In this document: piece by piece, positions 1-64,000 of the stretch
Layout: each line of letters opens with the position of its first letter
Position numbering within the stretch: the first letter of the stretch is position 1
Origin: Halioglobus sp.
GTDB taxonomy: Bacteria; Pseudomonadota; Gammaproteobacteria; Pseudomonadales; Halieaceae
Direction of reading: 5' to 3'
NCBI GenBank assembly: GCA_020443425.1
Contig: JAGRIE010000002.1
Span: 62,001-126,000 of the forward strand
Length of the DNA: 64,000 bases
The notes under the pieces: generated by a model
Told to the model about the DNA's origin: nothing
The model's input: the letters and a program-made list of their open reading frames with translations, nothing else
Databases searched by the model: none
Translations under genes and position numbers: made by a program

Positions 1-647
1 CGGCTGGCGATGCCACCGGCGGCGATTACAGGCACCGATACCGCCGCACAGATTTTCGGCACAAGCGCCATCGTGCCTGTTTGCGTGGTCATGTCCTGGG
101 TCAGGAAACAGCCCCGGTGGCCCCCGGCTTCCAACCCCTGCGCAATCACCGCGTCGGCGCCGTGGTCAACCAGCCAGCGCGCCTCGTCTACCGTGGTCGC
201 AGTGGACAGGATCTTTGCGCCCCAGGATTTCAGGGGGTCCAGCAGCGCGGGCGCCGGCAGGCCAAAGTGAAAGCTCACCACGGCCGGCTTGAACTGCTCC
301 AGCACCGACAGCGCGGCCTCGCCAAACGGCTCCCGTGATACGCCGGCCGCGGCAGCGGGCGGCTCCACGCCCAGCTCCTGGAAATACGCGGCCAGCCTGT
401 GCTGCCAGCGCGTGGCTTGCGCGGGGCTGACAGCCGGAGTCCGGTGACAGAAGAAATTCACATTGAAAGGTTTGTTGGTCAGCCGGGTCAGGCGCCGCAG
501 CTCCGCTTCGAGTGCGGCAGCACTCAACATGGCACAGGGCAGGGAGCCGAGTCCGCCCGCATTGGACACGGCGGCGGCCAGTTCGGCGTCCTGTACCCCT
601 GCCATCGGAGCCTGGATGATCGGTCGTTGGATATTGAACAGTGTCAC
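1..647 (-). CDS. Nitronate monooxygenase (2-nitropropane dioxygenase family), 3' end outside window
   Basis: FMN-dependent TIM-barrel enzyme that oxidises alkyl nitronates. The reverse strand reads TLFNIQRPIIQAPMAG near the start, then KPFNVNFFCH, then GADAVIAQGLEAGGHRG containing the likely catalytic His, and ends at the edge in VIAAGGIAS, the phosphate-binding loop. About 215 residues are present, so roughly the last third is missing. I chose the GTG at 647 because a GGGGAGG Shine-Dalgarno lies 6 nt upstream and the family motif begins at once. An ATG at 683 overlaps the stop of the upstream esterase gene as ATGA and is the alternative, giving 12 more residues. It is the last visible gene of a minus-strand run with the esterase and peptidase genes. 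Confidence 0.88.
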   Translation of the reverse strand, partial: MTLFNIQRPIIQAPMAGVQDAELAAAVSNAGGLGSLPCAMLSAAALEAELRRLTRLTNKPFNVNFFCHRTPAVSPAQATRWQHRLAAYFQELGVEPPAAAAGVSREPFGEAALSVLEQFKPAVVSFHFGLPAPALLDPLKSWGAKILSTATTVDEARWLVDHGADAVIAQGLEAGGHRGCFLTQDMTTQTGTMALVPKICAAVSVPVIAAGGIAS

Positions 648-679
648 TGCCGCCTCCCCGCAATGGGTTGCTGTCGCGT

Positions 680-1606
680 TCATGCGTGCTGGGCGCGGTG
701 GCGCCAGTGAGAGTTCTGGATAATGGTCTGGATATAGTGGCGTATCGACGACCACGCCTGGGTCGCTTCCGGCACATCGGCTGTCACCAGGCCGTGCCAG
801 CCCTGGACCATGCCGGGCCAGCTCTCCGCTGTCACCTCGACACCGGCGCGAAGTGCATTGGCGCCGAGTGCTATGGCGCCCTCGCGCATGGTGTCGAACT
901 GGCCGATCTGCAGGTACATCGGGGGCAGGTCGTGCAGGTCCGCAAAAGCCGCGGAAACTTTCGGGTCGTCCAGCGGCAGCGCGCCGGCGAGATAGTCGCG
1001 GCCCCTGTTCCGCACCCATTCCGGGGTCAGGAACGGGTCGCCTGCGGGCACTGCAGGCCCCGATACGGACAGGTCGAACCATCCTGTGAGGGACACGAAG
1101 CACGCGGGCATGGGCAGGCCCTGCTCGCGCAATCGCAGCAGCAGGCTCATGGCGAGACTGCCGCCGCAGGATTCCCCCATCAGCACGATGGTGGATGGCG
1201 GGGTACCCTGCTCGAGCAAACCACAGTAGGCGTTGAAGCAGTCATCCACGGCGGCGGGGTAGGGATGTTCCGGAGCCAGGCGATAGTCGGGCATAACGAC
1301 TTTGCAATCTGTGTGTTGCGCGATAATCCCCGCGTAGAAGTGGTATTCGTCAAGCCCGGTCGAGACAAAGGCGCCGCCGTGACAGTGGAAGGCGGTGATG
1401 CTGTTGGAGGCGCCTTTCAGCGTGTAATCGCCGCAGCGCACACCGCCGTAGTGGCGTATCTCTACTGTCAGGTCTGCGGAGACCGGATGTCCGTGAAAGG
1501 GCTTGAACATGGCGCGCACGGCTTTGAAGTCTGCTGCGGGGTCAGCAAAATCCGCCGGTATCATGTCGATGATTGCCTGTAACTCCCTGCTTTGCACAAT
1601 CTTCAT
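680..1606 (-). CDS. Alpha/beta hydrolase, hormone-sensitive-lipase-type esterase
   Basis: A 308-residue serine esterase, probably cytoplasmic because no signal peptide is visible. It has the HSL-family layout: an oxyanion-hole segment FHCHGGAFVS (HGGA where HGGG is usual), the conserved YRLAPEHPYPAAVDDC segment, and the nucleophile elbow GESCGGSLA. A C-terminal GWHGL segment probably carries the catalytic His. Length is normal for the family. It sits 31 nt after the M42-like peptidase and its stop overlaps a possible start of the nitronate monooxygenase, so the three may be co-transcribed. The physiological ester substrate cannot be read from sequence. Confidence 0.9.
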   Translation of the reverse strand: MKIVQSRELQAIIDMIPADFADPAADFKAVRAMFKPFHGHPVSADLTVEIRHYGGVRCGDYTLKGASNSITAFHCHGGAFVSTGLDEYHFYAGIIAQHTDCKVVMPDYRLAPEHPYPAAVDDCFNAYCGLLEQGTPPSTIVLMGESCGGSLAMSLLLRLREQGLPMPACFVSLTGWFDLSVSGPAVPAGDPFLTPEWVRNRGRDYLAGALPLDDPKVSAAFADLHDLPPMYLQIGQFDTMREGAIALGANALRAGVEVTAESWPGMVQGWHGLVTADVPEATQAWSSIRHYIQTIIQNSHWRHRAQHA

Positions 1607-1637
1607 CCGCTATCTCGCTGGCACTGCGTTGTGTGGG

Positions 1638-2780
1638 TCAGGCCGTGGCCGCTTTGTGACGCTGTGGCTCGCCCAGCCGGGCCAGGTCAGACAGGATATC
1701 AATAAAGGCTTTCACTGAGGACAGCGGCGCGGACTCAGACATGGTGTGATAGCCCGAGGTCGGTATCTGCAGTGTCGTGCCGTCCACCAGTCCGTTCGAG
1801 GCACTGATAATCCGGCCCATCTCGGTCGACCCCAGTGAGCGCGGGTCCTCCCCCTCAGCGCGCAGGCGAACATTCAGGGCCTCCACATAGGCATCCTTCA
1901 TCTGGATATTTACGCCGCGCTGTTCGCACAGTGTAGCCAGCTTTTGGGTCAGTTGCGGGTTGAAGAGGGCGTTCGCATCCTTGTTGCGCAACACCAGTTG
2001 CTGTTGTGACGCGGATTGAAAGTCCGGGTAGGGACTGGTATCGACAACGATAAGCTGGTTGGAGCTGTTGCCGAAACGCCGGAACCATTCCAGCAGGTAG
2101 CGCCAGCTTTTGCCGGCCTCCTCCTGCGAGGTGAAGAACACCGTGCCGGTGAACCCCAACTCGAACAGGTATACCAGCACAGCAGCGGTCAATACATTGT
2201 CCAGCTGGCCGACCAGGGCTTCGTCGGTAATCTTCAGCGTATCGGCGAAGGCCACCGGTGTACCGGCGACCAGGTGTTCCAGCCCCTCGACCTCAAAAAT
2301 CAGGTTGTTCCGGTACTCGCAGATATACGCGCGCGTGATCTCGCCGCGGCCGCGATACATGCCCGACCAGGGTTCATAGGCATACACGTACTCGGCGCTG
2401 AAGCGATCGACGATTTTCTTCATCAACTGCTCGCCGACCGAGTTGCCCAGCAGGTCGGAGCGGGAGCCGGCCACGAAGGCGGCGTACTGGAACTCGTTGG
2501 GCCCGGTACAGATCAGGCCGTGACGGTCTATGTGGGCAGAGAGCATCAGGCTGTCCGGCTGGTTCCCGCGCGCCACCAGCAGCCCCTCGTACCAGGTGAC
2601 CTGCGCGCCCCGCTCTTCCAGTTCCCGCTGCAGCACGCGGAAGAAACTGTGCTCGGCACCGACCACACTGGGTTGCCGAATCAGTCGCGACAGCAGTTCC
2701 AGAAAGCCCGTGGGGAGGCCGACGGCCTGTTCATCGCGCTGGGCGTTACCGGATTGTTCACCGCTGGGGCCTTTGGTCAT
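1638..2780 (-). CDS. M42/M20-like zinc aminopeptidase family protein
   Basis: A 380-residue metallopeptidase-like protein. Metal-site motifs of the M42 (glutamyl aminopeptidase) fold are visible in order: AHIDRHG, a central GQLDNVLTA, the catalytic-Glu segment TSQEEAGKS, VVDTSPYPD, and a C-terminal SGYHTMSES that would supply the last His. This supports two-metal peptidase activity, while the substrate is unknown. The ATG at 2780 is preferred over a TTG at 2816 because GGAG lies 5 nt upstream. The gene is divergent from the MFS transporter and leads a minus-strand run with the esterase and nitronate monooxygenase genes. Confidence 0.82.
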   Translation of the reverse strand: MTKGPSGEQSGNAQRDEQAVGLPTGFLELLSRLIRQPSVVGAEHSFFRVLQRELEERGAQVTWYEGLLVARGNQPDSLMLSAHIDRHGLICTGPNEFQYAAFVAGSRSDLLGNSVGEQLMKKIVDRFSAEYVYAYEPWSGMYRGRGEITRAYICEYRNNLIFEVEGLEHLVAGTPVAFADTLKITDEALVGQLDNVLTAAVLVYLFELGFTGTVFFTSQEEAGKSWRYLLEWFRRFGNSSNQLIVVDTSPYPDFQSASQQQLVLRNKDANALFNPQLTQKLATLCEQRGVNIQMKDAYVEALNVRLRAEGEDPRSLGSTEMGRIISASNGLVDGTTLQIPTSGYHTMSESAPLSSVKAFIDILSDLARLGEPQRHKAATA

Positions 2781-3014
2781 ATGCGCTCCGATCGCAGCGA
2801 AAAGTAAGAGCGACAACGGGCTGCGATAGCTGGGCAGAATGAACCATCAAGCGGTTGATTGGCAACCCGTTTGTCGCGCCTGTGAACGCTTTTTTTTCGG
2901 GTGCCGGTGGTGGCTGTGGGGTGGCGTTTACGGGAGATATCCCGGCGCCGCTCGGGTAAGATAGTTGCACCCGTATCGGCGCCCGGAATGCCGACCTCCG
3001 CCCACAGAGCCGAC

Positions 3015-4238
3015 ATGTTCCGACTATTCTTTCCCCCCGCAGGATTGACCGAGGCAGACAGGACGCTGTTGCTGTTACTGGGCGCGGCGTTTTTTATCGG
3101 CAATTACGACATGTCTGTGCTCAGCCTGGCCCTGCCCAATATGCAGGCCAGTTTCAATATAGCCGAGGAAGACCTGGGCCAGGTGATTGCGGCGGCCCGG
3201 CTGGGCGCGCTGCCCGCGATCTTCCTGGCGCTGCTGTCTGATCGTATCGGCCGGCGCCGCCTGTTGATGGTCACCCTGCTGGGTCTCTCCGTGACTACGG
3301 CGGCCACCGGCTTTGCGCGGACGACAGAGGAGTTTGTCGCCATCCAGTTCTGCGCCCGGGGATTTGCCACTGCGGAAGAGATCATCGCGGTGATCTATAT
3401 ACTGGAAATGCTCCCCGCCAGGCATCGGGGCTGGGGTGTGGGCTTCCTCGCGGCCATGGGTGGCCTGGGGGCGGGGGCGGCCTCACTGCTCTACGGGCTG
3501 GTGGACGTGTTGCCCGGTGGCTGGCGAGCGTTATACCTGATCGCAACCGTGCCCATACTCTATATCGCCTGGCTGCGTCGACGCCTGCCGGAGTCAGGCA
3601 TGTTCACCCGCTACGCGGCGGCTAGCGAGCCCGCGCTGCTGTGGCAACCGTTCAGGGACATCTGGCGGCACCACCGGCGGGAGATGACAGCCACTGCGCT
3701 GATCGCCGCTGCGTTCTGGTTCCAGCTCGCCGCCACCCTGAACTTTATGTCGAAGTACCTGCAGGAGGTGCGTCACTTCGAGCCGCAGCAGGTGAGCCTG
3801 ATGTACATTGTCGCCGGTGCGATCGCGATCCTCGGCAACACCACTGCGGGCAGGATATCCGATCACCTCGGTCGGCGACCCACATTGGTCGCGATGTTGG
3901 TGTTGCACTGTGCCGCGACAATCGTGTTCTACAATACCGGGGGCTGGCTGCTGTCCGTGGCCTGGATCGCCACGCTGTTCGGGTATTTTGCGGTCGAGGT
4001 GATGGTCAATGCGATGAGCGGGGAGCTGTTCCCCACCGCCTGTCGCTCGACGGCATCGACGCTGCGTTCCATCAGCGGCATGTTCGCCGCCGTCGCCGGC
4101 CTGGCGGTTGAGGGCATGCTCTACTCCGGCCTCGGCAGCCACTCGGCCGCGATCTCGATAATCAGCCTCAGCTCCCTGCTGGCGGTGCCGGTGGTGGTGC
4201 TGATGCTGCGCGAGACATCCGGAACCGAGCTGAGCTAG
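3015..4238 (+). CDS. MFS transporter, sugar-porter-like
   Basis: A 407-residue inner-membrane major facilitator with about 12 hydrophobic segments. The loop 2-3 signature is visible as LLSDRIGRRRLLMVTL, the matching half-repeat as GRISDHLGRRPTLVAML, and GELFPTACRSTASTLRS resembles the loop before helix 11 in the sugar-porter/metabolite:H+ symporter group. The first helix begins about 20 residues after the chosen ATG at 3015. In-frame starts at 2988 (ATG) and 2901 (GTG) would add a polar, arginine-rich extension, so I consider them less likely. The substrate is unknown. The gene is divergent from the peptidase operon. Confidence 0.88.
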   Translation: MFRLFFPPAGLTEADRTLLLLLGAAFFIGNYDMSVLSLALPNMQASFNIAEEDLGQVIAAARLGALPAIFLALLSDRIGRRRLLMVTLLGLSVTTAATGFARTTEEFVAIQFCARGFATAEEIIAVIYILEMLPARHRGWGVGFLAAMGGLGAGAASLLYGLVDVLPGGWRALYLIATVPILYIAWLRRRLPESGMFTRYAAASEPALLWQPFRDIWRHHRREMTATALIAAAFWFQLAATLNFMSKYLQEVRHFEPQQVSLMYIVAGAIAILGNTTAGRISDHLGRRPTLVAMLVLHCAATIVFYNTGGWLLSVAWIATLFGYFAVEVMVNAMSGELFPTACRSTASTLRSISGMFAAVAGLAVEGMLYSGLGSHSAAISIISLSSLLAVPVVVLMLRETSGTELS

Positions 4239-4374
4239 TATGGGCGCCGCGCCCGACTGACAGCGAGTGCCGGTACACAGTCGCCATCTCCTGCGGCAGC
4301 TCGTGCAGGGCTGGAGCAGGGTCCGGTACCTGATACATACTGATAGAGTGCCCGCAGCTGACTGAGGTTACATT

Positions 4375-5379
4375 GTGCCAAAGCCGATCAAACACGCCGT
4401 AACCGCCAAGGTCAGGAACCACTACTCGTTCAAAAAAATCATGACGGGCTCGGACCTGTCGCGCAGGCGGCTGCCGATGATGTCTGCGACCAGCGACCTG
4501 CCCGGCCCCGTGGTGTGGTTGACAGCCTGTAGCCACGGCAATGAAGTCAGTGGCATTGTCGTGATCCAGGAGGTATTCAAGAGCATACGCAGGCGCCTGG
4601 CGCGCGGCGCTGTGCACGCGTTTCCGCTGATGAACCCGCTGGGCTTTGAGGTCGGAAAGCGACACATCACCATGAGTGGTGAAGATCTGAACCGCTCCTT
4701 CCCCGGGAATGCCAACGGTTCACTGGGTGAGCGGATTGCGCACCAGATATTCGAGACGATAACAGCGACAGAGCCCGACCTGGTCGTGGACTTCCACAAT
4801 GACTGGATCGAGTCCATTCCCTATGTGCTGGTGGATCATGACCCCGGCAGGGCCCACAGCAAATCCTACAAATCGACCCTGCACGCGGCTGGACAGGCCG
4901 GAATGTGTGTGATTGTCGATGAGGAGGAATTGCTGGAGAGCCTGTCGTTCAACTTGCTACTGCGCGACATCCCGGCGTTTACGGTGGAGTTGGGCAAGCC
5001 CAATATCGTCAGCGAATTGAATGTCGCATACGGCGTGGAAGCCATCTGGAATATCCTGGCGGATCTCGACATGATTGCCCCGCGCGAGACACTTTTCAGG
5101 TACCCGTTGCCGCAGGGTTATGCACATGACAAACCACTGCGCTACAGCGACAAGCCCTACGGGGCAAAGTCGGGAATTATCCGCTTCCTGGCGGCCCCGG
5201 GCGAGGTGGTGAAAGCCGGCCAGCCGCTGGCGCGGGTGGTGAACGCGTTCGGCCGGCGGCAGGAGACGCTGACCGCTGTGCGCGACGGCATCGTGCTCGG
5301 CCACTCCGACTCTTCAGTCGCCTTCCCGGGCGTGCCGATCATGGCGTTTGGGGTTGCCGAGGAGCGCGGGGGCGATTAA
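4375..5379 (+). CDS. Succinylglutamate desuccinylase/aspartoacylase family protein
   Basis: A 334-residue zinc-dependent deacylase related to AstE/AspA. The zinc-binding first motif is TACSHGNEVSG (H and E ligands), followed by MNPLGFEVGKR, GEDLNRSFPG with substrate-binding Arg, and VVDFHND containing the third metal ligand His. PAFTVELGKP carries the probable catalytic Glu. The C-terminal 80 residues form the beta-rich domain typical of the family. It starts at GTG 4375 with GAGG 7 nt upstream. The true substrate may differ from N-succinylglutamate, because no arginine-succinyltransferase genes lie nearby. Confidence 0.87.
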   Translation: MPKPIKHAVTAKVRNHYSFKKIMTGSDLSRRRLPMMSATSDLPGPVVWLTACSHGNEVSGIVVIQEVFKSIRRRLARGAVHAFPLMNPLGFEVGKRHITMSGEDLNRSFPGNANGSLGERIAHQIFETITATEPDLVVDFHNDWIESIPYVLVDHDPGRAHSKSYKSTLHAAGQAGMCVIVDEEELLESLSFNLLLRDIPAFTVELGKPNIVSELNVAYGVEAIWNILADLDMIAPRETLFRYPLPQGYAHDKPLRYSDKPYGAKSGIIRFLAAPGEVVKAGQPLARVVNAFGRRQETLTAVRDGIVLGHSDSSVAFPGVPIMAFGVAEERGGD

Positions 5380-5533
5380 AGCGCTGCACGCCGGCAGGCG
5401 GATATCCCGACATTTTTCCAAACAAAGGTTCATCCCCCCGCTATAGCCGTTTACACTGTGTCTGGATCAAGGATGACAGCGATACACAGCAATAATAAAA
5501 CCCTTGATTGCCAACCTAGACCGAAAGTGAAAT

Positions 5534-6382
5534 ATGCGAGTTGTTCGTCCAGAAGAAGTAGCCGAAACCCGGGCAACGGGTAGATCAATTCGCAGAATCG
5601 CCATCCTTGCAGCGGACAGGTCCGTACTGAAGCCGGTGCGGCGGGCGCTGGGGGTGACCCACGGTAACAGCGCGGAAGAGGCGTTCAACTCGGTCACTTT
5701 CAAGGGTGTCACGGTGATAACGGGCGTCATACCGGTGGGTCTCGCATCGGCAGAGGCCGCCACAGAGGCGTTGTTTTCCAGCTGTGGCGATAGCATAGAT
5801 CACCTTTTCGTGGTGACGACCAACAGCGCTTTTGATTTGCAGCTGGGCGTTGGCGACGTGGTCTTTCCCACTGTGGTGATGGACAGTCGCGATGGCGTCG
5901 CCCGCTATCCGGTAAACCCCGCTGCGTGTTGCCAGGGCGTGATCTACAGCAGTGATCACTGTGACTTTGATGACGATTATGTGGCTTCGCTCAATGACAA
6001 TGGTGTTTCGGGTGTCGATAGTGTGGCCGGAGCCGTCGCCGTGGTATGCGACAGGTATGACTGCGCATACACCGTGGTCAGCGCTGTGAGTGACACCATG
6101 GACTTGCTCGCAGAGCCGCGTGATCGATTCCTGTCGGCAGGGTTGCCCACTCCCGCTTCGGCGCTGCGGTTCGCACTGCAGCGGCCACAGCGAATAGCCT
6201 ATCTGATCGGTATCACAGTGGGTACAAGAAAGGCGATAGCGGCTGCAACAACGGCGGTCATGGCCAGTATTGAGCGCCTGTTACAACAGGCCAGGGATCG
6301 GGAGCAGGCTGGGGATGCGGGGCCGGCGGCAGTCTCATCCCGCAGGGCGTTTTCCTCGCCGAGGCCCGCGAGGGCCGAATAG
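5534..6382 (+). CDS. Divergent MTA/SAH-nucleosidase (PNP_UDP_1) fold protein
   Basis: A 282-residue protein with the core layout of purine nucleoside phosphorylases and methylthioadenosine nucleosidases. VVTTNSAFDLQLGVGDVVFP matches the GxxGGL...VGDVVxP segment. GVDSVAGAVAVVCDRY aligns with the DMESAAxAEVA helix, and SAVSDTMD aligns with the RAISDTAD loop bearing the general-acid Asp. The Glu that contacts ribose in DMES is replaced here, and the glycine-rich motif is changed, so catalysis on usual nucleosides is doubtful. The first 30 residues and the Ala/Arg-rich last 45 are extra. It converges with cbpM. Function is unassigned beyond the fold. Confidence 0.62.
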   Translation: MRVVRPEEVAETRATGRSIRRIAILAADRSVLKPVRRALGVTHGNSAEEAFNSVTFKGVTVITGVIPVGLASAEAATEALFSSCGDSIDHLFVVTTNSAFDLQLGVGDVVFPTVVMDSRDGVARYPVNPAACCQGVIYSSDHCDFDDDYVASLNDNGVSGVDSVAGAVAVVCDRYDCAYTVVSAVSDTMDLLAEPRDRFLSAGLPTPASALRFALQRPQRIAYLIGITVGTRKAIAAATTAVMASIERLLQQARDREQAGDAGPAAVSSRRAFSSPRPARAE

Positions 6383-6424
6383 CCGGCGCATGGTGAGCCG
6401 ACGGTAGCGAGGCCCCGCCGCCGG

Positions 6425-6730
6425 TTACTGATCGAGAAAGCGTTTCAGCTGATGTTCAAAATGCCGGTTGCGTCGCTCCAGTGCCTCGTTTCGGCGCAGC
6501 AGGTCAATCACCATGGCAACAGCAACCCAGTCGATTTCCAGGTCGGTGTGCAGTCGCACGGCCTTTTTCATCCAGTGGACGCTGGTCGCATCAAACACCC
6601 AATCCACAGTATTGCGACCCGCCACAGGTTGCGCGATACCGTGGTCGACGACTTCCACGATAAGTTGCTCATCGAGCTCATCGTACTGACACAACTCGTG
6701 CAGTGACACACTCAAAACCAGTTCAGTCAT
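6425..6730 (-). CDS. cbpM: Chaperone modulator CbpM
   Basis: A 101-residue MerR-HTH-like protein of the CbpM family, which binds the J-domain of CbpA and inhibits its co-chaperone and DNA-binding activities. Typical features are the Leu-rich start with LHELCQYDE, a central VDWVFDATSV segment, and the C-terminal helical DLLRRNEALERRNRHFEHQL likely to form a coiled coil. It follows cbpA directly. An ATG at 6730 with GGAG 9 nt upstream is preferred. A TTG at 6736 overlaps the cbpA stop as TTGA and is the alternative. The pairing with cbpA strongly supports the call. Confidence 0.92.
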   Translation of the reverse strand: MTELVLSVSLHELCQYDELDEQLIVEVVDHGIAQPVAGRNTVDWVFDATSVHWMKKAVRLHTDLEIDWVAVAMVIDLLRRNEALERRNRHFEHQLKRFLDQ

Positions 6731-6732
6731 TG

Positions 6733-7671
6733 TCAATTACTCCACTGGGCTCTTGGATCAAAATCGGCTTCTTCGGACAGGGATTGCCACAGCGCTGTGG
6801 TCTTGCTGTTGGTCGATGGTGGCATCACCACTTTCAACAGGGCGAACAGGTCGCCGCGCCCGGTTTTGGTGCTCAGCCCCTTGCCTTTGATGCGCAGGCG
6901 CTGTCCCGCCTGGCTGTTCGGCGCTATCGTGAGATTGATCTTGCCGGTGAGCGTGGGCACAGTGATCTTCGTGCCCAGGGCGGCCTCCCAGGGCGCCAGC
7001 GGAACGGTCAGCACCAGGTTGTGACCCTCTACATCAAACAGTGGGTGCGGCACCAGCCGGATGTGCAGGTACAGGTCGCCGCTGGGGCCCTCTCCCATGC
7101 CGGACCCGCCCTGCCCTTTCAGGCGTATGCGCTCGCCGTCCTGGACACCCGGTGGAATCTTCACCTTGAGGCTCTTTTTCACCTCTTTCATCTGGCCGTT
7201 TTCAATCACCGGAATCCGGTACTCGACCAGCTTCGAGGTCTCAGACACCGTTTCTTCCAGGAAAATGGGCATTTCGATCTCTGCATCCTGCCCCCTGCGG
7301 CCGGAGCGGGAGTGATGGCCGTCGCCGCCGGGGCCGCCGAAGATCGAATTGAAAAAGTCCGAGAAGTCCCCTTCAAAGTGCTGGCCACCCGCACCGCCGA
7401 AACCGGCGCTGCTCTGCCAGCCCGGCGGTGGCTCAAAACCGCCGCCGGCGCGCCCGCCATAGCGGCGCAATTCATCGTATTCCGCCCTGCGCCCCGCGTC
7501 CTTCAACGCTTCATACGCCTCGGCGACCTCCTTGAACTTCTCCTCGGCGCCCTCGTCCGGGTTCATGTCAGGGTGGTATTTCCTGGCCAGTTTCCGGTAG
7601 GCCGTTTTGATCGCCTTGTCGTCGGCATCGGGTTGTACACCGAGGATCTGGTAGTAATCTTTAAATTCCAT
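6733..7671 (-). CDS. cbpA: Curved-DNA-binding protein CbpA (J-domain co-chaperone)
   Basis: A 312-residue class B DnaJ-type protein that stimulates DnaK ATPase. The J-domain occupies the first 70 residues with the HPD motif in [11 protein letters not shown] Gly/Phe-rich linker follows ([31 protein letters not shown]). There are no zinc-finger CxxCxGxG repeats, which separates it from DnaJ. Two C-terminal beta domains follow, with [20 protein letters not shown]. The start [11 protein letters not shown] at 7671 is the family start. Frames open further upstream encode a non-conserved Arg/Cys-rich stretch, which I discarded. It is co-transcribed with cbpM. Confidence 0.95.
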
Positions 7672-7866
7672 AAAGCGGTCCAATCCATAGATGGTACAGG
7701 TATCGGGGGCGACAGCAGCCGTGCGAGTGCCAGTGAGGTTGCAGTATGTCCTCGCACAGCACGCGCCGCGTCCCGTTGCTATTGTAGCGCCTGTGTGGGT
7801 ATTTCCCATACCCGTATGATGGAAATGACACTGCGCAGCGCCGGCGTGCGAAAGTCCGGGGCGGGG

Positions 7867-8931
7867 TCAGGTCCACCCTTTTCGCTTGAAATAGAGGAAC
7901 AGCGTTCCCGAGGTGACGATGAATACCATCCAGATGGCGGGGTAGCCCCAGGCCCATTTCAACTCCGGCATGGATTCAAAGTTCATGCCGTAGATGCCGG
8001 TGATGAAAGTGAGGGGAATAAACACTGAGGAGAATACGGTGAGCACTTTCATGACTTCATTCAGCTTGCTGCTGATACTGGACAGGTAGATTTCCAGCAG
8101 GCTGGAGAGGATCTCGCGATGGGTTTCAATAGACTCGATAATGCGCAGCAGGTGATCGTGCACATCCCTCAGGAAGATGCGCGTATTGGGGTCTATCAGT
8201 TCGGACTCGCTGCGCAGGAGTCCCGCCGTCAGGTCCCGCATGGGGGAGGCAAAGCGCCGCATCCTGATGACTTCGAGTTTGATCTCGTGCAGCTGTTCCA
8301 GCAACGCGGGGGTAGGCAGTGCAAATATCTCATCCTCGACTGAAATCAGGGTCTCCTCCAGTTGGTCCATGATGTCGAAGTTGAGGTCGACGATCGTATC
8401 CAGTACCGCGTACATCAGGTAGTCCGGGCCCATGCTCCTGATGCGCCCCCTGCTGTTCTCGAGACGCCTGATCACAGGTGCCAGAAGCGTGTCGGCCTTC
8501 TCCTTGAACGTGAACACGAAGTCCTTGAAAATCAGCAGGCTTACCTGCTCATGTACCACCGTGAACTCCCCTTGCAATGGCATCAGGCTTTTCAACACCA
8601 CGAACAGGTAGTCGTCATGCTCCTCCAGCTTCGGGCGCTGGTGCGTGTTGAGAATATCCTCCAGCACCAGCGGGTGAATACTGAAGTGCTGGCCGATCGA
8701 TTCGACGATGGAGGCGTCCGCGAGCCCTTCGACCATTACCCAGGTGACCGATGGTTTGTCGCGGTACTGCAGGATGTCCTGCACCGATACTATCGACCGT
8801 GTCTCGTAGTGGGCGGCGCTGTAATCGATCAGTGTTATGCGGCTTTCCGAATGGTGCACGTCACCCACGTGAACCAGTGAGCCGGGCTCGAGCCCGATCT
8901 TTTCGGACGCGTATTTCAGGGAAGTAGACAT
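7867..8931 (-). CDS. corA: Magnesium/cobalt transport protein CorA
   Basis: A 354-residue homopentameric Mg2+/Co2+ channel. A long cytoplasmic alpha/beta and coiled-coil region (residues 1-290) precedes two C-terminal transmembrane helices. The selectivity-filter signature YGMNF lies in FITGIYGMNFESMPEL between them. The C-terminal end KRKGWT is basic as expected. The length matches the TM0561-like branch. It begins 25 nt after the permuted-papain gene ends, so the two are probably one transcript. Confidence 0.95.
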   Translation of the reverse strand: MSTSLKYASEKIGLEPGSLVHVGDVHHSESRITLIDYSAAHYETRSIVSVQDILQYRDKPSVTWVMVEGLADASIVESIGQHFSIHPLVLEDILNTHQRPKLEEHDDYLFVVLKSLMPLQGEFTVVHEQVSLLIFKDFVFTFKEKADTLLAPVIRRLENSRGRIRSMGPDYLMYAVLDTIVDLNFDIMDQLEETLISVEDEIFALPTPALLEQLHEIKLEVIRMRRFASPMRDLTAGLLRSESELIDPNTRIFLRDVHDHLLRIIESIETHREILSSLLEIYLSSISSKLNEVMKVLTVFSSVFIPLTFITGIYGMNFESMPELKWAWGYPAIWMVFIVTSGTLFLYFKRKGWT

Positions 8932-8956
8932 AATGCGGAATCCGTGTGGCAGTGTG

Positions 8957-9694
8957 TTAGTTGAACCAGCGTATACGCTTGTAATCGAAGTCGCCCTTGA
9001 TGGTCGGCTTCACGATCTCGAAATAGGGTGACAAATCGAAATCCCTCGGGGTGAAGTGGCTGAAATGCCTCGACTCCAGCAGGTCCTCCTCGCTGTGGGC
9101 CGGGATATCGCCATCGTCAATCCGCCGCAGCTGCGGGAGGATCGGATACCGGATTGATTGAAAGGCCTGCGCGATCAGTGTGGAGCAGATCGCCCGGGTG
9201 GGGTCGCCGCTGCCGAGAGCGATCAGGTGTCGCCGGAATTGCGACGGCACCGGAGGGGTGGGCATCAGGTAGCGCACGAGATCCAGGATGTTGCGGGTGT
9301 CGTAGCGATAGCCGATGCGCTGGAGTGCAAAATCGATGGTGGCGGCCCTGTCCTCCTCGGTCAGGTTGGCGGCGCGGCAGATCCTCAGGTTGTAGCCCTC
9401 GTATTTTGACAGCGGGGCGCGAATGACGCCCTCGACAAGGTCCGCCTCGACCACAAAGCCCAGCCCGGTTTCGTCCACGCCTGTGTACATGCAGACATGG
9501 GACCAGGTGGACTGTGTCAAATACTTGATGGCCGTGCTGACACGGCTGTTGCCCTCGACCAGCAGCAGGTCTGCCGGTTGCAGTGTCTGGTACAGCTGTT
9601 CCTGGCTGAGCACCGAGAACTGCTGGTAACTGCGGTGGGGCTTGGTCAGGAATCGCGCCAGGTAGGAGCCAAACTGTTGGAGAATGGTATTCAT
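8957..9694 (-). CDS. Permuted papain-like hydrolase (YiiX/YebB, NlpC/P60-related)
   Basis: A 245-residue protein of the circularly permuted NlpC/P60 (DUF830, YaeF/YiiX) type. The order is His first (STWSHVCMYTG), then the acidic residue in VVEADLVEGV, then the nucleophile Cys near the C-terminus in TRAICSTLIAQAFQS, the reverse of canonical papain order. PADLLLVEGNSRVSTAIKYLTQ is the usual entry strand of this group. No clear signal peptide is seen, so it may be cytosolic and act on lipids or N-acyl groups. The ATG at 9694 is chosen; a TTG at 9742 would add a non-conserved tail. It is upstream of and close to corA. Confidence 0.8.
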   Translation of the reverse strand: MNTILQQFGSYLARFLTKPHRSYQQFSVLSQEQLYQTLQPADLLLVEGNSRVSTAIKYLTQSTWSHVCMYTGVDETGLGFVVEADLVEGVIRAPLSKYEGYNLRICRAANLTEEDRAATIDFALQRIGYRYDTRNILDLVRYLMPTPPVPSQFRRHLIALGSGDPTRAICSTLIAQAFQSIRYPILPQLRRIDDGDIPAHSEEDLLESRHFSHFTPRDFDLSPYFEIVKPTIKGDFDYKRIRWFN

Positions 9695-9870
9695 AACATT
9701 CCGGGAGTCAGGTGTGTGCCGAGCGGTTTCAGGCTCCGGCAAGCATAGAGTGCCGCCATTAAAAAATCTATGGGCGATGCGCGCCGTCCAGTCGCCGCCG
9801 GTACCGCAGCCACTGCGCTATTGCGGGCGGAGGGCTTTTTGAGAACTAATACCCGCCGCGCAGCGGCTTG

Positions 9871-9899
9871 TTGCGCTTCAGGCGCACGCTTGGTAGCAT
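9871..9899 (+). promoter_or_regulatory. Candidate sigma70 promoter of nhaD
   Basis: TTGCGC (9871-9876) and TAGCAT (9894-9899) are separated by 17 nt, which would place transcription start near 9906. The match is moderate. The rest of the 288-nt gap between the permuted-papain start (9694) and nhaD (9983) holds no gene that I can support. Confidence 0.4.
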
Positions 9900-9909
9900 A
9901 AAATCGACT

Positions 9910-9930
9910 GTGGATTGTGGATTGTGGATT
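9910..9930 (+). repeat. Three tandem copies of GTGGATT in the nhaD leader
   Basis: The heptamer GTGGATT is repeated exactly three times head to tail (9910-9916, 9917-9923, 9924-9930), just downstream of the candidate transcription start of nhaD. Copy number at such a repeat could vary by slippage. Confidence 0.85.
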
Positions 9931-9982
9931 TCTCAGCCTTCACCGCCTTGTGATGCCCTGTAGTGGGAAAGGAATAATATTG

Positions 9983-11383
9983 ATGAGACGCCTCTTCTGG
10001 CTCGTTCCCGCGTTGCTCTGCAGCGCCGGGGTAATGGCAAATGAAACAGGCACATCGCATCTGGATCTGACGGGAACCTGGGTGGGCATGGTGTCCCTGG
10101 TCGTTTTTGTAATCGCCTATACCCTGGTTATCCTCGAAGAGAAACTCAAGCTGCGCAAATCGAAGCCCATGCTGATCGCCGCTGCGCTGGTCTGGGTCCT
10201 GATCGCGATCGTGTACCGGCAACACGATATGCCCGAGGCTGTCGCGGATGGCATCCGTCATGATTTTCTCGAGTATGCAGAGCTGTTCTTCTTCCTGCTC
10301 GTCGCCATGACCTATATCAACTCCATGCTGGAGCGCGGTGTCTTCGATGAGCTGCGCCATCGGCTGGTATCGCGAGGGCTCAGTTACCGGGCGCTGTTCT
10401 GGTTTACCGGAGTGCTGTCGTTCATCATTTCGCCGATAGCCGACAATATGACCACTGCATTGATCATGTGTGCTGTGGTGATGGCCGTGGGAGGAGACCA
10501 GCCGCGTTTTGTTGGGGTCTGCTGTACCAGCATCGTGGTGGCGGCTAATGCCGGCGGAGCGTTCAGCCCGTTTGGCGATATCACCACACTGATGGTCTGG
10601 CAGAAGGGGATCATGCCGTTCTGGGAATTTTTCGATTTGTTCCTTCCCGCTGTGGTCAACTACGCCGTGCCGGCCGTGGTCATGCAATTCGCATTACCAG
10701 AGGGGCGGCCGCCGCGGGTAATTGATAAAACCGGTGGGCGCCTCAAGCACGGTGGGCTGCCGATCGCGATGTTATTCCTGATGACAATAGTCACAGCGGT
10801 CAGCTTCCACAACCTGTTGGGAATACCTCCGGCGTTCGGCATGATGGCGGGTCTCGGCTATCTCAAGCTCTACGGTTTTTACCTGTTGCGAAAGTCGCAC
10901 GAGTGGTCACATGCGAATGCGAACCCGCCGCACAGCGAGGCTGATCCCTACAATTTTGATGTATTTGAAAAGATTGCACAGGCGGAGTGGGACACGCTGT
11001 TCTTTTTCTACGGCGTGATACTGACCGTGGGTGGCCTTGGGTTTATGGGTTACCTCGGCATTGTATCTGAAACGTTATACGGCCAGCTCGGCGCCACCCA
11101 GGCCAATATCCTCGTGGGTGTACTGTCCGCGGTGGTGGACAATATTCCGGTGATGTTTGCGATACTCACGATGGAGCCGCAGATGTCGGACACACAGTGG
11201 CTACTGGTGACACTGACTGCCGGTGTGGGCGGCAGTCTGTTATCGATTGGTTCCGCCGCCGGTGTTGCGCTGATGGGCCAGGCCAGAGGGCACTATACTT
11301 TCTTCACACATCTGAAATGGACGCCCGTTATCGCATTGGGCTATGTGGCGTCCATCGGTGTCCATCTGCTGATACACGCGTGA
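9983..11383 (+). CDS. nhaD: Na+/H+ antiporter NhaD
   Basis: A 466-residue inner-membrane sodium(lithium)/proton antiporter of the ion-transporter superfamily, common in marine and halophilic proteobacteria. An N-terminal cleavable-type hydrophobic segment (MRRLFWLVPALLCSAGVMA) is followed by about 12 helices. Conserved motifs include SPIADNMTTALIMCAV and NAGGAFSPFGDITTLMVW in the first half, and VVDNIPVMFAIL with GGSLLSIGSAAGVALMG in the second. The ATG at 9983 has AAAGGAA 8 nt upstream. It appears to be transcribed alone from the candidate promoter at 9871-9899. Confidence 0.94.
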   Translation: MRRLFWLVPALLCSAGVMANETGTSHLDLTGTWVGMVSLVVFVIAYTLVILEEKLKLRKSKPMLIAAALVWVLIAIVYRQHDMPEAVADGIRHDFLEYAELFFFLLVAMTYINSMLERGVFDELRHRLVSRGLSYRALFWFTGVLSFIISPIADNMTTALIMCAVVMAVGGDQPRFVGVCCTSIVVAANAGGAFSPFGDITTLMVWQKGIMPFWEFFDLFLPAVVNYAVPAVVMQFALPEGRPPRVIDKTGGRLKHGGLPIAMLFLMTIVTAVSFHNLLGIPPAFGMMAGLGYLKLYGFYLLRKSHEWSHANANPPHSEADPYNFDVFEKIAQAEWDTLFFFYGVILTVGGLGFMGYLGIVSETLYGQLGATQANILVGVLSAVVDNIPVMFAILTMEPQMSDTQWLLVTLTAGVGGSLLSIGSAAGVALMGQARGHYTFFTHLKWTPVIALGYVASIGVHLLIHA

Positions 11384-11403
11384 TGGTAAAACAGGATTAT
11401 TCC

Positions 11404-11428
11404 GCTACACTAGTATCAGCCGTGTAGC
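11404..11428. promoter_or_regulatory. Inverted repeat between nhaD and the phasin gene
   Basis: GCTACAC (11404-11410) and GTGTAGC (11422-11428) form perfect 7-bp arms around an 11-nt centre, 46 nt before the phasin start. It may be an operator for the phasin or a weak end signal for nhaD; no U-tract follows. Confidence 0.35.
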
Positions 11429-11473
11429 ATGCGGAGCAAGACTATCATTCAGAACGGTAAGGAGAGAGCAACA

Positions 11474-12136
11474 ATGGCAACGACAAAATCTAAAGCCAAG
11501 GCCACTCGGAAACGTACGACAAAGAAGAAAGCTTCCAGCAAAGCCGCATTGAACCTCGGAAAATACATGGATGAGATCAAGATAGGAAATTACTCCTGGG
11601 ATGATGTGCTGAAAAGTACCAGTAAGAACATGGATGCCGTTGCAAAGGCAAACCGCGCGATCATAGACGGGTATTCCGATATTGCGAAACGACAGTATGA
11701 GATGCTCAAGGGCCTGTTGCAGGAGCTGCGTAAAGTACGCGGTGATCGCGATGCTGTCGTGAAAGAACTGAAACGCGTGATCGATCGCGCGAAGAAAGAT
11801 GTGCAAGTGCTGCAGAAGATGGCGAGCAGCACCAATAGCAAGGCTCAGAAAATCGTTAAAAAACGCGCCGATGCCAACCTCAAAGCCTGGAAGCTGCTGG
11901 TGTCAGAAGCGAAGAAATCAGCGAGTGAGAATATAGCCTCGCTGGAGCAAACTGTGTCCGGAAAGAAGACAGCAGCCAAGAAGAAAGCACCGGCCAGGAA
12001 AAAGTCCCCGGCGAAGAAAAAAGCGCCAGCCAGGAAAAAGGCCCCGGCGAAGAAAAAAGCACCCGCCAAGAGAAAAGCCCCGGCTAAGAAGAAAGCGCCA
12101 GCCAGGAAGAAAGCGGCCGCTAAAACAGCATCGTAG
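11474..12136 (+). CDS. Phasin-family protein with histone H1-like Lys/Ala/Pro tail (PhaF-like)
   Basis: A 220-residue highly basic protein. Residues about 25-165 form a heptad-rich helical phasin-like domain (AIIDGYSDIAKRQYEMLKG, then a long coiled coil). Residues about 169-216 consist of eight hexapeptide units such as KKKAPA and RKKSPA, which resemble eukaryotic histone H1 and the tails of PhaF and AlgP. In PhaF this design couples polyhydroxyalkanoate granules to the nucleoid, so that is the likely role here; no PHA synthase is in the window. The ATG at 11474 follows AAGGAG. An upstream in-frame start at 11429 would add 15 residues without support. Confidence 0.8.
   Translation: MATTKSKAKATRKRTTKKKASSKAALNLGKYMDEIKIGNYSWDDVLKSTSKNMDAVAKANRAIIDGYSDIAKRQYEMLKGLLQELRKVRGDRDAVVKELKRVIDRAKKDVQVLQKMASSTNSKAQKIVKKRADANLKAWKLLVSEAKKSASENIASLEQTVSGKKTAAKKKAPARKKSPAKKKAPARKKAPAKKKAPAKRKAPAKKKAPARKKAAAKTAS
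11978..12121 (+). repeat. Eight degenerate 18-bp units encoding KKKAPA-type hexapeptides
   Basis: The 3' part of the phasin gene is built from eight 18-bp units. They encode KKKAPA, RKKSPA, KKKAPA, RKKAPA, KKKAPA, KRKAPA, KKKAPA and RKKAAA. The alternation of KKK and RKK/KRK units suggests expansion of a 36-bp dimer. Confidence 0.85.
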
Positions 12137-12203
12137 CGGGATGAAGCGCACCCTGTAGAGTTTGATAGCGGTGTCTTCAACTCGCCTGCAGGGAGCGGCA
12201 ACA

Positions 12204-12232
12204 CCACAGCCCCGGGAATCCGGGGTCTGTGG
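12204..12232. terminator. Hairpin between the convergent phasin and DegT genes
   Basis: CCACAGCCCCGG and CCGGGGTCTGTGG pair over 12 bp with one bulged T and a GAAT loop. It lies between two gene ends (12136 plus, 12285 minus), so it could serve as a bidirectional terminator or 3'-end stabiliser. No U-tract is present on either side. Confidence 0.55.
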
Positions 12233-12284
12233 ATTCCACCCGCTGAACCGCGCCGCCTGACTGCTTATCTGCTCCCCGGCCTGT

Positions 12285-13427
12285 TCAGGCCAGGTCAATG
12301 ACGGCATCGATTACCCGATTAACCTCACTCTCCCCCAGGCCCGGATGCATTGGCAGGGTCAGCACCTGTGCCGAGAAACGGTCAGCTTCAGGAACGTCTG
12401 CGCTGTTGAAAATCGGGTAGCGATGATTGCCCGGATAGTGCGTGCCGGTGACAATGCCCCGCGCACGCAGAGCCGCCGCGAGTTCGTCGCGCCGCTCGCA
12501 GAGAATCGCATAGAGATGATGACTGCTGGCGCGATCGTTCGCCCGCGCCAGTGTCCTGACTGCTGGCGTTGAGGAAAACGCATCGCTATAGCGTGCAGCA
12601 ATAGAGGCGCGAATGGCGTTGCCCTCATCCAGGTGCGGCAACTGCGCCAGCGCGATGGCGGCGTTGAGGTCCGACATCGCGTAGCGGTAGCCCAACTCAC
12701 GTACGCTGTAGACATTCGAACTGGCCGGGTGCCTGGTGCGGGTGTAGGTCGATGAGTCGATGCCCATCCAGCGCAGGCATCGAGCCCGCTCGGCTTCCTC
12801 GGCAGACCGTGTAAAGAGCAGTCCGCCATCGATGGCAGACAGGTTTTTTGTCGCCTGGAATGAAAAGGCCTGCAGTCCGGCATGACTGCCGATGCGTCGA
12901 GACTTGTAGCTGGCGCCTGCTGCGTGTGCGCAGTCCTCGATAACGGGCAGGTCGTACCGTGCAGCCAGGGCGTAAACCGCATCGAGGTCACAGGGGTAGC
13001 CGCTGTAGTGCATCACCATCAGGGCGCCCGTTCGCGCGGTGACACAGCGCTCTATTGCCTGTACACAGATATTGCCGGTGTCGGGCTCTATATCGGCGAA
13101 TACGGGCGTCAGCCCCTCGTAAAGTATGACTTCGTTGGCGCCGACAAAGGTAACAGGTGTTGTGATAACTTCCGCCCCCGGCTCCAGGTCCAGCAGGCGC
13201 ACAGCGAGATGCAGCGCTGCAGTGCAGGAGTTGACTGCGACCGGGTGAACGCCTCCGCAATAATCGGCGAACGCGCCTTCGAATCGGTCTGCCAGCGGCC
13301 CCGGTCCCGGCCAGCCGGAGCGCAGGACTTCGATTACCGCCGCTTCGACACCGTCGGCCATCGCAGCGCCGCCGAGCCCGATGATCTTGTCGGCTGTTTG
13401 CTTGTCAGCTGTGTTGTTGTCGCTCAA
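12285..13427 (-). CDS. DegT/DnrJ/EryC1/StrS family PLP-dependent aminotransferase
   Basis: A 380-residue sugar-aminotransferase-type enzyme. NSCTAALHLAVRLLDLEPG carries the cofactor-binding turn, IEDCAHAAG the Asp that binds the pyridine N, and FSFQATKNLSAIDGG the Schiff-base Lys. Enzymes of this fold aminate keto sugars for polysaccharides or antibiotics, but no nucleotide-sugar genes are adjacent, so the substrate is open. The only start that keeps the conserved IGLGG beginning is a TTG at 13427, whose last bases overlap the TGA of the preceding DUF1579-like gene (TTGA). This implies translational coupling. Confidence 0.88.
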   Translation of the reverse strand: MSDNNTADKQTADKIIGLGGAAMADGVEAAVIEVLRSGWPGPGPLADRFEGAFADYCGGVHPVAVNSCTAALHLAVRLLDLEPGAEVITTPVTFVGANEVILYEGLTPVFADIEPDTGNICVQAIERCVTARTGALMVMHYSGYPCDLDAVYALAARYDLPVIEDCAHAAGASYKSRRIGSHAGLQAFSFQATKNLSAIDGGLLFTRSAEEAERARCLRWMGIDSSTYTRTRHPASSNVYSVRELGYRYAMSDLNAAIALAQLPHLDEGNAIRASIAARYSDAFSSTPAVRTLARANDRASSHHLYAILCERRDELAAALRARGIVTGTHYPGNHRYPIFNSADVPEADRFSAQVLTLPMHPGLGESEVNRVIDAVIDLA

Positions 13428-14002
13428 GGCAGGCGCATCCGCAATGCCATGCCGAGTCTGCGTTCGGGTTTGAAATCCGGATAGCAGATCGTCAGGTCGA
13501 AGCCCTGCCCGGGAAGGAATGTGATCGACCGTTCAAACCGCACGGACAGCCGTTGCGGTCCGACGTGTTCCACGCCACTGAAGCGCAGGGCGTCCGACGC
13601 CGCATCGTAGTGGCCGTGCTCAATATCGTAGCGGGCGGCGATTGCATTGATGGCGAATACCATGAAGTGGCCCTCGTCAGGGTCATAGCCGTAGATAGCG
13701 CGCGATTTCTCAACGCCGTCGTAAAAACTGCTCGATTCGATGAAGTGGCCGCCGAGGATGCCCCTGTTGCGCATGGTGCCACCCAGCGGCAGGGGCTGGC
13801 CTGGTCGCAGGTACCACTCGCCCTCGACCTGCCAGCTGCCGGTCAGGCGCGAGAGCAGGCTGTGCTCTGCTGTGGCCGCATAGGCCTGCATCAAGGGTTC
13901 GGGCGCTGCTGTCCCGTCCACGTTTTTTTTTATTCTCATCTGGTGTGCCTGCGCGCTCCTCAACGGCCAGTGGTATGGCCATGGCTGGAACTTCTCCGCC
14001 AT
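13424..14002 (-). CDS. DUF1579-like beta-barrel protein
   Basis: A 192-residue protein of unknown function. From about residue 45 it reads LTGSWQVEGEWYLRPGQP, then GGHFIESSSFYDGVEKSRAIYGYD. This pattern fits the DUF1579/lipocalin-like barrel family, where a GxW turn opens the barrel. No signal peptide is apparent. The ATG at 14002 is used. An internal ATG at 13939 follows a 9-base T run on the plus strand and is a possible shorter start, giving 171 residues. It is coupled to the DegT aminotransferase by a 4-nt overlap. Confidence 0.68.
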   Translation of the reverse strand: MAEKFQPWPYHWPLRSAQAHQMRIKKNVDGTAAPEPLMQAYAATAEHSLLSRLTGSWQVEGEWYLRPGQPLPLGGTMRNRGILGGHFIESSSFYDGVEKSRAIYGYDPDEGHFMVFAINAIAARYDIEHGHYDAASDALRFSGVEHVGPQRLSVRFERSITFLPGQGFDLTICYPDFKPERRLGMALRMRLP

Positions 14003-14111
14003 TTAATAGTCCGGACAATGTGAGGTCAAGAAGATTCATTGCAGGTGGTCTGCTGGCGGCGGTGTTGCCCAGCGGGGCGAGAGCCGGCCGTTGGCACGCG
14101 TCGTCCATCCG

Positions 14112-14140
14112 TTGGCGGGTCCGCCTTCATCACCTATACT
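14112..14140 (+). promoter_or_regulatory. Candidate sigma70 promoter for the EamA transporter gene
   Basis: TTGGCG (14112-14117) and TATACT (14135-14140) are separated by exactly 17 nt, matching consensus at 4/6 and 5/6 positions. Transcription would start near 14147, about 90 nt before the GTG start at 14239. Confidence 0.55.
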
Positions 14141-14238
14141 GCATCCGCAATCCCTTTCCCGCGACACCACGAGACCATGGCCTCACGATGACAGATTATG
14201 ACCTCGCGGTATGAACGACCGGCACTGTGGAGGTCTGC

Positions 14239-15141
14239 GTGAGCCGCGCTCCACTGTCCTCCGCAATTCCCTTTACCGTGGCTGTAAGCGGCATCGCGAC
14301 GTTTGCCGGTATGGACGTGCTGATGAAAGGGCTTTCCATTGAAATGGGTGCCTATAACGCGTTGTTGTGGCGCACTGTCATCGCATTGCCGATTGCGGCT
14401 GCGCTGTTTTTTTTCTACGCGGTACCATGGCCCCGCCGCGGGAACATCCAGCTGCATGTCTGGCGCGGTGTGTTGACGTCGCTGATGGCCTATCTCTTTT
14501 TCTGGGGGCTTGCCTACGTGCCGCTGGCAGAGGCGATCGGCTTGTCGTTTATCGCGCCGCTGATTGCACTCTATCTCGCTGCTCTGCTGCTAAAGGAGAA
14601 GGTCGGGCAAACTGCAATACTGGCATCGATTATCGGGTTCGCCGGCACTGTGGTGATTATCGGTGGACGCTGGAGCGGTCACTACGATGAAAACGTGGGC
14701 AGGGGTATAGCCGCTATTCTGATGTCTGCTGTCCTCTATGCCTACAACCTGATTCTGCAGCGGCAGCAGGCACTGCTGGCCAAGCCGGTGGAGATCGCCT
14801 TTTTCCAGAACATGACCATGCTGGCTGTCTACCTCTGCTTTGCCCCCGTTTTTGCGGCAGCGCCGGTATTACAGCAGTTGCCGCAGCTGACCGCCGCTGC
14901 GGTGCTGGGCATGACGTCGCTACTGCTGTTGTCCTGGGCCTACGCACGCGCGCAGGCGACGATTCTGATACCGGTCGAGTACACCGCCTTTATCTGGGCG
15001 GCCCTGTTCGGCTGGGTGTTCTTTTCCGAGGTGATCACCGTGCCGACGCTGCTCGGTACCGGCCTGATTGTCGTGGCCTGCCTGGTGGCGGCGCGACAGA
15101 AATCCGGCCCGGTCGACCACATAGAGACAACGGCGGTGTAG
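14239..15141 (+). CDS. EamA/DMT-family transporter
   Basis: A 300-residue inner-membrane drug/metabolite transporter with about ten helices in two EamA repeats. The first includes WRTVIALPIAAALFFFYAVP and LAYVPLAEAIGLSFIAPLI; the second ends in EYTAFIWAALFGWVFFSEV, both typical of the family. The GTG at 14239 has TGGAGG 5 nt upstream, which decides it over the GTG at 14227. The following START-domain gene begins within 10 nt, so the two are probably co-transcribed. The substrate is unknown. Confidence 0.9.
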   Translation: MSRAPLSSAIPFTVAVSGIATFAGMDVLMKGLSIEMGAYNALLWRTVIALPIAAALFFFYAVPWPRRGNIQLHVWRGVLTSLMAYLFFWGLAYVPLAEAIGLSFIAPLIALYLAALLLKEKVGQTAILASIIGFAGTVVIIGGRWSGHYDENVGRGIAAILMSAVLYAYNLILQRQQALLAKPVEIAFFQNMTMLAVYLCFAPVFAAAPVLQQLPQLTAAAVLGMTSLLLLSWAYARAQATILIPVEYTAFIWAALFGWVFFSEVITVPTLLGTGLIVVACLVAARQKSGPVDHIETTAV

Positions 15142-15150
15142 CGCGTGGTG

Positions 15151-15822
15151 ATGCGGGCACTGTCTCGAGCTGGCCTGGCAGTCCTCATGGCCGCCGCCCT
15201 CTGTTGCACTGCATCGGCTGCAGGCGATGACTGGCAAACCGTCTACGACAGCGAGGGGCTGCGTATACTCAAACGGGATTACGCGGGCTCAGCGCTGGAC
15301 GAGATAAAGGGGGTGCTGCGGGTAAAGGCGTCACTGAATGCGGTGATGGCACTGCTCAAGGATGCCGACTTCAATCAACACTGGGTCTATCGCAGCGGTG
15401 GTGCCCGCATTCTCAAGGAGTCCGGGTATGCGCAGGCCTATGTCTACGGGGTGGTCGATGCACCGCCGCCGATGAGTGACCGCGATACGGTGGTGCGCTT
15501 CGATTACCGCCAGCATCCAGTCAGCAGGGAAATCACTGTCACCATTACCAATGTCCCTGATTTCATTGCCCCTGTGCCGGGACTGGTGCGCGTTCCGCAG
15601 ATGGGCGGCTACTGGCACCTGAAGCCGGACGCCCAGGGCTGGGTGCAGGTCACCTACCAGGTCCACGGTGATCCGGGTGGGTGGATACCGGCGTGGCTTG
15701 CCAATCATGCAGCGCTCGTCTCAGTGAAGCAGACGCTGCTCAACCTGGCAGACGTCGTGCCTCGCTACGAGGGGTTGCGCTCGGAGTATGTGCGGGAGGC
15801 GGGGCAGTCCAGCGCCAGGTAA
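15151..15822 (+). CDS. Exported START-domain lipid-binding protein
   Basis: A 223-residue protein with an N-terminal Sec signal peptide (MRALSRAGLAVLMAAALCCTASAAG, cleavage after ASA). It is followed by a START-type helix-grip fold: DWQTVYDSEGLRILKRDYAG, then VYGVVDAPPPMSDRDTVVRF, then GGYWHLKPD and a final amphipathic helix NHAALVSVKQTLLNLADVV. START domains bind lipids or other hydrophobic ligands, so a periplasmic lipid carrier is the inference. GTG codons at 15145 and 15148 precede the ATG chosen. It is downstream of the EamA gene and ends 5 nt from the convergent trhA stop. Confidence 0.82.
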   Translation: MRALSRAGLAVLMAAALCCTASAAGDDWQTVYDSEGLRILKRDYAGSALDEIKGVLRVKASLNAVMALLKDADFNQHWVYRSGGARILKESGYAQAYVYGVVDAPPPMSDRDTVVRFDYRQHPVSREITVTITNVPDFIAPVPGLVRVPQMGGYWHLKPDAQGWVQVTYQVHGDPGGWIPAWLANHAALVSVKQTLLNLADVVPRYEGLRSEYVREAGQSSAR

Positions 15823-15827
15823 AGCGG

Positions 15828-16457
15828 CTATCGCACATAGCCCATGATCGCAATAAAGTGACAGGCGGAGCCGACCAGTACGAAGAAATGCCAGATACCG
15901 TGGGCATGTGTCAGCCGGTTCAGTTTGTCGACGACATAGAAGATGACACCCACGGTATAGATGACCCCGCCCGCGGCCAACCACGCGAAGCCGGCCTCTG
16001 GCAGGCCGGCGCGGAGGCTGGCAATATCCAGTGAGCAGGCCCAGCCCATGCCGAGATAGATAATGAGTTGGCAGATCTTCACCGCGCGTCCGGACAGCAG
16101 GATTTCGGACAGCGTGCCAATGACGGCCAGCCCCCAGACCAGCGCCAGTATCAGCGTGCCGTTGGTACTGTTGACGCTGATCAGCATGAACGGGGTATAG
16201 GTGCCTGCTATCAGCAGGTAGATGGAGATATGGTCCAGCAGTTTGAACACCCGTTTCAGTCCGGGTGCCTGGAAGCTGTGGTACAGCGTCGACATCGCGT
16301 AGAGCAGCACCAAAGTCAGCCCGAATACGCTGAAGCCTACGATCATGCGCGGGTCGCCACTCTGGATGCTGAGTGTCAGCAGTGCGCCAAGCGCGACCAG
16401 CGAGAACACCGCGCCCACGAGATGACTGATGCTGTTGAGTTTTTCGCCGTAGTACAT
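15828..16457 (-). CDS. trhA: Hemolysin III / TrhA family (PAQR) membrane protein
   Basis: A 209-residue seven-helix membrane protein of the hemolysin III (YqfA/TrhA) branch of PAQR receptors. Diagnostic residues are the first-helix LNSISHLVGAVFSL (Ser/His), STLYHSF at the end of helix 2, LDHISIYLLIAGTYTPFML, and the last-helix GIWHFFVLVGSACHFIAI. The Ser-His-His-Asp set of the zinc site is therefore intact. In bacteria the family is linked to membrane homeostasis; hemolysis is not implied. The start MYYGEKLNS at 16457 is the family start; upstream open frame is rejected. Confidence 0.92.
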   Translation of the reverse strand: MYYGEKLNSISHLVGAVFSLVALGALLTLSIQSGDPRMIVGFSVFGLTLVLLYAMSTLYHSFQAPGLKRVFKLLDHISIYLLIAGTYTPFMLISVNSTNGTLILALVWGLAVIGTLSEILLSGRAVKICQLIIYLGMGWACSLDIASLRAGLPEAGFAWLAAGGVIYTVGVIFYVVDKLNRLTHAHGIWHFFVLVGSACHFIAIMGYVR

Positions 16458-16624
16458 CGGTGCTGATTTTTTCCTGTGTCTGACGCAAGATAGGGAATCT
16501 ATCCCGATTCCAGACGCTGAAACAGAACCAGAACAGGAGCAGTTCACAGTATGGCGCGCGATGACCATCCTCGACAAGCGTTGTCGTATGCACATACCGC
16601 TGCGAGGCGGCGGGTGGTGTATCC

Positions 16625-17449
16625 ATGGGCATGACTGCCGGTGAAGCCGGTAAACCGCAGCGGCGTGGCGTGGACTGGCGTCCCCTGCGCCGTGCGCTGC
16701 AGGTGTGGGTTGCAATCACTTGTGCCTGCCTGGTGCTGGCCTGTGCGTCGACGGGGGAGGCGCCGGCACGGGCCACAGCGGTGGAACCCGCTCCGGCGGC
16801 CGGTGAGCACCACACCGTGGCCCTGTTGGGTGCCACCGGTATGGTCGGCGGTTACCTGCTGCAGGAAGCACTGGCGCGCGGGTACACCGTCAGGGCGCTG
16901 GCGCGGACACCCGCCAAGCTCAGTGCGTTCGCCGGCCGGATCACGGTAGTGCAGGGCGATGCGCGGGACCCGGCAGCGATCGAGCGGCTGTTGCGCGGCA
17001 GTGATGTGGTGATCAGCGCTCTCGGCCCGGTGCGGGCAGACGGCGACGCCTCGCGATTCATCAATACGACGGCCACGCGCAATGTCTTGCGGGCGATGCA
17101 GTTACAGGCGATCAGCCGTTATACAGTGGTCTCCGGAGCGGGCGTGGCAATGCCGGGTGATGATCGCGATCTGCTGGGCTGGTGGATTCGCACGCTGGCG
17201 CAGGTCGGGCTGTCCGCAGAGTTGGAGGACAAACAGGCAGAGTATGCACTGCTCGCCGCCAGCACAGCTGACTGGATGCTGGTGCGGTGCCCGTTGATAG
17301 ACGCGCAGGCCTTTGAGCACCCGCCGCTGGTCTCCACCCGCACTCCGCCTGCATTTCGTGTGCGGGCCGGCGAGGTGGCGCGATTTATCGTGGATCAGCT
17401 TGATACCGGCCAATACCTGCGCGCGGGCCCCTTTCTCGGCAGCGACTGA
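16625..17449 (+). CDS. NmrA/NAD(P)-binding Rossmann-domain protein with lipoprotein signal
   Basis: A 274-residue protein. Residues 1-42 form a signal region: basic stretch RRGVDWRPLRR, hydrophobic core ALQVWVAITCACLVL, and lipobox LVLAC-A. From about residue 62 an atypical SDR begins with the dinucleotide motif VALLGATGMVGGYLL, then VVQGDARDPAAIERLLRG, VVISALGP and RYTVVSGAGVAMPG, as in NmrA-like and SDR_a5 proteins. No YxxxK catalytic pair is evident. A Rossmann protein carried by a lipoprotein signal is unusual, since NAD(P)H is not expected in the periplasm. Confidence 0.78.
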   Translation: MGMTAGEAGKPQRRGVDWRPLRRALQVWVAITCACLVLACASTGEAPARATAVEPAPAAGEHHTVALLGATGMVGGYLLQEALARGYTVRALARTPAKLSAFAGRITVVQGDARDPAAIERLLRGSDVVISALGPVRADGDASRFINTTATRNVLRAMQLQAISRYTVVSGAGVAMPGDDRDLLGWWIRTLAQVGLSAELEDKQAEYALLAASTADWMLVRCPLIDAQAFEHPPLVSTRTPPAFRVRAGEVARFIVDQLDTGQYLRAGPFLGSD

Positions 17450-17550
17450 ACCCCTGCACCAGACGATGGGTCGTGCCGGGCTGCGGGCCGCATTGCCCGG
17501 GTGGGACCCCGCCACTTGATCTGTGCGTCGCTGTTGCGCCGCGCCCTGTA

Positions 17551-18183
17551 TCAGCGGTGCTTGCGACTGACAATCGCCAGCCAGGGCTGCTCATTGCGCG
17601 GCTTGCCGTCGGGCCGGTAGTAGTGCTCCAGAATCTCGAAACCCGCGCCCTCGAGGTAGCGCTGCGAGACCTCAAACTCCATGTAGTGCCCGTAGCGCTC
17701 TCCCGACCACCCCTCGGCGCTGCCGCGCGGGTTTGACGTGAACAGGATGCCGCCATCGCGCAGTGCGTCCCACAGTTCGCGCAGCACCCGCGGCAGTTCC
17801 TGTGCCGGCACGTGGAACAGCGAGGCATTGGCGAAAATACCGTCAAAGGCCGCGCGCTCGAGATCCAGTGCGAGGAAGGACTGGTGCAATACGGGGCAGC
17901 CGCTGTGCTGCCGCGCCATCTCGGTAAAGGCCCTGCTGCCATCGAGCCCGACAGGGCGGTGACCCAGGGACTTGAAGTAGCAAAGATCGCGTCCGGGGCC
18001 GCAGCCGAAATCGAGAATATCGAGCTGTTGCGCGGGCGGAAACCGGCCTAGGAATTTCTGGTAGTTCTGCGACACGTCGTGATCTTTCGTGCCCTGCCAG
18101 AACGCGGCGGCGTTGCCATTGTAGTGCCCGAGGGTAAGCCTTTCGATTTCGGCCAACTGCTGTTCGGGTAGTGTGTCTGACAT
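17551..18183 (-). CDS. Class I SAM-dependent methyltransferase
   Basis: A 210-residue Rossmann-fold methyltransferase. Motif I is ILDFGCGPGRDLCYF, motif II includes VGLDGSRAFTEMAR with the ribose-binding Asp, and FDGIFANASLFHV fits motif IV. ELWDALRDGGILFTSNPRG is the post-motif helix-strand. The UbiE/Tam-like arrangement suggests a small-molecule substrate, not identifiable here. The ATG at 18183 is preceded by GGAA at 7 nt. It is followed upstream by the GST gene on the same strand with a 73-nt gap. Confidence 0.88.
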   Translation of the reverse strand: MSDTLPEQQLAEIERLTLGHYNGNAAAFWQGTKDHDVSQNYQKFLGRFPPAQQLDILDFGCGPGRDLCYFKSLGHRPVGLDGSRAFTEMARQHSGCPVLHQSFLALDLERAAFDGIFANASLFHVPAQELPRVLRELWDALRDGGILFTSNPRGSAEGWSGERYGHYMEFEVSQRYLEGAGFEILEHYYRPDGKPRNEQPWLAIVSRKHR

Positions 18184-18256
18184 AGGATATTTCCACTGCA
18201 GTGGGCGGTGAACGCAAACGCAGGGCGCCCGCGCAAAGCCGCCTCCGGTGTTGGGG

Positions 18257-18964
18257 TCAGCCGGTGAACAGGCCGGTTGGCGACGCTGTACTGTTTTCGG
18301 GTGGCGCCAGCGAAAATCCGTCCAGGTCGGAAAAGGCCTTGCCGAATGCGGGTCGCTGTGACAGTCGCGCCAGGTAATCGGCGAAGCGGGGTGACTGGCA
18401 CAGGCCGTATGCGGTGGCCCAGAGCACATTCTGTCCCATGACACAGTCTGCTGCGGTGAAGGTATCGCCACAGATAAAGTCCGCTTGCTCGAGCCTGGCT
18501 AGTACCTGTGGCTCCACTTCCTGGGTGAATTTGGTGTTGTAGCGCGCAATGGTCCTGGCATCACTGTCCGCGCCCAGCAGATGGGTATGGATACGAATCT
18601 GCCACAGCATCATATCCATCCAGGAGGTGCCGAAGTGAAGCATTTGCAGGTAGTCAGCGCGCGCGACTGAAAATGTATCCGGGGCCGGCGCAAGTCCCTT
18701 GTCCGGGTAGATATCGGCCAGCAGCGAGATCATGGCGCCGCTCTCCAGCATCACTCTGGTCTCGCCGCCGGCCAGTGTGATCTCCAGCGTGGGTACATTG
18801 TGATTGGGATTCTTCTGCAGGTATTCAGCGCTGTACTGCACACCCTCGTACAGCGGCACCACCTCGACGTCGAAATCGTCTTCGAGTAGTTCGTGGAGCA
18901 GCCATTTGACCCGGGCGCTGCGGGTGGCCGGGTAGTGGTAGAGTTTCAATCGGCTGATCTGCAT
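18257..18964 (-). CDS. Glutathione S-transferase family protein
   Basis: A 235-residue two-domain GST. The thioredoxin-like N-domain begins KLYHYPATRSARVKWLLHE with Ser/Arg at the position of the catalytic residue, and carries the cis-proline motif NHNVPTLEI and LESGAMISLLADIYP for gamma-glutamyl binding. The all-helical C-domain contains FICGDTFTAADCVMGQ, the conserved N-capping/hydrophobic staple segment. GGAG lies 7 nt before ATG 18964. The specific substrate is unknown. Confidence 0.9.
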   Translation of the reverse strand: MQISRLKLYHYPATRSARVKWLLHELLEDDFDVEVVPLYEGVQYSAEYLQKNPNHNVPTLEITLAGGETRVMLESGAMISLLADIYPDKGLAPAPDTFSVARADYLQMLHFGTSWMDMMLWQIRIHTHLLGADSDARTIARYNTKFTQEVEPQVLARLEQADFICGDTFTAADCVMGQNVLWATAYGLCQSPRFADYLARLSQRPAFGKAFSDLDGFSLAPPENSTASPTGLFTG

Positions 18965-19037
18965 GGCTGCACTCCGTGGGGCGCCCCGTTGGTGTGGGGT
19001 ATCCGTATCAGTGGGCGGTGATTCAGTGGTCCCCGGA

Positions 19038-20129
19038 CTATAGAATCCCGGCGCGGGTATTACCAGTGCGAGCGGCAGTCGGTGCCACATCAAACAGCGT
19101 GATTTCGCCGCGGCTCCCGAGGCGCATCACCGGGCCCCAGGTGCCGGTACCGGGGGAGACATACAACTGTGTCTGCTGGCACCGGAACAGCCCGACGGTT
19201 TGTTCAAATACCCTCGCCACGACAAGGTTGAACGGCACGATCTGGCCGTTGTGGGTGTGGCCGCAGATCATCAGGTCGACGCCGGCCGCCGCCGCGGCGG
19301 CCAGCCCGCGCGGACGGTGATACAACAACAGGACAAACCGCTGCGGGTCGACATCGATGGCAGCCAACTCGCGTTCCACCTTGGCCGGGTGCTCACTGTC
19401 GTCGATGCCGATCAGCTGTACGGGCCCGTGGACGACACTCTGCGAGCGCAGTACCTGTACCCCGAGGTTTGCCAGCCGCTGCAGTATCTCATCCAGGTCT
19501 TCATAGCGCTCGTGGTTGCCGATGCTGAAATAGATCGGCACGCGACAATTGCGCAGCGCCGATAGCGTGTCCTCGCTGACGCCGGGCGCGTCGATGAAGT
19601 CGCCGGTGATACAGAGGAAGGCGATATCGAGGCGGTTGACCTGCTGTATCACGCGGTCGAGGAATCTGCCGCTGCGGGAGCCGATGTGGACATCGGTAAT
19701 CTGCGCGAAGCGCAGTGGGGTGTCGAGTTTGTCACTGCGCAGCGGCACTGCCACCACCGAGGGTGAGTAAGCGTTCGCTACGCTATAGGCCATTAGTAGT
19801 GCGGTGATGGCGAGCAGTGTCCAGGCCGCGCTTGAGGCTGCGATCCACCCCATGGCGACCGGAATCTCGGCCGCCAGCAGCATGCACAGCAGCAGTGGGC
19901 TGATGCCCAGCCACAAGTCCGCCCCCCGCCGCAGCCAGAAGACCAGTCCAAAATTGGCGTGACGAAGATAGAGTCTTGCTACGATCTGGCTGAAGAACAG
20001 CGGTACGAAGATCGCCGTGGTGGTCCAGCCGTCCAGCCCCAGCCAGTCACACAGCCGCAGTATGGGGTAGGCGAAGAGCGGGATGTGCAGCAGCAGTGCG
20101 ACCAGCAGGAATTGTTGTCGTTTTCTCAT
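19038..20129 (-). CDS. Membrane-anchored calcineurin-like metallophosphoesterase
   Basis: A 363-residue protein with four or five N-terminal membrane helices (residues 1-115), then a YkuE/LpxG-like phosphoesterase domain. Metal motifs in order are ITDVHIG, TGDFID, IGNHERYED, LYHRPRG and CGHTHNGQ. The catalytic domain probably faces the periplasm, where this group cleaves lipid-linked or other phosphodiesters. I start at ATG 20129 (MRKRQQFLLV) because it opens with basic residues before the first helix. An ATG at 20153 with GGAA 5 nt upstream is the alternative. Confidence 0.88.
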   Translation of the reverse strand: MRKRQQFLLVALLLHIPLFAYPILRLCDWLGLDGWTTTAIFVPLFFSQIVARLYLRHANFGLVFWLRRGADLWLGISPLLLCMLLAAEIPVAMGWIAASSAAWTLLAITALLMAYSVANAYSPSVVAVPLRSDKLDTPLRFAQITDVHIGSRSGRFLDRVIQQVNRLDIAFLCITGDFIDAPGVSEDTLSALRNCRVPIYFSIGNHERYEDLDEILQRLANLGVQVLRSQSVVHGPVQLIGIDDSEHPAKVERELAAIDVDPQRFVLLLYHRPRGLAAAAAAGVDLMICGHTHNGQIVPFNLVVARVFEQTVGLFRCQQTQLYVSPGTGTWGPVMRLGSRGEITLFDVAPTAARTGNTRAGIL

Positions 20130-20329
20130 GGCCCCAGCATACCCCCAGTGCATCGGGTTCCAAAGTTATGGCGCAGCTGGCGGGACATTTTACTTGCGCG
20201 AAGCGCACCGGCTGCTGCCGGCGCGGTGTGATGTTGTAGCGGAGCCGGCCTGGCTTGCCGGGCAAGGATTGCCAGTGGTGCCGGCTGGTTGCGCCATAGA
20301 AACAGGCGCTGCCTGTTGCGCTTGAACGG

Positions 20330-20357
20330 GCCCGGGTGTGCGGCAGCACACCCGGGC
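20330..20357. terminator. Hairpin after the arylsulfatase gene
   Basis: GCCCGGGTGTGC and GCACACCCGGGC form a perfect 12-bp stem with a GGCA loop, 15 nt beyond the sulfatase stop. No U-tract follows on the minus strand. The rest of the 243-nt gap (20130-20372) shows no gene. Confidence 0.6.
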
Positions 20358-20372
20358 TGTGGCAATCGCGGC

Positions 20373-21947
20373 CTAGTTCTGGATCGCGATATCCATCAGT
20401 TTGCTGAGGTTGCCCAGTGCTTTCTGCCGCTCTATCGTGCCGTAGCCGATATTGGCCGCGCTCAGGGAGCCGCCGGGCTGGAACGGGTAATCCGGAATGG
20501 TGGCAAAGAAGCGGCGGACAAAATCCTGCGCCGGCACCATCAGCCACATATTGTCGGCATACCATCGCAGGTACATGCCGGAGTTGCGTGAGGCGTTTTC
20601 AAACGGATCGGCGCGCAGGTTGGTGATCACCGGCCAGGCGGGTGTCTCCCGGAAGGCCTCGTTGATCGCGCCTTTTTCGGTGGCGAAGGAGACTTTCCAG
20701 TCATCGACACGTATCGCATTGAGCATGCCGCTGGCGGCAAAATACATGATCTCCCGACGCGGTCCCTTGTCAGCCTTACCTGCAAAATAGGGCATGAAGT
20801 TATAGCCGTCGAGATGCACCCTGAACTTCTTGCCATTGGCCTGGTAGCCATCTTCCGAGGCCAGTTTCTCTTTCACATCCGGCACACCGGCGGCGGCCAG
20901 CAGCGTGGGCATCCAGTCTTCCTGGCTCATGATGTCGTTGACGATGGTGCCGGGCTTGATGGTGCCGGGCCATTTGACCATCTGTGGCACCCTCATGCCG
21001 CCTTCCCAGGTGGTGCCTTTCTCACCGTGGTAAGGGCTGGCGCCACCGTCCGGCCAGCTGAATTTCTCAGCGCCGTTATCGGTGGAGAAGATGACAATGG
21101 TATTGTCCTCGACACCCAGTTTCTTGAGTTCCTCAAGGAAGCTGCCGACCATGTCGTCGAGCTCCACCATGCCGTCAGGGTAGAGGCCGATGCCGGTGAT
21201 GCCGCGGTATTTTTCCTGCAGGTGTGTCCACACGTGCATGCGGGTGAAGTTCATCCAGACGAAGAAGGGCTTGTCAGCATCGACAGCTGCGGCCATGAAC
21301 TTCTTGGCGGCGCCACCGAACTCGGAGTCAACCGTTTCCATGCGCTTGCGTGTCAGGGGGCCGGTATCCTCAATTTTGCCGTCTGCATAGGAGTGGATGA
21401 CACCGCGAGGCCCGAACCGCTTGTGGAACTCAGGGTCTTTTGGATAGTAGTAGGTCTCCGGTTCCTCCTCGGCGTTCAGGTGGTAGAGGTTGCCGAAAAA
21501 TTCATCGAAGCCGTGGTTGGTCGGCAGGTGTTTGTCCTGGTCTCCCAAATGGTTCTTGCCGAATTGACCCGTCGCATAGCCCTGGTCCTTCAGCAGGTCG
21601 GCGATGGTGGGCGCCCAGTCCGGTATGCCCTGGTCACTGCCGGGCATGCCGATGGTCAGCAGGCCGGTGCGAAACGGCTGTTGGCCGAGGATGAAGGATG
21701 CCCTGCCTGCGGTGCAGGACTGCTGCGCGTACATATCGGTAAAGAGCGCGCCCTCGTCAGCGATGGAGTCGATATTGGGCGTTTGGTAGCCCATGCCGCC
21801 GCGGTTGTAGGCACTGGTGTTCCAGACGCCGATATCGTCGCCCCACAGCACCAGGATATTAGGTTTGTCAGCCGCCATGGCTGTTGCGCTCAACGACAGC
21901 GCTGACCAGGCGAACAGCCAGGTCGTGAATCTCCTTACACTGGACAT
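20373..21947 (-). CDS. Exported arylsulfatase-type sulfatase
   Basis: A 524-residue sulfatase with a Sec signal (MSSVRRFTTWLFAWSALSLSATAMA, cut before ADKPN). The metal ligands start at NILVLWGDDIG. The formylglycine motif is SCTAGRASFILGQQ, i.e. C-x-A-x-R where C-x-P-x-R is most common. Further sites are QFGKNHLGD, the HVWTHLQ region and FSTDNGAEKFSWPDGG. It should hydrolyse sulfate esters in the periplasm, plausibly of algal or marine origin. A formylglycine-generating enzyme is not in the window. ATG 21947 has GGAG 8 nt upstream. It is divergent from gnd. Confidence 0.9.
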   Translation of the reverse strand: MSSVRRFTTWLFAWSALSLSATAMAADKPNILVLWGDDIGVWNTSAYNRGGMGYQTPNIDSIADEGALFTDMYAQQSCTAGRASFILGQQPFRTGLLTIGMPGSDQGIPDWAPTIADLLKDQGYATGQFGKNHLGDQDKHLPTNHGFDEFFGNLYHLNAEEEPETYYYPKDPEFHKRFGPRGVIHSYADGKIEDTGPLTRKRMETVDSEFGGAAKKFMAAAVDADKPFFVWMNFTRMHVWTHLQEKYRGITGIGLYPDGMVELDDMVGSFLEELKKLGVEDNTIVIFSTDNGAEKFSWPDGGASPYHGEKGTTWEGGMRVPQMVKWPGTIKPGTIVNDIMSQEDWMPTLLAAAGVPDVKEKLASEDGYQANGKKFRVHLDGYNFMPYFAGKADKGPRREIMYFAASGMLNAIRVDDWKVSFATEKGAINEAFRETPAWPVITNLRADPFENASRNSGMYLRWYADNMWLMVPAQDFVRRFFATIPDYPFQPGGSLSAANIGYGTIERQKALGNLSKLMDIAIQN

Positions 21948-22104
21948 ACAATTGTCTCCAAAAAATGAAAAAGTAGTGTTGGCTAGCTTGTACTTCCCCA
22001 ATACTAGCAAGGCATTGTGATATCTCCAGTATTTGTTAAAAATTTATTTGCTCGCAGGTGCCTATGCTAATGTTGGTGCAATGAACGAACATGCCGGAGG
22101 GCGC
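21948..22104. promoter_or_regulatory. AT-rich divergent region between the sulfatase gene and gnd
   Basis: This 157-nt stretch is markedly richer in A and T than its neighbours (runs such as AAAAAATGAAAAAG and GTTAAAAATTTATTTG) and lies between two divergent starts, so it probably holds both promoters. I could not assign confident -35/-10 pairs. A partial repeat, GGCTAGC...ACTAGC, lies in its middle. Confidence 0.45.
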
Positions 22105-23553
22105 ATGCCTGAATATGATATCGGTCTTATCGGCCTCGCAGTCATGGGGCAGAACCTCGTGCTGAACATGAGTGATCACGGGGTTCGGGTAGCCGTTTAC
22201 AACCGGTCTGTGGAGAAGGTCGAGGCCTTCGTCAGTGGCAGCGGCAAGCGCGAGAACATTGCGGGGTGCGCCTCGCTGCAGGAACTGGTGGCGTCGCTGC
22301 AGACGCCGCGACGGATCATGTTGATGGTGCGCGCCGGGGCCGCCGTCGATGAGACTATCGCCGCGCTGCTCCCCTACCTCGACGCCGGCGATATCATTAT
22401 CGACGGCGGCAACTCCCATTATCCCGACACCAACCGCCGCTTTCTGGCGCTGCAGGAGCGCAATATCCGCTATCTCGGTGTGGGTGTGTCCGGGGGTGAG
22501 GAGGGCGCGCGATTCGGGCCGTCCATCATGCCCGGCGGCGATGTCGCGGCGTGGCCCTTTGTGAGGGATATTTTCCAGGCCATCGCCGCTACTGTCGATG
22601 GCCAGCCGTGTTGCACATGGGTGGGGCCTGCGGGCGCCGGGCACTATGTGAAGATGGTGCACAACGGTATCGAGTACGGTGATATGCAGCTGATCGCGGA
22701 GGCCTACGATGTGTTGCGCCGCGGTCTCGGCCTCGATGCGGCGCAGCTGCAGGCCGTGTTCAGCGATTGGAACGCCGGGGTACTGGATTCCTACCTGATC
22801 GAGATCACCGGTCATATCCTCGGCGTCAGGGATGTCGATGGCGGCCTCTTGCTGGACCGGATCCTGGATGCAGCGGGCCAGAAGGGAACCGGCAAGTGGA
22901 CGGCCACCGACGCCCTCGATAACGGTACTCCACTGACGCTGATTACAGAGGCCGTTTACGCGCGCGCCCTGTCCGCCAGGAAAGAGGAGCGGGTGCGGGC
23001 CGCTGCCGCCTACGGCAAAGTGGTGGGGCCGATAGCGGGAGAGCGGGAGCGGTGCGTGCGCGCAGTCCACGATGCTTTGTACGCGGCCAAAATCATCTCC
23101 TATACCCAGGGTTTTATGTTGCTGCGCCAGGCAGCGGCAGACTATGCATGGCCTCTGGACTACGGTGCGATCGCGCTGATGTGGCGCGGTGGGTGTATTA
23201 TCCGCAGCCGCTTTCTGGGCAATATAAAAACCGCGTTTGAGAATAACCCGACGCTGGAAAACCTGTTGCTGGACGATTTTTTCCGCCAGCAGATACAGGG
23301 CGCGATGAGCGGCTGGCGCGACACTCTGAAAATGGCCATCGACGCCGGCATCCCGGTGCCGGCCATGTCCTCCGCCCTCGCATTTTTTGACGGTTACTGC
23401 TCCGGGGAATCGCCGGCAAACCTGCTGCAGGCGCAGCGTGACTATTTCGGCGCGCATACCTACGAGCGGATCGATGCGCCGCGGGGTGAGCGCTTCCATA
23501 CCGATTGGGTCGGCCTGCAGGGCTCGGCGATATCCGGAGCCTATGATGCCTGA
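22105..23553 (+). CDS. gnd: 6-phosphogluconate dehydrogenase, decarboxylating
   Basis: A 482-residue enzyme of the oxidative pentose phosphate pathway (6-phosphogluconate + NADP+ to ribulose 5-phosphate + CO2 + NADPH). The Rossmann motif is IGLAVMGQNLVLNM, cofactor discrimination lies at VYNRSVEKV, and the substrate signature GVSGGEEGARFGPSIMPGG and MVHNGIEYGDMQLIAEAYD are intact. Length matches the long (E. coli-type) form. The start is ATG 22105 with GGAGG about 4 nt before it. Frames open upstream to 22033 are not needed. zwf follows 16 nt downstream, so this is a gnd-zwf operon. Confidence 0.97.
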   Translation: MPEYDIGLIGLAVMGQNLVLNMSDHGVRVAVYNRSVEKVEAFVSGSGKRENIAGCASLQELVASLQTPRRIMLMVRAGAAVDETIAALLPYLDAGDIIIDGGNSHYPDTNRRFLALQERNIRYLGVGVSGGEEGARFGPSIMPGGDVAAWPFVRDIFQAIAATVDGQPCCTWVGPAGAGHYVKMVHNGIEYGDMQLIAEAYDVLRRGLGLDAAQLQAVFSDWNAGVLDSYLIEITGHILGVRDVDGGLLLDRILDAAGQKGTGKWTATDALDNGTPLTLITEAVYARALSARKEERVRAAAAYGKVVGPIAGERERCVRAVHDALYAAKIISYTQGFMLLRQAAADYAWPLDYGAIALMWRGGCIIRSRFLGNIKTAFENNPTLENLLLDDFFRQQIQGAMSGWRDTLKMAIDAGIPVPAMSSALAFFDGYCSGESPANLLQAQRDYFGAHTYERIDAPRGERFHTDWVGLQGSAISGAYDA

Positions 23554-23569
23554 ACAAGGGTAATCCAGT

Positions 23570-25054
23570 ATGAGCCAGGACTGTACATTCGTTATTTTTG
23601 GCGCCACCGGGAACCTGTCGCAGATCAAGCTGATGCCAGCACTCTACCACCTCGACCGGGCCGGGATGCTGACAGGCAATCTGCGGATACTGGCCTGTGG
23701 CCGCCGCGACTGGACCACGCAAAGCTGTGTGGAAAAAGTCCGCGGTTGGGTCGCTGAAAAGGCGCGGGGGCAGCTCGACAGCGCTGTGCTGGAGCGTTTC
23801 TGCCAGCGCATTGAATACTTCAACGGTGATCTCGATGATCCGCAGATGTACGGCCGCTTATCGGCGTACCTGGAGGATAACAGCCAACTCAATGTGGCCT
23901 ACTATATGGCCATCAAGCCACAGGACTTTGGCGCCGTCGTCGATCAGTTGAGCGCGCACCAGCTGCTGGATGAAAGCCGCGGCTGGCGGCGGGTTGTAAT
24001 CGAGAAACCCTTCGGCTTCGATCTCAAAAGCGCCCAGGACCTGCAGGAACAGGTCAGTCGCCGTCTCGAGGAGAGGCAGGTCTTCCGCATCGATCACTAT
24101 CTGGCAAAAGGCATGGTACAGAACGTGCTGGTGTTCCGCTTTGCCAATCTGCTGATGGAGCCGCTGTGGAACCGCAATTACATCGACCATGTGCAGATCA
24201 CCCACAGTGAGCAGTTGGGGATCGGCACGCGCGGTCGCTACTACGACGAGTCGGGCGCGCTGCGCGACATGATACAGAGCCATCTGCTGCAACTGCTGAC
24301 GCTGATCGCGATGGAGTCTCCGGTGTCGATGGGGGCGGAGGAGTTGCGCGATGAAAAGGTCAAGGTGCTGAAATCGATTCGCGCCATGAGCGACAGCGAT
24401 GTGCAGGATCACGCCCACCGCGCACAGTACACGGCGGGGTATGTGAATGATGCATCCGTCTGCGGGTATCTCGAAGAAGACAATGTGCCGGCTGGCTCCA
24501 GAACTGAAACCTACGCTGCCCTGAAGTTGTACATCGATAACTGGCGATGGCAGGGTGTGCCGTTTTACCTGCGCACGGGCAAGCGGTTGAAAAAGACGCA
24601 GTCCATGGTCTCCATCTGCTTCAAGAAATTACCGCAGACTTTCTTCAGGGATTCCGGTGTCACCGCCGACACCCGCAACTGGCTGGTGCTGGGCATACAG
24701 CCCGATGCCTGTCTGCGACTGGAGATGACGGTCAAGGAGCCGGGCCTGCAGATGCACACCCGCACAGCCAGCCTCAACGCCGGTTTCCTCGACGAGGAAC
24801 AGAGCGCCACGGATGCCTATGAGGATTTGCTGCTGGATGTTATCGAGGGTGACCAGTCCCTGTTCCTGCGCTGGGACGAGGTCGAATGGGCCTGGCGCGT
24901 GGTAGAGCCGGTCCTGCGTGCCTGGGAGGCGGACCAGGCACCTCTGGACAGCTATGAAGCCGGCAGCTGGGGCGCCATCAAATCGCGGCGACTTTTCGAT
25001 GACCAGTCCTTTCACTGGCGTCATGGCATCTACAGCGCCGGGGAGGATGAGTAG
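23570..25054 (+). CDS. zwf: Glucose-6-phosphate 1-dehydrogenase
   Basis: A 494-residue first enzyme of the oxidative pentose phosphate and Entner-Doudoroff pathways. [20 protein letters not shown] is the dinucleotide site (usual pattern GASGDLTKRKL), and [10 protein letters not shown] the substrate loop. [13 protein letters not shown] (residues 173-185) replaces the near-invariant RIDHYLGKExVQN. The catalytic Asp-His pair and Lys remain, as does the His in [10 protein letters not shown]. The changes near the cofactor site might alter NADP/NAD preference. It forms an operon with gnd and ends 8 nt from the convergent AlgJ-like gene. Confidence 0.94.
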
Positions 25055-25062
25055 CCGCCTGC

Positions 25063-26310
25063 CTACTTCCTGAGGCCCCGTTCCAGGATGTGTACGACTC
25101 GCTGCAGCGAATCGTTCAACTGGCGCTCGGTGAATTCGTAGATCACCACATCCGGTTGGAACTGCTCCACTGCGGCGCTCAACATGCCTCTCTTGACGGT
25201 GACATAGTGGACGTAGAGGACTTCTGAGAAGCTCCTGTTCAGGTAGGGCGTCAGGTGCGAGGCGAAAGAGTCGCGGACAACCAGCGCCTTGAACCTGCTG
25301 TGCGGGTTCCGGTTCACCGCCAGCCAGTCCTGGTAGAGCACCTCGGAATTCGGGTAGCTGGCTTCCGGCACAGCCTGCTCGCCGTTGATATTGGGCAGGT
25401 CGGCTCCGGTTTCCACCACCTGCATGGTCACCAGTGGATCGCGCTCCAGCAGGCATTCATAGGCGGTGTCCCGCGGCCCCAGCGACGCCACTGGTGTTGT
25501 CCAGAATTCGGCTGACAGGTAGTCGGTTTTGTTGAAGGCCGACAGGTCGCGGTACGCCATCTCCTGTTCGGCTACCAGCGCCACAGGCAGGCCCTGGGCG
25601 TGCAGCCCCTGGCCAACGATATCCCGGTAGGCGAGATAGGCACCCCAGCAGGTCCAGTGCGAGTCCAGTTCCCGGTACAGCATACGCCCCCTGCCGGCCT
25701 CGCCGGTCTTGGCGTCCAGCAAGACGGATTTCAGGTCAACATAGTGGCGACTGCCGCTCTCAGCCTGGTTCACCTGGTCCAGGTGGCTGGGGCCGACCTG
25801 TTTGATCCGGCCGGGAAGATACTCCGGGTAGATGCTCTGCTTCTCCGGGGCGGCGAAGTAAAGAAAGGCGATGCCGCGCTTGGCCAACTGCCGCTGTATG
25901 CGTTGCATGTTTTCCCTGAACTCAGCCAACTGCGCGTCCTCCAGCGGCCTGGCGCCACGCAGCACCTCCGTGGTATCTCCGACAGACAGGAAGATCCACT
26001 GCTCTTTCCCGGCCATGTACTGGGGGGCGAGATCGATGCCCAGCGTCAGTTTCAGGATATTGGCGGTATTCAACAGCGGGGTCCGCAGCGCAAAATTATC
26101 GCGGTAGTAGTGTTCCAACGCGGCCGGGTAGTCCAGCCAACCGGTCAGGGTGTCGGGTAGCCGGGGTGCCGGGGACTGAGCCCGGTTTTCGCCGAGGTCT
26201 GTGAACCTGTCATCTGCCAGATACAGTAACTGGCTGGCCAATGGCACAAACAACAAGGCGAGAAAAAGCATTGCCAGTGCTGTGTCGGGTAGTTTCAGCG
26301 ACGGTTTCAC
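25063..26310 (-). CDS. AlgJ/AlgX-like SGNH-fold O-acetyltransferase, periplasmic
   Basis: A 415-residue protein with one N-terminal membrane anchor (TALAMLFLALLFVPLASQLLYL) and a periplasmic SGNH-like domain of the alginate O-acetylation family. The family pattern includes YRDNFALRTPLL early, LYFAAPEKQSIYPEYLP, the DxHW-type ELDSHWTCWGAYLAY and the RDSFASHL nucleophile-type segment. It would move acetyl groups, delivered across the membrane by the adjacent AlgI-like protein, onto an exported polymer. It starts with GTG at 26310, 3 nt after the MBOAT stop. No alginate polymerase genes are near, so the acceptor glycan is unknown. Confidence 0.85.
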   Translation of the reverse strand: MKPSLKLPDTALAMLFLALLFVPLASQLLYLADDRFTDLGENRAQSPAPRLPDTLTGWLDYPAALEHYYRDNFALRTPLLNTANILKLTLGIDLAPQYMAGKEQWIFLSVGDTTEVLRGARPLEDAQLAEFRENMQRIQRQLAKRGIAFLYFAAPEKQSIYPEYLPGRIKQVGPSHLDQVNQAESGSRHYVDLKSVLLDAKTGEAGRGRMLYRELDSHWTCWGAYLAYRDIVGQGLHAQGLPVALVAEQEMAYRDLSAFNKTDYLSAEFWTTPVASLGPRDTAYECLLERDPLVTMQVVETGADLPNINGEQAVPEASYPNSEVLYQDWLAVNRNPHSRFKALVVRDSFASHLTPYLNRSFSEVLYVHYVTVKRGMLSAAVEQFQPDVVIYEFTERQLNDSLQRVVHILERGLRK

Positions 26311-26313
26311 GGC

Positions 26314-27747
26314 CTAGAACCTGAAATAGATGAAGGGGTTGAATGTGGTCGACGCCACCGCGAGGAAAACCAGTGCGGCAAGCCCGTACATGAATGCCCA
26401 CTGCGACACAAAGTACCAGCCGCGGTGGCGCTGCAGCACCGGGATACAGCAATGAAATGCAAGCCATGGATAGACAGGGGCTGCCAGCACCGCACCGGCC
26501 AGCAGCGCGGCGAGGATATCGGGCTTGAGGATGACCCCCGCGAGGAAGCCTGCGACCGGCGTCGCCTCACCCATGCCCAGCATGACCGCTGCATAGTCGA
26601 ACGCCTGTGGCAGTGTCTCGGCGCGAAAAAACACCCAGGCAAAGCACACCACAATCAGCGTGTACGCGTGGCGCAGTGGGCGCCATAGCGCGTTCAGGAA
26701 AGCGCCGAACGGGCCGCGTTCAAGCACCAGGAAGCAGCCGTGAATCATTCCCCACAGGACAAAATTCCAGCTGGCGCCATGCCACAGGCCGCAGAGGAAG
26801 AACACCAGCATGAGGTTGAAATAGGTGCGCGCCGCGCCAGACCGGTTGCCGCCGAGGGGGATATACAGGTAGTCCCGAAACCAGCTCGACAGTGAAATAT
26901 GCCAGCGCCGCCAAAAATCCTGCAATGAGGTGGCAATGTAGGGATAGTTGAAGTTTTCCTGGAAGCGGAAGCCCAGCATTCTGCCGAGTCCGATCGCCAT
27001 ATCGGAGTAGCCGGAAAAATCAAAGTAGATTTGCAGCGCATAGCAAATGATACCCAGCCATGCGAGTGCGAACCCCAGTTCGGCAGTGGGTGCGGAGAAT
27101 GCCGCCGTTGCCACCTGCCCCATGGAGTTGGCAATCAACAGCTTCTTCGCCAGTCCCATCAGGAAGCGGCGCGCGCCGCTGACAAACAGGGAGCTGCCGA
27201 TATGTCGCTGCACTATCTGCTTGCTGATGTCGTGATAGCGGACTATGGGGCCGGCGACCAGTTGCGGGAACAGTGCGATATAGAGGGCGACATGCCCCGG
27301 TCGTCTCTGGGCTGCGACATCTCCCCGGTACACATCGATGATGTAGGACATCGCCTGGAAGGTAAAAAAGGAAATCCCGAGCGGCAGGTGTACCGGTGCC
27401 AGTACGATCGGTGGTATATCCGCCCACTGCAACAGGGCATTGGCGGTGTCGACGAGGAAGTTCGCGTATTTGAAGGCCGCCAGCAGTGACAGGTTGGTCG
27501 CCACACCGATCGCCAGCCACAGTCGCGGATAGCGTGACTGCCGGAAATGCTCAATTGCGACACCGAAGCAGTAGTTTGCCGCAATCGAAACAAGCATCAA
27601 CAGGACATAGAGCGTCTCGCCCCAGCTGTAGAACAGCAAGCTGGCGAGCAGCAGTACACTGTTCTTGAGTCGCGCCGGCGCGAAATAGTGCAGCGCCAGC
27701 ACCAGCGGGAGAAAAGCAAACAGGAATACCGGGCTGGTGAATAGCAA
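26314..27747 (-). CDS. MBOAT-family O-acyltransferase, AlgI-like
   Basis: A 477-residue multi-pass membrane protein that exports acyl (usually acetyl) groups for polysaccharide O-acetylation. Family hallmarks are FNYPYIATSLQDFWRRWHIS, SSWFRDYLYIPLGGNR and FLCGLWHGASWNFVLWG with the catalytic His. It starts MLFTSPVFLFAFLPLVL as AlgI proteins do, but the Met codon is TTG (27747), preceded by AAGG 6 nt upstream. It is coupled to the AlgJ-like gene downstream. A CAGGGGTGCCCCTG palindrome lies 12 nt upstream of the start. Confidence 0.93.
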   Translation of the reverse strand: MLFTSPVFLFAFLPLVLALHYFAPARLKNSVLLLASLLFYSWGETLYVLLMLVSIAANYCFGVAIEHFRQSRYPRLWLAIGVATNLSLLAAFKYANFLVDTANALLQWADIPPIVLAPVHLPLGISFFTFQAMSYIIDVYRGDVAAQRRPGHVALYIALFPQLVAGPIVRYHDISKQIVQRHIGSSLFVSGARRFLMGLAKKLLIANSMGQVATAAFSAPTAELGFALAWLGIICYALQIYFDFSGYSDMAIGLGRMLGFRFQENFNYPYIATSLQDFWRRWHISLSSWFRDYLYIPLGGNRSGAARTYFNLMLVFFLCGLWHGASWNFVLWGMIHGCFLVLERGPFGAFLNALWRPLRHAYTLIVVCFAWVFFRAETLPQAFDYAAVMLGMGEATPVAGFLAGVILKPDILAALLAGAVLAAPVYPWLAFHCCIPVLQRHRGWYFVSQWAFMYGLAALVFLAVASTTFNPFIYFRF

Positions 27748-27758
27748 TGTCGGCCTTG

Positions 27759-27772
27759 CAGGGGTGCCCCTG
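27759..27772. promoter_or_regulatory. Short palindrome upstream of the AlgI-like gene
   Basis: CAGGGGTGCCCCTG has perfect 6-bp arms around TG. It lies just before the TTG start of the MBOAT gene and could be an operator or an RNA hairpin near the ribosome binding site. Function not known. Confidence 0.3.
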
Positions 27773-27932
27773 TGTTGGGTGTGTTATGGAGCAGGGCCGG
27801 GGATTATAGATTTGTTCCGTGCCGATAGCCATTTCGCAGCAGAGCGCTGCTGCACTGCGCCGCCCACAGGAATCGTTTGACCAACGCGGGAGAATCCATC
27901 ACATTGGTGAGCCGCAAAACCCGGAGATGACC

Positions 27933-28577
27933 ATGATAACTATTCACCACCTCGGCGTATCGCAGTCCGACCGCATTGTCTGGTTGATGGAAGAGCTCAA
28001 CCTGCCCTATGAATTGAAATGGTACGACCGGGGGGAGGATTTCCTGGCCCCGCCAGAGTTTCGCGCCCTGCACCCCGCGGGGACGGCGCCGATCATCACA
28101 GACGGTGACCTGGTCATGGCCGAGTCCACAGCGATTGTCGAGTATATTTCACAGCGACATGGAGGCGGTGCGCTGTCCGTGCAACCGGATGATCCCGATT
28201 ATCCCCACTACCTGTTCTGGATGCAGTTCAATAACAACCTGCAGTCGGCGCTCTTCATCAAACTGGCAGTTCAGTCCACCGGGGTCACACCGGATGCGGG
28301 CGGCCCGATGATGGCCACCACGCAGCGCCGTGAAGACGGCATTTACGCAGCGCTGGAGCAGCGGCTGGGCGAATCGGACTATCTCGGAGGCCCGGAATTC
28401 AGTTGCGCCGATATCATGTCCATGTTCAACCTGACGTCACTGACCATGCTGGGTGCGCGGGCGATCGACGATAGCATGCCGAATACCAAGGCCTATGTGG
28501 AGCGGGTGTCGGCCCGGCCGGCCTACCAGAAGGCCATGTCAATCGCGGGGCCTGCGGCCAGCCGCCCCGCCGGCTGA
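27933..28577 (+). CDS. Glutathione S-transferase family protein
   Basis: A 214-residue GST, distinct from the one at 18257-18964. The N-domain reads ITIHHLGVSQSDRIVWLMEEL with Ser in the catalytic position, GTAPIITDGDLVMAESTAIVEYI containing the cis-Pro and the E-S pair that binds the gamma-glutamyl moiety, then a helical C-domain with YLGGPEFSCADIMSMF. ATG 27933 has GGAG 6 nt upstream; the ATG at 27927 is too close to it. Longer frames back to 27819 are rejected. It is divergent from the O-acetylation pair. Confidence 0.9.
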   Translation: MITIHHLGVSQSDRIVWLMEELNLPYELKWYDRGEDFLAPPEFRALHPAGTAPIITDGDLVMAESTAIVEYISQRHGGGALSVQPDDPDYPHYLFWMQFNNNLQSALFIKLAVQSTGVTPDAGGPMMATTQRREDGIYAALEQRLGESDYLGGPEFSCADIMSMFNLTSLTMLGARAIDDSMPNTKAYVERVSARPAYQKAMSIAGPAASRPAG

Positions 28578-28601
28578 GGTGCGGCGGGTGTAATTCTGCC
28601 A

Positions 28602-28634
28602 TTGACGGGTCACAAGCGGTGGCGCTATTATAAT
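28602..28634 (+). promoter_or_regulatory. Candidate sigma70 promoter of the cytochrome c/FAD-oxidase operon
   Basis: TTGACG (28602-28607, 5/6 match) is followed after 18 nt by TATTAT (28626-28631), overlapping a perfect TATAAT at 28629-28634 with 21-nt spacing. Transcription would begin near 28640, which favours ATG 28675 as the cytochrome start. Confidence 0.6.
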
Positions 28635-28674
28635 AGTCATGACTAGTTTATTAATGCATGCGAGACAATCGGTG

Positions 28675-29043
28675 ATGAAACCCACAAGAATTCTGCTGTT
28701 GCTGGTGGCAGTGGTACTCGCGGGCTGTGACAGGCCCTCATCCTTCAGTTCTCCCGAGATGGAGGCCGCCAGTCGACAGCTGGTGCCGCAGGACCCGGAG
28801 ATTGCGGCGATTTATGGCCGCAGTTGCAGCAGCTGCCACACAGTCGCTGCCACCGGCGCGCCCCTCACCGGTGATGCGTCGGCCTGGACGCCGCGCATGG
28901 CCAAGGGCATGGACGCGATGGTGGACAGTGTGATCAATGGCTTTGGCGGTATGCCCCCGTTTGGCCTGTGCATGGACTGTGACGCCCAGCAGTTTGAAGC
29001 CCTGATCGAGTTCATGGCAACGCCGGGGGCATCCCATGATTAA
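28675..29043 (+). CDS. Cytochrome c5-like monoheme lipoprotein
   Basis: A 122-residue lipoprotein. The signal is MKPTRILLLLVAVVLAGC with the lipobox Cys at 18. The heme site is CSSCH (residues 51-55), the probable axial Met lies in NGFGGMPPFG, and a second Cys pair CMDC follows as in cytochrome c5. It is anchored at a membrane on the periplasmic side. Its 3' end overlaps the Tat-exported FAD oxidase by 8 nt, which argues that it is that enzyme's electron acceptor. A start at 28639 is possible but lies at the predicted transcription start. Confidence 0.88.
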   Translation: MKPTRILLLLVAVVLAGCDRPSSFSSPEMEAASRQLVPQDPEIAAIYGRSCSSCHTVAATGAPLTGDASAWTPRMAKGMDAMVDSVINGFGGMPPFGLCMDCDAQQFEALIEFMATPGASHD

Positions 29044-30409
29044 GCGTCGCAGTGTGCTGGGTGCGCTGGTGGCTGCCGCGGTCGGCAGCCAGACCCTGTC
29101 GCTGCGAGCGCTGGCGGCTGCCGATAGCAACAAGGTGCGCACCATCCCGTGGCGCAACTGGTCGGGTTCGCAGAAGTGCGAACCTGCGGCGCGCAGCGCG
29201 CCGGCGACGGTCGCCGAACTGCAGGAGCTGATCGCGTCGGCCAAAGGCACAGTGCGGGCAGTGGGCGCCGGACACTCCTTCAGTCCGCTGGTGCCCACCG
29301 ATGGCACCATCGTGTCACTGTCGCGCCTCAGCGGCATCGTCGAGCACAGTTCGAAAACACTGCAGGCCACACTGTGGGCCGGCAGTCGCCTCGGCGACAT
29401 CGGCCAGCCGCTGGAAGACGCGGGGCAGGCGCTGATCAATATGCCGGATATCGACGAGCAGACGCTCGCCGGCTGCCTCGCCACGGCAACCCACGGCACC
29501 GGGGTCGATATCGGCTGTATGTCGACCTTTATCGAGGGCCTGCAACTGGTGGATGCCCGTGGCGACCTGGTGTACTGCGACGCCAAACAGAACCCCGATG
29601 TATTCCAGGCGGCGAAAGTGTCCATGGGGGCGCTCGGCGTGATCACGCAGGTCAGGCTGCAGAATATGGCGCCCTACCGCTTGCGCCGGGAGACGGTGTG
29701 GCGCGAGTTTGATGAGATCCTCGACATCGCCGATACCATGGCGGACCAGCACCGCAATTTCGAGTTCTTCTATATTCCCTACTCCGGTATGGGCTTCACC
29801 GATACCCATGACTTCACTGACGAGCCGCTGGGGTCCACTGAGAAAATCGACAGCAACGACTCCGTACAGGACCTGAAGATGGCGCGCGACTGGCTGGATG
29901 GCTCGCCGCGGCTGCGCGAGCTAATCCTCAGCAGTGTTGTGAAAACCCTCAGTGATGAAGTCACCGTGGAGAGCTCCTGGAAGAACTACGCCAATGAGCG
30001 CAACGTCCGCTTCAATGAGATGGAGTATCACCTGCCGCGAGAACACGGTCTGCAGGCGATGCGGGAGGTCCGCGCGGCGCTGGAAAAAAATCACCCCGAG
30101 GTGTTCTTCCCGATCGAGGTGCGCTTCATCAAGGGCGATGATATCTGGCTGAGCCCCTTCCACCAGCGCGACACTATGTCGATAGCGGTGCACCGCTACT
30201 TCGAGGAGGACTACCGGCCGTACTTCGCCACGATAGAACCCATTTTCCGCAAGTACAACGGGCGCCCGCACTGGGGCAAGATCAATACGCTGCAGCGCAA
30301 GGACTTCCAGCAATTGTACCCGCGCTGGAATGATTTTGCGGAACTGCGCAGGTCCATGGATCCGGCGGGCCGATTCCTCAACCCCTACCTGGCTGGCTTG
30401 TTCGGCTAG
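29036..30409 (+). CDS. Tat-exported FAD-linked sugar-lactone/alditol oxidoreductase
   Basis: A 457-residue enzyme of the D-arabinono-1,4-lactone oxidase / alditol oxidase group. The N-terminus MIKRRSVLGALVAAAVGSQT is a twin-arginine signal, so the folded flavoprotein is exported. VGAGHSFS has the His (residue 80) that carries FAD covalently in this family. LAGCLATATHGTG and SMGALGVITQVRL are further FAD-domain motifs, and RPHWGKI near the C-terminus is the ALO signature. It probably oxidises a sugar, polyol or lactone in the periplasm and passes electrons to the overlapping cytochrome c lipoprotein. Confidence 0.88.
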   Translation: MIKRRSVLGALVAAAVGSQTLSLRALAAADSNKVRTIPWRNWSGSQKCEPAARSAPATVAELQELIASAKGTVRAVGAGHSFSPLVPTDGTIVSLSRLSGIVEHSSKTLQATLWAGSRLGDIGQPLEDAGQALINMPDIDEQTLAGCLATATHGTGVDIGCMSTFIEGLQLVDARGDLVYCDAKQNPDVFQAAKVSMGALGVITQVRLQNMAPYRLRRETVWREFDEILDIADTMADQHRNFEFFYIPYSGMGFTDTHDFTDEPLGSTEKIDSNDSVQDLKMARDWLDGSPRLRELILSSVVKTLSDEVTVESSWKNYANERNVRFNEMEYHLPREHGLQAMREVRAALEKNHPEVFFPIEVRFIKGDDIWLSPFHQRDTMSIAVHRYFEEDYRPYFATIEPIFRKYNGRPHWGKINTLQRKDFQQLYPRWNDFAELRRSMDPAGRFLNPYLAGLFG

Positions 30410-30431
30410 ACCCCGCGCGGGGCGGGGTCTA
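30407..30431. terminator. Perfect hairpin starting at the FAD-oxidase stop codon
   Basis: TAGACCCCGC and GCGGGGTCTA form a perfect 10-bp stem with a GCGGG loop, and its first three bases are the stop codon. No U-tract follows. It may end the cytochrome/oxidase transcript or protect its 3' end before the next gene 26 nt on. Confidence 0.55.
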
Positions 30432-30456
30432 AACTGCGGGCATGGGAGGCCATCCT

Positions 30457-31071
30457 ATGCTCGAGATCACAGCCGCCTTGTCACTGGGTGCGATCGCCTG
30501 GACGCTCACGGAGTACCTGCTCCACCGTTTCGTGTTCCACGGCCGGTCGGTGCGGGGGCCGGGAGCGAGGGAGCATCGACGCCACCACGCCCAGGCCGAC
30601 TACTTTGCCCCAGCGTGGCAGAAGGCCATAGCCGCCGTGGCTGCGGTCTCTATACTGCTGCCGCTGTCATCGCTGCTGATCGGTGTGACCTTGGGTGCCG
30701 CCTTCACGCTCGGGTTTGTCGCGATGTATATACTCTATGAAATCCTGCACCGCCGCGCCCATACCCACCCGCCCCGCAATCGCTACGGGCGCTGGCGCCG
30801 CAAGCATCATTTCGCGCACCATTTTGCCGACCCGCGCCTGGCGCAGGGCGTGACAACGCCGCTCTGGGACAGGGTGTTCGGCACGCGCCTGCTGGTCGAG
30901 CGCGTGCGGGTGCCCCGCCGCCTGGCGATGCGCTGGCTGGTCGACGACGCGGGCGAAATCCTCGATGCCTTCGCTGCGGACTACCTGCTGGTCGGCTCCC
31001 GGCGGCGCGATGAGGCAAGCCGTGGCGATGACGCCGCGTCAGCGATGGCGAATCGACAACCCCGCGACTGA
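30457..31071 (+). CDS. Fatty acid hydroxylase/sterol desaturase superfamily membrane protein
   Basis: A 204-residue di-iron membrane oxygenase. The His-box pattern is EYLLHRFVFHG, EHRRHHAQ, EILHRRAHTHP and KHHFAHHF, interleaved with hydrophobic helices, giving the eight or more His ligands of the family. It could hydroxylate a fatty acyl chain, sterol-like or carotenoid substrate; the length is close to bacterial beta-carotene hydroxylases but the motifs fit the general family better. ATG 30457 has GGGAGG 7 nt upstream, better than ATG 30442. Confidence 0.85.
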   Translation: MLEITAALSLGAIAWTLTEYLLHRFVFHGRSVRGPGAREHRRHHAQADYFAPAWQKAIAAVAAVSILLPLSSLLIGVTLGAAFTLGFVAMYILYEILHRRAHTHPPRNRYGRWRRKHHFAHHFADPRLAQGVTTPLWDRVFGTRLLVERVRVPRRLAMRWLVDDAGEILDAFAADYLLVGSRRRDEASRGDDAASAMANRQPRD

Positions 31072-31115
31072 AAGTGTCCCGCCGCCGGCGGCATGATCTG
31101 TAGCGCGCACGCCTG

Positions 31116-31187
31116 CGTACTGTATTGGACAGCTGCGGCAGTGTTCCGCTACAGTCCCGTCATTTGCCAGCCGTCCAATGCAGTACG
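31116..31187 (+). promoter_or_regulatory. Long imperfect stem-loop in the leader of the CoA-transferase gene
   Basis: The arms 31116-31135 and 31168-31187 are each 20 nt and pair with 18 Watson-Crick pairs, one G-U and one A-C mismatch around a 32-nt loop. The 3' arm ends 13 nt before ATG 31201, so folding could affect translation start. It might equally be a remnant of a small inverted-repeat element. Nothing else is seen in the gap 31072-31200. Confidence 0.6.
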
Positions 31188-31200
31188 AGAACCCCGTCCC

Positions 31201-32481
31201 ATGACCAACCTGAACTACGTCACTGCGGCAGAAGCGGTGCAGAACATCCAGTCCGGTGAGCGCGTGTTTCTGCACAGCGCTGCGGCCACGCCCCAGTTGT
31301 TGGTGGATGCGATGACCGCGCGCGGGGAGGAGTTGCGCGCTGTAGAGTTGGTGAGTATTCACACCGAGGGCTCCGCGCCGTATCTGGACCCGCGCTACGA
31401 GGGCGTCTTTCACCTCAATACGTTTTTTGTCGGCGCCAATACCCGTGAGGCGGTGGCCAATGGCATGGCCAGTTATGTGCCCGTGTTCCTCAGTGAGATC
31501 CCGAAGTTGTTTCGCTCCGGCATTATGCCACTGGATGTCGCGATGGTGCAGGTGAGCCCGCCGGACAAGCACGGTTACTGTTCTGTCGGGGTGTCCGTGG
31601 ATATCACCAATGCCGCGATCGAGACGGCGAAACATGTGATCGCACAGGTGAACGAAAATATGCCGAGGGTGCATGGCAACGGCATCATCCATGTCTCGGC
31701 CATCGATGCGCTGGTTGAGTGCAACCAGCCGGTTTTTGAGATCCCGCCGCCGGCGCTGACGCCAACCGACGAAAAGATAGGCAGCTTTTTCGCCGGCCTT
31801 GTTGAAGACGGCGCCACCCTGCAAACCGGGATCGGCGGAGTCCCCGATGCGGCCCTGAGGGCGTTGCGCGGACATCGCAACCTGGGGATGCACAGCGAGA
31901 TGTTCTCCGATGGTGTAATGGCACTGGTCGAGTGCGGAGCGCTGAACGGCCACAACAAGAAGCGTCAGTGGGGCAAGATTGTGAGCGGGTTTTGCATCGG
32001 TTCGCGGGCGCTGTACGATTTTGTCGACGACAACCCGATGATTGAGATGCGGGATATCTCCTACGTCAATGATACCTCGGTCATCCGCACCAATCCGAAA
32101 GTGACGGCGATCAACAGTGCACTGGAGGTGGATATCACCGGCCAGGTCTGCGCTGATTCGCTCGGCAGCCGGCAGTATTCCGGCGTGGGCGGCCAGGTCG
32201 ACTTCATTCGCGGTGCGGCCCTGTCGGAAGGGGGTAAGCCCATCATCGCGCTGAACTCGGTCACCAGTCGGGGCCAGTCACGGATTGTCACACAGCTAAA
32301 GCCGGGTGCCAGTGTCACCACCAGCCGCGCGCATGTGCATTATGTTGTCACCGAATACGGGGTCGCCTACCTGTACGGCAAGAACCTGCGGCAGCGTGCC
32401 TCGGCCCTGATCGCGATAGCGCACCCCGATCACCGCGAACAGTTGGAGCGAGACGCCTACAGCATATTCCATCGGCACTAG
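31201..32481 (+). CDS. Acetyl-CoA hydrolase/transferase (4-hydroxybutyrate CoA-transferase type)
   Basis: A 426-residue family I CoA-transferase-like protein. It contains MVQVSPPDKHGYCSVGVSVD, LQTGIGGVPDAAL for CoA binding, NSALEVDITGQVCAD (with Glu in the region of the catalytic Glu), GGQVDFIRGA and VVTEYGVAYLYGKNLRQRA. All are typical of the acetate/butyrate/4-hydroxybutyrate CoA-transferases. Substrate cannot be told from sequence. ATG 31201 is the family start; a frame open back to 31093 crosses the stem-loop and is rejected. The RND efflux pair follows 38 nt downstream. Confidence 0.93.
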   Translation: MTNLNYVTAAEAVQNIQSGERVFLHSAAATPQLLVDAMTARGEELRAVELVSIHTEGSAPYLDPRYEGVFHLNTFFVGANTREAVANGMASYVPVFLSEIPKLFRSGIMPLDVAMVQVSPPDKHGYCSVGVSVDITNAAIETAKHVIAQVNENMPRVHGNGIIHVSAIDALVECNQPVFEIPPPALTPTDEKIGSFFAGLVEDGATLQTGIGGVPDAALRALRGHRNLGMHSEMFSDGVMALVECGALNGHNKKRQWGKIVSGFCIGSRALYDFVDDNPMIEMRDISYVNDTSVIRTNPKVTAINSALEVDITGQVCADSLGSRQYSGVGGQVDFIRGAALSEGGKPIIALNSVTSRGQSRIVTQLKPGASVTTSRAHVHYVVTEYGVAYLYGKNLRQRASALIAIAHPDHREQLERDAYSIFHRH

Positions 32482-32519
32482 ACAGTGCCTGTTTATCACC
32501 CCCGATCGAGAGAGTCTGC

Positions 32520-33587
32520 ATGTTAAGGAAAACGATCAAGTTGATGATACCGCTGGCGATTATTGTCGCGGCCGTCATCCTTGCCATGGTAATGGTCGGC
32601 TCGCGCGAGGAGTTGAAGCCCGTTGACAGCGCGCAGCCGCTGCCGCATGTGCAGGCCGTGGAAGTGACGCTGTCGGAGGTGCCCATCTCTATCGTAGCGC
32701 ACGGCAATGTCACCTCCCGCTATGAACTGGAGTTGGCCAGTGAAGTGACCGGCAGGGTGGTCTGGGTCGCGCCCGAGTTCCAGCCCGGTGAAATGGTGGA
32801 GGCGGGCACCGTGTTGCTGCGTATTGACCCGGCCAATTATGAACTGGCGCTGGCACAGGCGAGGGCGGCGCTGGCCACTGCCAATATCGCACTGGCTGAC
32901 GCGCGGGCGCTGAAGCGCCAGGCCGCGATCGGCGAAGGTGAGTTGAATATTGAGGCAGCGCGCCAGCGCATCGCCAAAGCGGAGCAGGACCTGGCGTTCA
33001 CCGAGATCAAGGCACCGTTCAATGCGGTGATCGACAGGCAGTCGGTGGAGTTCGGCCAGTTTGTCAGCACCGGGCAGCCGGTGGCGCGATTGCTCAGCAG
33101 TGACACGGCGGAAGTGACGCTGCCGGTGACACCCGCAGAGGCCGGGTTCCTGGAGGCGTCACTGGGTGCGCCGGTCGTGCTCAGCGCGCAGATCGGTGAG
33201 CGGAAGCAGCAGTGGCAGGCGACGCTGAAGCGCATAGAGGCGCGCGTCGACCAGGCATCCCGTGTTATCCCGGTGATCGTCGAGGTACAGCGGCCCTACG
33301 ACACCCGTCTTCACGCGCACAGGCTGCCACTGGGTCTGTTCGTTGAGGCGACCCTTCCCGGAGAGCCCGTGGGCTCCGCGGTGCGGTTGCCGAGTTCAGT
33401 GTTGCACGCTGACGACTCGGTGTTCGTGTTCTCGGACGGCGTGCTGCGTCGGAAGCGGGTGGATGTGGTGCACCGCGCCGGTGGCACTGTGGTGATCAAC
33501 GGTGGTCTCGACCCCGGCGACCGGGTGGTCTCCACGCGTCTGGACCTGATGTTCGAGGGCATGAAAGTCGAGCTGAGTGATGGTTGA
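32520..33587 (+). CDS. RND efflux periplasmic adaptor (membrane fusion protein)
   Basis: A 355-residue HlyD/AcrA-type adaptor. It has an N-terminal membrane segment (LMIPLAIIVAAVILAMVMV), a first lipoyl half around ELASEVTGRVVWVAPEFQPGEMV, an alpha-hairpin rich in Ala (residues about 105-155), the second lipoyl half FTEIKAPFNAVIDRQSVEFGQFV, then beta-barrel and membrane-proximal domains ending GLDPGDRVVSTRLDLMFEGM. It links the RND pump to an outer-membrane channel that is not in the window. Its end overlaps the pump gene by 8 nt. Confidence 0.93.
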   Translation: MLRKTIKLMIPLAIIVAAVILAMVMVGSREELKPVDSAQPLPHVQAVEVTLSEVPISIVAHGNVTSRYELELASEVTGRVVWVAPEFQPGEMVEAGTVLLRIDPANYELALAQARAALATANIALADARALKRQAAIGEGELNIEAARQRIAKAEQDLAFTEIKAPFNAVIDRQSVEFGQFVSTGQPVARLLSSDTAEVTLPVTPAEAGFLEASLGAPVVLSAQIGERKQQWQATLKRIEARVDQASRVIPVIVEVQRPYDTRLHAHRLPLGLFVEATLPGEPVGSAVRLPSSVLHADDSVFVFSDGVLRRKRVDVVHRAGGTVVINGGLDPGDRVVSTRLDLMFEGMKVELSDG

Positions 33588-36500
33588 GTCGCGCTATGAC
33601 AACGAGAAAGGCCCGATCGGTTGGATGGCATCCAATCCCATCGCCGCCAATTTACTGCTGATCATCGTGCTCATCGCCGGCTTGTATGCGGCGCAGGGTA
33701 TTCGCAAAGAGGTCTTCCCCAGTTTCCCGACCGATACGTTCACCGTGACGGTGCCGTACCCGGGCAGCTCCCCGGAGGAGATTGAACAGGGCATCCTGCT
33801 CAAGGTCGAGGAGGAGTTGCGCGACATCGTCGGTATCAAGGAGATTCGCAGTACCGCGATGGAGGGCGTGGGCGTCGTCACGGTGGAAATGGAGGTGGGC
33901 AGTGATATTGGCAAAGCCCTCAACCAGGCGAAAGTCCGCGTCGACGGCATACCCGCCTTCCCGCTGGACGCGGAGGAGCCGATCGTCGAGGAGGTGATCA
34001 GCCGCGGTTACGCGATGCGGGTGAGCGTGTACGGCGATCTCGATGAGGTCGGCCTGAAACAGCTCACCGAGCAGGTGCGGGAGGAGATTCTCGATCTGGA
34101 GGGCATCAGCGAGATCCGTGTGCTGGGCGAGCGCAACTACGAGTTGTCCATAGAGGTATCGACCGAGGCCCTGCGGCGCTACGGTCTCGACTTTGACCAG
34201 GTGGTGGCCGCCGTCAAAAGCCGTTCCCGGGACCTGCCGGGAGGCAGTATGCGCACCGAGCAGGGTTCCATCAAACTGCGCTCGGTGTCGCAGGCCTATA
34301 CCGGCGAGGAGTTCGCCGCGCTGAACCTGCTGACGCGACCGGATGGCACCTCCATCAGGCTCGGTGAGGTGGCCCGGGTGGTCGATGGCTTTGAGGACCA
34401 GCCGGTTCTCAGTACCCTCAATGGCCGGCGTGCCATCACCCTGGTGATCGACCGGGTCGGCAACCAGGGTGTGCTGCAGATGACGGACGCCCTGCGCAGT
34501 TATATCGCCGACAAGCAGGCGCGTCTCTCCGACGGCGTCTTTATCGTCGGCTGGGTCGACGAGAGCAACATCCTGCGCGGGCGTATTGAACTGATGCTGC
34601 GCAATGCCGCCCAGGGCGCGATTCTGGTGGTCATCGCACTGGCGCTGTTCCTCGACCTGAGGCTGGCCCTGTGGGTGATCGTCGGCGTACCTTTTGCCAT
34701 GCTGGCAACACTGGCAACCATCTACTTTCTCGGCCTGCCGGTGTCTATCAATGTGCTGTCGGTGTTCGCCTTCATACTGGTGCTGGGGATACTGGTCGAT
34801 GACGGGATAGTGACGGCCGAGAGCGCCTATGCCTATTTACAGGAGGAGCGGCAGGGCCTGCCCAGTGTGCTGCGCGGTGTCCGCCGGGTGGCGACGGCGA
34901 CGATTTTCGGTGCGCTGACGACAATGATTGCATTTACGCCGACCCTGCTGATGACGGAGGGCTTCGCGCGTGTCGGCACCCATATGGGGCCGGTGGTGAT
35001 TCTCTGTATCTTCTTCTCCCTGATAGAGACCAAATTGATTCTTCCGGCCCACCTGCGGCACCTGCGCGTGGACGGGTCGACCCCGGGTGGCGTGCTCGGT
35101 GCGATCCAGCGATTCCAGGGCCGCTTCTCAACGGCGCTCACCAATTTCGCATCCGGCCCCTATCGCCGCTTCCTGCTGTTCTGCCTGCAGTACCGGTACA
35201 TCACGATTGCGGTCTTTGTCGCACTGTTCATTGTCTCGATGGCGCTGCTGCCTGCGGGCCTTGTCAGGTATGTGTTCTTCCCGAATGTGCCCTCTGACCA
35301 GATCTATGTGACGCTCGAGATGCCACAGGGCGCGCCGTGGGAGAAAACGCATGATTATGCGCGGCGTATAGAGGCTGCCGCACAGGTGATGAACGCGCGC
35401 TACCTGGACGAGGCCGGTACCACGGTGGATGTGATCCGCGAGCTGCTGGTGGTGTCGGAAAGTGATACCAGCGCCAGCATCGATATCGATCTCGTGCCCA
35501 GTGAGGAGCGCACCATCAGTTCTGTGGTGCTGGCGCAGTGGCTGCGGGAGGAGCTGGGCAATCTCGAGGGTATTCGCTCACTCACAGTCGACGCCGTGGC
35601 CGGTCCGCCGGGTGCGGCCCTGGAGTTGCAACTGCAGGGCCAGGACCTGGAGATGTTGCGGCTGGCGGCACAGGATGTAAAGCGCTCCCTCGCGCAGATG
35701 CGCGGTGTGCAGGACATCAGCGACAGCTTCAACTCCGGTGGCCGTGAGCTGGACATTCACGTCACCGCAGAGGGCGAGGCGCTGGGCCTGGGGGATGTCG
35801 ATCTTGCGCGGCAGGTGCGACAGGCGTTCTTTGGTGCCGAGATACAGCGTGTGCAGCGCGGCCGCAACGAGGTGCGGGTCTATGTGCGCCTGCCCGCCGC
35901 GGACCGCAGTCAGGTCGAGAGCCTGAACGGCCTGTGGATACGGCTGCCCGATGGCCGCAAGGTGCCGTTCTCCGTGGTCGGTACTGCCCACGAAACCACC
36001 GGGCTCAGCACCATCAACCGCATAGACCGCAAGCGTGTGGTCACCGTACAGGCCGATATCAACAAGATGGTGGTCGAGCCCAGTGAGGTGATCAATCTGC
36101 TGCAGGCCCGGGTGCTCCCTGAACTGCTGGTGAAATACCCCGGTATTCACTTCAATTTTGGCGGCGAGGCTGAAGCGCAGCAGAAGACATCGACGGCGCT
36201 GCTGTACGGGTTTGTGATTGTGCTGCTGATGATTTTCGGGGCGCTGGCGATACCGCTGAAGAGCTATGTTGAGCCGCTGCTGATTATGTCGGTCATTCCA
36301 TTCGGCATCATCGGCGCGATTCTGGGACACCTGCTGCTGGGCAAGGAAGTGAGCTTCCTGTCGGTGATCGGTATCGTCGGTCTCGTCGGTGTCGTGGTCA
36401 ACGACAGTCTGGTGATGGTCGATTTCATCAATCACCACATCGACGAGGGCCATGACTGGCGCTCGGCGGTGGTAGAGGCGGGGCCGAAGCGGTTCCGCGC

Positions 36501-36726
36501 GGTGATACTGACCTCCGTGACCACCTTCCTCGGCCTGTTACCGATCCAGCTGGAGACCTCGATACAGTCTGAATTTGTCAAACCGATGGCGATCTCGATT
36601 GCCTTCGGCGTGCTGTTTGCCACTTTTGTCACGCTGATCCTGGTGCCGGTCATCTACTTTGTGTCGAAAGACCTGGCGGAGCGGCTGAAAACCGCGTGGT
36701 CGGGGGAGGCCCAGCCAGGCCGCTAG
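33580..36726 (+). CDS. RND efflux transporter permease
   Basis: A 1048-residue trimeric proton-driven pump with the RND plan: TM1, a large periplasmic porter loop (about 40-330), TM2-6, a second porter loop (about 550-850) and TM8-12. Proton-relay acids are in the TM4 segment VLGILVDDGIVTAESAYAYL (two adjacent Asp). GEAEAQQKTSTALL precedes the last helices and SVIGIVGLVGVVVNDSLVMVDF marks TM10. It resembles the hydrophobe/amphiphile group but could also be of a less studied subgroup. ATG 33580 is preferred to GTG 33577. Confidence 0.94.
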   Translation: MVESRYDNEKGPIGWMASNPIAANLLLIIVLIAGLYAAQGIRKEVFPSFPTDTFTVTVPYPGSSPEEIEQGILLKVEEELRDIVGIKEIRSTAMEGVGVVTVEMEVGSDIGKALNQAKVRVDGIPAFPLDAEEPIVEEVISRGYAMRVSVYGDLDEVGLKQLTEQVREEILDLEGISEIRVLGERNYELSIEVSTEALRRYGLDFDQVVAAVKSRSRDLPGGSMRTEQGSIKLRSVSQAYTGEEFAALNLLTRPDGTSIRLGEVARVVDGFEDQPVLSTLNGRRAITLVIDRVGNQGVLQMTDALRSYIADKQARLSDGVFIVGWVDESNILRGRIELMLRNAAQGAILVVIALALFLDLRLALWVIVGVPFAMLATLATIYFLGLPVSINVLSVFAFILVLGILVDDGIVTAESAYAYLQEERQGLPSVLRGVRRVATATIFGALTTMIAFTPTLLMTEGFARVGTHMGPVVILCIFFSLIETKLILPAHLRHLRVDGSTPGGVLGAIQRFQGRFSTALTNFASGPYRRFLLFCLQYRYITIAVFVALFIVSMALLPAGLVRYVFFPNVPSDQIYVTLEMPQGAPWEKTHDYARRIEAAAQVMNARYLDEAGTTVDVIRELLVVSESDTSASIDIDLVPSEERTISSVVLAQWLREELGNLEGIRSLTVDAVAGPPGAALELQLQGQDLEMLRLAAQDVKRSLAQMRGVQDISDSFNSGGRELDIHVTAEGEALGLGDVDLARQVRQAFFGAEIQRVQRGRNEVRVYVRLPAADRSQVESLNGLWIRLPDGRKVPFSVVGTAHETTGLSTINRIDRKRVVTVQADINKMVVEPSEVINLLQARVLPELLVKYPGIHFNFGGEAEAQQKTSTALLYGFVIVLLMIFGALAIPLKSYVEPLLIMSVIPFGIIGAILGHLLLGKEVSFLSVIGIVGLVGVVVNDSLVMVDFINHHIDEGHDWRSAVVEAGPKRFRAVILTSVTTFLGLLPIQLETSIQSEFVKPMAISIAFGVLFATFVTLILVPVIYFVSKDLAERLKTAWSGEAQPGR

Positions 36727-36760
36727 CGGGAGGGCGTGTGTACCCGTCGCCGCGGTCAGG

Positions 36761-38197
36761 TTATTTGCCGCGTTGGAAAAGCGCGATAGCCTCGCTGTGC
36801 CCGGTGTGCGGGAACATATCCACTGCCGCCGCCTTGCTCAGGCGGTAGCCCGCCTGTTGCAGTATCTGTGCGTCCCGCAGCAGGGTCGCCGGGTGGCAGG
36901 AGACGTAGACGATGCGCTTCACTTTCGCCCGCGCCAGGGCCTCGCAGGCGGCCCTGGCGCCAGCCCTGGGGGGGTCGATGACGGCGATATCGGCACGGGG
37001 CAGTTCCACCTCGCCCGCCATCAGGTTGCGCGTGACAGCGCGCACATTCGTGATGCCGTTGCGCTGTGCGTTGGCGGTCACGCGCGCCGTCATGCCGCTG
37101 TCGCTCTCGAAGGCGTGGACGGTGCGGGCATGGCGCGCCAGCGGCAGGCTGAAATTGCCTATCCCGGAGAAGAGGTCGAGCGCGATCTCGTCACTGCCCG
37201 GGCGCAGCCAGTCCAGCGCTCGCGCCACCAGTTCAGTGTTGACCTGCCAGTGGGTCTGGGTGAAATCGCCCGGTTGGTAGCGCAGTTCCAGCGCGGCAGG
37301 GGTGGGCTCACCTTCCGACGCCTGCGGTATTGAGCGCAGGCACAGGTCGCCCTCTGCCATCAGCTCCTGGCGCAGGTTGACCTCCTCTTCACCCCATTCA
37401 TCGTGCAGCGACTCCCCGCGCGCTTTGCGCTGGGCGTTGAGTCGTACACGCAGTGCCACCACCGGCGCCACCAGCACTGCGGTGCGCAGTGCCGCCAGCA
37501 CCTTCTCGCCGGGGTTTGCGGCGAAATAGAAGCACAGCCCGATTCGATTGTCGCTGTCGGCGTCGATCTCGATTTCGCGCAGGCCCTGCAGGTCCGGGGC
37601 GTTCAGCAACTGTGCAGGCAGCGCCTTCACGGCCGCATTGACGGCCGCGTTTGCGACCGTGCAGTGCGCCAGGGTGACGGCCTCATGCGAGCGGTGCTGG
37701 CGCAGCGCCAGCAGATAGCGGCGATCCGGTGCGCGCGTGACCATCAGGCGCAGCCGGTGCCTGAAGCCGGCCCCTGCGCTGAGGATTGGCGGTTCCAGTT
37801 GCAGTGGGGTCATGGGCTGCAGTTTTGCCAGCAGTGTGGCCTGCTTGTGCTGTTGTTGTGCTTCCAGCGACCAGTGCTGCAGGCTGCAGCCCCCGCAATC
37901 CGCGTAAATGGCACACGCCGGAGATACGCGCTCGGGGTTGGGCGCCGTGTCTGCAATCCGCGCGATCATTGTCGCTTCATCATAGCCCTTGTTGACGGCG
38001 GTGCACTGTACGCTGACCTGTTCGCCCTCCAGCGCACCACTGACAAACACGATTTTGCCCTCGCGCCGCGCCACACCGCGGCCCTCTTCACTCATGCGCT
38101 CGATCGCCAGGGTGTCCTTGCCCCACAGCCTCTGCTGCGGTGTTTTCCTTGCTGCCCTGCGCGCAGGCCGGCGGGATGCTGTGGACCTGGCCGTCAC
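36761..38197 (-). CDS. rlmD: 23S rRNA (uracil(1939)-C(5))-methyltransferase RlmD
   Basis: A 478-residue methyltransferase of the RumA/RlmD type that makes m5U1939. An N-terminal TRAM domain (GRGVARREGKIVFVSGALEGE) is followed by the [4Fe-4S] cluster ligands in CAIYADCGGCSLQH with the fourth in LAHCTVA. The SAM domain has LDLFSGIGNFSLPLA and IDPPRAG, and the nucleophile Cys is in VYVSCHPATLLRD. It starts at GTG 38197 and overlaps the stop of the S4-domain gene as GTGA, implying coupling between two RNA-acting proteins. Confidence 0.96.
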   Translation of the reverse strand: MTARSTASRRPARRAARKTPQQRLWGKDTLAIERMSEEGRGVARREGKIVFVSGALEGEQVSVQCTAVNKGYDEATMIARIADTAPNPERVSPACAIYADCGGCSLQHWSLEAQQQHKQATLLAKLQPMTPLQLEPPILSAGAGFRHRLRLMVTRAPDRRYLLALRQHRSHEAVTLAHCTVANAAVNAAVKALPAQLLNAPDLQGLREIEIDADSDNRIGLCFYFAANPGEKVLAALRTAVLVAPVVALRVRLNAQRKARGESLHDEWGEEEVNLRQELMAEGDLCLRSIPQASEGEPTPAALELRYQPGDFTQTHWQVNTELVARALDWLRPGSDEIALDLFSGIGNFSLPLARHARTVHAFESDSGMTARVTANAQRNGITNVRAVTRNLMAGEVELPRADIAVIDPPRAGARAACEALARAKVKRIVYVSCHPATLLRDAQILQQAGYRLSKAAAVDMFPHTGHSEAIALFQRGK

Positions 38198-38406
38198 GCC
38201 AGCCGCACCTGCAGTGTCTCATCGGCGAAGCTGATGATATCCCCGTGCACGATTTTTCTGCGTTTGCGGGTCTCCTGCTCACCGTTAACGCTGACCAGGC
38301 CCTGGCTAATCACAAGCTTGGCCTCACCGCCGGTCGCGACCAGCCCTTCAAACTTCAGTATCTTGAACAGCTCGACGGGTTCTTTGGTAATCTCTACGGT
38401 GCGCAT
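38194..38406 (-). CDS. Small S4-domain RNA-binding protein (YbcJ-like)
   Basis: A 70-residue protein that is little more than one S4 RNA-binding domain. VELFKILKFEGLVATGGEAK and VISQGLVSVNGEQETRKRRK carry the conserved helix-turn and the Lys/Arg-rich face. YbcJ of E. coli has the same length and layout. It is fused by a 4-nt overlap to rlmD, which suggests a role in rRNA maturation. ATG 38406 has GGAA 6 nt upstream; ATG 38418 is an alternative. Confidence 0.9.
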   Translation of the reverse strand: MRTVEITKEPVELFKILKFEGLVATGGEAKLVISQGLVSVNGEQETRKRRKIVHGDIISFADETLQVRLA

Positions 38407-38518
38407 TGTCGGTTCCATATCAGCTGCATTGGCGGCGTGCAGTGTACCGTGAAACGCGCCACTGTTCGCGGGCGAATAGCGGCGCACTTGATCTCACCGT
38501 CGCTCTGGTCTTTACTAC

Positions 38519-38553
38519 ACAGCTGCCGGCGCGGCGGTTCCCAGGGCAGCTGT
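38519..38553. promoter_or_regulatory. Inverted repeat in the S4/glycine-zipper divergent gap
   Basis: ACAGCTGCC (38519-38527) and GGCAGCTGT (38545-38553) are perfect 9-bp arms with a 17-nt centre. It lies in the 246-nt gap between divergent genes and could be an operator. No gene is seen in the gap. Confidence 0.35.
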
Positions 38554-38652
38554 ATTCCTGTGTGCCGGTGTCTGCAGTTTCCCGGAAGGCGGGACATACT
38601 ATGAATAACATTGCGCTGTTGCAGTTGTAACGTCCCAGAGGAGTCAAGAAAG

Positions 38653-39243
38653 ATGCGTTTTATCAAGGCCAACTTTATTGCGGTGATGTCGCTACCACTG
38701 ATGCTGGCAGGCACGCCCGGCTATGCCCAGAAAGCGGGGCAGTCGGTGAAGATCAGTACCGGTATCGTGGAGAATGTCGAGCGCGTGACGCTGCAGTCAG
38801 AGGCGGGTACGGGGGCGCTGGTAGGCGGTGCGCTGGGTCTGTTGTCCGGCAGCGGTAAATCGACCAGTAAAAAGGCCCGCAACACGATCATCGGCGCCGG
38901 CGCGGGTGGCGCGCTTGCCAGTGCCACCCAGGGCAGCCGCAACGGTGTGGCTTATACCGTCCTCACGACCGACGGCAATGCGATCCGGGTCATCACCGAC
39001 CAGACCGAGATTATCAAGGGCGACTGTGTCGTCGTTGAGGAAACCGGCAGCACCACTAACGTCCGACGCGTGACATCCACGGCGTGCGATGCCGCATCAG
39101 CCAGGGCCAGGGAAGAGCTGCAGAACAGCTTTAAGATGGAGGCCAACGAGTGCCACAACGCCAAGCAGCAGCTGGTTGAGGCCACCACGGCCGAGCAGGT
39201 CGACCTCGCGCGGCGCAAGATGGAAATCCTGTGCAGTGATTGA
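38653..39243 (+). CDS. Exported glycine-zipper (SlyB-like) protein
   Basis: A 196-residue envelope protein. A signal peptide (MRFIKANFIAVMSLPLMLAGTPGYA) is followed by GTGALVGGALGLLSGSGKST and ARNTIIGAGAGGALASATQG, a glycine-zipper pair like the 2TM/SlyB domain that inserts in membranes. The rest (AYTVLTTDGNAIRVITDQTEI) resembles the beta domain of SlyB/YmgG-type proteins. Three Cys in the C-terminal half could form disulfides. No lipobox is present. Role in envelope integrity is an inference from the family. Confidence 0.78.
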   Translation: MRFIKANFIAVMSLPLMLAGTPGYAQKAGQSVKISTGIVENVERVTLQSEAGTGALVGGALGLLSGSGKSTSKKARNTIIGAGAGGALASATQGSRNGVAYTVLTTDGNAIRVITDQTEIIKGDCVVVEETGSTTNVRRVTSTACDAASARAREELQNSFKMEANECHNAKQQLVEATTAEQVDLARRKMEILCSD

Positions 39244-39310
39244 GGTTTTAACAGCGGTGTGAACGGAGCAGGCAGGGGATCGCAGCGGTAAGCAGCGGTC
39301 GCGGCCGCTG

Positions 39311-40870
39311 TCACTGCCGGGCGATACCGAGGCGCGCCATCGTGCGCACCAGGTTGCTGCGATCCAGTTTCAGTGAGCGGGCGGTTGCCGCCAGGTTGCC
39401 GTCGTGTTGTTGCAGTCTGCCGGCTATCAGTTCACGCTGAAATGCCTCGCTGCATTCGCGCAGGCCGTATGCAGGCTCGGCAGGTGACGCCGGTTGCAGC
39501 CCGTCTGGCCCCCGCGCTGTATCCGGTTCTGCCTCCTGCAGGCCGAGATGGTGAGGGGCAATGCTGATGACACGGCTGTCGCGACCCTGTTCGCGGATCG
39601 CTTTCAGCGCGGCGCGGCTCAGCAGGTGCTCGAGTTCGCGTACATTGCCCGGCCAGTCGTAGCGTTCCAGCAGCTGGCTCGCGTGTGCGGTCAGCCGCAG
39701 CCTGGCCACGCCGAGTTGATGCTGGTTTTTCTCCAGGAAATACCCCGCCAGCAGGATGCAGTCTTTCTCGCGCTCGCGCAGTGGCGGTACCGGCAGTGGG
39801 TAGACGCTGAGGCGGTGGTAGAGGTCGGCGCGAAAACGGCCCTCCCTGACCTCGCGCTGCAGGTCGCGGTTGGTGGCGGCGATAATGCGCACATCCACGG
39901 TGATGGTGCGGTCGCTGCCGATTCGCTGAATCTCGCCGCTTTGCAGTGCCCTGAGCAGCTTGGCCTGCACTGATAGTGGGAGCTCACCAACCTCGTCCAG
40001 CAACAAGGTGCCGCCATCCGCCAGTTCGAAGCGGCCGCTGCGGTCACTGGTGGCGCCGGAAAACGAGCCGCGCAGGTGCCCAAACAGTTCGCTCTCCACA
40101 ATATTTTCCGGCAGTGCCGCACAGTTGATCTGCACCAGCGGTTGCGCTGCGCGCTTTGAGGCCCGGTGGATGCTGCGCGCGACCAGTTCCTTGCCGACGC
40201 CGGTCTCCCCCGTGATCAGTACCGACAGGTCGGTTGGGGCAACGGTCTGGATTTCGGTGAACATCGCCTGCAGCGCCTGGCTGCGGCCGATGATGTCGTG
40301 AGTCGAATCGCTGGTCATCAGTTGTTGTGCAATCTGGTGCTGGTGCTCAGCGCGCAATTCCAGGGTTTCAATGTGCTGGCTGGTTTTGATAGCGGCGGCC
40401 ACGGCCGCGATATTGGCGCGGGTCTCCATCGGGTCCAGGTGATCGAAGGCCCCGGCTGACAGCGCATCCAGTGTCAGCACGCCCCAGGGCGTGTCGTCAA
40501 TATAGATGGCGCTGCCCATGCAGTCGTGTACGTGCAGTTGCTCGCGACCGTTTGCCACCAGGCCATCGTAAGGGTCTGGCAGCGGCGAGTTCGCCTCAAA
40601 GCGCGTCACAGTGCGATTTTGCAGGATGATCTCCAGGCGCGGGTGCTCATGGATTTTGAAACGCCTGGCGAGCGCCTCGCGCTTCAGGCCGATCACAGCC
40701 AGCGGGCGCAGTTCGTCGCCCTCCAGCTTTAGCAGTGCGATAGCGTCACAGCGCGCACCGTGCTCGCTGTGAGAGCGATGTAGCACTTCAAGCATGCGCT
40801 GGTAGCGCTCGCTGGCGGTCAGGTCGCGGTTCAGGTCCTCGACGATATCGATAAAGGGCAGTAAATCCAT
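39311..40870 (-). CDS. norR: Nitric-oxide-responsive sigma54 activator NorR (FhpR-like)
   Basis: A 519-residue enhancer-binding protein. The N-terminal GAF domain (about 20-170) would bind NO at non-heme iron and restrain the AAA+ domain. The AAA+ domain starts with DIIGRSQALQ; Walker A is TGETGVGKE, and Walker B lies in GGTLLLDEVGELPL. The sigma54-contact loop reads GSFSGA where NorR usually has GAFTGA. The C-terminal Fis-type HTH is DGNLAATARSLKLDRSNLVRTM. It is divergent from hmp with three matching sites between. ATG 40870 is preferred to TTG 40879. Confidence 0.93.
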   Translation of the reverse strand: MDLLPFIDIVEDLNRDLTASERYQRMLEVLHRSHSEHGARCDAIALLKLEGDELRPLAVIGLKREALARRFKIHEHPRLEIILQNRTVTRFEANSPLPDPYDGLVANGREQLHVHDCMGSAIYIDDTPWGVLTLDALSAGAFDHLDPMETRANIAAVAAAIKTSQHIETLELRAEHQHQIAQQLMTSDSTHDIIGRSQALQAMFTEIQTVAPTDLSVLITGETGVGKELVARSIHRASKRAAQPLVQINCAALPENIVESELFGHLRGSFSGATSDRSGRFELADGGTLLLDEVGELPLSVQAKLLRALQSGEIQRIGSDRTITVDVRIIAATNRDLQREVREGRFRADLYHRLSVYPLPVPPLREREKDCILLAGYFLEKNQHQLGVARLRLTAHASQLLERYDWPGNVRELEHLLSRAALKAIREQGRDSRVISIAPHHLGLQEAEPDTARGPDGLQPASPAEPAYGLRECSEAFQRELIAGRLQQHDGNLAATARSLKLDRSNLVRTMARLGIARQ

Positions 40871-40873
40871 GTC

Positions 40874-40886
40874 GGTCAAAATAACC
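40874..40886. promoter_or_regulatory. NorR binding site 1
   Basis: GGTCAAAATAACC fits GGT-N7-ACC, the known NorR enhancer pattern (core GT-N7-AC). It abuts the norR start, so it may also mediate autoregulation. Confidence 0.75.
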
Positions 40887-40893
40887 TATTAGG

Positions 40894-40906
40894 GGTCAGA
40901 ATGACA
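40894..40906. promoter_or_regulatory. NorR binding site 2
   Basis: GGTCAGAATGACA fits GGT-N7-AC(C) with one outer mismatch. Its centre is 20 bp from site 1. Confidence 0.7.
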
Positions 40907-40919
40907 CAGTTCTGGAGTG

Positions 40920-40932
40920 GGTCATTGTGACC
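40920..40932. promoter_or_regulatory. NorR binding site 3
   Basis: GGTCATTGTGACC is a perfect GGT-N7-ACC site and an extended palindrome. Its centre is 26 bp from site 2 and about 73 bp upstream of the predicted hmp transcription start. Confidence 0.8.
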
Positions 40933-40972
40933 TGGTGTATCGCAAACCCGCTGAATACAAAGGCCTGTGAGT

Positions 40973-40988
40973 TGGCATGAAACGTGCG
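40973..40988 (+). promoter_or_regulatory. Sigma54 (-24/-12) promoter of hmp
   Basis: TGGCATGAAACGTGCG matches the TGGCAC-N5-TTGCA layout, with GG at 40974-40975 and GC at 40986-40987 in exact spacing. The start of transcription would be near 40999, 41 nt before the hmp ATG. The three upstream NorR sites are well placed for activation by looping. Confidence 0.78.
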
Positions 40989-41039
40989 TTGCCAGAGAGA
41001 CAGATACGCAAAGCTACCATTCCCCCGGAGGAAACCACC

Positions 41040-42221
41040 ATGCTCGACCGCGCCACCATCGATGTCATCAAGGCCACTGTCCCCGCCGTCAGGGCGCATG
41101 CCGATGAGATCACCGCCTGCTTTTACCCGCTGATGTTTGCGCAGTATCCGGAGGTCGTGCCTTATTTCAACCAGACCAACCAGGGCAAGGGCACGCAGCC
41201 GAAAGCGCTGGCCAATGCCGTTGTCGCCTACGGCGCGAATATCGATGAATTGGGTAAGCTCAGTGATGCCGTCGCACAGATTGTGCAGAAGCACTGTTCG
41301 CTGGGGGTGCTGCCGGAGCATTACGATATCGTCGGCCACTGCCTGTTGCAGGCGATTGCCAAAGTACTCGGTGATGCCGCCACCGATGAGATTATCGAGG
41401 CCTGGGGTAAAGCCTACGGCCAGTTGGCCAGTATCCTGATCGACGCCGAGGAGTCCATCTATGTCGAAACGGAGAAAGCGCGCGGTGGCTGGCGCGGCGA
41501 GCGCGCGTTCAGGCTGGTCAGGCGCACCCCCGAAAGCGCAGTGATCACCTCGTTCTATTTTGCGCCGGTCGACGGCGGCGAGATCCCCGACTTTGAGCCG
41601 GGGCAGGCGGTCACTCTGGTGTTGAACATCGAGGGTGAAAGTGTGCGTCGCAATTACAGCCTGTCAGATGCGCCCGGTGCGCAGCACCTGCGCATCAGCG
41701 TGAAGCGCGAGCCGCAGGGCAGGGTGTCGAATTATCTGCACGATACGCTGGTTGAAGGCAGTGAGGTGCAGTTGCTGCCGCCGTCGGGGCGCTTTGTGCT
41801 GCGCAGGAATGACAAGCCGCTGGTGCTGTTGACCGGGGGTGTTGGTATCACACCGGCGATCAGTATGCTCAACGCCGAGGCGGGCCGCGGGCGCGATATC
41901 CGCTTTATTCACGCAGCGCTGAACAGCGAAGTCCATGCGTTCAGGGCCCATGTGGATCAACTGGCGGCAGCGAACGACGCCATTTCCACCTACTACGTCT
42001 ACAGCGAGCCCTGTGCGGACTGCGCGCCGCATGCGCAGGGATTTGTCACCGCTGACATGGTGGCGGCACAACTGCCGGCTGACCGCGACGTGGAGCTGTA
42101 TTTCCTCGGGCCCAAGCCGTTTATGACCGCCATGTACAAAATCGTCAGGGACCTCGGTGTGCCGGCAGCGCAGGTGCACTATGAGTTCTTTGGCCCCACT
42201 GAGGAACTGGAAGCCGGCTGA
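41040..42221 (+). CDS. hmp: Flavohemoglobin, nitric oxide dioxygenase
   Basis: A 393-residue cytosolic enzyme that converts NO and O2 to nitrate using NAD(P)H. The globin domain (1-140) has the proximal His in VQKHCSLGV and distal-side residues in CFYPLMFAQYPEVVPYFN. The reductase has the FAD motif RRNYSLSDAPG and the NAD motif LLTGGVGITPAISML, ending with HYEFFGPTEEL as in Hmp. GGAGG lies 8 nt before ATG 41040. Regulation by the divergent NorR through sigma54 is strongly supported by the intergenic sites. Confidence 0.96.
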   Translation: MLDRATIDVIKATVPAVRAHADEITACFYPLMFAQYPEVVPYFNQTNQGKGTQPKALANAVVAYGANIDELGKLSDAVAQIVQKHCSLGVLPEHYDIVGHCLLQAIAKVLGDAATDEIIEAWGKAYGQLASILIDAEESIYVETEKARGGWRGERAFRLVRRTPESAVITSFYFAPVDGGEIPDFEPGQAVTLVLNIEGESVRRNYSLSDAPGAQHLRISVKREPQGRVSNYLHDTLVEGSEVQLLPPSGRFVLRRNDKPLVLLTGGVGITPAISMLNAEAGRGRDIRFIHAALNSEVHAFRAHVDQLAAANDAISTYYVYSEPCADCAPHAQGFVTADMVAAQLPADRDVELYFLGPKPFMTAMYKIVRDLGVPAAQVHYEFFGPTEELEAG

Positions 42222-42319
42222 GCCGGCGCACTGCGCCCTATTGCTGCTTGCGATACCAAAATCGGCAATTGCAGAAAAGCCTACAATTTCGCAGAAAAGT
42301 AGCAAGCCGGCCGCGCGAT

Positions 42320-42350
42320 TTATCGTACACTCCAAGGGCATACACGATAA
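42320..42350. promoter_or_regulatory. Inverted repeat upstream of the lytic transglycosylase gene
   Basis: TTATCGT (42320-42326) and ACGATAA (42344-42350) form perfect 7-bp arms, 16 nt before the GTG start. It may be an operator overlapping the promoter; a trans-factor is not known. Confidence 0.35.
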
Positions 42351-42366
42351 CAAGGGATGTAACGGG

Positions 42367-43107
42367 GTGAACGTACTACTTCGGCTGGGGGCGGCTGCAG
42401 TGATGTTGTTCGCGGTTTCCGCAGTCGCGGAGTCCGGCGGCGCGGTGTTGTCTGCGAGTGGCACCGTGTTGTCCGGTGAGGCCGTGCAGGCGCAGGGCGA
42501 TGCAGAAAAACCCGCCATGAAGATCTTCAAGTACACCAACAGGTCCGGTGTGCGCTCGTATTCCGACAGGGCGCCGATGGGCATACAGTATGAAGTGATG
42601 CAGCTGTCCTGCTTTGCGTGCAACGTCAAATCCACACTGGATTGGACCAATATCCCACTGCACCTGAATGCCTACCAGTACGCGATTAATGCGGCGGCGA
42701 AGCAATACCGCGTGGACCCGGCGCTGGTGCGGGCGGTGATCCACGCCGAGTCAGCGTTCAAGGCGGGAGCCCGCTCAAAGAAGGGAGCGCAGGGCCTGAT
42801 GCAGTTGATGCCCGCCACCGCCAGGGATATGGATGTCGCGGACGCGATGAAACCGGAAGATAATATTTTCGGCGGCGTCCGCTATCTCGCCTGGCTGCTG
42901 AAAGAGCACGGTGGCAATACCACGCTGGCGACGGCGGCCTACAATGCCGGGCCGGGGGCTGTGAAACGCTACAAAGGCATCCCGCCCTACGAGGAGACGC
43001 AGACCTACGTCAAGCGTGTGAAACTGCTGCACGATCGCTACAAACTGGCCATGAATAAAACGTTCTCCGGCCAGTGGGTATCGCAGGCCGACGGCTACTC
43101 GCGCTGA
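42367..43107 (+). CDS. Lytic transglycosylase (SLT domain, DUF4124-type N-terminus)
   Basis: A 246-residue periplasmic murein-cleaving enzyme. A signal peptide (NVLLRLGAAAVMLFAVSAVA) is followed by a DUF4124-like strand pattern, KIFKYTNRSGVRSYSDRAP. The Slt70-like catalytic domain then has VDPALVRAVIHAESAFKAGA with the catalytic Glu, SKKGAQGLMQLMPATARDM, and TTLATAAYNAGPGAVKRYKG. The GTG at 42367 places the signal peptide at the start. Frames open further upstream lack a signal peptide and are rejected. It cleaves glycan strands between MurNAc and GlcNAc. Confidence 0.92.
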   Translation: MNVLLRLGAAAVMLFAVSAVAESGGAVLSASGTVLSGEAVQAQGDAEKPAMKIFKYTNRSGVRSYSDRAPMGIQYEVMQLSCFACNVKSTLDWTNIPLHLNAYQYAINAAAKQYRVDPALVRAVIHAESAFKAGARSKKGAQGLMQLMPATARDMDVADAMKPEDNIFGGVRYLAWLLKEHGGNTTLATAAYNAGPGAVKRYKGIPPYEETQTYVKRVKLLHDRYKLAMNKTFSGQWVSQADGYSR

Positions 43108-43128
43108 CAGCAGCCGCCTCGTCGACCG

Positions 43129-43836
43129 CTATCGCCGCTCCTTCTCCAGCCACGCCTCCAACTCCTCTTCGCCCAGCGGGTGATCGCCCTGCCGCACGCG
43201 CACGCTGTCGCGGATCTCTCTGCCGGTGGCGGGGTTGAGCCACAGATTGATAGCGAGCACGATCAGCATTGCCACGATGGCCCCGACGCCGGCCGCCAGC
43301 ATATCCTTCTGTGCATCCCACACATCACCCTGTGTTCCGAGGAACGCGATGCCCAGTTCCGGCGCGACCTGGGCGGCGGCTTTCCACTCGATAATTTCGT
43401 AGATGGCGGAGATCGAGAAGGTGATATCGATGGGAAAAAAATACGCCCAGAAGCCGCGCAGTTGCGCGATCCGCACCAGTATCTCTCGCACCGGATAGGC
43501 CAGCAGCAGTCCAAAGCAAAAGTGCACCAGGCGGTCATACATATTGCGTTCGGCGCCCCACCAGTCCTGCAGCACATCCCCGAAAGGCACTTCGGCGTAG
43601 GTGTAGTGAGAGCCGACGACATGGAGGCACATGAACAGCGTGATCAGTCCGTAGGAGATATCCGACAGGCGGAAAAATCGCGCCGTGACCAGCAGTACCG
43701 GTACCCAGAAAAACACCATGTAGTTCTCGAGCAGCCAGTCATCGGGGTGCAGGGGCTGCCAGGCCGCCCAGCTCCATGTGACGAGGAAAATCGCCAGCAG
43801 AGCGAGCCTGAAACCGTAGCCTTGCGTATTCGCCAT
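43129..43836 (-). CDS. DUF2238 (YjdF-like) inner-membrane protein
   Basis: A 235-residue membrane protein with about six helices. It shows the family core: LLENYMVFFWVPVLLVTARFF, DISYGLITLFMCLHVVGSHYTYAEVPFG, NMYDRLVHFCFGLLLAYPVRE, SAIYEIIEWKAAAQV and GTQGDVWDAQKDMLAA. The conserved acidic and His residues (HVVGSHYTY, DRLVHF, YEIIEW, GDVWDAQKD) suggest a metal or substrate site, but function is unknown. ATG 43836 is preferred because AGGA precedes it. Confidence 0.88.
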   Translation of the reverse strand: MANTQGYGFRLALLAIFLVTWSWAAWQPLHPDDWLLENYMVFFWVPVLLVTARFFRLSDISYGLITLFMCLHVVGSHYTYAEVPFGDVLQDWWGAERNMYDRLVHFCFGLLLAYPVREILVRIAQLRGFWAYFFPIDITFSISAIYEIIEWKAAAQVAPELGIAFLGTQGDVWDAQKDMLAAGVGAIVAMLIVLAINLWLNPATGREIRDSVRVRQGDHPLGEEELEAWLEKERR

Positions 43837-44209
43837 GTGCAACGTCATCCTGGGGGCGGTGAGCGGTAGCGGCAGTATATCCGAGTGGCCTGCGGGTTTG
43901 GCACCTGTCGCCCTGAGCATATATGATGCCATGGCCAGTTCGCCGGGGCGTCGACCGTCGCGCAGGTCGCTCGCTGTATTGAGGGTTGGATATTGCTGCC
44001 GGCAATGGCGAGGTCACCGCCGCTGCGAGCGCGCTACCAGATAACAGGATACAAGGCATGGCAGGGGACGGTTCCATCCGCACAGTGTTTGTACAGGCAA
44101 TGGGCCCCGGGTGTGGCGTCGGCAGGCGAGGTACGATCGATGCGACCGCCCAGGCCCGTGCCCTGCGCGCCAGCCCGCTCGCCAGTGTCGAGTGGCGGGG
44201 CAGCGCCGC
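43837..44209. other. 373-nt divergent gap between the DUF2238 and ABC-transporter genes
   Basis: Both flanking genes point away from it, so both promoters should lie here, but I found no convincing -35/-10 pair. I also looked for and did not see a TPP riboswitch (no CTGAGA-type THI box). The right part holds a small open reading frame listed separately (44058-44213). Confidence 0.5.
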
Positions 44210-44213
44210 GTGA
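44058..44213 (+). CDS. Possible 51-residue small protein coupled to the ABC ATPase gene
   Basis: An ATG at 44058 with AGGA about 8 nt upstream opens a 51-codon frame with GC-rich third positions, starting MAGDGSIRTVFVQAMGPG. Its TGA overlaps the GTG start of the ABC ATPase as GTGA. I do not recognise the sequence. It could be a translated leader needed to start the ATPase, or chance. The same frame runs upstream to a TTG at 43986 and there reads LDIAAGNGEV, which resembles a methyltransferase motif but is too short to interpret. Confidence 0.3.
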   Translation: MAGDGSIRTVFVQAMGPGCGVGRRGTIDATAQARALRASPLASVEWRGSAA

Positions 44214-45001
44214 CGGGACAGCAGGCAGCACCGGCGATAGACGTCCAGGGATTGCGCAAATGCTTCCCCGGCAATGGGCATGCGGTCATAGACGATCTGT
44301 CATTCACCCTGTCGGCTGGCGACAGCCTGTGCCTGCTCGGTCCATCGGGCTGCGGCAAGACTACACTGCTGCGCCTGTTGATGGGATTGGAGGCCCCGAC
44401 CGCCGGGTCAATCCGCATCGAGCCAGCGCTCGCACAGCGCATGAGCTATGTCTTCCAGGAACCGCGACTGGTGCCTTGGCGCACCTGTCTGGAGAACGTG
44501 CTGTTACCGCTGGAGCTGGCGCGACAGAAGAGCGACACATCCTCTGCCTATGCCCTTGAGCTGCTGCGCCAGCTGGGTCTGGAGGATCGCCTGCAGCACT
44601 TTCCCGCCGAGCTCAGCGGCGGTATGCAGATGCGGGTGGCACTGGCGCGAGCACTGGTGACGCAACCCGGCATCATCCTGCTGGACGAGCCGTTTGCAGC
44701 GCTCGACGAGCGCACACGCTTTCGCATGCAGGACCTGCTGCTTGAATTGAAATCGCGATTGCAGTTGCACTATGTGTTTGTGACGCATTCCATTGCCGAG
44801 GCCGTGTACCTCGGTGACCATATCCTGCTGCTAGACAGGAGTGGGCGGGCACGGGACCATCGCGCTATCGAGTTTGCCGGGCGCGACCAGTTGCTGAAAC
44901 TGACGCCGGGCTTCAATGCTGTGGTGCAGGGCTACTCACAACTTTTCAGCGAGATGGAAAGCGATACCGCGGCGGCGCCTGGCACCGAGGTGCGGCCATG
45001 A
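44210..45001 (+). CDS. ABC transporter ATP-binding protein (SsuB/ThiZ-like)
   Basis: A 263-residue ATPase of the nitrate/sulfonate/pyrimidine importer family. Walker A is LLGPSGCGKTTLLRLL, the Q-loop YVFQEPRLVPWRT is of the type seen in SsuB, TauB and ThiZ, the ABC signature is LSGGMQMRVALARAL, Walker B IILLDEPFAALDERT and the H-loop VFVTHSIAEA. The GTG at 44210 gives the family start; a frame open back to 44111 encodes an Arg-rich stretch and is rejected. It overlaps the permease by 4 nt (ATGA). Confidence 0.92.
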   Translation: MTGQQAAPAIDVQGLRKCFPGNGHAVIDDLSFTLSAGDSLCLLGPSGCGKTTLLRLLMGLEAPTAGSIRIEPALAQRMSYVFQEPRLVPWRTCLENVLLPLELARQKSDTSSAYALELLRQLGLEDRLQHFPAELSGGMQMRVALARALVTQPGIILLDEPFAALDERTRFRMQDLLLELKSRLQLHYVFVTHSIAEAVYLGDHILLLDRSGRARDHRAIEFAGRDQLLKLTPGFNAVVQGYSQLFSEMESDTAAAPGTEVRP

Positions 45002-45771
45002 AGAATACCCTCAGGGCGTGGCTGCTTGAGCGATACCCGGCGTGGATCTTCCTGGCCGTGCTGCTCGCCGCCTGGGAGTGGGTGGTGGCGCAGCAGTGGG
45101 TGGCCCCCTACCTGCTGCCCTCGCCGACACAGATAGCGCAAACCACGGTGGAATTGTGGCCGGAGATATACGCCGCAACGCTCAGCACGGCGAACTCCAT
45201 TGCCTGGGGGCTGGGCTGGAGTGCGGTGACGGGTGTGACGCTGGCACTGCTGTTCTTTGCCATCCCCATTGTGCGTCGCGCGGTACTGCCGTTCTGTATT
45301 TTTTTCCAGACCGTACCGATTATCTCCATCGCCCCGCTGCTGGTGATCTGGTTCGGCTTCGGCCAGCCGACAGTGAGGGCCTCGGCGTTCATTGTGTCGC
45401 TGTTTCCCATCCTCGCCAACACCCTGACCGGCCTGCAGGAAACAGACCCGCACCTGAAGGAGCTGTTCAAGTTGTACCGGCCCTCGCCGTGGCAGTTGAT
45501 TTTCAAGTTACAGATACCGTCCGCAATCCCCTATATGCTGACCGGGATAAAAATATCCGCCGGCCTCGCCGTGATCGGCGCGATTGTCGGTGAGTTCATC
45601 GCCGGCGGTGGCCTCGGCAGCCTGATCGATGCCGCCCGCACCCAGCAGCGCGTCGACCTGGTGTTCAGCGGCGTGGTGATGTCCAGCGTGTTGGCGCTGT
45701 TGCTGGTGTTCATTATCGAAGTTGTCAGCCGCCTGCTGCTGCGCGGCCGACCCTATCTGAGGAAGTTGTGA
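44998..45771 (+). CDS. ABC transporter permease (SsuC/ThiX-like)
   Basis: A 257-residue inner-membrane permease with six helices. The N-terminus LERYPAWIFLAVLLAAWEWVV is the first helix. The cytoplasmic coupling loop is FPILANTLTGLQETDPHLKE...FKLYRPSPWQLIFKLQIPSA, a good match to the EAA loop of the BPD_transp_1 family, and GEFIAGGGLGSLIDAA follows. It overlaps both its neighbours (ATGA with the ATPase, TGATG with the binding protein), which shows tight co-translation. Confidence 0.92.
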   Translation: MKNTLRAWLLERYPAWIFLAVLLAAWEWVVAQQWVAPYLLPSPTQIAQTTVELWPEIYAATLSTANSIAWGLGWSAVTGVTLALLFFAIPIVRRAVLPFCIFFQTVPIISIAPLLVIWFGFGQPTVRASAFIVSLFPILANTLTGLQETDPHLKELFKLYRPSPWQLIFKLQIPSAIPYMLTGIKISAGLAVIGAIVGEFIAGGGLGSLIDAARTQQRVDLVFSGVVMSSVLALLLVFIIEVVSRLLLRGRPYLRKL

Positions 45772-46718
45772 TGTCCAGACTGTTCGTGTTCCTGTTGGCT
45801 GCGCTGTGCAGCGTCCAACTGCTGGCGCAATCGGCATCGCCGTCCGCACCCCTGGTGCTGGCGCTGAACTGGAAGCCCGAGCCGCAGTTTGGCGGCTTCT
45901 ACGCCGCACAAGTGCACGGCTATTATGAACAGAACGGACTCGATGTTGCCATTATCGAGGGTGGCTCCGGCACACCGACCATACAGATGCTGTTGGCGGG
46001 CAAGGTCGACTACGCCATTGTGTCGGCGGATGAGGTGGTTATCGCGCTGGCGCGCGGCGGCAGCGATATCGTGGCGCTGTTTGCCACCTACCAGACCAAT
46101 CCGCAGGGGATTATGACCCATGCCGAGCGCGGCTTTGCGTCCATCGACGAGGTGATGCACAGCGACGGCGTCCTCCTGTGGCAGTCGGGCCTGCCCTATG
46201 CCCAGTTTTTCAGGAAGAAGTATGCGCCGCTGACGGTGGTGACCGCGCCCTACCTCGGTGGCATTGGCAATTTCCAGAATGACACCCGGGTCTCGCAGCA
46301 GTGCTTTGTGACATCGGAACCGCTGACGGCCGCCGCGGCCGGCATCAGGGTAAAAACCTTTCTGGTCGCTGACAGCGGCTACAACCCCTACACCGCAGTG
46401 CTGGTCACCCGGCGCCAGCGCTGGCAGGCGGCGCCTGGCGAAGTGAAGGCCATGGTGACGGCTGTTCGCAGCGGCTGGGAGGACTACCTGCGCGACCCGG
46501 CCAAAACCAATGAATTCATGCAGTCGCTGAACCGGGCGATGTCAGCCGAGACGTTTGCTGAAAGTGCGCAGGCACAGCGCGACCTGATCAAAACACCAGA
46601 CACCCGGCGCCTGGGTGAAATGAGCCAGGCGCGCTGGCAGACGCTGGCCGACCAGCTGCTGGACATCAAGGTCGTGCGCCAGCCGGTATCGGTGGACGGT
46701 GTGTTCGTGGACTTGTAG
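45771..46718 (+). CDS. NMT1/THI5-type ABC substrate-binding protein
   Basis: A 315-residue periplasmic protein with a Sec signal (MSRLFVFLLAALCSVQLLAQS). The start of the mature fold, LALNWKPEPQFGGFYAAQVHGYYEQNGLDV, and VDYAIVSADEVVIALARG are characteristic of the NMT1/THI5 family, which includes ThiY (hydroxymethylpyrimidine), SsuA and related binders. Substrate cannot be fixed: thiamine pyrimidine precursors are possible, yet no THI-box riboswitch or thiamine genes are seen. GAGGAAG precedes ATG 45771. It converges with the GT4 gene 5 nt away. Confidence 0.9.
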   Translation: MSRLFVFLLAALCSVQLLAQSASPSAPLVLALNWKPEPQFGGFYAAQVHGYYEQNGLDVAIIEGGSGTPTIQMLLAGKVDYAIVSADEVVIALARGGSDIVALFATYQTNPQGIMTHAERGFASIDEVMHSDGVLLWQSGLPYAQFFRKKYAPLTVVTAPYLGGIGNFQNDTRVSQQCFVTSEPLTAAAAGIRVKTFLVADSGYNPYTAVLVTRRQRWQAAPGEVKAMVTAVRSGWEDYLRDPAKTNEFMQSLNRAMSAETFAESAQAQRDLIKTPDTRRLGEMSQARWQTLADQLLDIKVVRQPVSVDGVFVDL

Positions 46719-46722
46719 GCCG

Positions 46723-47901
46723 CTATGCGGAGCGCAGGTTTTCCAGATGCTGCAGCGCCAGCTCCGCCGCCCGCTGCCAGCTGAACTGCCGCGCTCCGGC
46801 GACGGCGTTCTCGCTCAGGCGCTGGCGCAGTGGGGTGTTTTCCACCATTTCAATGATGGCGGCCGCAATCGCGGTGGTGTCAAACGGGTCGAAGTAGAGG
46901 CCGGCGTCACCCACCACCTCCGGCAGTGAGCCCTGGTCACTCGACAGCACCGGCGCCGCGCAGGCCATCGCCTCCAGCGCCGGCAGCCCGAAGCCCTCTG
47001 AGAACGAGGGCATGGCGGCGGCCAGCGCCGAGCTGTACAGCGCGATGAGGTCCTCATCACTGACATAGCCACAGAAGTGCACGCGGTCGCGCAGTGTCTC
47101 GCTGGCCAGCACGCGGCGCTGCAGTGTCTCGGCGTTGGACAGGAAACCCCCACCGTTGAAATCACCGACCAGTGCCAGCTGCACGTCCGCGATGCGCCCG
47201 GACCGGACCGCCATATCGAAACCGTCCAGCAGGCCATCGAGATTCTTGTGCGGCGCCAGGCCGCCGACATAGACAATGACCGGTGCGGCGGCGGGCAGCC
47301 CGGCCCGGGTGCGCGCCGCCAGCAGTGTTTCGCTGTCCTGTACCGGTGTGAAATGCGCGGTCACGGCGGCGCTGCCAACATCGATGTCATCGGGGCGAGC
47401 GCCCATGTACTGGACGATTTCCGCCTTTGCCGCGTGCGACACCGTCAGTATGCGCTCGCTGCGGGCCAGCGCCAGCCTGACTTTCAGTGCCCAGAAAAAG
47501 CGATTCCGCCACTTGGGGAAGATCAGTTTCGGGTAGTGCTCCGCGATGGCGTCGTGCACGGTGACCATGGTCGGCAGTCGGCGCGGCACCGGATACCAGG
47601 AGTACACAGCGGGAAAGAACATGATATCCAGCGGTGTCGAGGCAACTGCCCGGTACATCCTGATCATGTCCACGATAGAGCGCCGGCTGTCGGCCACGGC
47701 CGCCTCTGTTGTCGGGCGCGAGGACGGCACCTGCACCACGGTGACGTTGCTGAACGCCGACAGCGCCTGCAGTGGCTGGTCCACGAAAAGTGTGAAGCGA
47801 TGGCTGGATTCGAGCTGGAACAGGGCGGTCAGGAGCTCGCGCGTGAACCGACCGAACCCGCGATTGTTCCACCAGCAGGTAGCATCAATGCCGATTTCCA
47901 C
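46723..47901 (-). CDS. GT4-family glycosyltransferase
   Basis: A 392-residue GT-B fold retaining glycosyltransferase. The acceptor domain contains WNNRGFGRFTRELLTALFQL, the donor domain VIVYVGGLAPHKNLDGLLDG, HFCGYVSDEDLIALYSSA, and the E-x7-E motif in PSFSEGFGLPALEAMACA. It is soluble, with no membrane segment. The likely role is addition of a hexose to a polysaccharide or lipid-linked glycan. It starts at GTG 47901 with AAAGGG about 7 nt upstream. No other glycan genes are adjacent. Confidence 0.92.
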   Translation of the reverse strand: MEIGIDATCWWNNRGFGRFTRELLTALFQLESSHRFTLFVDQPLQALSAFSNVTVVQVPSSRPTTEAAVADSRRSIVDMIRMYRAVASTPLDIMFFPAVYSWYPVPRRLPTMVTVHDAIAEHYPKLIFPKWRNRFFWALKVRLALARSERILTVSHAAKAEIVQYMGARPDDIDVGSAAVTAHFTPVQDSETLLAARTRAGLPAAAPVIVYVGGLAPHKNLDGLLDGFDMAVRSGRIADVQLALVGDFNGGGFLSNAETLQRRVLASETLRDRVHFCGYVSDEDLIALYSSALAAAMPSFSEGFGLPALEAMACAAPVLSSDQGSLPEVVGDAGLYFDPFDTTAIAAAIIEMVENTPLRQRLSENAVAGARQFSWQRAAELALQHLENLRSA

Positions 47902-48099
47902 GCAGTACCCTTTTTATTGGATGAAATACCGTCAGCGATACCAGACGCCCCGCGCGCCGGCACGGAAGCTATTACACCACGCGCCTGAACAGATAAGAAG
48001 TGCAGGGCCCGGGGGCTGGCTCTGTGTGGCAGCGCGTATCGGGTGTCGTTTATCCGCCGCGTGATTGCGGTTATGCTACCGCCTGTATAACGGAATCAG

Positions 48100-48609
48100 G
48101 TGACCAGTGTGAGCGCAACTTGGCTGAGACGGTATGATGCAATTCAATGCGCAGGCAGCGGCAGCGCCCTGCGCGGGCCTTGGCTGCCTCTGCCGGCAGT
48201 GCGGATCGCGCGCGTTGCGCTGGCGGTAGTGCTGGCGTTGTGCCTGTCATCGTGTGAGCGCGCCGGCGCCCCACTGCCGCAGTCGCAGTATGCACAGGCC
48301 CTGCCCGGCGAGTGGCAGGGCAGTGTCGGCGGTGCGCAAGAGTCCATTCACCTGGCGGCCGACGGCAGCTTTCGCGCCCAGGTGCAGTCGGGTGGTTTTA
48401 TCGGCACCACACTGGGGCAGGGAAGCGCCGGCACACTGCGTGGCAGCTGGACGCTGCAGGGTGCCAGCATCACACTGGCAGTCGACCAGGCAAGCGGTGA
48501 GCGAGCTGTGGACTCGTCGACCACCAGCACCATCGTCAGCTTTAACCAGAACCAGCTGGTACTGGAAGATGCTGCCGGCGCACTGACGACGTTTGACCGG
48601 GCGTTGTGA
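48100..48609 (+). CDS. Putative lipoprotein of unknown function
   Basis: Up to 169 residues. A lipoprotein signal VRIARVALAVVLALCLSSC lies at residues 34-52 of the long form, so the start may instead be the GTG at 48199, which puts the signal at the N-terminus; the GTG at 48100 has a better ribosome site (CGGA). The mature part reads LPGEWQGSVGGAQESIHLAADGSFRAQV and GTLRGSWTLQGASITL, a repeated Gly-x-Trp pattern like small beta-barrels that begin with a GxW turn. I do not recognise a specific family. Confidence 0.68.
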   Translation: MTSVSATWLRRYDAIQCAGSGSALRGPWLPLPAVRIARVALAVVLALCLSSCERAGAPLPQSQYAQALPGEWQGSVGGAQESIHLAADGSFRAQVQSGGFIGTTLGQGSAGTLRGSWTLQGASITLAVDQASGERAVDSSTTSTIVSFNQNQLVLEDAAGALTTFDRAL

Positions 48610-48626
48610 TGGCCGGTACAGGGCCG

Positions 48627-49982
48627 CTAGCGGTAGAACCGCAGCGTCCTGTAGCCATCGCCTGACACCAGCGGAATACCATCAGCCGTGACGGTATCGC
48701 CCGTGACCGTGGCGACGCCGGTAAGTGCGCCGTTATCCCACGACCACTTCAGTGTCTCACCATCGCGCAGTTCAAAGTTGCGTGCGCGCCGCGGCGTGAC
48801 GCTGACGGTGATCTTCTCGGGCTGGTCTGGAATACCCTTGCCGAGATTGACGCGTCGCGTGTATTTCAGCGGGAACACAATCTGTGTATCGTCATCAAGG
48901 ATGTTCGCGTGATCCCAGGTGATGCCCATGTTGTAGTGGCCGCGCGGGTATTTTTTCTGGTTCGTGCGCTGTGCGGCGCGCGGCGGGAAATTGCCGGTGG
49001 ATCGGGTGATCGCGGGGTGCGCACGGTCCAGGGTCACGTCCTGTTCCGGGCTTTCAAACACTGACATATTCGGCAAATTCACACCGTCTTCATAGTACGA
49101 ATGCCCCTCTTGCACCCAACTGAAAGCGCCGCCGATTTTCTGCTCCTCCACCAGGTTGACGAAGAGAAGGAGTGTGCTGGCGCGGTTCACCCCGGCGCTG
49201 AACGGGTCATTGCTACTGAAGGTATGGCGGTAGTGCATGCCGCGCACAATGGGGTCCGTCTGCGATTGGACCGCGAAGTCAAAGCTGTCCCAGAGGGCTT
49301 TGTTGGCGAGGGTGTCGGGCGGGAAGGTGCTGTATTGCTCCGGGTCCCGGGCGGCGATCTGCCGCGGCATGATGACGCCGGACAGGGCAGAGGAGTACGC
49401 GATATACTCGCGCCACGGGGCCGGCAGTATCATGGTCTGCGCCACCGAGCCGGCGCCCCCCATGGACGGGCCGCCCAGCACAATGCCGCGCTTGCTGACA
49501 TCGATGCCGTAACGCTGTGTCAGGAAGTCCAGGCTGGCGGCAATCCGGCGGCCGGGATACGGCGTGCCGTCGGCCCCGATGGTCCACCACTCGCGCCAGC
49601 GCGGGCTGAAGGCCTCTGCATCCTGGGTGCGCACCTCGATATCGCCCTGCGGCGACGGACCGAACACCTGCATCCAGCCCTCGCCGCCACCGGAGCCGTG
49701 CATGTGCACGAAAATCCTGGGATCGGGCGGCAGCGGTTCCCGGCGTGCGTAGGCCCATTTGAAATCGACATTGTGCGGGTCGTAGTAATCGTTTGCGTCG
49801 ATGTCCATCGTGCCCGAATAGAACTTCCACCAGTCCCCGGTCTGCGTGGCCTGTTGCGGTGCCGCGATGAGAGAGGGGTCGGGGCCGTCAGTGGTGACAT
49901 CCGCGTACAGCGGCTGGCTTAACAGCAGTGCCAGCGGCAAGGCAACTAAAGGCGATCGGATTGGCTTGGGCACAAGGTACAT
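48627..49982 (-). CDS. Secreted alpha/beta-hydrolase (esterase/depolymerase-like)
   Basis: A 451-residue exported protein with a signal peptide (VALPLALLLSQPLYA). It has an oxyanion-type FVHMHGSGGGEGW, a nucleophile elbow IVLGGPSMGGAGS, a candidate acid/His region FSWVQEGHSYYEDG, and a C-terminal beta domain with ITVSVTPRRARNFELRDGE. The arrangement resembles secreted feruloyl-esterase or PHB-depolymerase-type proteins but the exact family is not recognised. ATG 49982 is used; GTG 49973 with AGGA 8 nt before it is as plausible. Confidence 0.75.
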   Translation of the reverse strand: MYLVPKPIRSPLVALPLALLLSQPLYADVTTDGPDPSLIAAPQQATQTGDWWKFYSGTMDIDANDYYDPHNVDFKWAYARREPLPPDPRIFVHMHGSGGGEGWMQVFGPSPQGDIEVRTQDAEAFSPRWREWWTIGADGTPYPGRRIAASLDFLTQRYGIDVSKRGIVLGGPSMGGAGSVAQTMILPAPWREYIAYSSALSGVIMPRQIAARDPEQYSTFPPDTLANKALWDSFDFAVQSQTDPIVRGMHYRHTFSSNDPFSAGVNRASTLLLFVNLVEEQKIGGAFSWVQEGHSYYEDGVNLPNMSVFESPEQDVTLDRAHPAITRSTGNFPPRAAQRTNQKKYPRGHYNMGITWDHANILDDDTQIVFPLKYTRRVNLGKGIPDQPEKITVSVTPRRARNFELRDGETLKWSWDNGALTGVATVTGDTVTADGIPLVSGDGYRTLRFYR

Positions 49983-49983
49983 C

Positions 49984-50001
49984 CTGTTCAGGCTGTTCAG
50001 G
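49984..50001. repeat. Tandem CTGTTCAGG x2 before the secreted hydrolase start
   Basis: CTGTTCAGG occurs twice in exact tandem immediately upstream of ATG 49982 and overlaps the expected ribosome binding site. Confidence 0.8.
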
Positions 50002-50056
50002 CGCGGGCGCGCAGCCGCGCCGGAAGCCCAAGCATAGCAGTGTGTGCTGGCGAGTA

Positions 50057-50086
50057 GAAGCGGCAGCCGCCGGTGGCTGCCGCTTC
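50057..50086. terminator. Perfect hairpin after the D-aminoacylase gene
   Basis: GAAGCGGCAGCC and GGCTGCCGCTTC form a perfect 12-bp stem with a 6-nt loop, 13 nt beyond the stop of the amidohydrolase on the minus strand. A U-tract is missing. Confidence 0.62.
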
Positions 50087-50099
50087 CGTCGGTGTGCCG

Positions 50100-51842
50100 T
50101 CACGCGCTGGCAGTCGCCTGCTGGGGGCTCACCATCACCCCGGGTTTGGCACTGGTGTACTGGCCGTTCTCAAACGTGGCCTCACCATTGACCAGCGTCA
50201 GTCGCATCGGCGCCGGGTTGCGCGTCCAGCGCCAGGTGTGTCCGCCTTTCCCATCGGGGACGTCATACACTTTTTCCATATCCTGGTAGCGAATCTCCTC
50301 CAGGTCGAACACAGTGATATCGGCGCGTTTGCCGACCTTCAGTTCGCCGCGATCGAGCAGGCCGAAATGGCCGGCCGGTTTGCCAGTCAGGTTGTGTATC
50401 GCCTCTTCCAGGGTGATCAGGCCGCGCTCGCGCACGTAATCGGTCAGCAGCAGGATATTTTCACCGCCGCCGCACAGCATCTGCCCGTGTGCCCCGGCAT
50501 CGGTGATATTGCCCAGTGTGTAGGGATCGCGCAGCAGGCGCACCACCATCTCCTCGTCTTTTGCAAAGGCGGGCATGGTCACGGTCGAGTCCAGCCCGTT
50601 GTTCAGCAGCCACTCGGCCATTGCGTCGGAGGTGTGCACGCCCAGTTCATCGGCGTATTCGCCCAGTGTGATGCGGATCGGGCCGGCGCCATTGTCCGAG
50701 TTCAACAGCAGCATACCCCGCGAGTTGCCGCTGGCCAGCGGCGAGAAGTCGAACACCTCGTTATCCCAGGAGAGGCGCGCCCTGGCGCGCCAGTCGGGAT
50801 CGCGCAGCAGACGCTCCTTCTCGGCATTGGACTCGGCCAGCACCACTTCGTGCCAGACGTAGTCGTTGCTTTGCGCGAAAATCAGTGACTGCTGTACGCT
50901 CAGGGTGACGGTGATGGGGACGTGCGAGAAGCCGGTCCAGAAATCCCGACCCTGCTGCTTGAATTTCTCGTGCATCTCGATCAGCGGAGCCTGGATGCCC
51001 ATCAGGTCGCGCTGGAACTCCAGCGTCGGCACACCTCCCCACTGCACGCGCACATCGACGCCTTCAAACAGTTTGCCGAGGCGCTCCATCGACGCCGGCG
51101 CCGTCATCGCGCGAAAGGTATCGACGATAATCTGCAGCTGCCTGCCCTTGTACTCCGCCAGTGTCTGCGCCAGTGCCAGCCACTCGGCGTCGTCAGCCTG
51201 CAGCGAGGGCACGGGACGGTCGCTGCCGTCGTGATCCATCAGGTTGGAGGACATGCCCAGCGCCCCGGCCTCCAGCGCGTCGCGCAGCAGGGCGACCATC
51301 TGCTCAATCTCCCCGGGGGTGGCGGCGCGGTCCCACGCCTCCATGCCCAGTACCGCCAGTCGCAGTGCGATATGACCGACAAATGCGCCGTAATTGGTGG
51401 GTACTTTCACCTGCTGAGTCAGCGCCTGTTTGTACTCCGACCAGGTCTTCCAGCTCCACGGCAGCTCGGTGCGAAAAGGCTCGGCGGGAATGTCTTCGAA
51501 GAAGGAAAAAATCTTGACCACTTCATCGCGCACTTCGGGCGCGTCTGACAGCGGTGCCACGGAAAACCCGCAGTTGCCCATGATGACGGTGGTCGCACCG
51601 AACCCGGCCAGCGGTTTCAATTCCGGTTCCCACCACATGGTGCCGTCAAAATGGGTGTGGGTTTCGATGAAACCGGGGGCGACAATACAGCCCGCGGCAT
51701 CCTGTACGGTTTCTCCCGGACGTGGCTCCAGCGCTGCTGCGATCTCGGTGATCACGCCATTCTCCACGCGCAGATCCGCCGGGAAACCCGGTGCGCCGGT
51801 GCCGTCGACCAACAGGCCGCCGCGAATCAGGGAACTGTTCAT
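50100..51842 (-). CDS. N-acyl-D-amino-acid deacylase-family amidohydrolase
   Basis: A 580-residue zinc amidohydrolase of the D-aminoacylase group. The N-terminal beta-sandwich start IRGGLLVDGTGAPGFPADLRV is followed by the metal motif FIETHTHFDGTMWW, TTVIMGNCGFSVAP (Cys ligand), GALGMSSNL, and a C-terminal GELKVGKRADITVFDLEEI. The likely reaction is hydrolysis of an N-acyl or cyclic amide bond; D-amino-acid substrates are inferred from the family. GGAG lies 7 nt before ATG 51842. The divergent AraC regulator probably controls it. Confidence 0.92.
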   Translation of the reverse strand: MNSSLIRGGLLVDGTGAPGFPADLRVENGVITEIAAALEPRPGETVQDAAGCIVAPGFIETHTHFDGTMWWEPELKPLAGFGATTVIMGNCGFSVAPLSDAPEVRDEVVKIFSFFEDIPAEPFRTELPWSWKTWSEYKQALTQQVKVPTNYGAFVGHIALRLAVLGMEAWDRAATPGEIEQMVALLRDALEAGALGMSSNLMDHDGSDRPVPSLQADDAEWLALAQTLAEYKGRQLQIIVDTFRAMTAPASMERLGKLFEGVDVRVQWGGVPTLEFQRDLMGIQAPLIEMHEKFKQQGRDFWTGFSHVPITVTLSVQQSLIFAQSNDYVWHEVVLAESNAEKERLLRDPDWRARARLSWDNEVFDFSPLASGNSRGMLLLNSDNGAGPIRITLGEYADELGVHTSDAMAEWLLNNGLDSTVTMPAFAKDEEMVVRLLRDPYTLGNITDAGAHGQMLCGGGENILLLTDYVRERGLITLEEAIHNLTGKPAGHFGLLDRGELKVGKRADITVFDLEEIRYQDMEKVYDVPDGKGGHTWRWTRNPAPMRLTLVNGEATFENGQYTSAKPGVMVSPQQATASA

Positions 51843-51882
51843 ACGTTAACTCCGCTTGGTGTTGAGATGATAAGTGACTGCC

Positions 51883-51962
51883 CATTATTGGACATTCTTG
51901 ATAGGGTAGATCACTTCTTTTGCAATATATTGGAGTTTACAGTCATTATTTTGCACATTATT
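51883..51962. promoter_or_regulatory. Direct repeats in the amidohydrolase/araC divergent promoter region
   Basis: Two related elements, CATTATTGGACATTCTT (51883-51899) and CATTATTTTGCACATTATT (51944-51962), lie in an AT-rich 140-nt gap between divergent starts. Repeats of about 17-19 bp in this position are typical AraC-family operator half-sites. Confidence 0.5.
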
Positions 51963-51982
51963 ACTATATCGCGAGGGGAGAG

Positions 51983-53185
51983 ATGGTAGCGTCCGCAGCC
52001 GTTGCCAGAGTGCTGTATGCGCTCATCCAGGGCTCAAACCCCGACGCGGCAGACAGGAATATCGCGGCTGCGTACTTTGCCGAAACCGGCGCCCCGGTCG
52101 ATTTCCGTTCGTTCCAGCGTTTTACCGATGCGCTGATCGCGAGCCTGCCGCAGCAGCGCCAGTTGCTGGCCCTGGTACCCGAGTGGCGGGCCGTGTTCAG
52201 TGCGGCCACCCTCAGCAGCGACAAGGCCGAGGCGTTCATCCGCCAGTACCTGGCGGCACTGGATCACAGCCTGTTTGTGAAGCTGCCGCTGTTCGTGGGC
52301 AAGTCTGTGGGGCGCGACCATCACCCGGTGAATTTTGGGGGCTTCGGGGATACCCGGGTGGACAGTTGGCTGCTGGTGTTCACACTGGCGGGGCGGGGGG
52401 TGTTCAGGGCCGGTCTGCGCGACTGCGAGCTGACCCCGGAAACGGTCGTGCTGGTGGAGCCGGGTACGCTGACGGATTTTTCGGGTTCGGGGCAGTCCGG
52501 CTGGAACTTCTACTGGGTGGTCTTCCACTGCGCCGACAGCTGGCGTCCCTACCTGCAGTGGCCGCAGGCAGGGCCGGGGGTGCGCCAGTTGTCGCTGGAT
52601 GAGGAGACTGCCGCGGCGCTGGGACTCACCCTGGGCCAGCTCTACAACAATTACATCGACAGCAGCCGTCTCAAGGCCGAGCTTGATCACAACCTGCTGG
52701 AGCAGTTGCTGTTGCGCTGCGCCAACTGCCTGCCGAGCGACACGAACAGGCTAGATCCGCGCATACGTGCCGCCCGCGCGTATATCGATGAGCACTACGC
52801 CAGCGATATCACGCTGGCTGATGTCGCCGCGGCCAGCAATCTGTCGCCATCGCGGCTGTGTGGCCTGTTCAAGCGTGAGACCGGCTCCAGTGTGATGGCG
52901 TATCGCAACGAACTGCGGCTGGTGCAAGCAGCGCAGCTGCTGTTGCACAGCAATCTGCGTATCGCGGCTATCGGCGCGCGAGTCGGCTATCCCGAACAGG
53001 CTTTTTTCTCCCGCATCTTCCGCCGCCACCTCGGTATGAGTCCACGGCAGTACCGCGCGCATTTCTCCTCCGGTGAGCAGCGCGCCAGCCAGGCCTCACT
53101 GCCCGCCCTGCCGGACACCGGCAGCGACGGCCAGTCGCGTACAATTGGCCAGTCTGTCGCAATTCCTTCTATAATGCGCCACTGA
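51983..53185 (+). CDS. AraC-family transcriptional regulator
   Basis: A 400-residue regulator. The N-terminal 110 residues are unassigned. Residues about 115-200 form a cupin/arabinose-binding-like domain (HPVNFGGFGDTRVDSWLLVFTLAGRGVF, VLVEPGTLTDFSGSGQSGWNFYWVVF). The C-terminal double HTH has ASDITLADVAAASNLSPSRLCGLFKRETG and IAAIGARVGYPEQAFFSRIFRRHLGMSP. A strong GAGGGGAG precedes ATG 51983. It is divergent from the amidohydrolase gene and probably senses that enzyme's substrate or product. Confidence 0.92.
   Translation: MVASAAVARVLYALIQGSNPDAADRNIAAAYFAETGAPVDFRSFQRFTDALIASLPQQRQLLALVPEWRAVFSAATLSSDKAEAFIRQYLAALDHSLFVKLPLFVGKSVGRDHHPVNFGGFGDTRVDSWLLVFTLAGRGVFRAGLRDCELTPETVVLVEPGTLTDFSGSGQSGWNFYWVVFHCADSWRPYLQWPQAGPGVRQLSLDEETAAALGLTLGQLYNNYIDSSRLKAELDHNLLEQLLLRCANCLPSDTNRLDPRIRAARAYIDEHYASDITLADVAAASNLSPSRLCGLFKRETGSSVMAYRNELRLVQAAQLLLHSNLRIAAIGARVGYPEQAFFSRIFRRHLGMSPRQYRAHFSSGEQRASQASLPALPDTGSDGQSRTIGQSVAIPSIMRH
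53145..53175 (+). promoter_or_regulatory. Candidate promoter of the MscS-like gene
   Basis: A perfect TATAAT (53170-53175) follows TTGGCC (53145-53150) with a longer-than-ideal 19-nt spacer. It overlaps the 3' end of the araC-type gene, so the channel gene may be transcribed on its own. Confidence 0.42.
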
Positions 53186-53212
53186 CACGGTACAGATTTG
53201 AGAGGAAATGCA

Positions 53213-54634
53213 GTGGATTCCAGCAAGCTTATGAAAACTTTCGCGCGCATGGGTGTTTTTGCAATCGCCCTGCTGTTGCTTCATCCGGCGGCATTCGCTG
53301 AGAAGGAGTATGTTGCCAGGACGGCAAAGAATGTGGATATCAGTATCGATGACCTCAATGCCATGCTGCTGCCGCTGACACAGGCACAGCTGGAGGTGGA
53401 GGCGACTGCCTGGCGCAAGGTGCTCACCCGCAAGGTCGCGCAGATCAGTAAACTGGAGATCATGAAGAGAAACTCCCCACAAACGGTCGGCCTGATCGAT
53501 CAGGTGGGGGAGCAGTTGAAGGATAGCGTCGGTGCAGTTGTGCCTGCCACGGGCAGCGATGCCGGTGCCGATGCCGCCGGGTCACAGGCGGATGCGGCGG
53601 CGGCCAAGGCAAGTGCCGAACTGGATACGCAAATCGCTGTGATGCGCGTTGAACAGGGCGGTATCAACAAGCGCTTTGGCATCGTGCTGGACGCGCTTGA
53701 GAGCAAGGGCGGCAGTGTTGAGGAGCAGCGGCTCTACCTGTCCGCGGTGTCGGGAATCAAGCTGAATGTCGATGACACCGCCGCGGGACTGCTGGCGGTG
53801 AAGGAGTGGCTGAAGTCTGCGGATGGCGGGCAGTTGCTGTTGATCAACCTGCTGAAGTTCATCGCGGTGATCGCTTTTGTGGTGTTCCTGTCCCGCATGG
53901 TGGGCCGCCTCACGGATCGCATGATCTCCCGCAAGCCGGTGTCGATGCTGCTGGAGAACTTTATGAAGGTCGCAGTGCGCCGCACTGTATTCGCCATCGG
54001 TTTCATCGCCGCACTCCCTATCATCGGCATTGATGTCGGCCCAGTGCTCGCACTGATCGGCGCCGCAGGCCTGGTGGTGGGTTTGGCATTGCAGGGCACT
54101 CTCAGCAACTTTGCCAGCGGTGTGCTGATACTCATCTACCGTCCCTACGATATGAATGATGCGATCTCTGTGGCCGGCGTCAGCGGCACCGTCAGCACCA
54201 TGAACCTGCTGTACACCACGATCAAGACTTTCGATAACCAGTTGATCACGATTCCCAACAACAATGTCTGGGGCGATACCATCATCAATATCACCGGCAG
54301 CGATGAGCGCCGTGTTGATATGGTCTTCGGCATCGGTTACGGCGATGACTTCGGCAAAGCGCAGGAGATACTGGCCTCGATTCTGGCGGCACACCCCAAA
54401 GTGCTGAAAACCCCGGAGCCGAAGATCCGCCTGCACGAACTGGCCGATTCCTCAGTCAATCTCATTTGTCGTCCCTGGGCGAAAACAGCGGACTACTGGG
54501 ATGTGTACTGGGATGTCATGGAGACGGTGAAACGCGAGTTCGACAAGCAGGGAATTTCCATTCCCTTCCCGCAGCGCGATGTGCATTTCTTCCCGGCGCC
54601 GGAAGCGTCCGGCTCCGGTGAAAAGACCGCGTAG
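53213..54634 (+). CDS. MscS-family mechanosensitive ion channel
   Basis: A 473-residue osmotic-release channel of the small-conductance family. A signal peptide (FARMGVFAIALLLLHPAAFA) leads to a periplasmic helical region of about 170 residues. Three helices follow, and the pore helix has LIGAAGLVVGLALQGTLSNFASGVLIL with the Gly/Ala packing pattern. The beta domain starts with RPYDMNDAISVAGVSGTV and contains LITIPNNNVWGDTIIN. GTG 53213 has GAGG 7 nt upstream; TTG 53198 and ATG 53231 are alternatives. The aspartic protease gene follows 23 nt later. Confidence 0.93.
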   Translation: MDSSKLMKTFARMGVFAIALLLLHPAAFAEKEYVARTAKNVDISIDDLNAMLLPLTQAQLEVEATAWRKVLTRKVAQISKLEIMKRNSPQTVGLIDQVGEQLKDSVGAVVPATGSDAGADAAGSQADAAAAKASAELDTQIAVMRVEQGGINKRFGIVLDALESKGGSVEEQRLYLSAVSGIKLNVDDTAAGLLAVKEWLKSADGGQLLLINLLKFIAVIAFVVFLSRMVGRLTDRMISRKPVSMLLENFMKVAVRRTVFAIGFIAALPIIGIDVGPVLALIGAAGLVVGLALQGTLSNFASGVLILIYRPYDMNDAISVAGVSGTVSTMNLLYTTIKTFDNQLITIPNNNVWGDTIINITGSDERRVDMVFGIGYGDDFGKAQEILASILAAHPKVLKTPEPKIRLHELADSSVNLICRPWAKTADYWDVYWDVMETVKREFDKQGISIPFPQRDVHFFPAPEASGSGEKTA

Positions 54635-54657
54635 CGCTGCTGCCAGGGCGCCAGCCC

Positions 54658-55188
54658 ATGCAGGGCGACGACGAGGTTCGCGAGCAAAAGCGTATGGGCA
54701 CCACCATGCAGGCGCTGGCCTGGGTGGTGTTGCTCGCGCTGGGTGTGGCGTTTTTCAGCGACTTTCTCGACCAGCAGTACAACCCCAACCAGAACGTCCA
54801 GACCGGGCTGACCGAAAGCGGTGTGCGCGAGGTGGTGCTGCAGCGCAATAAATTCGGCCACTATGTCACCAGTGGCGCTATCAACGGCCAGGCGGTGACA
54901 TTCATGCTGGATACAGGTGCAACCGGTGTGGCGATACCCTCAGCCGTGGCTTCCGAACTGGGTTTGCGGCGCGGCGCGGCATTCCCGACGCAGACGGCGA
55001 ACGGCATGTCCACCAGCTATGCGGTGACGCTGGATACGGTCAGCGTCGGTGCCATCGAGCTATACGATGTGGCGGCGGGCATCACACCCGGTCTGCAGAC
55101 GCGAGAGATACTGCTCGGTATGTCCTTCCTGAAGCATATAGAGTTCACCCAGCGCGGTGACACATTGATCCTGCGGCAGTTACCTTAA
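54658..55188 (+). CDS. Retropepsin-like aspartic protease, TIGR02281 family
   Basis: A 176-residue protein with one membrane helix (LAWVVLLALGVAFFSDFL) and a periplasmic single-lobed aspartic protease domain. The active-site motif is FMLDTGATGVAIPS, and the second signature EILLGMSFLKHIEF matches the hydrophobic-hydrophobic-Gly psi-loop. It should act as a homodimer like retroviral proteases. Substrate is not known. Starts at 54658 and 54694 are both possible; I take the first. It is likely co-transcribed with the MscS gene. Confidence 0.9.
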   Translation: MQGDDEVREQKRMGTTMQALAWVVLLALGVAFFSDFLDQQYNPNQNVQTGLTESGVREVVLQRNKFGHYVTSGAINGQAVTFMLDTGATGVAIPSAVASELGLRRGAAFPTQTANGMSTSYAVTLDTVSVGAIELYDVAAGITPGLQTREILLGMSFLKHIEFTQRGDTLILRQLP

Positions 55189-55247
55189 CCGCGCAAGCGG
55201 CGCGGGCCTGCCCACAGCTGCACAGGCAGGGGTCGCGAGAGATCGGA

Positions 55248-56021
55248 TCAATCGAACAGGGACGCCCAGTTGATGCCATTGATATGTCCGCCGCCATCGA
55301 CGTACAGGGTATTCCCCGTCATATAGCGCGCCTCTTTGCTGGCGAGGAACAGGGCCACGCCTGAGATGTCCTCGTAGGGATCACCCATATAGCCCATGGG
55401 GACCTGTTTGTTGACTCGCTGCGCCATCTCCGGCGCAAATTCCTGCATGGCCAAAAAGGCCGCGGTAACGGCGCCCGGGCAGATGGCGTTGACTGTGATG
55501 CCGTGCGGTGCCCACTCGCGGGCCGCCGTGCGTGTGAGTGCCCGCAGCGCTTCCTTGGCGACATTGTAGTCGGCCGTCTGCGGGTGGGCATTGACGCCGT
55601 TGAGTGAGCACAGGTTGATGATGCGGCCGAAGCCCCGGGTCTTCATCGACTGGAGTGCCGCCGTCATGGCCCAGCGCGCGGCAAAGAAACCGCCGTCCAA
55701 CTGGCGCTGGAACTCCTCGTCGGTTTTGTCCTCCAGCGGTGTCAGCGCGGCCGGCGGCACGGCGTTGTTGATGAGTACATCGACCGCACCGAACTGGCCG
55801 ATGGCATCCGCGATCAGTGCCTGTACCTGGTCTTTGCGTGTGACATCGCAGTGCGCATAGGCAGCGCGGGTGTTGCGCGCAGTCAATTCCGTTGCCAGCG
55901 CCCGCCCCGCCTCATCGTTGATATCCGCTGCCACGACCTGATAGCCCGCTTCCGCGAAGCGGGTGGCAAACGCCTTGCCGAGGCCCTCGGCAGCCCCGGT
56001 TATCACTACGACCTGATCCAT
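55248..56021 (-). CDS. Short-chain dehydrogenase/reductase
   Basis: A 257-residue classical SDR. The cofactor motif is VITGAAEGLGKAFATRFAEAG, the Asp at VVAADINDEAG favours NAD(H), NNA is in VDVLINNAVPP, and the catalytic Ser and YxxxK are in INLCSLNGVNA and DYNVAKEALRAL. EDISGVALFLASKEARYMTGNTLYVDGG is the usual C-terminal stretch. The substrate, probably a secondary alcohol or ketone, is unknown. It lies downstream of the lipid operon in the same direction with a 172-nt gap that holds a hairpin. Confidence 0.92.
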   Translation of the reverse strand: MDQVVVITGAAEGLGKAFATRFAEAGYQVVAADINDEAGRALATELTARNTRAAYAHCDVTRKDQVQALIADAIGQFGAVDVLINNAVPPAALTPLEDKTDEEFQRQLDGGFFAARWAMTAALQSMKTRGFGRIINLCSLNGVNAHPQTADYNVAKEALRALTRTAAREWAPHGITVNAICPGAVTAAFLAMQEFAPEMAQRVNKQVPMGYMGDPYEDISGVALFLASKEARYMTGNTLYVDGGGHINGINWASLFD

Positions 56022-56168
56022 GCGACACCCCCGACGCGAATTCTGTCGACGTAGAGTAGCAGCCAGGAATATCTCGGGTTGCCGCGCTGGTGAAATTACC
56101 GGGGCTGGGTACAGCCTGTCGAACTGTCACCTCCGGGCCCACCGGCCATACCGCTGTCGCCGCCCGTA

Positions 56169-56185
56169 TCGGCGCTGGGCGCCGA
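56169..56185. terminator. Hairpin after the Mpo1-like gene
   Basis: TCGGCGC and GCGCCGA form a 7-bp stem with a TGG loop, 8 nt beyond the Mpo1-like stop on the minus strand. It may end the four-gene operon. A U-tract is missing. Confidence 0.4.
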
Positions 56186-56193
56186 CAGGCTGC

Positions 56194-56832
56194 TCAGCGT
56201 GACGGCAGTTGCTCCTCCTGGAAGGAGACTTCCCGGTACCAGTCGGTCATGTCATCGTACATATCACCTTTGAGGATATGCATGGGGGCGCGGTGGTAAA
56301 TCCTGATATCGTGGAACGGGTCGGTCAGGATTTTCGTGGCCCACACCAGGCCCGACTGGAATCCCATCAGGTGAAACAGGTGCACTGTGCGGAACAGGAC
56401 TGCTCCGACGCCGGTGGCCAGCCACAGTATCGCGGTGTTGTAGACCAGGCCCCGGTCGATCTGCTGGTCGCCCAGTAGGCCGAAGAAATCCGGTATGAAC
56501 CAAAGGATGATGGGCACGGCAATCCAGACCGACAGCAGTATCACCTTGCGCCGCAGGTTGTATCCGACCTTGACGCTCTCCTTGTATTCGTGTGTTGCGC
56601 CGTTGACGGCATCATAACTTTTCGGCTCGAAAAAAAAGTGACCGACCTGGCGCAGCACCATGGCGAGCAGCCAGCCGACCATCACAGCGGCCACCGGGTC
56701 GACGAAGATCAGGTAGTAGCTCACCACAAAGCAGCTGGCGCTGAGCAGGTGCAGCAGTTGGTTGACACGGTTGTGATGATAGTAGCGGTGGTCGTCCCAT
56801 CGCTGGCGATGCAATTCTTCGAGAAAGGTCAT
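56194..56832 (-). CDS. Mpo1/DUF962-like membrane protein
   Basis: A 212-residue membrane protein. The N-terminal HHNRVNQLLHLLSASCFVVSY and RQVGHFFFEPKSYD fit the two conserved His-containing segments of the DUF962/Mpo1 family, whose yeast member is an Fe(II) dioxygenase that shortens 2-hydroxy fatty acids. Later helices and PFHDIRIYHRAPMHILKGDMYDD extend beyond the usual domain. It is the last gene of the operon; its ATG overlaps the psd stop as ATGA. A role in oxidising a lipid chain or headgroup is inferred. Confidence 0.75.
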   Translation of the reverse strand: MTFLEELHRQRWDDHRYYHHNRVNQLLHLLSASCFVVSYYLIFVDPVAAVMVGWLLAMVLRQVGHFFFEPKSYDAVNGATHEYKESVKVGYNLRRKVILLSVWIAVPIILWFIPDFFGLLGDQQIDRGLVYNTAILWLATGVGAVLFRTVHLFHLMGFQSGLVWATKILTDPFHDIRIYHRAPMHILKGDMYDDMTDWYREVSFQEEQLPSR

Positions 56833-57755
56833 GTCTTCACCTCATACAAGTGTTGTGATGGTTGCCGCTGGTGTCCAGCCGCTGTGGTTGTGGGGGATGC
56901 TGACAGCAGGGCGCTGCCCATCAGGATGCGTTCACCGCGTTGCACGCCCTCGCAGAACTGGTAGTCCGCTGTGGCAAACAGGATGATCGTGGAACCGTGC
57001 TGGAAATAGCCCAGTTCCTCACCCTTGGTAAATGCGGCATCGCATGAAATTTTTCTCGGGCCCCGGTAGTGCATGTCCAGGACTGTCTCCAGCCAGTGCA
57101 GCCGGATACTGGCAACCAGGATGGCCGCTACTGCAACCAGGCACACAGAGTGCTGCGGGTCCCCGGTGTCCAGCGCCATCACTGCTCGTTCGTTCTTGCA
57201 ATACAGTTTTTCAATGCGTTGCAGCGCAATCGGATTGACGTTCCAGGTATCGCCGGCAATATAGGTGACCTCGTTAATACGACAGTCCAGCGGTGCGTGA
57301 AAGCGGTGGTACATGCTGCTTTTCAGGCGCAGTGTGATGTACTTGCCGTCGCGATACCGCTCCCGCAGTGCGCGATCGGGAATCAGGTCCTGCAGGTCGT
57401 AGGGGAATCCCTTGGCCTGGAACACGGTAGTGCCATCGATATCCCCGTGCTCACCGATTATCGCGTCGCAGGGGCTGATGACGATATTGGCCCGGGAGTC
57501 GACCGGGCGCGCCCCGGGGCGCAGCGAGCGGGTGAAACACGCCTGCAGGCTGTTGAATTTCTGTTGCTGCGCCTCCGTCAGGTCGAGGTCGTCGGCAAAG
57601 GCCTGCCAGATACGGAGCATTACACGGGTGAGATGCGGGTTTTCAATGCCGCTGAGCCAACCCATGAACTGCGTGGCCAGGCGGCGCGGAATCCGGTTCG
57701 TCAGCAGGAAATTGAGCTGCGCGTTCTGTGACATTGAGTGAATCAGCCTGCTCAT
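56829..57755 (-). CDS. psd: Phosphatidylserine decarboxylase-family protein
   Basis: A 308-residue pyruvoyl-type decarboxylase. PSD motifs are FFTRSL-like FTRSLRPGARPVDS, YRDGKYITLRLKSSMYHRFHAPLDC (with the catalytic His), and VAVAAILVASI. The self-cleavage site reads YFQHGSTIILF, so the usual LGST is HGST; Gly-Ser-Thr are kept, and Ser would become the pyruvoyl group. It should decarboxylate phosphatidylserine or a related serine lipid. It starts 3 nt after the PHP-GT4 stop. Whether it is the housekeeping PSD or a dedicated paralogue cannot be told from this window. Confidence 0.88.
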   Translation of the reverse strand: MSRLIHSMSQNAQLNFLLTNRIPRRLATQFMGWLSGIENPHLTRVMLRIWQAFADDLDLTEAQQQKFNSLQACFTRSLRPGARPVDSRANIVISPCDAIIGEHGDIDGTTVFQAKGFPYDLQDLIPDRALRERYRDGKYITLRLKSSMYHRFHAPLDCRINEVTYIAGDTWNVNPIALQRIEKLYCKNERAVMALDTGDPQHSVCLVAVAAILVASIRLHWLETVLDMHYRGPRKISCDAAFTKGEELGYFQHGSTIILFATADYQFCEGVQRGERILMGSALLSASPTTTAAGHQRQPSQHLYEVKT

Positions 57756-57758
57756 CTG

Positions 57759-60473
57759 TCAGGCCACCGAGCGCTGCTCGAGGTTCTTGCTGGGTGCCGG
57801 CAATCCCAGGTCCTCCACATACTGCGCCATAATACGCTCGGCGCTGTAATGGGCTGCCCGCGCCAGCGCCGCGGCGCGCATCGCGCTGCGTGTGTCCGGC
57901 CAACCGTAGTGGGCGACGATCTGCGCGGCCATCTCCCGCGGGTCGCTGACCAGATAGCCGCTCACTTCATGCTCGATGATATCCCTCGGCCCCTTGCAGT
58001 CATACGCGATGGCGGGCATCCCGTGTGCAAAGGCCTCCAGCAGTACATTGCCGAAGGTATCAAAGCGGGAGGGAAAGACAAACAGGTCGAGGCCGGCGTA
58101 GAGCCCGGCCAGTGTCGGTTTGTCAATCCAGCCCATGAAGCGGGCGTCCGGCAGCAGCCGTTTGAGCTCTTCCTCCGCAGGGCCGCTGCCGGCGATCACC
58201 AGCTTCAGTTCCGGCAGCGACTTCCTGGCTCGGGCCATGATGTCGGGCAGATCCATGATGCCCTTCTCCGCGCTCAGCCGGCAGGCGATGAAAAGCACCG
58301 GTGTATCGTCGTTGGCGTCGTAGAACAGGTCCGACTTCCTGACCGGCACGATGGGGGCGATTACCTGTGGCGCGTGGTGGGCGGTGAGGAATACCCGCTC
58401 GCTGCCGAGTTCCATTTCAAAGCCTGTCAGCCAGGCCCTGTGCTCACGGTTCAGCACGAAAATGCCGTCGAACTGGCTGTACAGCAGTCGCAGCAGGCGT
58501 CGCACCCGGTCGCGCTCATGTTGTGTCGCCTGCGTTGTGCACTTGATGTACTCAATCCAGTCCGTGTGCATAAAAAAGAAACACGGTATGTTGAACATGA
58601 ACTTCAGGTACAGCGCGACTGCGACCATCGGGCCTTCAGTGGAGCAGATAACCCGGTCGTAGCCCCCCTCGTAGAAAATACGCGCAATCTCCAGCAGGTC
58701 CGGGATACGCAGTTGCTGGCCGCCGGATTCGGGCAGTGTGAAGGCCGACAGCGGTCGCGTTACATGCAGGTGAGGTTCAGGTTCCGCCGTCTCGTGGCAT
58801 ACCAGCATATCGATGGCGAGGTCATGTGCCTGTATCTGTCGCAGCTTGCCGGTCAGTGAGTTCGAAACGCCGTTTTTATCGAACAGGGTGTCGGTCAGGT
58901 GCAGTGCGCGGTGCTCGTGGTGGTTGCGGCCGAGGTGGGTGGCGAAGTTGTTGAGGAATGTCCTGTTCTGGTACAGCGCGCGGGTGCTGGCAAGCGCGGC
59001 GCCCGCCAGCACCGCCGCAATCATCACCGGGAAAGTCAGCTTGTCCACCAGCTGGCTCACGCAGCGGTCAGTGACCTGGGTATATTTGCTGGGGGTGCCC
59101 AGCAGCCAGGCGGTGACCTGGCTGGGTACTTCGAACTTGCGCGTCAGTGCCTCAGTGGAAAAGCCGCCGGGTTCACCCAGCTTCTCTGCCAGTGTCGACT
59201 CCTGCACACGGGTGATGATGACCTTGTTGATCTCGGTGAACAGCGCGGCGATAGACTGGTTGACCGTCTGCGTGAAGTCCTCGGCGGTGCCGGCGTGACT
59301 GTCGGCGATTTTCTCCAGATAGGAAATACAGAAGCGGTACTTCTTAGAGACTTTCCAGCGCAACATTTTGTTGGGTTTCTTACCTTGCAGCGCATCGTGG
59401 ATGAAGTCGAAAAATTTTCGCGACTGCTTGTTCTTCTGCAGCTCCAGCAACACATTGCTGAGCGCGAAGCAGGCGAGTTTGTCAGAGGCTTCGCCCCGGT
59501 GTAGCAAGATACGCAACAGGCCGGGATCCTCGATGTTGGTGGCAATCTGTGAAAAGTAGTCCAGCAGCGCAATATTGAGCTTCTGGTTCTCCGCCACATG
59601 ACCGAAGGGCGCAGTGCGGCCGGCACGAATCGCCTCCAGCGCGAGTTGTGAAGCCGGCTCAGTGCGCAGCCGCTGTTGCAGGTCGGGTATCAACAGGCGG
59701 GTTCCACACTGTCCCGCAAAGATGCCCATGTGGTCGTCTGAACCCCCGGTGAGGGATTTCGGGCGCGCGGGGTCGACACCGAAATCCTGGGGGTTGAGCT
59801 GGTGCTTGCGGGCGTAGTGGTGGATTTTCTCCGGTGTCAGGCCCTGTACCCAGTTCAGGGTGAGTGTGGACTGCCACAGGTCGCGCTGGCCGTTCAGCAC
59901 TTCAAATCGCTGGAACATCACGGCCAGCTTCTCGAACAGTTCGAGGTTGATTTTCTCGTTGCGGGTATAGAAGTACAGCGGATGGGGCAGTACTACCGGT
60001 ATATCGTTGGCCGCGGCGTAGCGCAGGAAATCGTAAACGTTCTGGCGTTTGTTGTTCAGCAGTACTTCCTGTTCGGGAGAGAAGCCATAGGTCAGCACAT
60101 GCAGGTAGAGATTGGCCTCGGGGAAATAGCAGGTGAATTCAGCGCCCACCAGTACATCGTATCCCTGGTCCTGCAGTTTCCAGCATGAGCGGGCATTGTT
60201 GTGGTTGGTGACAGTGAGAACATCGCTGCCATTGCGACGCAGGCATTTCACCAGCTTGCCGGTTTTCAGCCAGGTTTCCGGCAGGCCCAGTATCCGCCCC
60301 CACAGCTCATCGGGTGTATCGCTGTTGTGATCGTGACAGTGCATGTCGATGCGCAGGGTATCCTCATCGGCAAATCGCAGTGACTCCCGTTGCAGATAGG
60401 TATTGAACTCCTGCGCGAGTGATTGCCTGAAGTCTCCCGAACGGACGTTGCGCGGTCTGTTGTCCCGGATCAT
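57759..60473 (-). CDS. PHP-domain / GT4 glycosyltransferase fusion protein
   Basis: A 904-residue two-domain protein. The N-terminal PHP phosphoesterase has all metal motifs: MHCHDHNSD (H45, H47), VTNHNN (H91), GAEFT (E112), LPHPLYF (H164), EVLNG (E191) and GGSDDHMG (D246, H248). Residues about 260-540 are mostly helical and unassigned, with one hydrophobic stretch, FPVMIAAVLAGAALAS. The C-terminal GT4 domain has ICSTEGPMVAVAL, FIACRLSAEKGIMDLP, VIAGSGPAEEELKRLLP and D805-x7-E813 in SRFDTFGNVLLEAFA, where the first Glu of E-x7-E is Asp. It overlaps the aminotransferase by ATGA. A glycolipid-forming role is inferred from neighbours. Confidence 0.88.
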   Translation of the reverse strand: MIRDNRPRNVRSGDFRQSLAQEFNTYLQRESLRFADEDTLRIDMHCHDHNSDTPDELWGRILGLPETWLKTGKLVKCLRRNGSDVLTVTNHNNARSCWKLQDQGYDVLVGAEFTCYFPEANLYLHVLTYGFSPEQEVLLNNKRQNVYDFLRYAAANDIPVVLPHPLYFYTRNEKINLELFEKLAVMFQRFEVLNGQRDLWQSTLTLNWVQGLTPEKIHHYARKHQLNPQDFGVDPARPKSLTGGSDDHMGIFAGQCGTRLLIPDLQQRLRTEPASQLALEAIRAGRTAPFGHVAENQKLNIALLDYFSQIATNIEDPGLLRILLHRGEASDKLACFALSNVLLELQKNKQSRKFFDFIHDALQGKKPNKMLRWKVSKKYRFCISYLEKIADSHAGTAEDFTQTVNQSIAALFTEINKVIITRVQESTLAEKLGEPGGFSTEALTRKFEVPSQVTAWLLGTPSKYTQVTDRCVSQLVDKLTFPVMIAAVLAGAALASTRALYQNRTFLNNFATHLGRNHHEHRALHLTDTLFDKNGVSNSLTGKLRQIQAHDLAIDMLVCHETAEPEPHLHVTRPLSAFTLPESGGQQLRIPDLLEIARIFYEGGYDRVICSTEGPMVAVALYLKFMFNIPCFFFMHTDWIEYIKCTTQATQHERDRVRRLLRLLYSQFDGIFVLNREHRAWLTGFEMELGSERVFLTAHHAPQVIAPIVPVRKSDLFYDANDDTPVLFIACRLSAEKGIMDLPDIMARARKSLPELKLVIAGSGPAEEELKRLLPDARFMGWIDKPTLAGLYAGLDLFVFPSRFDTFGNVLLEAFAHGMPAIAYDCKGPRDIIEHEVSGYLVSDPREMAAQIVAHYGWPDTRSAMRAAALARAAHYSAERIMAQYVEDLGLPAPSKNLEQRSVA

Positions 60474-62188
60474 GGCGCTATCTCCCCTGTGGTTACTGGC
60501 TGGTCGTACTGTGTGCGTGGTTTCAGTTTGCCCAGTAGTGGGAATCGGGCCTGTAGCATTTCAGAAATCAGCTGACGCTGGATCGTCTTTTCGGTCAGGG
60601 CTGCGCCCTGCCACCACCAGCCATCCGCGGACATCTGTTGCGCTGCTTTCACAAAGCGGCGTGTCACGTCCTGGAAGTCCTCGTCGGTGAAATTCAGGCT
60701 CATAATCATGCGGCCGCTGCCGACCCAGCTCAGCTCCAGTCCCTGGTCGCGCAGGTAGAACTGGAACATCCAGTTGTAGCGCCCGGGTACCAGGTACAGC
60801 ACCGTGCAGATGGTGTGCAGGTTCACCACTTTCACTGGCAGCCCCGCAGCCCTCAGTTTTTCATTCAGTGTACTGATGCGGTCGTTCCAGGTTGTCTCCG
60901 CCTCGGCGTACAGTCGCTGGTAGTGCGGTTGTTCTATACGCTGCAGGAAGACATTCATCGCCGCCAGCACATACGGGTGTGAGTTGAAGGTGCCGCGGGC
61001 AAAGGAGATATTCGCCGGCTGCTGCGGTTTGAAACGCTGCATCAGGTCGCGGCGGCCGCACACCACACCGACCGGCAGCCCGCCACCCAGGGTCTTGCCG
61101 TAGGTCACCATGTCTGCCTGCACGTCGAAATATCCCTGGGCGCCGCGGTAGCCGAGCCGGAACCCGGTAAACACCTCATCGAAAATGAGGACGATGCCGC
61201 GACGCGTGCAGACTTCGCGCACGCGCTGCAGCCAGCGGGTGTATACCTCGCGGTTGAAGTCGGCCGCGCGCTTGCTGTTGACCAGGCTGGCATCCCCGGC
61301 GGCATCGGCATTTGGATGCAGGGCCTGCAGCGGGTTGACCAGTACGCAGGCGATGTCAGTGCGGGTCTCCAGTACCTGCAGGGTGCGTTCGCTGAGATCG
61401 GAAAGTGTGTATACATCGTCGACCTTGCGCTGGTTGCCGACGCCGGGTTGTACCCCGTCCCACCAGCCGTGGTAGGCGCCACACAGGCGCACCAGGTGTG
61501 TCCTTCCCGTGTGGTAGCGGGCGAGGCGCACGGCCTGCATCACCGCCTCTGTGCCCGACATATGAAACGACACCTCGTCCAGTCCCGCGATCTGCGCTAT
61601 CCGCTCCACGTTGTCCCGCACCACCGGGTGATAGGCACCCAGTACCGGCCCGAGACTGTCGACCATGGCCGCGCCTTCGGCCATGCACGCCTTGTAAAAG
61701 TCATAGCCGAAGACATTGACGCCGTAGGAGCCAGTGAGGTCATAACGCCAGTTGCCGTCGAGATCGCAGACACGCACGCCCTCGCTCTGTTCAGCTATGC
61801 TGGCCTGGCGCAGGGCCTGCGGCAGACGGTCGCGGAAGGGAAACGGCACCCGATAGGCGCTGGTGAAGTTCACATCGGAGATCCTGCCGTGCAGCGAGGC
61901 TGCGTATTCCAGTGACAGCGGTGCGGTGGCCGCGGCGGCCTGGGCCAGTCGCGACAGACCCGCCCGGCGCTGCGCCGCCACCGGGGCCGGTGCGCCGTCG
62001 CAGTTGAAGAACTGCGTATCATTAAAACTGTAGGCGGCGACCTGGCGCGCAACCCGGCGCGACCATTTTGCGTGGCCGCGCAGGGAGGGGTGCTTGGCGC
62101 GGGAGAGCCGGAGGCGGATATGGACCCTGTACAGCACGGTGCCAATGGCGCCAGCCGACAGCAGGTAGAGCAGCGTAGTCTGTAACAT
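60470..62188 (-). CDS. Membrane-anchored class III (GSAM-like) aminotransferase
   Basis: A 572-residue PLP enzyme. An N-terminal hydrophobic helix (TTLLYLLSAGAIGTVLYRV) anchors it; about 110 unassigned residues follow, then the fold-type I aminotransferase. HMSGTEAVMQAVRLAR (SGTEA at 211-215) binds phosphate, GAYHGWWDG stacks PLP, IFDEVFTGFR has Asp337, and YGKTLGGGLPVG has the Schiff-base Lys365. It is closest to glutamate-1-semialdehyde aminotransferases, but those are soluble and near 430 residues. It leads the operon, with AGGGA 5 nt before ATG 62188 and a hairpin upstream. Confidence 0.88.
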   Translation of the reverse strand: MLQTTLLYLLSAGAIGTVLYRVHIRLRLSRAKHPSLRGHAKWSRRVARQVAAYSFNDTQFFNCDGAPAPVAAQRRAGLSRLAQAAAATAPLSLEYAASLHGRISDVNFTSAYRVPFPFRDRLPQALRQASIAEQSEGVRVCDLDGNWRYDLTGSYGVNVFGYDFYKACMAEGAAMVDSLGPVLGAYHPVVRDNVERIAQIAGLDEVSFHMSGTEAVMQAVRLARYHTGRTHLVRLCGAYHGWWDGVQPGVGNQRKVDDVYTLSDLSERTLQVLETRTDIACVLVNPLQALHPNADAAGDASLVNSKRAADFNREVYTRWLQRVREVCTRRGIVLIFDEVFTGFRLGYRGAQGYFDVQADMVTYGKTLGGGLPVGVVCGRRDLMQRFKPQQPANISFARGTFNSHPYVLAAMNVFLQRIEQPHYQRLYAEAETTWNDRISTLNEKLRAAGLPVKVVNLHTICTVLYLVPGRYNWMFQFYLRDQGLELSWVGSGRMIMSLNFTDEDFQDVTRRFVKAAQQMSADGWWWQGAALTEKTIQRQLISEMLQARFPLLGKLKPRTQYDQPVTTGEIAP

Positions 62189-62204
62189 AGTTTCCCTGGT
62201 GCAA

Positions 62205-62230
62205 GTGCGGGTCACCGGGATGACCCGCAC
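62205..62230 (-). promoter_or_regulatory. Perfect hairpin in the leader of the aminotransferase/PHP-GT4 operon
   Basis: GTGCGGGTCA and TGACCCGCAC form a perfect 10-bp stem with a 6-nt loop. On the minus strand it ends 17 nt before ATG 62188, close to the ribosome binding site. It could be a translational control hairpin, an operator, or the end signal of the phoD-type gene upstream. Confidence 0.55.
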
Positions 62231-62320
62231 CTGTTGGTTTAAAGCAACTTACAGGGAAAGCATTTCAGTGGGGTGACGCTTTTGCGACAGTGTTGTTGCA
62301 GATCGCGGCTGTCGTCGAGG

Positions 62321-64000
62321 TCAGCGCGGGTCCAGTACACCCGAGGGTGCGGGCTCTGCGACCCGTGCGCCCGCGGTCGCGGCGATGGGCATGCCGTGCA
62401 GGCTGACATGGTCCAACTGGTCACGGTAGCGCGGCGGCGTCTGCGCGGGATCGTCGGCGGCAAATGCAATCATCTGGTTCCCCAGCACATCCGGGGAGCC
62501 GGGCGTCAGTTTGTCCTGCCACCAGTACTCAAAAGTGGCCGATTCACTGGTGAGGTGGACGATACCGTAGCCGTGATCGACCCATTCGACAAACTGGCAG
62601 GCCGGCGAGCTGTTGATGATGCCTTTCTCCGCGTTGCGGGATGCCGCTACCCGCTGTGCGGTGGTCGAATCGGGCAGATTGTTTGCGACGATTTCGTCGA
62701 AGCCGCCACGGCCCATGGATGTGGGCGCAAACTCAACACCCACAGAGGCCGCCCTGGCGTTGTCCGTTACTGTATTGGCAGTGCTGCCGCGGTAATAGCC
62801 GGCGGCAGCATTCTCTGCGGTGGAGCCGTTCTGCGTATTCGCCGTGACATCGCCGGATCGGTAGCCGGACAAGCCTTTTTCCACCAGGTCCGACCCCCAG
62901 TTGCCATGCATGTCGCCGGAGACAACGATGTTATTGTGCAGCCGCTGCGCCGCGCTGTTATCGCCGCGCAGAAATTCGAAAAACTGCTGCCGCTCCTCCG
63001 GATAGTCTGCCCAGCGTGTCAGGTCACTGGTGATCCAGGTCTGGTTGACCAGCAGTCGCCAGCGCTTGCCCTGTTGCTGCGATGCCGCCATGCCCTCGGT
63101 CAGCCACTCGTACTGTTTTCTCGAAAACAGGCTGTCGCCGGACGCCAGGTGGGAACTATCGGAAACCACACCCGGCCGCTCCCTTGAGGGCAGGTAGAGT
63201 TGTGTGTCGACACAGAAAATATCTGCCATCGGGCCGTAGTCCAGTTTGCGATAGATCTGCAGGGGGTCAGCCGGCTCGGGGTAGCTGCCGTCCTCCACCA
63301 GCACAAATTCCCCGCTGCCATCAGCGCGTACCGGCCGCGTCGGCGTCCACTCGTAGAATGCGCGCACCGTATCGGCCAGCGTGGTGGTCTGCTGGCTGTC
63401 GTCGACGCTGCTGTCGTCCAGTTCGTTGCCGAAATTGACGGAGATGTCGTGATTGTCCCAGACTATGGCCCAGGGGTGTTGCTGGTGGGCGCGCAGGAGA
63501 TTGGGGTCTGATCGATACAGCGCATAGCGACGCCTGACCTCGTCGAGATTAAGCCAGTCCCGGTAATCCACATAGTTGATATCGTCGATGTCGCGCCGCG
63601 CCCGCACGGTCTCGTCCTCGTCGACAAACTCATAGATGTAATCACCGCAGTGCGCGACCAGATCAATATCGTTGCGGTCGGCGAGGTGGCCGTAGCCGCT
63701 CCAGTAGGAAGACCAGTAGCTCGAGCAGGAGACCACGGCGATGCGCACCGCACTGACGTCTACCTCGGGCGCGGTGCGTGTCCTGCCGACAATGGACGTG
63801 AGTCCGCCGAGGGCGCTGAACTGGTAGTAGTAGCTTGTCGCGGGTGACAGGCCGACGACATCGACCTTGATGGTCCAGTCATGTTCGGAGATGGCATCCT
63901 GCGTCCCCTGGGCCACCACGTTCCGCATCCCGGGATCGGTTGCCACCTGCCAGGTCACGGGCACTGCGTCTCCCGCGGCATCCTCTTCCGTCACCCGGGT
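62321..64000 (-). CDS. PhoD-type alkaline phosphatase/phosphodiesterase, 5' end outside window
   Basis: At least 560 residues; the frame stays open to the window edge, so signal peptide and start are missing. The visible N-terminus is a fibronectin-like lead (VGLSPATSYYYQFSALGG). The metallophosphatase then has AVVSCSSYWSSYWSGY, VAHCGDYIYEFVDEDE, IVWDNHDISVNFGNE, VSGDMHGNWGSDL and FVEWVDHGYGIVHL. PhoD enzymes are Tat-exported Ca/Fe-dependent phosphodiesterases used in phosphate scavenging. It ends 132 nt before the lipid operon, on the same strand. No Pho box can be judged without the upstream region. Confidence 0.93.
   Translation of the reverse strand, partial: TRVTEEDAAGDAVPVTWQVATDPGMRNVVAQGTQDAISEHDWTIKVDVVGLSPATSYYYQFSALGGLTSIVGRTRTAPEVDVSAVRIAVVSCSSYWSSYWSGYGHLADRNDIDLVAHCGDYIYEFVDEDETVRARRDIDDINYVDYRDWLNLDEVRRRYALYRSDPNLLRAHQQHPWAIVWDNHDISVNFGNELDDSSVDDSQQTTTLADTVRAFYEWTPTRPVRADGSGEFVLVEDGSYPEPADPLQIYRKLDYGPMADIFCVDTQLYLPSRERPGVVSDSSHLASGDSLFSRKQYEWLTEGMAASQQQGKRWRLLVNQTWITSDLTRWADYPEERQQFFEFLRGDNSAAQRLHNNIVVSGDMHGNWGSDLVEKGLSGYRSGDVTANTQNGSTAENAAAGYYRGSTANTVTDNARAASVGVEFAPTSMGRGGFDEIVANNLPDSTTAQRVAASRNAEKGIINSSPACQFVEWVDHGYGIVHLTSESATFEYWWQDKLTPGSPDVLGNQMIAFAADDPAQTPPRYRDQLDHVSLHGMPIAATAGARVAEPAPSGVLDPR

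Follow-up and report, generated by a model that had tools for sequence, protein, structure and literature searches.

A PHP-GT4 fusion gene linked to aminotransferase, PSD-like and DUF962 genes as a candidate phosphate-starvation lipid-remodelling operon

Introduction

What might be produced by four tightly packed genes of Halioglobus sp. that encode an aminotransferase (AT), a PHP-GT4 fusion, a protein of the phosphatidylserine decarboxylase (PSD) family and a DUF962/Mpo1-like protein? The genes occupy coordinates 56194-62188 of the window, the whole 64,000-nucleotide stretch of contig DNA analysed here, and the first-pass annotation had read them as a possible source of a remodelled membrane lipid made by a pathway not described before. 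In water and soil poor in phosphate, it is lipids without phosphorus that decide how bacteria fare. Lipid remodelling is established for loci with Pho boxes in which plcP adjoins agt or btaAB (PMC4796936), and the same source lists the uncharacterised amino- and betaine lipids AAL2-4 and BLL; the term 'aminotransferase' is absent from its main text. No published description of the gene set was recognised in the literature searched for it, which agrees with the novelty claimed at first.

Organization and conservation of the four genes

All four open reading frames are located on the minus strand. The gene of the class-III (HemL/AMT-like) PLP aminotransferase (60470..62188) overlaps by 4 nt (ATGA) with that of the 904-aa PHP-GT4 fusion (57759..60473), which is followed after a gap of 3 nt by the gene of the PSD-family pyruvoyl decarboxylase (56829..57755) and, again with an overlap of 4 nt (ATGA), by the gene of the His-rich DUF962/Mpo1-like membrane protein (56194..56832); coordinates and junctions of the tight packing noted earlier were thus confirmed. 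The complete four-gene order on a single strand is found in 23 of the 40 loci with a PHP-GT4 homologue, so that synteny extends far beyond the Halioglobus genome and, because of this recurrence, the arrangement is not due to chance. Contig ends cut five more loci (L047, L048, L056, L061 and L065). Carriers of the PHP-GT4 operon include the cultured Paraglaciecola hydrolytica S66 (L068) and Haliea sp. E1-2-M8 (L066), whereas Sphingomonas parapaucimobilis YK209 (L170) has the module but no PHP-GT4. PHP-GT4 occurs without the module in up to 12 of the 40 loci, in some beside glycosidase-like genes; close copies of the three partner genes are missing from these 12, of which one, L067, is a 3.6-kb contig too short to tell.

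Other neighbours of the gene set vary between loci. A PhoD-like phosphatase upstream (62321..63994, minus strand, open at the window end; PhoD 2e-54) and an SDR oxidoreductase downstream (55248..56021, minus strand, gap 172 nt; ORF call and Pfam) were rejected as operon members, as among the loci read they stand at the same place only in L033 and L034; the SDR gene is probably outside the operon.

Pho-box-like sites and a probable phosphate-starvation context

The window has a Pho-box-like site (CTGTCGCAAAAGCGTCACC; 62272..62290, minus strand) that precedes the ATG of the aminotransferase gene by approximately 100 nt. Taken alone it is weak (p=0.04), and in the window's two closest relatives, L033 and L034, the scores are no higher than for shuffled sequences (p 0.55 and 0.33). 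Across 23 PHP-GT4 operon promoters, the Pho-box score averages 14.28, against 13.06 for a control set of 165 regions (MWU p=4e-5), the sense strand holds the best site in 22/23 promoters versus 42%, and the true consensus ranks first of 60 permuted matrices. For loci with AT but without PHP-GT4, of which 24 were read, the corresponding scores are 15.76 versus 12.90 (24 versus 142 regions, p=3e-10), with the consensus again first of 60. Individually, the site is non-significant in 13 of the 23 PHP-GT4 promoters and in six of the 24 others. With PHP-GT4 as well as without it, the region preceding the aminotransferase gene is enriched in Pho-box-like sites, the window's own site being weak.

The 24 loci without PHP-GT4 also delimit the gene set. 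DUF962 is present in 23, in two of these fused to AT; 20 have a PSD bearing the module signature, 18 a stand-alone GT4, 14 a methyltransferase of one kind and six a PlcP-like phosphoesterase within the stretch. BtaA stands beside AT-DUF962 in L123 and L124 only, and OlsF/OlsB-like genes occur in two loci. By family assignment, the genes around AT are those known from lipid remodelling under phosphate starvation. AT with DUF962, usually joined by the PSD-like gene, is the core; PHP-GT4 is exchangeable, because a stand-alone GT4 is found in 18 of these loci. Three AT genomes (G141, G369 and G147) lack the module PSD, which is therefore not indispensable. An OlsF equivalog (816 bits, cut-off 620) lies directly downstream of some PHP-GT4 operons. 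Because of the Pho-box enrichment and the PlcP-like, BtaA, OlsF and PhoD neighbours, the reading is corrected to a context that was absent from the first interpretation, phosphate starvation. The original idea of lipid remodelling holds insofar as the genes recurring beside the set are membrane-lipid genes, but the four genes do not make up a single inseparable pathway.

A proposed route to phosphorus-free lipids

We consider it likely that the four genes constitute a PhoB-controlled lipid-remodelling operon, in which PHP-GT4 replaces PlcP-Agt, and AT, the PSD-like protein and DUF962 make up an aminolipid module not described so far. Sequence statistics support the gene set, its conservation, a separate PSD clade, the Pho-box enrichment and the complementarity of PlcP and PHP; the chemical steps, their order and the product are what we infer from there. 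The operon would probably be turned on at low phosphate, with phospholipids replaced by a phosphorus-free lipid that carries an amine and/or a sugar. Upon phosphate shortage, PHP-GT4 would fulfil the role of PlcP and Agt elsewhere, the PHP domain hydrolysing the phosphorylated phospholipid headgroup (or phosphatidate) to diacylglycerol, which saves phosphate, and the GT4 domain glycosylating this product to a phosphorus-free glycolipid. AT, the PSD-like protein and DUF962 would work as a separate module towards a phosphorus-free aminolipid: the aminotransferase may aminate a carbonyl group of a lipid, and the pyruvoyl enzyme of PSD type may remove the carboxyl group from a lipid that bears an amino acid. 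DUF962, which is Mpo1-like and probably depends on Fe(II), may oxidize a 2-hydroxy or similar carbon, by which the substrate would be supplied or trimmed. Where a methyltransferase is linked in other bacteria, it would then methylate the amine.

The PlcP-Agt system, as presented in PMC4796936, is similar in its Pho boxes, its phosphoesterase and GT4, the betaine-lipid genes nearby in some genomes and its occurrence in marine bacteria, and the traits shared here are the linkage of a phosphoesterase-like domain with GT4, as a fusion, and a Pho box enriched over the family. On the other hand, a PHP-type domain fused to GT4 stands in place of the calcineurin-type PlcP, and the window operon adds the aminotransferase, PSD-like and DUF962 genes. 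To the BtaA-BtaB (DGTS) system the likeness consists in the BtaA gene adjoining AT-DUF962 in L123 and L124 and in a phosphorus-free amine lipid as the expected product, whereas the window's four-gene operon has AT and the PSD-like gene instead of BtaA (DUF3419), which a Pfam scan of the operon did not find.

The aminotransferase and the DUF962 protein: headgroup or acyl chain

The aminotransferase matches Aminotran_3 (Pfam, 7e-36), has its Schiff-base Lys365 within TYGKTLGGG and finds its best PDB relative in the aminotransferase region of mycosubtilin synthase (1e-48). The aminotransferase domain of mycosubtilin synthase aminates a 3-keto acyl thioester. With this domain and with HemL (class III), AT shares the PLP aminotransferase family and the conserved Lys, but it is a stand-alone protein with around 130 N-terminal residues outside the match and is linked to lipid genes. 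As to the earlier description as membrane-anchored, no 19-residue segment of the window copy scores above 1.6; in L035, L058 and L070 the N-terminus is more hydrophobic by eye.

Mpo1 oxidizes 2-hydroxy fatty acids. The window's DUF962 protein resembles Mpo1/DUF962 as a His-rich helical membrane protein with three hydrophobic stretches and a weak Pfam match of residues 11-70 to Mpo1-like, which at 22.6 bits (1.2e-4) stays below the curated cut-off of 24 that the L038 homologue passes with 25.0. It differs by a conserved C-terminal part past the matched segment, and H15, H19, H28, H65 and H174 are invariant across 27 aligned sequences; a fold search with its model against solved PDB structures gave no usable match.

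The relationships to mycosubtilin synthase and Mpo1, along with the AT-DUF962 fusion and the three genomes with both proteins but no module PSD, would be compatible with AT and DUF962 working on acyl chains, by conversion of 3-keto to 3-amino groups and alpha-oxidation of 2-hydroxy chains, which would place the novelty in the chains and not in the headgroup. We regard this as unlikely, since a PSD, which needs an alpha-amino acid for decarboxylation, is usually linked, and enzymes that act on headgroups (BtaA, methyltransferase and GT4) are encoded nearby.

A divergent PSD subfamily

The window PSD (PS_Dcarbxylase, 8e-56) shares with the type-I enzyme E. coli Psd (PDB 6L06) the fold family, the GST self-cleavage site (S255) and the active-site histidines (H150 and H153), and D97 is also kept. 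Distinct from E. coli, R143, M148 and N172 replace Y137, D142 and S166, and the other module PSDs aligned have R, M or F, and N at these positions respectively, with the equivalents of H144 and H147 kept. The roles of the E. coli residues, including phosphate contacts of Y137 and S166, are taken from PMC7952604, according to section 8 of which Arg replaces Tyr137 in 15% of PSDs; Arg is likewise present at this position in the L092 PSD. In the tree the module PSDs form one clade with a support of 100/99 and a long stem, at the base of which, as the tree tool warned, long branches meet; the PSDs of L101, L104 and L105, labelled 'other' in the tree, are cassette copies by signature.

At least two PF02666 matches are found in 28 of 29 cassette genomes, the second match of G431 being weak (1e-4), and in the window's genome another PSD is encoded at G000:C200, so that the operon gene is not this genome's only PSD; being the only housekeeping PSD, with unrelated neighbours, would have spoken against the first interpretation. 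In the 1.9-Mb G643, the module PSD was rejected as sole PSD, as a short type-II PSD was found beside a PssA-looking CDP-alcohol phosphatidyltransferase. In G373, G487, G555, G585, G608 and G596, the module PSD was the only match to the query used. Taken as a divergent subfamily, the module PSD may have a substrate other than phosphatidylserine.

It could also be a phosphate-stress isoform of phosphatidylserine decarboxylase, acting in some bacteria with a PmtA-like methyltransferase towards methylated PE, with AT and DUF962 engaged in unrelated fatty-acid or sphingoid chemistry. The kept cleavage Ser and histidines, the Arg found at Tyr137 in other PSDs and the methyltransferase linked in 14 of the 24 loci fit such an isoform, which is nevertheless quite improbable given the M/F, R, N signature and long stem shared by the aligned module PSDs, their status as an extra copy in the cassette genomes and in G643, the constant adjacency to AT and the little sense that added phospholipid synthesis makes in phosphate starvation.

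Within the favoured aminolipid module, a more specific version, which we put forward as possible yet doubtful, is a phosphorus-free mirror of the PS-PE-PC pathway, leading from an amino-acid headgroup via a PE analogue to a PC analogue and thus to a betaine/choline-like lipid class with a route of its own. On diacylglycerol or a glycosylated form of it, AT (with DUF962) would build the amino-acid headgroup, which a PSD adapted to headgroups without phosphate would decarboxylate to the PE analogue, and the linked methyltransferase, where present, would form the PC analogue; the lipid class would be expected in Alpha-, Gamma- and Zetaproteobacteria and further lineages of the phylum. An argument against the aminolipid module is that we know of no precedent for PSD chemistry acting on a lipid free of phosphorus. 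The module suggests the re-use of PSD, a classical enzyme of phospholipid synthesis, in a pathway without phosphate. As a conserved module with Pho-box-like promoters, it makes the amino- and betaine-lipid question directly testable.

The PHP-GT4 fusion

The GT4 half of the fusion protein is assigned by Pfam (5e-28), alignment and Foldseek to residues ~530-890 (57804..58886, minus strand), including a DTFGN motif. In an AlphaFold2 model (pLDDT 84.2), a helical middle part (~297-514) separates two alpha/beta domains, one at each terminus. A hydrophobic stretch spans residues 475-501. The best 50 Foldseek matches listed are GT4 proteins such as BshA, MshA and PimB', with similarity of the GT domain to BshA and sucrose-phosphate synthase; being mostly or only glycosyltransferases, these 50 did not reveal a PHP fold.

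The N-terminal domain (~residues 35-300; 59574..60371, minus strand) is PHP-like as judged by its ordered metal-site motifs DMHCH, TNHN, GAE, PHPL and GGSDDH, which follow the order HxH, NH, E, HP, SDxH that we take to be typical of PHP domains. H45, H47, H91, E112, H164, D246 and H248 are invariant across 33 aligned PHP-GT4 sequences. Profiles support this weakly: the Pfam PHP model (PF02811) does not match the window protein and matches 3/16 homologues, none above the cut-off (best E 0.053), and a PHP profile found no match among PDB sequences. With hhalign, the region aligned to a small PHP protein at a looser setting, the register being right for the first motifs only (E=5e-4, probability 31%), and to DnaE PHP domains at E=0.045, compared with E 0.3-0.48 for three unrelated alignments.

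Metallophos domains (PF00149/PF12850) were not detected in the window protein, which has the PHP-type motifs instead, nor did a PlcP-like profile match the window's genome at E<=0.001. Strong PlcP-like matches (E<1e-60) occur in 8/8 AT genomes without PHP-GT4 versus 5/30 with it (Fisher 2.6e-5); as five of the eight PlcP-positive genomes served to build the profile, the three independent ones (3/3 versus 5/30) give p~0.01, and 'PlcP' is here a label of our own. PHP-GT4 appears to be mostly found where PlcP is absent, and would be an alternative, unrelated to PlcP, for carrying out that step.

Synthesis of a soluble or storage glucoside by PHP-GT4, with GT4 forming a phosphorylated glycoside from which PHP strips the phosphate as in sucrose- and trehalose-phosphate pathways, is suggested by the likeness of the GT domain to BshA and sucrose-phosphate synthase, by one protein cluster adjoining PHP-GT4 in three Bacteroidota loci (the L062 member is a GH13) and by a glycosidase-looking protein of ~800 aa beside it in L053, L054 and L071, the L054 copy being without Pfam match. 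We judge this very improbable, as PHP-GT4 adjoins membrane-lipid genes in the operon, contains the hydrophobic stretch and tends to exclude PlcP.

Since PS synthase and decarboxylase serve archaeosortase and the window's genome has an exosortase, an anchor lipid for PEP-CTERM/exosortase protein sorting was also considered, but is rejected by co-occurrence as extremely improbable, exosortase being present in 20/31 cassette rows (18/29 without two duplicate genomes) versus 33/57 relatives regardless of the operon and missing from 11/29 cassette genomes, including five of Zetaproteobacteria searched for it.

Directly downstream of some PHP-GT4 operons a UDP-glucose 6-dehydrogenase-like protein is encoded (626 bits, cut-off 757). 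Such neighbours occur in five of 28 cassette loci, in three directly downstream, one having been scanned against families, and give a hint that suggests UDP-GlcA as a sugar donor.

The operon and its distribution

We read the operon, which runs on the minus strand from 62188 to 56194, as a probable phosphate-starvation lipid-remodelling locus that carries an undescribed module, composed of an aminotransferase (AT), a DUF962 protein and a phosphatidylserine decarboxylase (PSD)-like enzyme. Reading of the open reading frames returned the tight packing of the four genes, with junctions and overlaps exactly as in the first-pass annotation. Family searches assigned the products to a class-III aminotransferase (62188-60470), whose N-terminus resembles a membrane anchor in several homologues as judged by eye; a PHP-GT4 fusion of 904 residues (60473-57759), also recognized by its motifs; a PSD-family decarboxylase (57755-56829), which aligns with E. 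coli Psd starting at its N-terminal region; and a DUF962/Mpo1-like protein (56832-56194), whose Mpo1 match lies slightly under the Pfam cut-off and which, with three hydrophobic stretches, is clearly predicted to be a membrane protein. Pfam did not detect the PHP domain in the window's fusion protein, and PF02811 matched marginally in three of 16 homologues; its metal-site residues are invariant across 33 aligned sequences. Comparison of the region with a small PHP protein by hhalign gave E=5e-4 and a probability of 31%, the first motifs lining up, versus E 0.3-0.48 for unrelated alignments; profile evidence for the domain's identity is weak.

Relatives of PHP-GT4, sought in one genome per species, gave 40 loci, 23 of which have all four genes consecutively on one strand with their order unchanged, so that synteny, named in the first-pass annotation as a check, extends beyond the window's genome. 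Contig ends interrupt the operon in five loci and 12 are without a close copy of the other three genes (one of them, L067, is too short to judge). Carriers include Halioglobus, Haliea, Paraglaciecola, Cycloclasticus, Nevskia, Mariprofundus and Ghiorsea; one record is labelled Verrucomicrobia, and its PSD groups among Nevskia PSDs in the tree. The PHP-GT4 gene is rare (3/369 genomes sampled evenly from the class, the window's genome counted), and the scattered and rare yet syntenic occurrence of the operon suggests that it spread horizontally as a working unit.

The module with and without PHP-GT4

At a threshold of E<=1e-55, 11 of the 369 genomes from the class and 25 of 398 from the phylum contain the AT, often without PHP-GT4. 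Among the 31 AT loci compared (seven with PHP-GT4, 24 without), DUF962 adjoins the AT in 29, the remaining two (L118, L126) being cut, and 26 carry the module PSD signature. The remaining five are L126, which is cut; L118, which has its PSD elsewhere in the genome, outside the stretch compared; and L119, L123 and L124, whose genomes hold no module PSD anywhere. An AT-DUF962 fusion of 738-742 aa occurs at L123:7265-9493 and L124:7507-9723, in stretches that also encode BtaA, a methyltransferase, a PlcP-like protein and a GT4. The 24 loci without PHP-GT4 contain a stand-alone GT4 in 18 cases (three scanned, with best matches to glycolipid-synthase models under the cut-offs), a methyltransferase adjoining DUF962 in 14, a PlcP-like phosphoesterase within the same stretch in six, BtaA with a methyltransferase labelled BtaB-like in two and an OlsF- or OlsB-like acyltransferase in two. 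The smallest set, on a Sphingomonas parapaucimobilis plasmid, consists of PSD, AT, a hypothetical protein matching DUF962 and a methyltransferase.

The operon encodes a PSD other than the housekeeping one. A second PSD is present in the window's genome, which disposes of the possibility, raised in the first-pass annotation, that the operon gene is the only one, and at least two PF02666 matches occur in 28 of 29 operon-bearing genomes (the second match of genome G431 is weak, 1e-4); in the sole exception the operon contig ends too early. In genome G643 (1.9 Mb, one contig) the module PSD had seemed to stand alone until reading of the chromosome showed a short type-II PSD; six further AT genomes matched only with the module PSD, by the same query that had missed G643's second one.

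In the tree the module PSDs group as a single clade (100/99) with a long stem, where the tree tool warns of long branches meeting. Their GST cleavage site is intact and the two histidines are present, but Arg, Met and Asn, with Phe instead of Met in L056 and L057, stand at the positions of E. coli Tyr137, Asp142 and Ser166. According to PMC7952604, Tyr137 and Ser166 contact the lipid phosphate, Asp142 aids maturation with Asp90, and Arg occupies position 137 in 15% of PSDs. The other PSDs compared keep Tyr save L092 (Arg) and Asp save L088 and L099 (Asn). Substitutions at phosphate-contact and maturation positions are therefore compatible with, though no proof of, a different headgroup.

Proposed lipid chemistry

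PHP-GT4 would convert phospholipid via diacylglycerol to glycolipid, while AT, PSD-like enzyme and DUF962 would yield an aminolipid. In the best-fitting chemistry, DUF962 would open with an oxidation, the AT would then introduce an amine, the PSD-like enzyme would decarboxylate the product and, where a methyltransferase is present, methylation would be the final step. This route would parallel PS-PE-PC but without phosphate, and likewise the BtaA-BtaB route, also without phosphate. AT and DUF962 may instead work on acyl chains, since the closest solved relative of the AT is mycosubtilin synthase and both genes occur in three genomes that have no module PSD.

For the glycolipid branch, a strong match to a profile of phosphoesterases here labelled PlcP-like was found in 8/8 searched AT genomes without PHP-GT4 versus 5/30 with it (p=2.6e-5), although five of those eight supplied the profile and the three independent ones give 3/3 versus 5/30 (about p=0.01). 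Four of the five positive PHP-GT4 genomes are Nevskia-type, and the window's genome has no match to this profile. The scarcity of PlcP-like matches alongside PHP-GT4 suggests that the PHP domain carries out the PlcP step, removal of the phosphorylated headgroup, and passes the product to the fused GT4. In the established arrangement, Pho boxes accompany a plcP gene that adjoins agt or btaAB (PMC4796936). Genome G643 has a PlcP-GT4 pair located away from the module, which carries a GT4 itself, so that the module looks like a lipid route in its own right.

No description of the module's gene set was recognised among the literature matches listed, most subscription journals lying outside the search, so that absence is no proof; the earlier remark that no such pathway is described holds within that range. 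In the literature searched, with few subscription journals, neither PlcP, aminotransferase and phosphatidylserine decarboxylase nor DUF962 and phosphatidylserine decarboxylase were co-mentioned, and the main text of a 2024 article on bacterial aminolipids (PMC11631085) lacks the words aminotransferase and decarboxyl-.

Probable phosphate control

Promoters were scored against the Pho-box consensus. The 23 PHP-GT4 operons reached a mean best score of 14.28 versus 13.06 in 165 control upstream regions of the same loci (p=4e-5), with the best site on the sense strand in 22/23 versus 42% of controls, the true consensus first among 60 permuted and ten promoters individually at p<=0.05 (first-order shuffles). 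The signal is stronger in the separate set of 24 AT loci without PHP-GT4, which average 15.76, whereas their 142 controls average 12.90 (p=3e-10); here too the true consensus ranks first of 60, and 18/24 reach p<=0.05 against simple shuffles, related loci in both sets not being independent and eight of the 24 coming from one genus. An example from this set is CTGTCATGAATCTGTCAGC, which lies some 51 nt upstream. In the window, the operon's site (62290-62272) scores weakly (p=0.04), and promoter scoring found none in the two nearest relatives. From this enrichment over the family and the weak window site, control by PhoB has good support across the operon family and is plausible for the window's copy. 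Immediately upstream of the operon, the window, L033 and L034 encode a PhoD-like phosphatase. Two genes near the module of another locus (L165:3466-7001) show weak similarity, at 27-30% identity, to the PhoD of the window.

Other neighbours of PHP-GT4

Directly downstream of the operon, an OlsF-type ornithine-lipid synthase gene (L045:8101-9858, scanned as OlsF equivalog; L051:12689) or a UDP-glucose 6-dehydrogenase-like gene (L049:6695, L052:12371, and L058:12301, which was scanned) can be found, the latter a hint that UDP-glucuronate may be the sugar donor. Where the module is missing, a protein family of about 800 aa, glycosidase-like by eye, is encoded directly upstream of PHP-GT4 (L053:4161-6599, L054:5543-7969, L071:5629-7986); the L054 member, the one scanned of the three, had no Pfam match. 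In the Bacteroidota loci L060, L062 and L064 a clustered protein directly follows PHP-GT4, the L062 member tested belonging to the GH13 alpha-amylase family. The window's genome also encodes an exosortase (G000:C137:1022-1774), which by co-occurrence is unrelated to the operon. At L059:10855-14340, PHP-GT4 is followed by an 824-aa protein without Pfam match and a distant PSD (25% identity), possibly a third version of the PHP-GT4/PSD linkage.
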